From: a virus | IMG/VR virus record: IMGVR_UViG_3300027782_000279 | Span: 1 to 29,237 of that record | Strand: one strand, 5' to 3' | DNA length: 29,237 bases | In this document: positions 1 through 29,237 of the stretch, one piece after another | How the letters are laid out: each line of letters begins with the position of its first letter | Position numbering within the stretch: position 1 is the stretch's first letter | Program-made: the position numbers and the translations under genes | Notes under the pieces: model-generated | Database searches by the model: none | Told to the model about the DNA's origin: nothing | The model's input: only the letters and a program-made list of their open reading frames with translations

Positions 1-2
1 TT

Positions 3-152
3 TTGGGCAGCGCAGCAATCACTGAAATCATTAGCACCAACTATGACGGGGCATCATTGGCCGGCCATACTCCTACCGCTGGAGTAACGATTTATGGTGT
101 TTTCACCAGCATTAACCTGTCGGCTGGCCACTGCATTGCCTACAAGCTCTGA
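3..152 (+). CDS. C-terminus of an unidentified head-region protein (partial)
   Basis: An open frame enters from the left edge and ends at TGA 150-152, giving the last 49 residues of a protein (ending GHCIAYKL). The stop overlaps the ATG of the next gene by one base (TGATG), as elsewhere in this operon, which supports it being real. The visible part is glycine-, threonine- and isoleucine-rich and looks like beta structure, with no catalytic motif. Its place just before the head-tail connector genes fits a small head or head-decoration protein. I cannot name the family from this fragment; the true start lies outside the window. Confidence 0.6.
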   Translation: MGSAAITEIISTNYDGASLAGHTPTAGVTIYGVFTSINLSAGHCIAYKL

Positions 153-508
153 TGGCACTATCAACCGCGCTACGAAAGGCCGCCAGTAAGTTGATGGCTA
201 AGTTTGGCGGTGTAGCGACCATCCGCCGTATTACGATGGGCGCTTACGATCCAGCTACTGGCACCGCAGCCGAAACTGCTGCTGATACCGCAGTGCGCGG
301 CGTGCTAGAGGACGTTAATTTGCGTGAGGTGAATGATCTAATCCAAGCTGGTGATAAGCGGTTAACGATTGCCGCAGCAGATGTTGCAAATGCACCAACA
401 CCAGCGGATAAAGTGCTGATTGCATCAGTAGTGCATCAAATAATTAGCGTTGCAACGACTGAACAAGATAATACAGCGATAACCTATGAGCTAATTCTGA
501 GGGCATAA
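152..508 (+). CDS. Putative head-closure / head-tail connector protein
   Basis: Predicted 118-residue protein. The N-terminal ~20 residues are helical and basic, and the rest is a small beta-rich domain (VRGVLEDVN, DKRLTIAAADV, KVLIASVVHQIISV). This resembles the short proteins found between the head completion gene and the gp10-like neck gene in many siphoviruses, which form the head-closure ring (HK97/SPP1 gp16-type). The call rests mainly on length, fold impression and gene order, because no diagnostic motif is visible. The start ATG overlaps the upstream stop (TGATG), and the TAA stop overlaps the next ATG (TAATG), so it is translationally coupled on both sides. Confidence 0.6.
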   Translation: MALSTALRKAASKLMAKFGGVATIRRITMGAYDPATGTAAETAADTAVRGVLEDVNLREVNDLIQAGDKRLTIAAADVANAPTPADKVLIASVVHQIISVATTEQDNTAITYELILRA

Positions 509-924
509 TGGCACGTAATATAAAAATTACTGAGATTGGTGATTATTGCAAAGGCAATTTAGAGCAATTATTGCGTTCCGCAGTGCTGCAAACAGATAAG
601 CGATTAAAAAAGACAAGTCCTGTGGATACTGGCCGTTTTAGTGCCAGTTGGCAAGTAGGCGAGAATGCAGCACTAGGGGGCATTAAACCACCGGGCAATT
701 ATACTACTCCAACTGAAATTGAACGTCTTGGGTATCAACAAGAAAAGCTTGGGAATATTTATAGTATTCACAATAATTTGCCATATGCAGAAGCGTTAGC
801 GCGTGGTTCTAGCAAGAAAACATCCGGTGCACTAGGAGGGCAAGGCGGATGGGTTGAAGGTATCGCCAAAGATATGCAAGGTTGGGTTCGAGAGAATGCC
901 GCACGCATTGGCAGGGAATCATGA
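508..924 (+). CDS. HK97 gp10-like neck / minor tail protein
   Basis: 138 residues. The segment SPVDTGRFSASWQV around residues 37-50 is the hallmark of the HK97 gp10 family, in which an amphipathic helix is followed by a (P)VDTGxLxxSW signature. The C-terminal half has the usual LPYAEALARGSSKKTSG pattern and a closing helix. Family members act at the neck, between head-closure protein and tail terminator, matching the position here. ATG at 508 follows GAGGG and overlaps the upstream TAA. The TGA overlaps the next start as ATGA. Confidence 0.8.
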   Translation: MARNIKITEIGDYCKGNLEQLLRSAVLQTDKRLKKTSPVDTGRFSASWQVGENAALGGIKPPGNYTTPTEIERLGYQQEKLGNIYSIHNNLPYAEALARGSSKKTSGALGGQGGWVEGIAKDMQGWVRENAARIGRES

Positions 925-1376
925 GCAGCACATACAACAACGTCCGCGCTGCTATTGAAGGCCGTATTGCTACTCAAATGGCAGTTGCGCCTGTGTATCC
1001 GGTCAGCTATCAAAACGTACCATTTACGCCACCAGGCAATGCCCCATGGCTACAAACATTTATACGGTTTGGTGACAATGCTTATGCAACGCTGCTACCT
1101 ACAGGCGGTGTAGGGTTCAACCGCCAAAACGGTGTGCTTGTAGTAAATGTATTCACGCCCGTTGGTGTTGGAGCAGCAGCGAACTACACCATTGCTGAAC
1201 GCATCAAGGATTTATTTGATCGGGCTAAGTTCTCAAGCATTATATTTGATGCCGCATCGGGGCCAGCGACCGTAGGTGCTGGTGTGATTGAAACCGGCAC
1301 TAGCGCAAGCAGTGGACTAGCGGCTGCATATTTCCAAACACAGCTAACCGCAACTTTTGAAGCTTACTTGGATTGA
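921..1376 (+). CDS. Tail terminator-like protein (DUF4128-type)
   Basis: 151 residues from the ATG at 921, which overlaps the upstream stop as ATGA. A longer reading from 882 is possible, but it would run back inside the gp10-like gene and adds nothing conserved. The protein opens with a helix (VRAAIEGRIATQM), followed by WLQTFIRFGDN and a beta-rich core with NGVLVVNVFTP and AERIKDLFD. This arrangement is typical of phage tail-terminator/tail-completion proteins of the DUF4128 group, which cap the tail tube and join it to the neck. It lies directly before the major tail tube gene, as expected. Confidence 0.7.
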   Translation: MSSTYNNVRAAIEGRIATQMAVAPVYPVSYQNVPFTPPGNAPWLQTFIRFGDNAYATLLPTGGVGFNRQNGVLVVNVFTPVGVGAAANYTIAERIKDLFDRAKFSSIIFDAASGPATVGAGVIETGTSASSGLAAAYFQTQLTATFEAYLD

Positions 1377-1412
1377 CGCTATACTAAAACAAGCCAATCA
1401 TCTGCTAAATCA

Positions 1413-2171
1413 ATGGCCGTTACTGTTCTTTCCGGCACGTCCGGCGCTCTCTACTACAAGCCCGCTGGCACCATTGGTGACTTTGGCGAGACCAACGTCA
1501 GCATTGCTAACGACGAAATTACCGTTGAGCAGTACCTTAATTTTAAGGTAGGCGACCCTGTTAAATTCCGTGTTGTAAACACTCAAACCGGTGCTGCTGG
1601 TTCCGGCACACTGCCAGCGCCAATCAGCTCAGCCACTACTTATTATGTATTAAGTTATGTTGCCGCTACGGGTGTATTGACCGTATCAACCAGTGCTGGC
1701 GGCACTATTTTGCCAATCACTGATGATGGCACTATTGCTGCACCAAACAAATTTGAGGTTTTTTACGCTGATTATGCCGCTGTAGGCCAAGTGCAAAACT
1801 GGAGCTTCGAGATCAGCCGCGCTGAAATTGACGTTACCACCATCGGCCAAGCTGTTGGGCAGTATGCACCATTTAAGGCGTACATCCCTGGATTCGCTGA
1901 CGGCAACGGCAGTGCATCTGTATTTGTAACCAGCGAAGACGGCGCACTATCGAACAGGATGGTAGAAGACGTGTTACAGCGTCAGCAAGTAGGCGCAGCG
2001 TTTAAGTTGTACACTGATAAAGGTTCAACCGAAGCACTTAGCCGCAGCATTGCTATGGATGCTGTGCTGCTTAGCGCAACGCTTAACATCAACCCAGATG
2101 ATGCCCAGATGGTAGAAATCACTTTCCGTCCTACTGGCGCACCTACATTCGACTTCTCTACCACTGCTTGA
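1413..2171 (+). CDS. Major tail tube protein with an inserted domain
   Basis: 252 residues. The first ~30 residues and residues ~118-252 look like a siphovirus tube protein (VQNWSFEISRAEIDVTTIG, GSASVFVTS, a closing beta segment DDAQMVEITFRPTG). Between them, around residues 38-118, sits a separate beta-rich module (VGDPVKFRV, ATTYYVLSY, ATGVLTVSTSAGG) of a kind often inserted in phage surface proteins. I infer that it projects from the tube. The position between tail terminator and assembly chaperones is the expected one. Two further tube-like proteins are encoded at 11177-12429. Confidence 0.78.
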   Translation: MAVTVLSGTSGALYYKPAGTIGDFGETNVSIANDEITVEQYLNFKVGDPVKFRVVNTQTGAAGSGTLPAPISSATTYYVLSYVAATGVLTVSTSAGGTILPITDDGTIAAPNKFEVFYADYAAVGQVQNWSFEISRAEIDVTTIGQAVGQYAPFKAYIPGFADGNGSASVFVTSEDGALSNRMVEDVLQRQQVGAAFKLYTDKGSTEALSRSIAMDAVLLSATLNINPDDAQMVEITFRPTGAPTFDFSTTA

Positions 2172-2177
2172 TAACTA

Positions 2178-2525
2178 ATGGCATCCGCTGTAATCAGGGC
2201 AATAGACCGGTTAAAAAAAGCTGCTAATTTAGTGCCCGTCAAAAAAACGGTTGTACTAACTGATGGCGCTGAGTTTGTGTTCTACCGTTCACCATTAACA
2301 ATGGCTGAACGCGAACGGGCACAAAAGGATGCTGCATCCGATGATGTAAATGCTTTTGCATTGCAATTGCTAGTTCAAAAAGCAACAGATGAAAACGGCC
2401 AGCGGATATTTGCTGCTGGTGAAATTGCAGAGCTAAAAAACGAGGTGCGCGATGCTGATTTGCAATTATTGATGCTTGCTGTTATCAGCGAGGATATCAA
2501 GGAAGAGGTGGATACAAAAAAATAA
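2178..2525 (+). CDS. Tail assembly chaperone, short (G-like) form
   Basis: 115 residues, acidic and largely helical (MAERERAQKDAASDDVNAF, FAAGEIAELKNEVRDADLQL). It sits between the tube and tape-measure genes, the invariant place of the lambda gpG-type chaperone that coats the tape measure during tail assembly. The frame ends at TAA 2523-2525, immediately after a run of seven A. That run and the structure after it form a -1 frameshift signal, so this is the shorter of two products. Confidence 0.82.
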   Translation: MASAVIRAIDRLKKAANLVPVKKTVVLTDGAEFVFYRSPLTMAERERAQKDAASDDVNAFALQLLVQKATDENGQRIFAAGEIAELKNEVRDADLQLLMLAVISEDIKEEVDTKK

Positions 2526-2701
2526 AGGCGGAGCTTAAAAAGGATAACCTGCTTAGGCTCCAGCTTGGTGTAGCTAAAGAATTAGGCTATACGTTAGCTA
2601 AGTTAAATTCAGAGCTGACTATGGAAGAATTGCTTCTATGGTCAGCTTATTTTGAATTAAGCAATGACGAGCAAGAAGCTGCGATGCGACGGCGACGCTA
2701 G
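2178..2701 (+). CDS. Tail assembly chaperone, frameshifted (GT-like) form
   Basis: A -1 shift on A AAA AAA at 2516-2522 moves ribosomes into a frame that continues with codon ATA at 2522 and ends at TAG 2699-2701. It adds 59 residues for a 174-residue fusion. The extension contains LNSELTMEELLLWSAYFEL and ends in RRRR. The WSAYFEL(x)NDEQEAAM pattern is characteristic of the T-domain of tail assembly chaperones. The extension has no good start of its own and depends on the shift. The known role of GT is to bridge tape measure and tube subunits; here that is inferred from position and sequence. Confidence 0.85.
2516..2561 (+). promoter_or_regulatory. -1 programmed ribosomal frameshift signal
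   Basis: Canonical slippery heptamer A AAA AAA (2516-2522) in the correct phase, with the zero-frame stop TAA directly after it. After a 7-nt spacer, bases 2530-2538 (GGAGCTTAA) pair with 2553-2561 (TTAGGCTCC) in a 9-bp stem with one G-U pair. The 14-nt loop contains a possible inner AGG/CCT stem. Slippery site, spacer and stem together match classic prokaryotic -1 frameshift elements. Confidence 0.85.
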
Positions 2702-2728
2702 ACTGGATCTAGTAGTAGGGGGCTAGCT

Positions 2729-5700
2729 GTGTCGGTTGTTGCTAATGTTGCCATTAATCTTGACAGCAGTGGCGCACAGCAACAGCTACGGCAATTTCAG
2801 CAGGGAGTAAAGGCAACTGATAATGCTGTATCTGGTTTATTTAAAACGGTTGGCAAATTAGCTATTGCATTTGGCGCAATACAAGCTGTTAAATTTGTAT
2901 TTGTAAAGACTGCTGAACTTGAAAGCCAAACACGTAGTTTAGAAGTTCTTACAGGCAGCGCAACAAAAGCAAAACAAATTATTCAAGAATTGCAGCAACT
3001 TGGTGCTGTAACGCCATTTACATCAAGCGAATTAATTGATTCAGCCAAACGACTGCAAGCGTTTGGCGTTGAAACCGACAAAGTAGTTCAAACTACAAGA
3101 CGATTAGCTGATGTTTCTGGTGCTACAGGCGCTGAGCTGCAAGGGTTAGTTACAGCCTACGGCCAGGTGCAAGCTAAAGGGCGACTGCAAGGCGAGGAGC
3201 TGTTGCAGTTCCAAGAACGCGGCGTTGCATTGCAGGGTGAACTGCAAAAGATGTATGGGTTATCAGGGGAGGAATTACGAAAAGCATTAGAAAAAGGGCG
3301 TATAAGCGCAGAAGCTGTTGAAGTTGCAATTAACAGGCTTACCGAAAAAGGAGGCAAATACGCAAATGGCGCTATTGCGCAAAGCGATACACTTGGTGGC
3401 AAATTTAGTACATTGATAGATAACATAGAAATGTTAGCTAAAAAAATAGGAAAAGTCCTTGAACCTATGTTAAAAAGAATATTAGACCTTAGCATTGCTG
3501 TTATTGATAAAATCAATGAGGCAATGGCTGGGCCTGACAGAAAAACAGCTAATAATGAACTTTTTAATACTAGAACTGAAATTAAAAAACTTACAACAGA
3601 AATTAAAGCCGCTGAAAAAGCTGGGATTGGCATGTCTAAAGGACTAGAGATTAAAGGTATTGATGATAACGTAATTATTCCTAGCGCACCAGTCTTGCCA
3701 ATAATGAAAGCAGAATTAACAGAATTAACTAAAAAAGCAACTTATCTAGAAGGCCGACTTAAAGAATTAAATTCACCAAAAGCAGCAAAAGCAGATGTAA
3801 ATTTAGAAACACCTGCTTTGCTTGAAGATCAAACAAAAAAACTAGCCTTAGAAAAACAATTAAGTGATGCCCGCATTCAATATGAACGACAGATTGCTGA
3901 TTTTAGAGAATCGACAATACGCCGTATTGCTGATATGGAGCGCACACTCCAAGACCAGCGCATTAAAGGTAATTTTGATTTAGAACAATCGCAGTTAAAG
4001 CTTGCAGGGAAAGCGCAATACGGTAAAGATACTTCTGCAATGATTGCAGCAGCAGCAACCGGTCAAGATACTACGATGTTATCTGCTGCCCGTGATAGCG
4101 CAAAATCTTTAAATGACGCTGCTGTAACTAGAAGGCAAATTGAGTTTGATTCAACAATGAAAAAGATTCAATTAGAACGGACATTAACAGACTTTAAGAA
4201 AGGCATTGAGCGTGAAATTGGAGAAATGCAAAAAAGTTATGCACGCCAGGTAGATGGAATACTGCGAACAGCAGGCCGTTCATTAGGCGAGTTAATGGTC
4301 GAAGGAGCTAAGAAAGCTAAAGAAATAATGGACGGCGTAAACCCGACTTCAAGCGTTGGCGGAAGAGAAGAAAGCAGTGGTGGGCGCTATATGCAGGGAG
4401 GCATTGGTCCAAAAGGTAAAAACCAATATGGGGCTCATTTCCATATTAGTAGAAGCGATCAAGCAGATTTTGGTCGCACCGCCTTAGACAAATATGTAAG
4501 TGTTAATAACAAACCTTTAAGCAGCGGAGCCACCGTACGAGGTGGTGAGTATGGCGCTGAACGAAAAGGTCGATCACATACAGGTATTGATTACGCTTTC
4601 CCACCTGGGGCTGCTTTAAGTCTTAAGGGTGGCGCTAAATTCACAAGCAGTAAACCGGGGGATTTTGGAGATGCAACTGCATTCCAAACTCCAGATGGGA
4701 AAGTATATAAAATTCTTCATGGCAAATTTGAACAAGCAGCTAAAAATGTAACACGACCTACAGGCCCTGCCGCCGCTGCACTACAAGCACCAATAGGCTC
4801 ACGCGCAATGCAAGTTGATGCTGCAAATAATATTAGGCAATTCTCACCTGCAACAGCAAAGCTTGATCAAGACACAAATGCCCTTAAAAATCAAGAGACA
4901 CAAGCAGCAATTAATCAAATACTAGATCAACAAGTTACTAAAACAAATGAATTAAAAGATGCAACATTTCAAGTTACAGAACAATCAATGGCGGGATTAA
5001 AAACATCAATCGAAAAAAGTCAAGCAGACCAAAGAACATTAGATTTAATTGTCAGCGGCACTAACCCAGCTTTAGCGGCACAATTCGCGCAAAACGAACA
5101 GCTTAATGCTCAAAATACATTAAAGCTTGAAGCTCAACAAGCGTCAGTCCAAAAAACATTAGAAGAAAAGGGTTTGACCGCTGAAACCGTCTTTGAACGT
5201 CAAAACCTTGTATCACAGCTTGACGAACAAATAGCAAGTCAACCGCAAATATTAGAAGGGTTAAACCAGCAAGCTGTTAAACAAAAAGAAATTAATGATG
5301 CAAGTGCTGAATTTGCGTCTAAACAGCAATCAATTAAAAATTTAGTCCAAGGCATTGGCTCTAGCATTGAAAGCGGAATTGTTGGCGCTATTGATGGTGC
5401 CATAACCGGAGCCAAGAGTTTGCAAGAAAGCTTGTCTGATATATTAAAAGATATTGGCGGGATGCTTATATCGTTTGGCATTAAGTCATTGCTTGGCGGT
5501 ATTGATATTGGTGGCACTAAGATCTTTGGCGGCGGTAAAGCTGCTGGCGGCCCAGTAAGCAGCAATAGCACCTACATGGTCGGCGAGAAAGGCCCTGAGC
5601 TATTCGTACCACGTAGCTCGGGCACTATTGTCCCAGCCGACGCCACAGCAGCAATGGCGCGGTATCAACGCCAAGGCGGCAGTAGCGATAACGAACTGGA

Positions 5701-6046
5701 TCCAGCAGCAGCAATGGCACGATATCAACGCCAAGATGGTAATTTCGTTGGTATGGGCGGGAATAGAAATACTACTAATAGCGCCAATAACATTACTAAT
5801 AACGGATACGATAGCAATAGTGATACAGTGAACAATATACAAACCAGCCCCTCGCCAGTGCTAGCATTTAGCTTTGAAACTACTAGGTTCCTAGGCCAGG
5901 ATTATGTCAGCACTGACCAGTTGCAAGCAGCAATGAAGGCAACCGAAAAACGTGCCACAGCGGCTGGCGCTAAAGCTGGGGCCGCCCAGGTATCATCACA
6001 GATGCGTAATTCACCTGCTTATCGCAGACAGGTAGGTTTAAGATGA
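2729..6046 (+). CDS. Tape measure protein with embedded M23-like peptidase domain
   Basis: 1105 residues from a GTG start with AGGGGG 6 nt upstream. Residues ~65-245 match the conserved tape-measure domain (LEVLTGSATKAKQIIQEL, VTPFTSSELIDSAKRLQAFG, GRLQGEELLQFQERG). Long coiled-coil segments follow at ~275-350 and ~370-540. Residues ~565-665 form a peptidase-like module with H570xH572, H617-T-G-I-D621 and H664, discussed as a finding. Another coiled coil covers ~715-880. A hydrophobic, glycine-rich stretch at ~885-935 may be the membrane-active part. Near the C-terminus the segment AAMARYQRQ is duplicated. The protein sets tail length, is ejected with the DNA, and its peptidase domain would open peptidoglycan during entry. 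The stop overlaps the next start as ATGA. Confidence 0.9.
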   Translation: MSVVANVAINLDSSGAQQQLRQFQQGVKATDNAVSGLFKTVGKLAIAFGAIQAVKFVFVKTAELESQTRSLEVLTGSATKAKQIIQELQQLGAVTPFTSSELIDSAKRLQAFGVETDKVVQTTRRLADVSGATGAELQGLVTAYGQVQAKGRLQGEELLQFQERGVALQGELQKMYGLSGEELRKALEKGRISAEAVEVAINRLTEKGGKYANGAIAQSDTLGGKFSTLIDNIEMLAKKIGKVLEPMLKRILDLSIAVIDKINEAMAGPDRKTANNELFNTRTEIKKLTTEIKAAEKAGIGMSKGLEIKGIDDNVIIPSAPVLPIMKAELTELTKKATYLEGRLKELNSPKAAKADVNLETPALLEDQTKKLALEKQLSDARIQYERQIADFRESTIRRIADMERTLQDQRIKGNFDLEQSQLKLAGKAQYGKDTSAMIAAAATGQDTTMLSAARDSAKSLNDAAVTRRQIEFDSTMKKIQLERTLTDFKKGIEREIGEMQKSYARQVDGILRTAGRSLGELMVEGAKKAKEIMDGVNPTSSVGGREESSGGRYMQGGIGPKGKNQYGAHFHISRSDQADFGRTALDKYVSVNNKPLSSGATVRGGEYGAERKGRSHTGIDYAFPPGAALSLKGGAKFTSSKPGDFGDATAFQTPDGKVYKILHGKFEQAAKNVTRPTGPAAAALQAPIGSRAMQVDAANNIRQFSPATAKLDQDTNALKNQETQAAINQILDQQVTKTNELKDATFQVTEQSMAGLKTSIEKSQADQRTLDLIVSGTNPALAAQFAQNEQLNAQNTLKLEAQQASVQKTLEEKGLTAETVFERQNLVSQLDEQIASQPQILEGLNQQAVKQKEINDASAEFASKQQSIKNLVQGIGSSIESGIVGAIDGAITGAKSLQESLSDILKDIGGMLISFGIKSLLGGIDIGGTKIFGGGKAAGGPVSSNSTYMVGEKGPELFVPRSSGTIVPADATAAMARYQRQGGSSDNELDPAAAMARYQRQDGNFVGMGGNRNTTNSANNITNNGYDSNSDTVNNIQTSPSPVLAFSFETTRFLGQDYVSTDQLQAAMKATEKRATAAGAKAGAAQVSSQMRNSPAYRRQVGLR
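5648..5735 (+). repeat. Direct repeat in the tape measure gene
   Basis: Bases 5648-5675 and 5708-5735 are nearly identical 28-mers (two mismatches) with a 60-base period, both encoding AAMARYQRQ. It looks like a recent in-frame tandem duplication of 60 bases in the C-terminal region of the tape measure protein. Confidence 0.85.
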
Positions 6047-6510
6047 GTTTATTTATTATTGGTAATTTTGTTACTTTTATATCACCTGCTGGCGCGGTGC
6101 AAAGATGGCAAAACTTCTTTACAGAAGGCACTGCATTTGGGTTTAATGGTCAAAACTGGAATTTGTTACCGTTTGTTTATCGCGGTGCGCAGAAATCAAA
6201 AAGCGGTGATAACATCAGCAGCCAATTGCTATTACCTGCCAATCCGCTTACGTTAAGCTGGGTGCAAGATGCAGTGAATGGTAGTTATTCAGTAAAGGTG
6301 GAAACTTATCAATTAACTGATACCTATGCACCAGGGGTATTATTAGGCAATGAATTATGGATTGCCACGGGACTTGGATATAGCACGCAAGCCGTTGAAC
6401 TCCAACTTAGCAATGCCCTCGATGCAATTGGTGCGCAAGCGCCCAATGCACGTATTACCTACGAAATGGTCGGAGCATTACCAAGCACGGGTGCTATCAG
6501 GTCCGGCTGA
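6043..6510 (+). CDS. Minor tail (tip) protein, L-like by position
   Basis: 155 residues, start overlapping the tape-measure stop (ATGA). Recognisable segments are PFVYRGAQKSKSGDNI, an LLLPANPLTLSWVQDAVN stretch and LSNALDAIGAQAPNARITYE. The pattern in which a short beta-rich protein lies between the tape measure and a cysteine-peptidase-like tip protein is that of lambda M/L-type minor tail proteins, which begin tip assembly. Lambda L carries an Fe-S cluster; I see no cysteine set here, so the functional match is only to position. The last 20 bases overlap the next gene in another frame. Confidence 0.6.
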   Translation: MSLFIIGNFVTFISPAGAVQRWQNFFTEGTAFGFNGQNWNLLPFVYRGAQKSKSGDNISSQLLLPANPLTLSWVQDAVNGSYSVKVETYQLTDTYAPGVLLGNELWIATGLGYSTQAVELQLSNALDAIGAQAPNARITYEMVGALPSTGAIRSG

Positions 6511-6865
6511 TCTTATCGGCTTGCCATATCGTTTAGGCGCTGAACCAGCACGGCATGGCGCTACAGACTGCATTAATTTATGTAGGTGGGTATTGGGATG
6601 GTATGGCATTGAAGCGCCAGCCCCTGCCCGCAATTGGTATCGGCGTTTACATGCAGGTGACACCAGCATCTTTAAGGAGCAATTAGACTTGTGGGGAACA
6701 CCAGCCGAAACTGGTATTATTGCGTTAGTCCGAGCTGTTGATAGCTATGGGCTAGCCGTTTTCTACGACACGGGATGGCTCCATTGCAGCGCACAAATCA
6801 ATCAGGTGGTATGGTCCCCGTCCGTCAAATACGAGGCGCGATATTGCCATGGGAAAAGCAATTAA
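6491..6865 (+). CDS. NlpC/P60-like tail tip protein (K-like)
   Basis: 124 residues from GTG 6491. The open frame extends upstream to 6350 without a better start and that part lies wholly inside the previous gene; an ATG at 6446 is the alternative. The N-terminal DLIGLPYRLGAEPARHGATDC27 is the classic NlpC/P60 opening, with Cys27 as the likely nucleophile. DTGWLH98 supplies the likely catalytic histidine. Tip proteins of this type occur between L-like and J-like genes, as here, and are thought to cut peptidoglycan cross-links during entry or to act structurally. It overlaps the hub gene by about 55 bases. Confidence 0.72.
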   Translation: MLSGPADLIGLPYRLGAEPARHGATDCINLCRWVLGWYGIEAPAPARNWYRRLHAGDTSIFKEQLDLWGTPAETGIIALVRAVDSYGLAVFYDTGWLHCSAQINQVVWSPSVKYEARYCHGKSN

Positions 6866-9800
6866 TTGATACTTTAGGGCTGACAATTGAAGAATATAAC
6901 TGGTACGCAAATGAGGTAGCAAACTACCGCCCAGAGCGCGATGCAGCTTATGACATAGTGCCGGAGGTGGTATGCGACCCAATAACAGTTGGTATTGTTA
7001 CAACAGTAGTTGGAGCTGGCCTTAGCTTTGCCGCACAGGCATTAGCACCAAAACCTAAACTACCGAAACGATCTGACCCAGCGCAACAACAAGGCGGCAG
7101 TGATGTAACAGGCGCAAGCGTAAGTGCTGACAATAGGTTTACTAATGTAGACGGCTTTACTTCAGTACAACCGCTAGCAAGACTTGGCGAAGTCATGCCA
7201 TTGGTATTTGCTAACCGTGGCGCGTATGGCGGTGTAAGGGTTGAGACTAAACTGCTATGGTCGCAATTACTTAGCCAAGGCGATGGCCAGGAATTACTAG
7301 CTATATTCCTGGCTGGTGCTGGTGTATTAGCAGCTATCCCAAGCATTAAAGGTTTTGCAATCGGCGATAGCTTAATACGTGGCTATCAAGAAAACAAATT
7401 CGCTGTTTATTTTAAAGGCGGTGTTGCAGGCGAGGGCAGACTAACAAAATCAAACCATTTGGTAGGAGGCCAATTAGCAGCGCGGGGTGAAGATGTATTC
7501 CTAGCTGATTATTCTAATGCTGGTGTCCAACCTTTATTTAGCGGTGTAAGGATACCTACAACAATGACGCAATTTGGCATATCAGAGCCATTGCGTAATG
7601 CGCAAGATTGGCGGCTGCCATATAAAAGAATAAGGGTATCATTCCCGCCATTTGTAAGACCAGGCACTGGAGGAGATGTGGCAAGCGCTCTACAGGAATG
7701 GCTAAAAGCAACAGAAGCAGCACGTAAAGCAAACAACGAACGCGATAAAATTGAATCTCATTACGCTTGTCGGACGGGCATAAATAAAATAAATGGTAAT
7801 ACGCACGGCACTGGATTCAAAGATGTAGATGTATCAGTTGGTTCAATAATTGAATTTGCAATGTATGGAGGCAATATATCGAATAAATTTGGTGAATTTG
7901 GCGTTCAAGACATTGCAGCAAAAGATGATAATTACCGCATATCATGCGATGAAGTATTGATCCCCGGTGAAACTTATCTGATACATGAGGTGGAAGCTGT
8001 CTGCACTGGGTCCAATCCGCCAACAGAAATATGGAGTCCCGAAGTATCAAAAGCTTATTTCTTTAAAGCTTTAACAGCAGGCAAAGTACGGCTAGTATCA
8101 GAGCAAATTTTAGTACATGAACCAGATTTTAACTCTAGGAATTTAGCGCAATATGTTAATCCCTGCAATGGCGCGACTTTGCTTAAGTTAGCTGTTGCCA
8201 ATATAACCACTACACGTAAATTAAACCAAGTTGAAATTGGGATTAAGTCGCAAGTTTGGAAGCGGTTCAATGGCATGAGTAATTTCTCAAGCCAACCGCC
8301 TGAGACTACACTTGCTGCAATCGAAGCAGGCGGTAATAATTATATTGTTGGACAGTATAGTGAATACGGCTTAAGGTATTCTTTCTTTAGGTTGCAGATA
8401 AGAGAAAAAGGAACTGAAGCTTGGATTACTTTAGAAGATAGCGCTGGGCCGTTCTGTGTAAGAGGTCGTACACCTGTAGACCAGTTTAATTTTATACGCA
8501 TTAAATTTCCAAGAGATGATGTGCAATATGAAATAAGATTAAGGCCATTAGCGGGTGGGTCAATTCTTGATGTATCAACAACAGGCATAAAAACAAGAGT
8601 TTTAGATGCTAGATCAGGAGGGCCACTAAAATATGGCGTTTACGTGAATAACGGTGGATTTGAAATTAGTTATAAAGGTTCAACAGAAGTGATAACTCAG
8701 TCGATGGGCACTAATAGCGTAATGTTTTTTGGCGGGAAAGCAGAAGTTGGGGCTGTTCAATCATTAGGCGCAGTTGAATATTTAACAAATGGCGAACAGG
8801 GGTTGGGTACATTTGCGACTACAACCATTAGCGGCCCTGGCAGCGGTTTAACTGTAAGCGTAGTAGCAGAACAAATCAGCAGCACACAACAATTTAAAGC
8901 TATTGCAAAAGCAGGTTCTGATAGCTTTTCAATGAAATGGTTACATATTGATGTTTTAGGAGCGCCATCACCAACTGGTTTAGGGCAAAGCTTCACAGGC
9001 CGCGCATTCTATTCTTATGCCCCACCAGGTGTTGACCTTGACCCAGGGATGCAGATTCAGGTGCAACTGGATTTAACATCAGCCGAAACTACAAATTTTG
9101 GTGCACAACAAGGCTACACATTGGGCGGCTATATGTGGTCTTGTTCTGCTGTACCTGGCGCGGTTATTACCGTGACAGGCAATAATAACGGCACTAGAAC
9201 ATCAGGCCAGTATGCGTTTAAGAAGCCTGCTGGTGCTGCAATGCCGCCTAGTAACTTTGAGTATTCGTTATTAGACTTGACTTCATCAGAGGAAGTTATT
9301 TATATTGCTTCTGTTATACCAGTAAATAGAGGTTCTGGTTATAGCGCAGGGAGCAGCAGAGTACGAGTTCAAGGCCTTGGCATTACCTTAGATGACTTAA
9401 CAGTTCAAGAATTAGTTGTAGGTGGTCAATCTGTAGCTGAAAATTATGATGCTGTAGCGGATGTATATTTATACGACCAACAAGAAGGCAGCCATCAGAA
9501 TGGGCCAGAGCATCAAGTTGTTTACGTTAATGAGCAACGGCAAAATGACCCTACCCCAATTTACGATAATATGGCGTTGATAGGATTACAACTACGCAGT
9601 GGCAAGGAATGGAACGACTTTAATAATTTCACTTATTACGCAAAGCAAGGCATTAACGTAACCCGGATGGTAGACCCCACCAGCGGCAATACTAGCGGTT
9701 ATTCACCGACAAGTTCCATAACAGGGCCAACGCATTTATTCCCTGAGATATTGCGTCATTTGTTGCGTGCCCCAGCAGCAGGCGCTGCTAATTTAATACC

Positions 9801-10755
9801 AGAAGATATGATTGATTGGCCTGGCTTCCAAGCAGCATGTAAGCTATGTATCCAGAATGACTTGTTTTATGATGGTGTGATAGGGTCACCTGTTAATGTC
9901 CGCGATTGGGCATATGAACATGCGCCATATTTCTTTTTAGATTTCCTTATTTTAGGCGGCAAAATATCATTACAACCCACGTTCCCGGTAGCAGCAGATC
10001 AACTTACTGGTTATTCTATTTATGGTGCTTTTGAAAGACTACCTAAAATCTCGGCGCTATTTACCGATGGCAATATTATTGAGGATTCATTGCAAGTAAG
10101 CTGGTATCCAGCCGAGCAACGTATAGCACCGCAAGTATTAGTTACGGTACGCGATGAGGTAGAAGATGGTTTTGCCGAAACACGCAACATTTTAGTCAGG
10201 CCAAACGACCCAAACCACAGATCACTACAAGTAGAAGCTGTTGATTTCACTGGTTTCTGCACTAATAAAACACATGCAATTAGTTTTGCTAAATTACTAA
10301 TTCAAACACGTCGTTATGTAACGCATACTATTACATTCAAAACATTCCCCGAAAGCTTAGCATTAGCACCTGGCGCGTATTTTAAGGTTGCAAGCCAAGC
10401 CAGACATGTAGACCAGTTTGAAAACGGTTATGTTTTGGATGATGGCAAGGTGATTTCAAGCACGGGATTATCTGGCTCCAACTCAGTTTATTGGTGGCGG
10501 TCGGGGCTGACGGAGGTTCAGACTGGCACAATGACAGTTGATGCTAATGGCTTCACCTCACCCGCTTTTGCTGGCGCGGTGTTTACGGTCTACTCAAATT
10601 CTCAAAGCGCTTGTTGTTACAAGGCCGAGCTAATTAGTTATGATGAGGAAGGAATGGTGGAAATCACCGGCACAAATGTACCAATCGACAGCTCCGGCAG
10701 GATCACCTATCTAAACTTAGAGGACAGCCAATTCGTGGTTGAAAACGAGCAATGA
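6811..10755 (+). CDS. Central tail hub / host-specificity protein (J-like)
   Basis: 1314 residues from ATG 6811. A frame-compatible start exists at 6775, but the sequence from MVPVRQIRGAILPWE onward looks like the natural N-terminus. A hydrophobic segment (ITVGIVTTVVGAGLSFAAQALA) lies near residue ~60, followed by a conserved region with LARLGEVMPLVFANRG. In J-like hubs such segments precede the ring-forming domains. The protein then has long beta-rich stretches and a hub-like C-terminal third (LPKISALFTDGNIIEDSLQVSW, CTNKTHAISFAKLLIQTRRYVTHT). Size, order after the K-like gene and domain pattern fit the protein that closes the tail tube and carries receptor-binding elements. It is coupled to the next gene by ATGA. 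Confidence 0.78.
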   Translation: MVPVRQIRGAILPWEKQLIDTLGLTIEEYNWYANEVANYRPERDAAYDIVPEVVCDPITVGIVTTVVGAGLSFAAQALAPKPKLPKRSDPAQQQGGSDVTGASVSADNRFTNVDGFTSVQPLARLGEVMPLVFANRGAYGGVRVETKLLWSQLLSQGDGQELLAIFLAGAGVLAAIPSIKGFAIGDSLIRGYQENKFAVYFKGGVAGEGRLTKSNHLVGGQLAARGEDVFLADYSNAGVQPLFSGVRIPTTMTQFGISEPLRNAQDWRLPYKRIRVSFPPFVRPGTGGDVASALQEWLKATEAARKANNERDKIESHYACRTGINKINGNTHGTGFKDVDVSVGSIIEFAMYGGNISNKFGEFGVQDIAAKDDNYRISCDEVLIPGETYLIHEVEAVCTGSNPPTEIWSPEVSKAYFFKALTAGKVRLVSEQILVHEPDFNSRNLAQYVNPCNGATLLKLAVANITTTRKLNQVEIGIKSQVWKRFNGMSNFSSQPPETTLAAIEAGGNNYIVGQYSEYGLRYSFFRLQIREKGTEAWITLEDSAGPFCVRGRTPVDQFNFIRIKFPRDDVQYEIRLRPLAGGSILDVSTTGIKTRVLDARSGGPLKYGVYVNNGGFEISYKGSTEVITQSMGTNSVMFFGGKAEVGAVQSLGAVEYLTNGEQGLGTFATTTISGPGSGLTVSVVAEQISSTQQFKAIAKAGSDSFSMKWLHIDVLGAPSPTGLGQSFTGRAFYSYAPPGVDLDPGMQIQVQLDLTSAETTNFGAQQGYTLGGYMWSCSAVPGAVITVTGNNNGTRTSGQYAFKKPAGAAMPPSNFEYSLLDLTSSEEVIYIASVIPVNRGSGYSAGSSRVRVQGLGITLDDLTVQELVVGGQSVAENYDAVADVYLYDQQEGSHQNGPEHQVVYVNEQRQNDPTPIYDNMALIGLQLRSGKEWNDFNNFTYYAKQGINVTRMVDPTSGNTSGYSPTSSITGPTHLFPEILRHLLRAPAAGAANLIPEDMIDWPGFQAACKLCIQNDLFYDGVIGSPVNVRDWAYEHAPYFFLDFLILGGKISLQPTFPVAADQLTGYSIYGAFERLPKISALFTDGNIIEDSLQVSWYPAEQRIAPQVLVTVRDEVEDGFAETRNILVRPNDPNHRSLQVEAVDFTGFCTNKTHAISFAKLLIQTRRYVTHTITFKTFPESLALAPGAYFKVASQARHVDQFENGYVLDDGKVISSTGLSGSNSVYWWRSGLTEVQTGTMTVDANGFTSPAFAGAVFTVYSNSQSACCYKAELISYDEEGMVEITGTNVPIDSSGRITYLNLEDSQFVVENEQ

Positions 10756-11180
10756 GTTTCTCAGGCCCTAGCTTTCCGAGCGTTGCCCCTACCAGCAGGT
10801 CATTATCGGCTGGTGATTTCCCAGGCACTACGTTCAAGGCGCAAGATGGTGTTGAGGTAAGGGTTCAATATGGCAACCAACGTGCCAATATGGAACTGTC
10901 ACTATCGTTTGATAATATTACTGATGCCAATGCCGCTTTAATTTACGACCATTACCACAGTTGCCGTGGCACGTTAGGCGTATTTGATGTAGCAGCTAAT
11001 TCATTAACGCAAAGCGGCAACCCAGGATTCCATGCTGGCACAGCAAGCGGCACCACGAACCGCTTCTCTGCGACTCCATTTGGCATGAAATATCGTTATG
11101 CCGAACCGCCGCAATTTAGTAGTGTCAAGCCTGGCCTCATGTCGGCTACAATTAAGCTAATTGGCGTACTTGACAAATGA
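10752..11180 (+). CDS. Small tail-associated protein, unknown
   Basis: 142 residues, beta-rich, start overlapping the hub stop (ATGA). The segments VEVRVQYGNQRANMELSLSF and DANAALIYDHYHSCRGTLGVF resemble small minor tail proteins in which a strand pair is followed by a conserved helix and Y-DHY motif. No enzymatic residues are evident. Its place between hub and tube-like proteins suggests a tip or baseplate-like component; function otherwise unknown. Confidence 0.6.
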   Translation: MSFSGPSFPSVAPTSRSLSAGDFPGTTFKAQDGVEVRVQYGNQRANMELSLSFDNITDANAALIYDHYHSCRGTLGVFDVAANSLTQSGNPGFHAGTASGTTNRFSATPFGMKYRYAEPPQFSSVKPGLMSATIKLIGVLDK

Positions 11181-11572
11181 GCTATTACAGCGGCAAAGAC
11201 GGCACCTTGACCTACAACGGCACACTGGTAGCTAAGGTCAGCAATTGGAGCGTATCAAGCACGGTAGATACGCTTGACACCACAGTATTGACTGAAAGCG
11301 ACCGTAGCTTTGTGCCAGGGCTTAGAACCATAAGCGGTAGTGCCACTGTGTTTTATTATGATTCATCGCCGGTTCCATTGCTGCAACGTGTCGTAAAGAC
11401 TACCGCAGTCAGCGAATCTGACATATTAGTTATTAAACTTGGCTGGGACACTAAGTTTATTCAAGGCAGTTGCATCCTTACAAGTGCAGAGCTTAATTGC
11501 GCTGTAGGCGAAGTAATGCAAGCTAGCATCCAGTTCCAATTTACTGGTGCACCAACAGGCGTTACTTTGTAA
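11177..11572 (+). CDS. Tube-fold tail protein, second copy type
   Basis: 131 residues, coupled by ATGA upstream and TAATG downstream. It starts with KDGTLTYNGTLVAKVSNWSVSSTVDTLDTTVLTESDRSFVPGL, and ends with GEVMQASIQFQFTG. This is the organisation of phage tail tube subunits, with an N-terminal hairpin, a D-T-T loop and a closing strand. It is shorter than the main tube protein and lacks the inserted domain. It may be a tip-proximal tube ring or adaptor; that role is an inference. Confidence 0.6.
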   Translation: MSYYSGKDGTLTYNGTLVAKVSNWSVSSTVDTLDTTVLTESDRSFVPGLRTISGSATVFYYDSSPVPLLQRVVKTTAVSESDILVIKLGWDTKFIQGSCILTSAELNCAVGEVMQASIQFQFTGAPTGVTL

Positions 11573-12429
11573 TGACAGTATATTTAGGCAACGCAGGCAA
11601 CATAGAACTTACCAGAGATAGCGGGGACGTAATTGCAGGAACTGTGACGCCGGGTGATGTTAATACCGCCAAGGGGATGTTTAGTTTTGACTTTACTTTT
11701 GGTGCATTTGTAACAGGTGATTTTGTAGAATTTAGCAGTGCATCTACGCTTTCATTTATTTCAGGTTATGCGTACAAAAAAGGCAATTGGTTTGTTAATG
11801 TAGACCAACTCGGTGGTTTGCGGTTATATCCTACATATTCTGATGCGGTAGCTGGCACATCAAACAATAGGGTTGCATTAGCTACCCCTGGCGCTGCTGT
11901 TGCTGTTAGCTGTAAAATCCTTAATTCAGTACCAAGGGTATTAGGCCAAATTGTAAAATTTGAGTTATCAACTGATCGCGAAGCGGTTGATACAACAGGA
12001 TTAGGTGACGAATTTAGGAATCAATACAGCACTTTGATCACGGGTTCAGGTAGTATTGAGTGTATTTTTGATTATGCAGTCGCAGGCGAAACTGAAATTG
12101 CAGTGTATTTGCATAACCTGTTATTGCGTCAACAGTTTGGCAGTGATTTTAAAGCTAATTTATACATCTTAGGCGAAGGCCAAGCACAAGGTGTTAATGC
12201 TGGAAATGATTCGGTATGGTATGAAATCAATGGCGTGATGACGCAAGCAGCAATTAGTTGCGCCGCAGGTGACATAATTGGTAGTACATTTACGTTTGTT
12301 ACTACTGGTGAAATAAAGCTACGAGTGCAAACTGTCACATGGGCTGACCTGTTGCTCAACTCTGCGGGTGATAGACTGGTTCTAAGCACCGCTGATGGTG
12401 ACATTCTAGAACTCGGAGAGGAGCTTTAA
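11572..12429 (+). CDS. Tube-fold-like tail protein with inserted domain
   Basis: 285 residues. An inserted beta domain (FVTGDFVEFSS, YAYKKGNWFVNVDQLGGLRLYPTYSDAVAG) occupies roughly residues 15-110. After it comes a tube-like core: VKFELSTDREAVDTTGLGDEF, LITGSGSIECIF, and a closing AGDIIGSTFTFVTTGEIKLRV. The core resembles the 131-residue neighbour and the tube protein at 1413-2171, so the three look like diverged copies. The last ~35 residues (AGDRLVLSTADGDILELGEEL) are an acidic tail. Likely a tail-tip or fibre-attachment component. Confidence 0.55.
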   Translation: MTVYLGNAGNIELTRDSGDVIAGTVTPGDVNTAKGMFSFDFTFGAFVTGDFVEFSSASTLSFISGYAYKKGNWFVNVDQLGGLRLYPTYSDAVAGTSNNRVALATPGAAVAVSCKILNSVPRVLGQIVKFELSTDREAVDTTGLGDEFRNQYSTLITGSGSIECIFDYAVAGETEIAVYLHNLLLRQQFGSDFKANLYILGEGQAQGVNAGNDSVWYEINGVMTQAAISCAAGDIIGSTFTFVTTGEIKLRVQTVTWADLLLNSAGDRLVLSTADGDILELGEEL

Positions 12430-15400
12430 TGGCTAACCAGCGGATCGATCAGCTAAGCGCTGAAACAGCACCAGCCGCAGCAGATGTGTTGCCAATTTTT
12501 AGTATCGCAGCTAGCGACACAAAAAAAATTACAGTTAAAAATTTAGTACAGCAAGGCGCTGCATTAGTTGACGATGCTTCGATACCGGCAGCAAAGGTCA
12601 ACCTAGGGGCGTTGAGTATTGTTAATGCAAACATCGATGCTTCTGCTGCTATTGCGTACAGCAAACTTGCTTCATTAACGAGTGGCAATATTGTCATAGG
12701 TTCTAGCGTTGGGGTTGCAACAAGCACCCCAGTTACAGGTGATATTACTATAAGTAATACAGGTGTTACCGCTATTGCTACTGGCGTAATCGTTAATGCA
12801 GATATAAACGCTTCAGCGGCAATTGCTGATACCAAGCTAGATACTATTGCAACGGCTGGGAAGGTTAGCAATAGTGCCACTACTGCCACAAATGCAAACA
12901 CTGCATCAGCAATTGTTGCAAGGGATGCAAGCGGTAATTTTACCGCAGGTACTATTACTGCTGCATTAACAGGTACTGCGTCAGGTAATCTAATTGCCGG
13001 TGGCGCACTAGGCACACCATCTAGCGGCACCTTAACAAGTTGCACTGGGCTGCCAATTTCTACTGGTGTTTCGGGGCTTGGTACTGGTGCTGCTACATTT
13101 TTAACAACACCATCAAGTGCAAACCTTGCTGCGTTATTAACTGATGAAACTGGTACTGGTGCCAATGTATTTGCTAACTCACCAACTTTAGTAAGCCCAG
13201 CATTAGGAACTCCTGCCTCTGGAATTTTAACAAACTGCACAAATTTGCCTGTTGCAACTGCTTCAGTTGCAGGCGCTGTTTCGATACCAGCAGCAGGTGG
13301 TTTGGCACTTGCAGGCAGTGGCGCAGTAAGCCATAGCAATAGCGTTACCGCTGGCACTACGAGCGGGATCACGTTTGATGCGCAGGGTCATATAACGGCT
13401 ACAACTGCATTGACTGGCGCTAATTTACCTGTCGCTACCAGTGGCGTTATTGGTGGTGTGAGGCCAGGCACTGGCTTAACGGTAGATGGCAGCGGCATTT
13501 TGAATGTTAGCGCTGCTACTAATGCAGTATTAGGCGGTGTTATTGCAGGTAGTGATTTTGGTATTAGCACTGGCACGATATCATTAGCAACACAAGGCGG
13601 CCTTACTGCTGGCACTTATACAAAAGCAACATACAACTCAAAAGGTATTGCAACTGGTGGCAGCGCGTTAGTTGCTGCTGATATCCCAAACCTTGCTGCG
13701 ACACAGATTACAAGCGGCAGTTTAGATATTGCTCGCATTGCAGCTAATACAGTTACGGGCGCCAAGTTAGCTAATTACGCTATCAGCAAAATTGGAGATA
13801 CTACGCCAACCGCTGACTGTATTGGGCAATTCTTTTTCAACCCGCTAAGCAAAGATCTTGCACTTTGGGACGGGAACGTATTCCAGCCAATTGGTATCTC
13901 GGTTGGTGAGATTGTATTTGCCGGAACGTTTAATGCTTCCACAGGTAGTGGCACGGGCCTTATTACATCCGTAACTGCAGAAGGGGCTGCTATTGGCCTT
14001 ACTATTGGCGCCGCGCTGCCATCGGCATCTGTTGGTAATTCTAGATATTATGTGGTAGTAGCTACAGGCGGTACAGTTACTACCGGCAATGCGCCCCATG
14101 CGGCATTGAACCCGCCGGATATTATCTTATCTAATGGCACATCATGGGTAGAAATTGATATCTCGCAAACATTTACAACTGTAACTGCAAACCAAGTATC
14201 ATTTACGCCTTTTGGTAGCCTTGCTTCTAGCAATGTACAAGCTGCAATTGAAGAATTAGATACAGAAAAACTACCGCTTGCTGGTGGTACGGTAACGGGC
14301 AACTTAGAGATTGGCACTGCGGGCAGTTTAAGTTTTGAAGGCTCCACCGCAAACACATTTGAAACTACTCTTGCGGTAGTAGACCCAACCGCAGATCGGA
14401 CAATCACACTGCCCAATATTTCTGGAACTGTAATAACTACGGGAGACACCGGGACTGTTACTAGCACGATGTTGCTAGATGGCACCATTGTCGATGCAGA
14501 TGTAAACGCAAGTGCTGCTATTGCTTACAGCAAGCTTGCCACATTAACCAGCGGCAATATTCTTGTAGGCTCCAGCGCAAACGTTGCGACTAGCACGGCA
14601 GTAACAGGTGATGTAACAATTAGCAACTTAGGCGTTACTGCTATTGCTAGCGGCGTAATCGTCAATGCCGATATAAACGCATCTGCTGCAATTTCAGGCA
14701 GCAAAATTGTTGCCGCTACTACTGGCGTGGTTGGCGCGGTGCAGCTCAGCGATAGCACCAGTACTACTAGCAGCGTATTAGCTGCTACACCAACAGCAGT
14801 TAAGGCAGCATACGACTTAGCTGATGCTGCATTACCGAAAGCAGGCGGCACGTTAACCGGCAATGTAATTTTAGATAATCAAGTTGACGCCCGATTCCGC
14901 GAAGCAACTGCAAACGGCACTAACTACGTTGGCTTCCAGGCCCCGGCAACGATTGCAGCAGATGTGCTATGGACCTTACCGGCCACCGATGGCACTGCTG
15001 CACAGGTATTAAGCACTAACGGCAGCGGCACTTTAAGCTGGGCATCAGCAGCAAGCGGCGATGTTACACTTACCGGCACCCAGACCCTTACCAATAAAAC
15101 ACTTACTGACCCAGCCATCATTGGCACAATCCTGGAGGATGTATTTACTATTACTGATGGCGCTGCATTTGAAGTTGATCCCGGTAATGGCAGTGTTCAA
15201 TTAATAACGCTTGGTGCTAGCCGCACACCAAAATGCACCAACATGGTTGCTGGTGAAAGCGTCACACTAATGGTTGATGATGGCACTGCTTATACACTCA
15301 CGTGGACTGATGCAACCTGGGGTAGTGGCGGAGTAGTGTGGAAGACTAATGCAGGCGCGGCACCGACACTTAACACTTCCGGCTATACCGTTATTGTGTT

Positions 15401-15449
15401 ATGGAAAGTCAGCACGCAAGTTTATGGCGCTCGCGTAGGTGATGCGTAA
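12429..15449 (+). CDS. Long tail fibre protein with internal repeats
   Basis: 1006 residues, extremely rich in A, T, G, S and short beta strands, the usual composition of trimeric fibre shafts. A ~73-residue unit (INASAAIAYSKL ... TSGNIVIGSS ... NADINASAAIADTKL) occurs at residues ~65-137 and again at ~686-760. Other shorter repeats (GTPSSGTLTSCT and GTPASGILTNCT) occur between them. The C-terminus carries LTGTQTLTNKTLTDPAI followed by a compact beta domain (FTITDGAAFEVDPGNGSVQ), typical of phage fibre tips that bind the receptor. It overlaps both neighbours by TAATG. A long antisense open frame inside it (12449-13372) is a composition artefact. Confidence 0.82.
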   Translation: MANQRIDQLSAETAPAAADVLPIFSIAASDTKKITVKNLVQQGAALVDDASIPAAKVNLGALSIVNANIDASAAIAYSKLASLTSGNIVIGSSVGVATSTPVTGDITISNTGVTAIATGVIVNADINASAAIADTKLDTIATAGKVSNSATTATNANTASAIVARDASGNFTAGTITAALTGTASGNLIAGGALGTPSSGTLTSCTGLPISTGVSGLGTGAATFLTTPSSANLAALLTDETGTGANVFANSPTLVSPALGTPASGILTNCTNLPVATASVAGAVSIPAAGGLALAGSGAVSHSNSVTAGTTSGITFDAQGHITATTALTGANLPVATSGVIGGVRPGTGLTVDGSGILNVSAATNAVLGGVIAGSDFGISTGTISLATQGGLTAGTYTKATYNSKGIATGGSALVAADIPNLAATQITSGSLDIARIAANTVTGAKLANYAISKIGDTTPTADCIGQFFFNPLSKDLALWDGNVFQPIGISVGEIVFAGTFNASTGSGTGLITSVTAEGAAIGLTIGAALPSASVGNSRYYVVVATGGTVTTGNAPHAALNPPDIILSNGTSWVEIDISQTFTTVTANQVSFTPFGSLASSNVQAAIEELDTEKLPLAGGTVTGNLEIGTAGSLSFEGSTANTFETTLAVVDPTADRTITLPNISGTVITTGDTGTVTSTMLLDGTIVDADVNASAAIAYSKLATLTSGNILVGSSANVATSTAVTGDVTISNLGVTAIASGVIVNADINASAAISGSKIVAATTGVVGAVQLSDSTSTTSSVLAATPTAVKAAYDLADAALPKAGGTLTGNVILDNQVDARFREATANGTNYVGFQAPATIAADVLWTLPATDGTAAQVLSTNGSGTLSWASAASGDVTLTGTQTLTNKTLTDPAIIGTILEDVFTITDGAAFEVDPGNGSVQLITLGASRTPKCTNMVAGESVTLMVDDGTAYTLTWTDATWGSGGVVWKTNAGAAPTLNTSGYTVIVLWKVSTQVYGARVGDA
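12622..14706 (+). repeat. Distant direct repeats within the fibre gene
   Basis: The stretch at about 12622-12840 recurs in diverged form at about 14479-14706, in the same frame. The shared peptide is roughly NASAAIAYSKLA-LTSGNI-GSS-VATST-VTGD-TIS-GVTAIA-GVIVNADINASAAI. The two copies are about 1.86 kb apart and have many synonymous differences, so the duplication is old or selection keeps the protein. Confidence 0.8.
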
Positions 15450-17359
15450 TGTCAGCTAAAGCAATTTTAAGCGCATCAGTTTCAGCGCCTCCTGCGGTTT
15501 ACGTTGAAGATGTATTCAGCACTTTCCTTTATACCGGCACCGGGGCAACGCAGACGATCACCAATGGGATTGATCTAGCGGGTAAAGGTGGGTTGGTGTG
15601 GATTAAAAAGCGAGATGGGCAAACCGATCACCAACTATACGATACAGTTAGGACAGCCAGAAGAACAATACAGACTAATTTAACCGCCCCCCAAGAAACA
15701 ACAGCGGGAGGTGAAGGTCTTACTGTTTTCACTGGATCGGGATTTACTCTTGGGACAAATTATCAAGGCTCAAACGAAGTAGATAAACCAACGGTCTCCT
15801 GGACCTTCCGCAATCAGCCGAAGTTCTTTGATATTGTTACTTATACGGGGACGGGTGGCAACCGCACTATCGCCCACAATCTCGGTTCAGTTCCCGGATG
15901 TATTATCATCAAGCGCGTAAATACAACACAGGAATGGGCTGTTTATCACCGCAGCCTTGCAAACACAGAATACATGGTTATCAATACCACAGCACAAAAA
16001 CAGACAGGTGCAACGGGTTGGTGGAACAGCACAACCCCAACATCTTCAGTATTTAGCTTAGGTACTAACGCAAGCGTTAACGCAAATGATAGCGCATACA
16101 TCGCCTACCTATTCGCGCACGATGCAGGCGGGTTTGGTACTGCTGGCACGGATAATGCGGTGAGTTGTGGGAGTTTTACTACTGATGGGAGCGGTAACGC
16201 GACTGTAAACCTTGGGTACGAGCCGCAGTGGTTGATGGTCAAGGCATCATCATCTGCACAAAATTGGTACATTGAAGATAACATGAGGGCGTTTAATTTA
16301 ACGTCACGAGCCATCTTGTTTCCAAACGTTTCAAACGCAGAAGCAACTGGCGCAACGGCATACTTAGCACCAAACTCAACTGGTTTTGCGGCAGTCAATG
16401 GGCAATTAGACCCATCAACTACCTACATCTACATCGCGATCCGTCGCGGGCCGATGAAAACCCCCACCGTGGGGACGGCGGTGTTTAGTGCAAACCTAGG
16501 AAGTACCGGGAATAACACGCCCGGTTTTGTTACCGATAACCTGTGGAGCTTTTATAGGACCGGAAGTCCGGCTTACACAGAAATTCGCTCACGTTTGCAG
16601 GGTAATACGCCCTATCTTGTGACTAGCAGTACTGACGCAGAAATTACTGGCAGCAACTACAAATGGGACACAAACAATGGAGTTAACTATACCTGGGGTG
16701 GTGGTACTGACTCTTTAAGTTACTACTTCCGCCGCGCCCCCGGCTTCTTCGACGTGGTGGCTTATACGGGGACGGGAAGTGCCAGGACTATCGCGCATAA
16801 CCTTGGCGTGACACCGGAACTATTAATTGTCAAAAGCCGAAGCAGCGGCGTCTTCAATCGCGGATGGTTTACGTATATACCGTTAGTACACACTGTCAAC
16901 CAATACTTAGAGTTACAGCGAGACGTACAAACTCTTTCAGGTAGTGGCATTTGGTATACAGGTGTAACTTCCAGTGTTTTTGCTGTTAATACCGATGTAG
17001 TAACAAACAATGCGTCTGAAACCTACATCGCCTACCTCTTCGCCACCCTTGCAGGCGTCAGCAAAGTCGGCAGTTACACCGGTAACGGCACGACCCAAAC
17101 TATTGACTGCGGCTTCACAGGTGGGGCTAGGTTTGTACTTATTAAACGCACAGACAGCACAGGAAGCTGGTATGTGTGGGACACCGCTCGCGGTATTATC
17201 AGCGGTAACGACCCATATTTTTTAATTAATTCCACCGCCGCAGAAGTAACCGGCACCGATTACATTGACCCGTTAAGTTCTGGCTTTGAAATTAGCTCCA
17301 CCGCTCCTGCCGCCATTAACGCAAATGGCGGTAGCTTTATTTTTCTCGCCATCGCCTAA
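15449..17359 (+). CDS. Modular tail fibre / receptor-binding protein (DUF7483-type repeats)
   Basis: 636 residues composed of about five related ~100-residue modules. A module opens with a YTGTG-x-TIxxxLG-type strand and a hydrophobic (L/I)-(I/V)-K-(R/S) strand, has a W-Y/W-F middle element (WAVYHRSL, WYIEDNMRAF, WYVWDTARGI) and ends with YIAYLFA or FIFLAIA. Such modules are common in adhesion proteins of marine and freshwater phages and look like small lectin-type beta sandwiches. The fibre probably contributes to host recognition, alone or with the preceding fibre. TAA 17357-17359 is followed 5 bases later by the assembly chaperone start. Confidence 0.75.
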   Translation: MSAKAILSASVSAPPAVYVEDVFSTFLYTGTGATQTITNGIDLAGKGGLVWIKKRDGQTDHQLYDTVRTARRTIQTNLTAPQETTAGGEGLTVFTGSGFTLGTNYQGSNEVDKPTVSWTFRNQPKFFDIVTYTGTGGNRTIAHNLGSVPGCIIIKRVNTTQEWAVYHRSLANTEYMVINTTAQKQTGATGWWNSTTPTSSVFSLGTNASVNANDSAYIAYLFAHDAGGFGTAGTDNAVSCGSFTTDGSGNATVNLGYEPQWLMVKASSSAQNWYIEDNMRAFNLTSRAILFPNVSNAEATGATAYLAPNSTGFAAVNGQLDPSTTYIYIAIRRGPMKTPTVGTAVFSANLGSTGNNTPGFVTDNLWSFYRTGSPAYTEIRSRLQGNTPYLVTSSTDAEITGSNYKWDTNNGVNYTWGGGTDSLSYYFRRAPGFFDVVAYTGTGSARTIAHNLGVTPELLIVKSRSSGVFNRGWFTYIPLVHTVNQYLELQRDVQTLSGSGIWYTGVTSSVFAVNTDVVTNNASETYIAYLFATLAGVSKVGSYTGNGTTQTIDCGFTGGARFVLIKRTDSTGSWYVWDTARGIISGNDPYFLINSTAAEVTGTDYIDPLSSGFEISSTAPAAINANGGSFIFLAIA

Positions 17360-17364
17360 CCATC

Positions 17365-17865
17365 ATGGAACTTCGCAACCGCACCACAGGAGCTGTCGTT
17401 AACGAACAGCAGTTCCGCGCCGATAACCGCAACACCTCATTCCCGCAACAACTTACTGCCGAAATCATCGACAGTTTTGGTTATGACCCAGTGCTGGAAG
17501 GGCCGCAAGCTACCACCATCCCGCCGTATCAATACAGCCAACGCGACGGCGTGGTTGAGATCAACGGCCAGTGGTTCACACATTACATCGCTGGGCCAGT
17601 ATTCACCGACTACACCGATCCAGACGGCGTGGTGCATACTGCCGCAGAACAGTATGAAGCGTATTGTTTTGGTAAAGATGCAGAGCAAGGCAAGTCAGTG
17701 CGTACTGATCGCAACAAGCGCCTAGCTGATTGCGACTGGACCCAACTACCTGATGCGCCAGTACTACGGGCTACATGGGCAACGTATCGCCAGGCGTTGC
17801 GTGATGTAACAGCGCAAGAAGGATTCCCCTGGAATGTGGTTTGGCCTGAGCAGCCGTTAGACTAA
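17365..17865 (+). CDS. Phage tail fibre assembly chaperone (Phage_tail_APC-like)
   Basis: 166 residues. The C-terminal part, residues ~115-163, has RNKRLADCDWTQLPDAP, then WATYRQALRDVTAQEGFPW and WPEQP. This is the signature of the Phage_tail_APC / tail-fibre assembly group, whose members help fold or attach fibres. The N-terminal ~100 residues are variable in the family. Being immediately downstream of two fibre genes is the expected position. The first ATG at 17365 is used; no clear Shine-Dalgarno element is present. Confidence 0.85.
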   Translation: MELRNRTTGAVVNEQQFRADNRNTSFPQQLTAEIIDSFGYDPVLEGPQATTIPPYQYSQRDGVVEINGQWFTHYIAGPVFTDYTDPDGVVHTAAEQYEAYCFGKDAEQGKSVRTDRNKRLADCDWTQLPDAPVLRATWATYRQALRDVTAQEGFPWNVVWPEQPLD

Positions 17866-17898
17866 GCGCATAGTTGAGACCCATTGCCCCTACTGCCC

Positions 17899-18138
17899 AT
17901 GATCGAGCTAGTAGCAGCAATTGCAGGTGCATCCATCTCAGTGGCGGCGATGGGGATATTTGGCTACAGCCGTAGGAATGAGGAGGCATCTGCCGCTATC
18001 GTGCGCCTCACCAGCGCCGTAGAGCATATTGGTGCATCGCTTGAGACTTTGCATATTGATATAAAAGAGAGCAACCGCGAGATGTTCCAGCGCCTTAATC
18101 AAGTCGAAAACCGCGTCAGTAAACTAGAGGTGCGTTAA
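17899..18138 (+). CDS. Small membrane protein with coiled coil, lysis-region
   Basis: 79 residues from ATG 17899; a TTG at 17884 would add five residues. Residues ~1-22 (MIELVAAIAGASISVAAMGIFG) form a probable transmembrane helix, followed by YSRRNEE, and the rest (AIVRLTSAVEHIGASLETL through EVR) is a heptad-rich coiled coil. Proteins of this design commonly sit next to holin and endolysin genes and may be inner-membrane spanin-like or holin-associated proteins. I do not recognise a specific family. The start is preceded by CTACTGCC, which also precedes the next gene. Confidence 0.55.
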   Translation: MIELVAAIAGASISVAAMGIFGYSRRNEEASAAIVRLTSAVEHIGASLETLHIDIKESNREMFQRLNQVENRVSKLEVR

Positions 18139-18146
18139 CTACTGCC

Positions 18147-18344
18147 ATGATTATCACTCCGGAAAGCATCGCTTCATATACAGCCGCCGCAATCGGCGTA
18201 CACGCTACAGCCGTGGCAGTAGTAAATCTGACACCAACGCCAAAAGACAACGACAGGCTAGGCCGTTACACCGCGCTGTTTGTGAAGATCTACCGCGCTA
18301 TTGAAATCCTGGCTGGCATCATCACACCACTGGTTAAAAAGTGA
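18147..18344 (+). CDS. Small membrane protein, candidate holin
   Basis: 65 residues with two moderately hydrophobic segments, ~8-26 (ASYTAAAIGVHATAVAVVNL) and ~43-62 (ALFVKIYRAIEILAGIITP), separated by a charged loop (PKDNDRLGR) and ending in KK. This two-segment topology and its position directly before the endolysin (GTGA overlap at 18341-18344) fit a class II-type holin. The hydrophobicity of the first segment is modest, so another membrane role cannot be excluded. Confidence 0.5.
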   Translation: MIITPESIASYTAAAIGVHATAVAVVNLTPTPKDNDRLGRYTALFVKIYRAIEILAGIITPLVKK

Positions 18345-19483
18345 GTAATTTTCTGGCAGCGGCAAAAGCTACAAGTAAGCCGCCGCTCCCGCACCAGCAA
18401 GCAGCATGGAACTGGGCATGGGAGCTACTAGCGCCAGATGAGCAGCAGGAATTTCTAAGCAAATTCAGGGCTGACCCAGCGCCAAAACCCACATTGGCAT
18501 GGGAGCCTGCGGCGAAACTTATACGCGAGTTTGAAGGTTTCAGTGATGTAACATACATTTGTCCTGCCGGTGTGCCAACCATCGGCTGGGGCACCACTAG
18601 ATGGCCTGATGGCGCAGCAGTAAAAATCGGCGATACCATCACACGCGACGCTGCTGATGGATTGCTGGATAACATGCTAGAAACTCAGGTTGTACCAGCA
18701 TTAGCAAAAACAATCCCAGGCTGGAAAACATTAACGGCAAACCGTCAAAATGCGTTGATCTCGTTTGCCTATAACGTAGGTTGGCATTTTTGCGGTAGTG
18801 CAGATTTCGTCACGATTAGTAAATGCCTCCGCGAGTCAGATTATGATGCAGTGCCAGCGGCATTGATGCTATACGTAAATGCTGGTACACCAGCAGAACC
18901 CGGCCTCCGCCGTAGACGTGAAGCCGAGGCAAAACTCTGGGGCATACCAACTAAAGCCAGCTCAGTGTTACTGAAGGTGCCATATGAGGCGCAAAATGAT
19001 AACAAAAGCGGCACCGGTTACCGCGAATGCTTCTCCAGTAGTTGCGCGATGATTGCTAAATTTTACGGCAAAGTGAAGAGCGATGATGAATATAATTTGA
19101 TTCGGGCCAAGTTTGGCGATACGACCGATTCACAAGCGCAACTTGCAGCACTGCGCTCCTTAGGTTTACAAGCCAGATTTGCGACCAACTGCGCCCCAGG
19201 TTTGCTGGAGCTTGAGTTACGTGCTGGGAGGCCCGTGGCCGTGGGTTGGCTGCACAAAGGGCCTGCGCAGTCACCAAGTGGCGGCGGCCATTGGAGCGTC
19301 GTCATTGGGTTTACTGCTGAACATTGGATACTGAACGATCCAAATGGTGAGGCTGATCTCGTTAATGGTGGCTATGTCAAAAATACCGGTGGCGCTGGTA
19401 TTAAATACAGCCGAGAACGCTTCAATCGCCGTTGGATGCCAGATGGCGCTAGTACTGGGTGGGCCCTGTTGGTGAAGCCATGA
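18341..19483 (+). CDS. Bifunctional endolysin: GH24 lysozyme plus C39-like peptidase
   Basis: 380 residues from GTG 18341. Residues ~56-202 form a GH24 (T4-type) lysozyme with E65, then 8 residues, C74, 5 residues, T80, which matches the E-8-(D/C)-5-T catalytic pattern of that family, plus NRQNALISFAYNVG at 135-148. Residues ~210-380 form a peptidase C39-like domain: Y227-R-E-C230-F-S-S-S as likely nucleophile region, H317 in GGGHWSVVIG and D333 in LNDPNG complete the triad. Lysozyme cuts glycan strands and the C39-like part probably cuts peptide bonds. The N-terminal ~50 residues (helical, PDEQQEFLSKF) have no signal peptide, so export would depend on a holin. Confidence 0.87.
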   Translation: MSNFLAAAKATSKPPLPHQQAAWNWAWELLAPDEQQEFLSKFRADPAPKPTLAWEPAAKLIREFEGFSDVTYICPAGVPTIGWGTTRWPDGAAVKIGDTITRDAADGLLDNMLETQVVPALAKTIPGWKTLTANRQNALISFAYNVGWHFCGSADFVTISKCLRESDYDAVPAALMLYVNAGTPAEPGLRRRREAEAKLWGIPTKASSVLLKVPYEAQNDNKSGTGYRECFSSSCAMIAKFYGKVKSDDEYNLIRAKFGDTTDSQAQLAALRSLGLQARFATNCAPGLLELELRAGRPVAVGWLHKGPAQSPSGGGHWSVVIGFTAEHWILNDPNGEADLVNGGYVKNTGGAGIKYSRERFNRRWMPDGASTGWALLVKP

Positions 19484-20334
19484 TTGAGCTCAAGCGCCAC
19501 TCCGCAGCGGTGCTTGAAATACGCATCCCATACACCAGCACGACTAAAGCATTTGATTTCTTTTTGGCATCTGATATACATCTTGACAATCCTAAATGCA
19601 ACCGCAAGTTATTAGCAAAACACCTGGATGAAGCTGCTGCGAAGAAAGCACCTGCTTTATTCTTTGGTGATGTAATGTGCTTGATGCAAAGCAAAAGCGA
19701 TAAGCGCGGTAGCAAAGGTTCAATACGCCCAGAACACATAGGCGATAACTATTTTGATTTAGTGTTTAACGAAACCGCTAACTGGTTTAGCAATTGGAAA
19801 GACACAATTGTAATGATGAGCGACGGCAACCATGAAACATCAATATTAACTCACAATGAAATTGACCCGCTAGAAAATGTTACTAGGTTAATGCGTGAAC
19901 AAGGATCTAAAGTGCAGCATATGGCATATCAAGGTTTTATCTGGTTTACATTCATTCAACGTAATCCAGATGGTACAACTGGCAAAACACGTAGGGCTAC
20001 ACTGGCATTTCACCATGGTGCATGGTCAGGTGCGTCTAAATCAACCGGTCAAAAGTATTTTAATATTTTCCCGCAGGCTCAAATTGTCGTTAATGGGCAT
20101 AATCATGAGCGTTCAATTATTAGCCATCCTGCATATAATATTTCAGCTAATGGAACTCAGACAATCCAGAATCGCTGGGCATTGCAAACGGGTACTTACA
20201 AGGAAGAGTTTAAAAACGGGACGGGATTCGCCGTCGAGAAAATAGTGCTCCCGAAAAGTTTAGGAGGTTTATGGCTTAGACTAAGACCACGCGATTCCAA
20301 CGGCGTCGAAATTACCTGTGAGCCTGCAACATGA
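19480..20334 (+). CDS. Calcineurin-like metallophosphoesterase
   Basis: 284 residues from ATG 19480, which overlaps the endolysin stop as ATGA; upstream start choices lie inside the endolysin gene. The metal-binding set is complete: SD32-I-H34, FGD64 (in FFGDVM), GN117-H118-E, FHH178/179-G-A-W and GH207-N-H209. It is a two-metal hydrolase of the calcineurin superfamily, acting on phosphodiesters or phosphomonoesters; the substrate cannot be told. In phages such genes are often DNA- or nucleotide-processing enzymes, but here it lies in the lysis end of the late operon, next to an HNH nuclease. It is coupled to the next gene by ATGA. Confidence 0.82.
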   Translation: MIELKRHSAAVLEIRIPYTSTTKAFDFFLASDIHLDNPKCNRKLLAKHLDEAAAKKAPALFFGDVMCLMQSKSDKRGSKGSIRPEHIGDNYFDLVFNETANWFSNWKDTIVMMSDGNHETSILTHNEIDPLENVTRLMREQGSKVQHMAYQGFIWFTFIQRNPDGTTGKTRRATLAFHHGAWSGASKSTGQKYFNIFPQAQIVVNGHNHERSIISHPAYNISANGTQTIQNRWALQTGTYKEEFKNGTGFAVEKIVLPKSLGGLWLRLRPRDSNGVEITCEPAT

Positions 20335-20540
20335 ACCGCTACCTAGTAGAGATAAGCGCCATGATGGTAGTGGATAGCGAGTACTCATCAGATGATGTAG
20401 CAATCGGTATCGCCGCTAGGATAGAGGAAATCGCGCAATCAAACGCTCATTTATTAGATTACGAAATACTTCCATTCGAAATGCCGGAGCCTTATGAGCC
20501 ACCACATCAACGAAGAGAATCAGGAGCTGGTATCGCGTAA
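20331..20540 (+). CDS. Small hypothetical protein
   Basis: 69 residues, acidic, with the start overlapping the phosphoesterase stop (ATGA). The first half is a strand-helix pattern (YLVEISAMMVVDSEYSSDDVAIGIAARIEEIAQ) and the end (PEPYEPPHQRRES) is likely disordered. Family not recognised. It overlaps the HNH gene by 47 bases in another frame, which suggests that the HNH reading was added or that translation is coupled. Confidence 0.55.
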   Translation: MNRYLVEISAMMVVDSEYSSDDVAIGIAARIEEIAQSNAHLLDYEILPFEMPEPYEPPHQRRESGAGIA

Positions 20541-20841
20541 GGTAACAAAGCACAAGTTTAGAAAATCAATTATTGAAGAATGGAATAGTTGTTGTTACAT
20601 CTGCGGTGAACAGTTTACCAATATTACATTAGACCATATTGTACCTAAAAAAGCTGGTGGGCATACAAGCCGTAGCAATTTAGTTCCTTGTTGCAATTTG
20701 CACAATAGGACTAAGGGGCACTCGGAACTGTGGAGCTGGTGGACTAATCATGATTGCTGGGATCTGGGCCGTGCAATAAAGCTTTTAAGTTACCTGCGTC
20801 GTTGTGATAAAATTCCATTGCCTGATGATAAAATATCATAG
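20494..20841 (+). CDS. HNH endonuclease
   Basis: 115 residues. Zinc and catalytic elements are plain: C34-Y-I-C37, LDH48-I-V-P, N62-L-V-P and C67-N-L-H70-N-R-T-K-G. The second zinc pair is CxxH instead of the commoner CxxC. The first ~20 residues overlap the preceding small gene. Proteins of this size serve either as terminase-associated packaging nucleases or as mobile homing endonucleases. No terminase or intron boundary is visible here, so the role is open. The stop TAG lies inside the terminator hairpin at 20837-20867. Confidence 0.82.
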   Translation: MSHHINEENQELVSRKVTKHKFRKSIIEEWNSCCYICGEQFTNITLDHIVPKKAGGHTSRSNLVPCCNLHNRTKGHSELWSWWTNHDCWDLGRAIKLLSYLRRCDKIPLPDDKIS

Positions 20842-20950
20842 CCTGCCATGACTGGCTATGTTCTTTTACCACCCCCCCATTGGCATACGTTACCTGCCAT
20901 ATATAATGGCCATCCTTAGACTTAATGCGCTTGATAGTTGGTGTTTCCAT
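20744..20950 (-). CDS. Possible small leftward gene (uncertain)
   Basis: 68 residues: METPTIKRIKSKDGHYIWQV through GPDPSNHD. The first ~36 residues lie outside other genes and read like a natural protein (mixed strands, Lys-rich N-terminus). The rest is antisense to the HNH gene and passes through the terminator hairpin. No Shine-Dalgarno element precedes the ATG, and its start region lies in the -35 to -10 spacer of a promoter facing the other way. It is therefore reported only because it fills an otherwise empty 110 bases in a compact genome. It could equally be chance. Confidence 0.28.
   Translation of the reverse strand: METPTIKRIKSKDGHYIWQVTYANGGVVKEHSQSWQAMIFYHQAMEFYHNDAGNLKALLHGPDPSNHD
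20837..20867. terminator. Hairpin terminator at the end of the late operon
   Basis: A perfect 7-bp stem CATAGCC / GGCTATG (20837-20843 and 20854-20860) with a 10-nt loop is followed on the plus strand by TTCTTTT. On the minus strand the same hairpin is followed by ATATTTTATC, so it may act in both directions. It lies exactly at the HNH stop and would end the long rightward structural and lysis transcript. Confidence 0.65.
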
Positions 20951-20959
20951 TGTTAGAAT
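20931..20959 (+). promoter_or_regulatory. Sigma70-type promoter before the NblA-like gene
   Basis: TTGATA at 20931-20936 and TAGAAT at 20954-20959 (each 5 of 6 to consensus) are separated by exactly 17 bases. Transcription should begin near 20966, giving a leader of about 30 nt with GGAG at 20988-20991 before the NblA-like start. It lies downstream of the late terminator, so it would drive a separate short transcript readable by unmodified host RNA polymerase. Confidence 0.6.
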
Positions 20960-20994
20960 GCGGATAACTGCTAAATGTAGTGATGATGGAGTGG

Positions 20995-21222
20995 ATGGTG
21001 GTGCAGCTCAGTCTAGAGGAGCAGCTTGCACTCGAAGGCCAGAGCAGAATCGCCTTGAACTGCCCTGACCGTGAACAGGTCGCTAAATTATGCAGTAACT
21101 TAATAAAACAAAACGCACATCAATCTAAATTAATAAAGCAAGCCGTACATCATATTGCTGCTTTAGAAGCTACTTTATATCTTCAACAATCAAAGCGCCC
21201 GTGGTGGAGACGTGTGATTTAG
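20995..21222 (+). CDS. Small NblA/Ycf18-like protein (tentative)
   Basis: 75 residues from ATG 20995; GTG at 20998 or 21001, better spaced from GGAG (20988-20991), and ATG 20983/20986 are alternatives. It opens with (V)QLSLEEQLALEG, then PDREQVAKLCSNLIKQ and SKLIKQAVHHIAALE. In NblA the pattern is LSLEQQF near the N-terminus, a SREQA-type motif about 20 residues later and a second amphipathic helix ending in LLK/LIK. The spacing here matches with a one-residue shift. NblA targets phycobilisomes for ClpC-dependent degradation. The protein also has a basic C-terminal tail (RPWWRRVI) that NblA lacks. Identity is a by-eye resemblance only. Its last 53 bases are antisense to the sigma gene. Confidence 0.4.
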   Translation: MVVQLSLEEQLALEGQSRIALNCPDREQVAKLCSNLIKQNAHQSKLIKQAVHHIAALEATLYLQQSKRPWWRRVI

Positions 21223-22057
21223 ACATTAATTGCTTAAGCCTACGGTGTGTTCTTGTTATCTTTTGCCTTATACGTTCGCGGCATACGTTATGCTCCTTTG
21301 CAATTGCCGTGAAAGTTAAATCTTCATTGTAGCGTTTGTTTATTATATCTTGCTCCATATCAGTTAAATAAGATAGCGCAAGCTGTACATGTTCCTTACT
21401 ATGGTCCAAATCAAAATCAATATCCACCTCAGGGCTAGCAATTAAATCAAGCAATGAGTTGCCATCATCTGTTATCAGTTCGTCTAAACTAATATGAACG
21501 CTATTGCAATCGACTAATGCTAATAATTGCTCTATTGTTAAACCCATAACTTGAGCTAATTCTGTTTTACTTGGCTTGCGGCCATGTTCTTTCATGTATT
21601 CTGTTTCAATCTGTAATGCTTTAAACGTACGATCTATCATATGAATCGGTATTTTTATCATGCGCTCCTTGCTGTCAATAGCACGTTTTAATGATTGCCT
21701 AATCCACCAGTACGCATAGGTCGAAAACTTATACCCGCGTGATGCGTCAAATTTCTCTGCTGCACGTTGAAGGCCAATATTACCCTCCTGGCATAAATCC
21801 AACATATCCATTGATTTAATTCTGCCTGTATAACGCTTGGCAATATGTACAACCAAACGTAAATTGCAGTTTACCATGGTGGCCCGTGCCTTAAGGCCAG
21901 CTTTTATCAGCCGTTGCTCAGCAGGTGTTGGGGTAGTGTTATCGCGCAGCTCCATGTACTGCGCGATTTTACGTGCCAACTGTATCTCCTGCTGTGTTGT
22001 GAGCAACGGATACCTAGAGATGGCCTCTAGGTAATCGCGCATTGCATCAGCAGTCAT
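21170..22057 (-). CDS. Phage-encoded sigma factor of primary (RpoD/SigA-like) type
   Basis: 295 residues. Region 1.2 covers residues ~6-38 (MRDYLEAISRYPLLTTQQEI), region 2 covers ~50-128 with NLRLVVHIAKRY, LCQEGNIGLQRAAEKFD and the promoter-melting segment YKFSTYAYWWIRQSLKRAI. Region 3 follows at ~129-215 (IKIPIHMID, GRKPSKTELAQVMG), and region 4 at ~220-278 with the helix-turn-helix RERIRQ at 260-265. Region 1.1 is absent. This is the design of cyanobacterial group 1/2 sigma factors, unlike the reduced gp55-type factors of cyanomyoviruses. It should bind host core polymerase and direct it to phage promoters. It starts 3 bases after the SSB stop and is the last gene of the recombination operon. 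Confidence 0.9.
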   Translation of the reverse strand: MTADAMRDYLEAISRYPLLTTQQEIQLARKIAQYMELRDNTTPTPAEQRLIKAGLKARATMVNCNLRLVVHIAKRYTGRIKSMDMLDLCQEGNIGLQRAAEKFDASRGYKFSTYAYWWIRQSLKRAIDSKERMIKIPIHMIDRTFKALQIETEYMKEHGRKPSKTELAQVMGLTIEQLLALVDCNSVHISLDELITDDGNSLLDLIASPEVDIDFDLDHSKEHVQLALSYLTDMEQDIINKRYNEDLTFTAIAKEHNVCRERIRQKITRTHRRLKQLMSKSHVSTTGALIVEDIK

Positions 22058-22060
22058 GGG

Positions 22061-22411
22061 TTAAAAAGCGTCGAGTTCGTTCGTATTATTAGCAGCCCTT
22101 GGTAAAAATTCAAACCTGCTGACACTTATTATATGTTTACTACGCTTTTCACCTGTTTGCTTATCTGCCCATTCCTGACGCCGTATGGTGCCAGTAACTT
22201 GAATGCTGTCACCCTTTTTGCATTTATCGCATATTAATTCAGCCGATTTGCCCCATATTTCGCAGTCGATACCATTGTTAATGTATTCCCCATTTTTATC
22301 TTTGCCCTCACCGATACCACCGAACAGGTTGGCAACTTGCGTGCCATTGTCAAACGTGCGGATGGTGGGTTGCGTGATGATACGAACAATGCCGGTAGCA
22401 AATAAACTCAT
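22061..22411 (-). CDS. ssb: Single-stranded DNA-binding protein
   Basis: 116 residues with an OB-fold pattern: MSLFATGIVRIITQPTIR, then CEIWGKSAELICDKCKKGDSIQVTGTIRRQEW, then ISVSRFEFLP. The C-terminus NELDAF is a short acidic tip like that through which SSBs recruit partner enzymes. It protects single-stranded DNA during replication and RecT-type annealing. The start overlaps the stop of the HTH gene (ATGA) and the sigma gene follows at once. Confidence 0.88.
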   Translation of the reverse strand: MSLFATGIVRIITQPTIRTFDNGTQVANLFGGIGEGKDKNGEYINNGIDCEIWGKSAELICDKCKKGDSIQVTGTIRRQEWADKQTGEKRSKHIISVSRFEFLPRAANNTNELDAF

Positions 22412-22620
22412 GGCTTTAATGGGGTGATGTTGTGGGCGGCTTCAAAAGCCAGAATTTGTGTTAGCAAATAGCGAACACGCGGAGCACCAAGCGGTGAGGC
22501 TAGGCGTTCAGCGGTTTCATACGGTGGGCCAACTCCACGCGCACGTTGAGATTTTAAGGTAGAGGGCCGCAGCCCCCACCTAGCAGCTAACTGGTCAGTA
22601 GTCAGGTGGGGCTCAGTCAT
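22408..22620 (-). CDS. Small helix-turn-helix DNA-binding protein
   Basis: 70 residues from ATG 22620, which overlaps the RecT stop by 8 bases; the longer frame reaching back to 22659 lies inside RecT and is not needed. LTTDQLAARWGLRPSTLKSQRARGVGPPY is a MerR/excisionase-type HTH with wing residues, in which a first helix recognises position and QRARGVGPPY resembles the W-R..G.GP.Y wing. A helical tail (VRYLLTQILAFEAAH) follows. It may be a transcription regulator or a recombination accessory factor, encoded between annealase and SSB. Confidence 0.72.
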   Translation of the reverse strand: MTEPHLTTDQLAARWGLRPSTLKSQRARGVGPPYETAERLASPLGAPRVRYLLTQILAFEAAHNITPLKP

Positions 22621-23374
22621 CAGCGAATGGGTCAGCCTCTTGCCGGGTTCCCATAGCATCTTCTTTAGTTACTGCCATCTGCAATAACTCCTGATACTGC
22701 TCAGCGCTCAGGTCGTTTTGGCGTGCCTCTAGCCGTTTGGTAACAACTTCTAGCTCGTCTAACGTGCTGCATTTAGCAATCGCTGCTTTACCAGCAGCAA
22801 AAATCTTGGCATCGCCAGCAGGTGCAGCAGGTGCTAATGCTGGCGCAGGTGTTGCCGTTACCGTGACGGTCTCGGCCTGCTCCATTTCGTCGGAGCTATA
22901 CAAACCGCTGAGATCGGCGGGGAATGCCTTCCTGAGCGCCAATGCCTCGCTGCATTTAGCAATCATCGCCGCTGCCATCTTGGACCAAAGTCCCTGGTTG
23001 GCGTTGTAGTCGCGAAATAATGCTGTGCCGACAAATGGATGAGTAGAACCTTTGCGCCAGATGGTGGTCTTAGCGGCGGCAGGAGGCTTGCTGCCCAGCC
23101 ATACATCAGCCCAGATGCCATCGTCACCACACCATTCAGTTGAGCTGCCATCGAGCTGGCCCGTGCGTTCAGCAATACTGCGCAAACCATCGATTGACGT
23201 CTGTATCGTTAATTTGCCACTGCGCTTAATTGCGTATACCTGGCGGCTGAACGGATCCAACCCGGTGCGTTGGCACGCATAAGCAAAAAGCTTTAGCTCG
23301 TCGGATGTACACCCTGGGGCGATACTGGAGCTGATTAGCTGTTGCTGCTCCGGCGTCCATGTAATGGCGCTCAT
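22613..23374 (-). CDS. bet: RecT/Bet-family single-strand annealing protein
   Basis: 253 residues. The core YACQRTGLDPFSRQVYAIKR, KLTIQTSIDGLRSIAERTG and WSKMAAAMIAKCSEALALRKAFP is the conserved Bet/RecT signature. After residue ~165 comes an A/P-rich linker (TVTATPAPALAPAAPAG) and a C-terminal helical region ending in the acidic DPFADD, similar to SSB-interaction or regulatory tails. Bet proteins anneal complementary single strands, working with the 5'-3' exonuclease encoded directly upstream. It overlaps that gene (TAATG) and the next (8 bases). Confidence 0.92.
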   Translation of the reverse strand: MSAITWTPEQQQLISSSIAPGCTSDELKLFAYACQRTGLDPFSRQVYAIKRSGKLTIQTSIDGLRSIAERTGQLDGSSTEWCGDDGIWADVWLGSKPPAAAKTTIWRKGSTHPFVGTALFRDYNANQGLWSKMAAAMIAKCSEALALRKAFPADLSGLYSSDEMEQAETVTVTATPAPALAPAAPAGDAKIFAAGKAAIAKCSTLDELEVVTKRLEARQNDLSAEQYQELLQMAVTKEDAMGTRQEADPFADD

Positions 23375-24168
23375 TAGAAATCCTCTGATGTAATGGTTGT
23401 TTGGTCTTTTAATGCCCAGCCGGGAAGCTGTAGCGTCTGGATGCCGTCGGTGTATCCGGGGTAAAAATTAATAGCCCGGCAATCTTGAATAATCTGCAAA
23501 GCGTTATGGCGGGCAATACTGCCATGAATCAACGCTTCGGTATTTAGCTCATAGACACCAATTGCATACGGTGCAGTCTTTTCAACGGCAATAAACACGA
23601 AGCGCGTTGCCAGGGTCCCTGCAAGGTAGTGAGCGGCTTGAATCTGGTAACCAAAATTTGCTACTGCCTTAGCAAAACCGGTGGGTGATGCGTCTTGGCA
23701 CGTTTTCAAATCGACGATGGTTGCACCGTCAAACCAATCGGGGCGGCATTTGCATCTGAGGCCGGTGGGTATGTCGTCAAACCAAAACGACTGCTCAGCG
23801 GCGCCATCAGATAGCAGCAAGGCAGCAGTTGAGTTGCTGCGCACTGCATCAGCGATTTGCAATGCTTGCGCTAGATCGGCTTCAGATACCGCTTCAATGC
23901 CAGCGGCAGCCATCTCAATGACGGCGGCTTTGCCTTCCTTTGTACGCCTATCAGGCGCCAACTGGTAGCGTTTAGATAGCTCGTCTGGCTCCAATACGGC
24001 GCAATGGGCGAGGCTGCCAAATCGCATCGCGGCAGTGGGGACCATTGCTACACGGTTGGGATCTAAGTAGCGGCTCCAATAGTGGTAGGGGCTGCGGCTA
24101 ATTTCCTTTAGCTGGCTGGCACTAATCGCCGGGTCAGCGTGATAGTCGGCGTTGCTAATGTTGGTCAT
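23374..24168 (-). CDS. PD-(D/E)XK exonuclease (DUF3799/YqaJ-RecE-like)
   Basis: 264 residues. SNADYHADPAISASQLKEI at the N-terminus, RFGSLAHCAVLEP at 49-61, R142-P-D144-W and V152-D153-L-K155 form the active-site series (H55, D144, D153, K155), and GYQIQAAHYLAG follows. This is the RecE-like/DUF3799 form of the lambda exonuclease fold, which resects DNA ends to make the single strands that the adjacent Bet protein anneals. Its ATG overlaps the stop of the 35-residue microprotein (ATGA). Confidence 0.85.
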   Translation of the reverse strand: MTNISNADYHADPAISASQLKEISRSPYHYWSRYLDPNRVAMVPTAAMRFGSLAHCAVLEPDELSKRYQLAPDRRTKEGKAAVIEMAAAGIEAVSEADLAQALQIADAVRSNSTAALLLSDGAAEQSFWFDDIPTGLRCKCRPDWFDGATIVDLKTCQDASPTGFAKAVANFGYQIQAAHYLAGTLATRFVFIAVEKTAPYAIGVYELNTEALIHGSIARHNALQIIQDCRAINFYPGYTDGIQTLQLPGWALKDQTTITSEDF

Positions 24169-24272
24169 TGAGGTAGTTGGTAAATAGCTGTTGGCTGCTG
24201 TTGATTGCGACCATCAGCACAACCGATGGCGTACATGCTGAACCCAAGAAATAGGGCAATTAAGACTTTCAT
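24165..24272 (-). CDS. Lipoprotein-like microprotein
   Basis: 35 residues, MKVLIALFLGFSMYAIGC followed by a short polar tail (ADGRNQQQPTAIYQLPQ). The N-terminus is a textbook short signal peptide (one lysine, hydrophobic core) ending at Ala-Ile-Gly-Cys18, close to a lipobox. It starts inside an ATGA with the upstream 58-residue gene and stops inside an ATGA with the exonuclease gene, which strongly argues that it is translated. A lipid-anchored product at the cell surface could serve in superinfection exclusion; this is inference. Confidence 0.55.
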   Translation of the reverse strand: MKVLIALFLGFSMYAIGCADGRNQQQPTAIYQLPQ

Positions 24273-24445
24273 GCCAGCACCATCCGCACGCGATAGCGTG
24301 AAATCTGCATGTGATCGGCGATGCGTTGCTGGCTCCAGCCGTTGATGCGTAGACGGTTGACACGCTGCGGGGTTGTCTCGGTGAACCAGAGAACTATCAG
24401 GAGTGGCAGTAGCAAAACTGCTATCAAAATTGCAAGGGTGGTCAT
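24269..24445 (-). CDS. Membrane-anchored helix-turn-helix microprotein
   Basis: 58 residues. Residues 1-21 (MTTLAILIAVLLLPLLIVLWF) form a single transmembrane helix, and residues ~28-56 form an HTH of resolvase/recombinase type (RVNRLRINGWSQQRIADHMQ, then ISRYRVRMVL). It is the first gene of the recombination operon and overlaps the lipoprotein-like gene by ATGA. A membrane-tethered DNA-binding mini-protein is unusual. It might hold DNA or regulate this operon at the membrane. No Shine-Dalgarno element is near the ATG; AAGGAGG lies 28 bases upstream. Confidence 0.6.
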   Translation of the reverse strand: MTTLAILIAVLLLPLLIVLWFTETTPQRVNRLRINGWSQQRIADHMQISRYRVRMVLA

Positions 24446-24486
24446 GGCTTTCGGGTTGGGGCGGAAGCTCTCGCCTCCTTGCTCAT

Positions 24487-24522
24487 ATCCTACACCCTAG
24501 TTCGCTGTTGTCAACCCTAGTT
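24487..24522 (-). promoter_or_regulatory. Promoter with duplicated operator-like repeat
   Basis: Read on the minus strand, TTGACA (24514-24509) and TAGGAT (24492-24487) are 16 bases apart. The 9-base word AACTAGGGT occurs twice on that strand, beginning at 24522 and 24502, an exact 20-base period, with the -35 box between the copies. It would drive the leftward recombination and sigma operon. The first repeat includes the VRR-NUC stop codon. The repeat placement suggests repression by a dimeric DNA-binding protein. Confidence 0.5.
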
Positions 24523-24870
24523 GGTTGTAATGCTTAATAAATCCATCGCCTCGCCCACACTCCTTGCGACACCAGCAATTCCACCGGCTGCTTGCACTGC
24601 GTTAAGCCATTGCTGTTGCTCTGGGCGGATCCTGCCGGTGGCAGCTTTTACCTCAATGCTGGTAAATACTGCTATCTGCTGACCCACCATCTCAGGTGTA
24701 ATGGTGACGCTACGCCAGCCGATCAGGTCTGCTGAGCCTTTGCATAATCCAAAACTGACCGGGCGGCCATTTATATCCCGCAGCGTGCCGGTATTATTGC
24801 GAAACAGGCGGCAGTTGCCAATACTGCAAGCGAGCCTAATGTGTTGCTGGATTGTTTGTTCACTTGCCAC
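24517..24870 (-). CDS. VRR-NUC domain nuclease
   Basis: 117 residues, consistent with a stand-alone VRR-NUC domain. LFRNNTGTLRD at 22-32, GLCKGSADLIG with D48, SI-E73-V-K75 and GRIRPEQQQWL with Q85 form the PD-(D/E)XK active site. Stand-alone VRR-NUC proteins cut branched DNA and are frequent in phages beside SF2 helicases. It overlaps the SF2 helicase gene by 11 bases, so the two are likely made together. Confidence 0.88.
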   Translation of the reverse strand: MASEQTIQQHIRLACSIGNCRLFRNNTGTLRDINGRPVSFGLCKGSADLIGWRSVTITPEMVGQQIAVFTSIEVKAATGRIRPEQQQWLNAVQAAGGIAGVARSVGEAMDLLSITTN

Positions 24871-26206
24871 GCGCTGCTATTAAATGCCTAGCCCACCCTA
24901 TTGGATTCTTATATCCACGCTGTTGGCCTAATGCCACTAGCTGCTCCAACGACTGAGCACTGCCTTGCTCGCGGCGCTTGGTAACTGCCAGCTCCTTTAG
25001 CTCACCTTCTACAACCTTTAGCTCGCGCACCTCAGTGCGGAACTCATGGCCGCATTCGCCGCATACCGCTGCCAGTGTGGCGCAAGTGCTAAAGCATGTA
25101 GGGCACACCTTGACGCTGGGTGATGCTTCTCGGTCGCGTTTGGTGGCACCATCCAAGCTCCATTCACGTTCTTCTAGGTGATGCCCAAGCCGCAAGCTGT
25201 TGCCTACATGGTCCAAGATCACGGCACGCTTGCCTGGTTGCGGACGCAGGCATCTGCCGATCATCTGGAGATGCAACCCGACACTTGCGGTAGGGCGCAG
25301 CAATATGCAGCCGCCAACTGAGGGCACGTCTACGCCTTCACCGATAAGGGCGCAGGAGGTGAGCACCTTAAGGCTGCCGGTGCCGAGATCTATAAGCAAC
25401 TGGCGGCGGCGAGCGCTATCGGTATTGCCATCGATACTGGCAGCGGCAATACCTGCATCCTGAAACAATCGCGCCACCGCTTCGGCATGAGCGACTGAAC
25501 AACAGAATGCAATCGCGGTTTGGCCTGCGAGGTGTTGCCGGTAATGCGTCAGGCAGTCGCCCATCGCCTGGCCCTGCTGCAATAGCTCACCGGCTTGGCC
25601 CATATCAAAATCACCCATACGTTTACGCAAACCAGCGCTACTGAAGCCCGGCGGAGCCAGCACGCGAGCCGGGGCTAAGAATCCGTTTTCGGTTAGCCAT
25701 GCAGCACTAGGCCCTTGCACCATCGACTGGTAATGCTCACCCAGGCCGCGACCATCACCTCTAATAGGTGTAGCCGTAACGCCTAGCAGTTTGGCAGCCT
25801 GGAAATGCTGGATGATCTTGGCCCAGGTGCCAGCCGTAGTGTGGTGCGCCTCATCAACCACCAAAAGCTGAAAGAAATCCCTGGGCAGCAGGTGCAAACG
25901 TCGTGACAATGTACCGACACTTGCAACCTGCACCGCATGGGATAAATCCATGCCACGTTTTGCGGCAATAATTCCATGCTGCACATCCATGCCAGCAAGG
26001 CTCCGGCTGGCTTGATCCAGCAACTCTTGCCTATGCACCAAAATGCAAACGCGGTTGCCTTTACGTGCCGCAGCCTGGGCAATGTATGAGAAGCACACGG
26101 TCTTACCGCCTCCGGTGGGCAGTACCGCCAGCACTGAGCGCTTGCCTAGTTGGTACTGCAAACGGATATCGGTAATAAGTTGTTGCTGGTATGGGCGGAG
26201 GTTCAT
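24860..26206 (-). CDS. SF2 DEAH-box helicase with zinc ribbon
   Basis: 448 residues. Walker A PTGGGKT (30-36), motif Ia VHRQELLDQA, DEAH (118-121), TATP (144-147) and motif VI Q314-M-I-G-R-C-L-R321 define an SF2 helicase related to the Rad25/UvsW/SSL2 group. A four-cysteine ribbon follows at C368, C371, C382 and C385, then a helical tail. Phage helicases of this type remodel forks and recombination intermediates. It is coupled to the SF1 helicase gene by ATGA and overlaps the nuclease gene. Confidence 0.9.
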   Translation of the reverse strand: MNLRPYQQQLITDIRLQYQLGKRSVLAVLPTGGGKTVCFSYIAQAAARKGNRVCILVHRQELLDQASRSLAGMDVQHGIIAAKRGMDLSHAVQVASVGTLSRRLHLLPRDFFQLLVVDEAHHTTAGTWAKIIQHFQAAKLLGVTATPIRGDGRGLGEHYQSMVQGPSAAWLTENGFLAPARVLAPPGFSSAGLRKRMGDFDMGQAGELLQQGQAMGDCLTHYRQHLAGQTAIAFCCSVAHAEAVARLFQDAGIAAASIDGNTDSARRRQLLIDLGTGSLKVLTSCALIGEGVDVPSVGGCILLRPTASVGLHLQMIGRCLRPQPGKRAVILDHVGNSLRLGHHLEEREWSLDGATKRDREASPSVKVCPTCFSTCATLAAVCGECGHEFRTEVRELKVVEGELKELAVTKRREQGSAQSLEQLVALGQQRGYKNPIGWARHLIAARGK

Positions 26207-27621
26207 CGGTCAGCTACCACATGCAAGCTTTCCGCCGATCTTGTAATACCCACATAGGCCAATTGGTTTTGCCTCGCGGATGGCATAGAGTCCCATCCGT
26301 CTACATCCCAATGCAAGAAAACGTTTTTAAAGGTTGAACCTTGCGACTTATGAATAGTCAATGCTGATACTGGTTCAAGCCTGCCTATCTGGTCTTGACG
26401 CTGAAAAAACATTTTCCACCATGCTTTTTTGCCGTCTGGGTCCTCACAATTTTTAGCTGCATCTGCAAATTGTTTTTGTATTTTTCGCCAACGTGGCTCT
26501 TCTTCCTTCTCAAGGACTCTAACCTCTATAATTTTGCCCTCATCAAACATTTCAACTTCTAAAAGCCAAGTCCTCCACGGTTCAATATCTAAGCAATCAA
26601 AAGGAGCTGTAAAAATGTCAATCTCTGCATTGCGTATATAAACCTCAACAGTGCTGTTTAACAATATGCCACCAGTTGGATCAGGTATTGCATCAACAGT
26701 AACGCAAGCCATACCTGCTAAATATTGAGGTGCATTTATACCATATTTACGACTATGAATTTTTTGGTTTAATTCTAAAACGTTTTTGTTAGTCCATGCC
26801 AAAACGCGGCAATAGTCAGGGTCATCGACAGATTCCGCAGACGCCATCATTTCAAGCAAAGATGCCAACCATTGATCCCTTCTCAAATATGTAACAACTT
26901 GAGAACCTCCTCCGCGTTTGTCAATAAACTTTGCTCGGCCAACAGAAAGCAACCTAGTGTCAGTAGCTAAATTTAGTATTGCGCCATCGTGTCGCAATAC
27001 TTTGTTTAATTTATAAATTGAGCTTGCGTCAACAAACGCAGCGCAAACTTTATCTTCTTTCACTGGCAGCAATTGGCGATCATCGCCAACAAAAACTACA
27101 GGCCGCGCATCAGCTTCAGAAATCAAAGTTTCGTAAAGCTCTTTATGTAGCATCGATGTTTCGTCAACAATTACAACATCAATTTTTTTGGTATTTGCTT
27201 CTTTATATTCGGCCCAAGTTTCGTCAGTCTTTTCTAGCAAGTAATCATCCCAAGTTTTTTTGCGTATGCCATCTGAAAGCAAATTTTGGCCTTTAAAATC
27301 AGGTTTGAATGATTCTTCGCCTGTTATGTAATCCCTAACTTGTTTCAAGCCAAGCAAACGGTGAACCGTCACGCATTCAAAATCCCTTGCGCCGTTTGCC
27401 TCTAAAGCTTTTTCAACTTGTGCCCGTGCTTTGTGAGTTGGCGTTGAAACAACAACAGTTAATCCAATTGTTTTTAATGCAACAACTAAAGCCGCAGTTG
27501 TGACTGTTTTGCCTGTGCCGGCATAACCACATAACATAATTCGAGCTTTAGGCTGCTGGATGTCTTGCAATATTCCTTCTATAACTTGTTCTTGGTCTTG
27601 CGTTAGTTTTAATTCAGGCAT
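26203..27621 (-). CDS. SF1 helicase (RecD2/Dda-like)
   Basis: 472 residues. GYAGTGKT (32-39), TPTHKARAQVEKAL (motif Ia), VDETSM (152-157), GDDRQLLPV (179-187), LRHDGAIL (motif IV-like), HKSQGSTF (424-431) and YVGITR (456-461) define an SF1B helicase like T4 Dda. Dda is a 5'-3' helicase that removes bound proteins and loads recombination enzymes. ATG at 27621-27619 is the first gene of this leftward block. Codon content and length are ordinary for the family. It ends in ATGA with the SF2 helicase. Confidence 0.9.
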   Translation of the reverse strand: MPELKLTQDQEQVIEGILQDIQQPKARIMLCGYAGTGKTVTTAALVVALKTIGLTVVVSTPTHKARAQVEKALEANGARDFECVTVHRLLGLKQVRDYITGEESFKPDFKGQNLLSDGIRKKTWDDYLLEKTDETWAEYKEANTKKIDVVIVDETSMLHKELYETLISEADARPVVFVGDDRQLLPVKEDKVCAAFVDASSIYKLNKVLRHDGAILNLATDTRLLSVGRAKFIDKRGGGSQVVTYLRRDQWLASLLEMMASAESVDDPDYCRVLAWTNKNVLELNQKIHSRKYGINAPQYLAGMACVTVDAIPDPTGGILLNSTVEVYIRNAEIDIFTAPFDCLDIEPWRTWLLEVEMFDEGKIIEVRVLEKEEEPRWRKIQKQFADAAKNCEDPDGKKAWWKMFFQRQDQIGRLEPVSALTIHKSQGSTFKNVFLHWDVDGWDSMPSARQNQLAYVGITRSAESLHVVADR

Positions 27622-27632
27622 TACTAATGCGC

Positions 27633-27652
27633 TTATGGCTTGCCAACCATAA
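27633..27652. repeat. Short perfect inverted repeat in the divergent region
   Basis: TTATGG at 27633-27638 and CCATAA at 27647-27652 form a 6-bp inverted repeat with an 8-base centre, between the leftward helicase start and the RHH gene. It could be an operator half-site pair or a small hairpin. Its size is compatible with chance, so it is only noted. Confidence 0.35.
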
Positions 27653-27658
27653 CACTAT

Positions 27659-27685
27659 CCGCTAGGGTCTGCAAGTAACCGCTAG
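27659..27685 (+). promoter_or_regulatory. Duplicated CCGCTAG element upstream of the RHH gene
   Basis: CCGCTAG occurs at 27659-27665 and again at 27679-27685, a 20-base period, just upstream of the GTG at 27691. The first copy continues as CTAGGGT, the same 7-mer present twice at the 24.5 kb promoter. A weak promoter reading is possible: TTGCCA (27640-27645), 17 bases, TAGGGT (27663-27668), so the repeat would overlap the -10 box. It may let the RHH protein control itself and the leftward helicase gene. Confidence 0.4.
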
Positions 27686-27690
27686 CGACC

Positions 27691-27840
27691 GTGACCCTAT
27701 CCCATCCATTAGCAGTGCAGTTTACGCCAGAGCAGGTAGCGTGGCTAGACAGCCGCCGCGTAGCAGGTTTAACCCGTAGTGCCGTAATACGCCTAGTGGT
27801 TGAAGAAGCAATGCGACAGGCCAAGCGCACACAAAAATGA
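27691..27840 (+). CDS. Ribbon-helix-helix DNA-binding protein
   Basis: 49 residues from GTG 27691 (stop TAA at 27676-27678 precedes it in frame; GTG 27715 is a shorter alternative). A strand LAVQFTPEQVAWL is followed by helix-turn-helix segments RRVAGLTRSAVIRLVVEEAMRQA, the pattern of CopG/Arc-type repressors. Its stop overlaps the primase start as ATGA, and it lies immediately behind a duplicated CTAG element. It is a good candidate for a small operon repressor. A longer leftward open frame on the other strand (27633-27887) is judged a shadow. Confidence 0.65.
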   Translation: MTLSHPLAVQFTPEQVAWLDSRRVAGLTRSAVIRLVVEEAMRQAKRTQK

Positions 27841-29237
27841 ATATTCAAGAACTCACCAACGGCAGGTGGCCCGACCTGCTGGCGCATTTTTGCGGCCTTA
27901 CAGCATCACAGCTCACCGATAAGCACCAGCCTTGCCCACTTTGCGGCGGTGAAGACCGTTACCGCTTTGATGATTTAGACGGCAACGGCTCATGGTTTTG
28001 CAATCAATGCGGCGGTAAAGACCTCGCAGGTGGTGGAGGCAATGGCATGGATATGCTCATGCGGCACCAGAAATGGCCTTTTGTTGAAGCTTGCAAACGC
28101 ATAGAGCAGCATCTAGGCATTAGGCCAGAACCGCCAATCAAAAACGCTGAGCATGTTTGGCGGTACAACGATGATTTTTATGTTTGCAGGTTTCCTGGTA
28201 AGCGCATCAGACCCCTCTGGTTTGATGGCACCGAATGGAAGTGGACCGCACCTCCAGCGCCTCGCCCTTTGTACAACCTTGACTCGCTAAGCCAACGGCC
28301 AGATGCGCCTGTATTAATAGTCGAAGGCGAAAAGACCGCTGATGCAGCCGCCAATCTGTTCCCACATGCTGTAGTAATTACATGGCCTAGCGGTTGCAAA
28401 GCGCATGGCAAAGCCAATTGGGCACCAATAGCAAATCGTAAATGCGTGTTATGGCCTGATGCTGATGACGCAGGCCGCGACGCAATGGCGAAATTAGTGC
28501 CGCGACTTATTGCCGCTGGTGCCGATCAAATACGTATGGTCCAGCCACCTTCTGATGTTGAAAGCGGTTGGGATCTTGCAGATTGCGATTGGACCGCAGC
28601 CGAAGCTGGTGCTTATTACAAAGCCAACCGCACGCCACCGATTGAATTTCCAGCCGTAATCAAAGCTGAACCCTTACCGGAACCTGCGCTAGAGCCGCCG
28701 CCTTTACCGAAAGCCGATGAATCATTTCTATGTCTTGGGTTTGATGCTGATGCTTATTACTACCAACCCCATAGCACCGGCCAAGTAACGCGCCTTTCGC
28801 GTTCAGCTCACTCAGGTGTAAACCTAGTAGCACTAGCACCGTTGCCTTATTGGGAATCGTTATACCCATCAAAAGTTGGTGTAAACTGGACCGCCGCCGC
28901 ATCTAGCCTATTTGCACGCCAGGCTGATATTGGCGTTTACTCCCCTGATCGCATCCGTGGCCGTGGCGCATGGTGGGATCAAAAGCAATCTGTCCTGCAC
29001 CTCGGCGATAAATTAGTTGTTAATGGCATAAACCGGCCCATACGTGATGGGATCAGCGGCAGCCCGTACCTATATCAACGCCTTAGCGCCTTACGTGGCT
29101 GCGCTGGTGTCGAGCCATTAACCGATAATGAAGCCTTTTCAATTGCTGAATTAGCAGAACGCTTCCACTGGGAAGTGCCTGCATCTGGCCTACTGCTTGC
29201 CGGTTGGGTAGTGCTAGGCCCCATCTGCGGTGCATTG
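27837..29237 (+). CDS. Zinc-finger/TOPRIM DNA primase, 5' part (partial)
   Basis: 467 codons are open to the window edge, with no stop. Residues 33-58 form a zinc-binding domain of the primase-helicase type (C33-P-L-C36 and C55-N-Q-C58). A TOPRIM core follows: LIVE163-G-E165-K-T near 160-168 and WPD208-A-D210-D-A-G near 206-213, with a GWDLADCDW element at 244-252. Later residues (~290-467) have no motif I can name, though DADAYYYQPHSTGQVTRLS recalls DUF927-like regions that precede a helicase in phage primase-helicases. It probably primes phage replication; whether a helicase domain follows cannot be seen here. Confidence 0.85.
   Translation, partial: MNIQELTNGRWPDLLAHFCGLTASQLTDKHQPCPLCGGEDRYRFDDLDGNGSWFCNQCGGKDLAGGGGNGMDMLMRHQKWPFVEACKRIEQHLGIRPEPPIKNAEHVWRYNDDFYVCRFPGKRIRPLWFDGTEWKWTAPPAPRPLYNLDSLSQRPDAPVLIVEGEKTADAAANLFPHAVVITWPSGCKAHGKANWAPIANRKCVLWPDADDAGRDAMAKLVPRLIAAGADQIRMVQPPSDVESGWDLADCDWTAAEAGAYYKANRTPPIEFPAVIKAEPLPEPALEPPPLPKADESFLCLGFDADAYYYQPHSTGQVTRLSRSAHSGVNLVALAPLPYWESLYPSKVGVNWTAAASSLFARQADIGVYSPDRIRGRGAWWDQKQSVLHLGDKLVVNGINRPIRDGISGSPYLYQRLSALRGCAGVEPLTDNEAFSIAELAERFHWEVPASGLLLAGWVVLGPICGAL

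Follow-up and report, generated by a model that had tools for sequence, protein, structure and literature searches.

A sigma-70 factor with regions 1.2 to 4 and cyanobacterial group 2 ancestry, facing a conserved small gene at the presumed early/late junction of an uncultured virus

The window considered here is the whole of the 29,237-base IMG/VR virus record IMGVR_UViG_3300027782_000279. In its last third, a block of genes read from the minus strand ends with a sigma-70 factor gene, which meets a small gene read from the opposite strand. The genes around this junction are the following.

20744-20950, minus strand: 68-aa gene, phrog_36325, a recurrent neighbour at the junction (PHROG and neighbourhood comparison)
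20980-21222, plus strand: small convergent gene, remotely NblA-like, of 80 aa (79 if the following ATG is the start)
21170-21222, shared by the two strands: 3'-3' overlap of the sigma and small genes, 53 bases by ORF coordinates
21170-22057, minus strand: sigma-70 factor gene, group-2-like, 295 aa (Pfam, PHROG, tree)
22061-22411, minus strand: single-strand DNA-binding protein (SSB) gene, directly upstream of the sigma gene (Pfam SSB, 8.8e-15)
22613-23374, minus strand: RecT gene (Pfam RecT, 6e-30)
23374-24168, minus strand: exonuclease VIII-like gene (phrog_412, 1.5e-85)
24517-24870, minus strand: VRR-NUC nuclease gene, also in this strand block (Pfam, 2.1e-10)
26203-27621, minus strand: Dda-like helicase gene, the first large one in this block (phrog_325, 4.7e-72)

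A sigma factor sets which genes the host RNA polymerase transcribes. The sigma gene starts with ATG and runs through 295 codons with no internal stop. Its product matches the PHROG sigma factor family phrog 351 at 6e-75, and contains four Pfam regions, each of them above the curated gathering cut-off, so that the full set of regions 1.2 to 4 claimed in a preliminary description of the sequence is borne out. There is no region 1.1, and the N-terminus corresponds to region 1.2. The regions and one codon of special interest are placed as follows, all on the minus strand.

21950-22048, minus strand: region 1.2, residues 4-36 (PF00140 Sigma70_r1_2, 1.1e-9)
21662-21877, minus strand: region 2, residues 61-132, for core binding, melting and -10 reading (PF04542, 6.9e-21)
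21686-21688, minus strand: codon of lysine 124, which corresponds to T440 of E. coli RpoD, a -12 reading position (residue table)
21431-21613, minus strand: region 3, residues 149-209 (PF04539, 8.6e-7)
21230-21379, minus strand: region 4, residues 227-276, for -35 reading (PF04545, 6.3e-11)

Among solved structures, the chains closest in sequence belong to primary sigma factors. A structure model built from 30 relatives likewise retrieves the sigma chains of initiation complexes, including those of Synechococcus and Synechocystis SigA; its pTM is low (0.46), and it is informative for the domains and not for their arrangement. Among near relatives, residues 1-260 show a dN of 0.005-0.042 against a dS of 0.11-0.69. 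On these rates the gene is under strong purifying selection across all regions, and a chance open reading frame is excluded. The tail past region 4 is variable among the same relatives.

The residue table, in E. coli RpoD numbering, allows the contacts of the protein to be followed one by one. The window sigma retains the equivalents of D403, Q406 and E407, which are core-binding positions, of Y425, F427, T429, Y430, W433, W434 and Q437, which serve in melting and in reading of the -10 element, and of R584, E585, R588 and Q589, which read the -35 element. Loss of such residues from regions 2 and 4 had been named beforehand as a point against a working factor; in the alignment they are retained. 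The earlier view that region 2.4 is nearly that of primary sigma factors stands for these contact residues, but it had missed one change, the lysine at the T440 equivalent. The window and 9/9 near relatives have this lysine, and no sequence among 77 from other phages, 35 of host group 2 factors and 16 of primary sigma factors does; the same position is T in the sigma factor of phage KBS-S-2A, C in that of S-CBS1 and S in that of S-CBS3. The change is thus seen only in the near family of the window sigma, where it may shift the preference at -12. In addition, compared with KBS-S-2A or S-CBS1, the region 4.1 loop is shortened by four residues.

The place of the gene had been described as the end of a recombination operon, and this holds: it is the last gene after those for exonuclease, RecT and SSB. 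The same arrangement, with the sigma gene closing the recombination operon opposite a late module that contains lysozyme, recurs across contigs and in KBS-S-2A and S-CBS1. Since the sigma gene is last in an early operon and opposite the late module, a role in a switch to late transcription can be inferred. The sigma factor would be produced at the end of early/middle transcription, join the host RNA polymerase core in competition with the host sigma factor, and steer the enzyme to phage late promoters beyond the window, where the start of the late genes lies.

Several other features of these genomes may be mentioned. Upstream of the early strand block (27560-27960), repeated CTAGCGG elements surround a promoter-like TTGCAG-N17-TATGGT, and a 49-aa ORF on the plus strand (27691-27840) resembles by eye a ribbon-helix-helix repressor; genomes G081 and G084 have similar elements and a similar ORF. 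The 203-base gap before the tape measure gene (2526-2728), of equal length in G081 and G084, is perhaps a frameshift extension of the tail assembly chaperone. After the primase gene in G080 (25699-25884), G084 (22358-22543) and G085 (34055-34266), an AT-rich intergenic stretch is surrounded by TTGCGTCC/GGACGCAA in many copies, which by eye resembles an iteron-type replication origin.

The promoters of the junction give less information. One site of sigma-70 type is found ahead of the small gene.

20931-20959, plus strand: sigma-70-like promoter site TTGATA-N17-TAGAAT, ahead of the small gene and found in each of the six near genomes

As evidence, this conservation is weak, because the -35 part of the site lies inside the divergent gene at 20744-20950 and may be conserved partly as coding sequence. 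No motif upstream of the small gene is common to the window and distant relatives, and consensus promoter-like sites across 20000-29237 occur at chance level. When the intergenic regions of 11 genomes are scanned, promoter-like sites that have T at -12 are more numerous than in shuffled sequences, which are a rough control that keeps base pairs in blocks only, and sites with other -12 bases are not enriched. Neither the scan of 20000-29237, nor the comparison upstream of the small gene, nor the intergenic regions of the 11 genomes yielded a late promoter motif.

These data also bear on a different role, in which the sigma factor would mainly redirect host genes, mimicking a stress-type group 2 factor, while host SigA would transcribe the late genes of the phage. 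At the -35 contacts, and at almost all -10 contacts, the residues match those of host factors, and the excess of T-12 sites would fit such a role, as would two reports on other phages: the genes of Ma-LMM01 are all read via host sigma-70-like promoters (PMC5780444), and S. elongatus expressing the S-CBS3 sigma factor is reported to have altered growth and metabolism (Sawa 2019, as summarised in PMC10452541). However, the T-12 excess comes largely from a single orthologous site that recurs in six near genomes, the T440-equivalent lysine is absent from host factors, and the position of the gene is fixed at the end of the recombination operon, opposite the late module. Host redirection as the main function is on balance rather unlikely. 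A sigma-like protein that does not start transcription, and acts instead as a decoy for the host core polymerase or as its appropriator, is improbable: the lysine and the shortened region 4.1 loop could be read in this way, but all melting and -35 residues are retained, and strong purifying selection extends over all regions, which would be needless in a pure core binder. A late-switch role of the sigma factor agrees with its fixed place.

The ancestry was examined with sigma factors from 3 or 4 genomes of cyanobacteria, several of Cyanobiaceae and one of a melainabacterium. A first tree, in which the window sigma fell outside group 3, also held group 3, P-SS2 and other long rows whose long branches attracted each other, and it was rebuilt without them. 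The resulting main tree has 84 rows and is rooted on non-cyanobacterial SigA. In it, the 29 phage rows, including the window, S-CBS1, S-CBS3 and KBS-S-2A, form one clade (support 99/92), which is grouped at 100/99 with three group 2 clades made up only of Cyanobiaceae. This larger group is separate from cyanobacterial SigA and from the clade with the other group 2 types. The phylogeny with groups 1 to 3, envisaged in the preliminary description, thus places the sigma with group 2, outside group 1 and group 3. In AU tests, whose groups were named after the first tree had been seen and whose p values are a guide only, joining the phage to the clade with the other group 2 types was rejected (p 0.0009), and joining them to the main Cyanobiaceae clade was not (p 0.14). 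The sigma factors of S-LBS1 and S-CBS2, when added to the tree, and that of P-SS2 are too diverged to be placed.

The comparison with the cyanobacterial group 2 factors of the SigB-SigE type agrees with this result. They share with the window sigma the absence of region 1.1, the presence of regions 1.2 to 4, the affinity in the tree and, except for the T440 equivalent, a group 1-like region 2.4. The window sigma scores 239.6 bits against TIGR02997, a model of the cyanobacterial RpoD/SigA family with a cut-off of 384.5, so that it is best called group-2-derived and not a member of that subfamily. Group 2 ancestry of the phage sigma clade is supported by these trees, and its source was probably picocyanobacterial, in an old event; which host clade is the exact sister is unsure, given the long branches. 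Of the origin proposed earlier, the ancestry stands, with the phage clade nested among Cyanobiaceae group 2 factors, and the implied fresh acquisition does not. Recent capture of a still host-specific sigma by this phage alone is very improbable and was rejected, since its resemblance to the group 2 factors of hosts (37-44% identity, with no host protein above 44% in 61 Cyanobiaceae genomes) is set against one deep phage clade and near relatives in 13 IMG/VR loci.

Those 13 loci are at 90-98% identity to the window sigma, and a profile scan of IMG/VR found sigma relatives at no fewer than 80 loci, down to 38% identity among the matches listed. With relatives in dozens of contigs at 38-98% identity, the window sigma is not exceptional. 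Nor is it exceptional among isolated cyanophages, as had been supposed, because the same gene is found in the same place in isolated cyanosiphoviruses. The best tblastn matches among phage records are KBS-S-2A, S-CBS3 and S-CBS1, at 40-42% identity; matching records of Klebsiella, Acinetobacter and Salmonella resemble host RpoD genes and were used as references only. The Synechococcus siphoviruses KBS-S-2A, S-CBS1, S-CBS3 and S-LBS1 carry a sigma factor in a comparable setting, annotated as "group 2 RNA polymerase sigma factor" in S-CBS1 and S-CBS3, as "RpoD" in KBS-S-2A and as "cyanobacterial RpoD-like" in S-LBS1.

The proteins of KBS-S-2A (CPKG_00011), S-CBS1 (gp27) and S-CBS3 (gp29) have the same regions as the window sigma and belong to the same clade. 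In KBS-S-2A and S-CBS1 the gene is also placed after exonuclease/RecT and opposite a small gene, as in the window, whereas in S-CBS3 the small gene is absent beside it. S-LBS1 has the order of the window (lysozyme, small genes, convergent sigma), but its protein, SLBS1_A33, is highly diverged and, unlike the window sigma, cannot be placed with the phage clade. In the cyanosiphovirus P-SS2, ORF113 is a sigma factor gene near SSB, as in the window, with about 29% identity and a very long branch. The T4-type gp55 is a reduced sigma factor, whereas the window sigma has regions 1.2 to 4 complete; a role as late factor is likely to be common to both. One further record, Microcystis phage MaAM05 (MW495066.1, locus L251), has a sigma gene amid ycf3 and mshA, and may contain host DNA. 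Bacterial-type sigma genes have been described before from isolates of cyanobacterial viruses, and the window sigma is a further case: the group 2 sigma of P-SS2 was published in 2009 (PMC2784084), KBS2A in 2013 (PMC3751600) and S-LBS1 in 2018 (PMC6157547), and by the count of one review 65 of 153 cyanophage genomes have putative sigma factors (PMC10452541).

Taken together, the window sigma would be a functional sigma-70 factor, adapted to the phage and descended from cyanobacterial group 2 factors, whose lineage is common to small cyanosiphoviruses and which has a role in late transcription, a reading to which we give a probability of about 0.68. The reported effect of the S-CBS3 relative on S. 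elongatus also counts in favour of this reading.

The second gene of the junction is the small one. Its 53-base antisense overlap with the sigma gene is exact in the window. In a survey of viral loci chosen by their sigma gene, small-gene homologs lie on the opposite strand downstream of sigma at 73 of 91 loci (73/87 with four truncated loci set aside), a count that includes many near-copies and so overstates the independent cases; the 33 aligned members are nevertheless diverse. At two loci the arrangement is irregular: in L116 the small-gene match is interrupted by a stop close to its beginning, and in L163 the small gene lies about 980 bases past the end of the measured sigma frame. At the other 71 of the 73 loci the two genes touch or overlap, by 0-177 nt. 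L123 and L149, which gave no match in the search, carry a diverged homolog at a greater distance, again opposite in strand to sigma; there, two extra genes on the sigma strand, the first nucleotide kinase-like by eye, stand between it and sigma. In S-LBS1 a diverged homolog overlaps the sigma gene by 24 nt.

Purifying selection acts on the small gene among near relatives. Between the window and its close relatives L011-L013, an indel of one base close to the stop codon of the sigma gene produces two different C-terminal tails and an overlap of 53 or 33 bases. Because its length varies and shifts in this way, the overlap itself looks incidental, while the convergent pair is conserved; interference between the two transcripts, suggested earlier, is conceivable. 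Such conservation need not mean a functional link, since other genes of the junction are conserved too and the loci were selected by sigma.

The NblA-like nature of the small gene, proposed earlier, stands as a remote and indirect relationship. No Pfam family matches it, and none of the 33 members matches NblA (PF04485). At a threshold of E 0.01, its profile finds an uncharacterised family of 60-80 aa in 36 of the 101 Cyanobiaceae genomes searched, some of the weaker matches perhaps being due to chance; members of this family (L303-L312) have no Pfam match and are kin to the small gene and, remotely, to NblA. Against canonical NblA the family has a profile score of 25.8, where shuffled controls reach at most 14.6. 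Directly compared with NblA, the small-gene profile gives a weak match (probability 5.5%, E 0.007; 0/60 shuffles as high), and by way of the Cyanobiaceae family the probabilities are 97% and then 56%. A check of four Cyanobiaceae genomes for canonical NblA (PF04485) found none. The start motif of the small gene is in register with that of NblA (LSLEEQL against LSLEQQF), and the protein is modelled as two helices (pLDDT 79, pTM 0.46), with which fold searches, including PDB, gave no useful match. It is thus fair to take "NblA-like" as a lead and not as membership, and to describe the gene as a conserved junction gene.

A more tentative proposal, unlikely as a whole, joins the two genes into one unit at the early/late junction of small cyanosiphoviruses. 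Here the protein facing the phage-lineage, group-2-derived sigma, kin of an uncharacterised picocyanobacterial family and remotely NblA-like, would regulate the sigma factor or tie the late switch to the breakdown of light-harvesting complexes, and in the near family the sigma would read -12 differently through the T440 lysine. The recurrent face-to-face pairing of a sigma gene with a small NblA-like gene was not found described in the literature searched, nor was any test of late-gene activation in cyanosiphoviruses found there.

For the cyanosiphoviruses, the finding amounts to one old, full-size, group-2-derived sigma lineage, shared by isolates and many uncultured contigs, with a recurrent place and under strong selection. 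Since isolates carry this lineage, the late-switch question can be tested in existing ones, such as KBS-S-2A and S-CBS1. The comparison also brings to light a conserved, unannotated small gene opposite sigma, with relatives in picocyanobacterial genomes. Of most interest, and worth following, is the facing pair that this gene, remotely NblA-like, forms with sigma.
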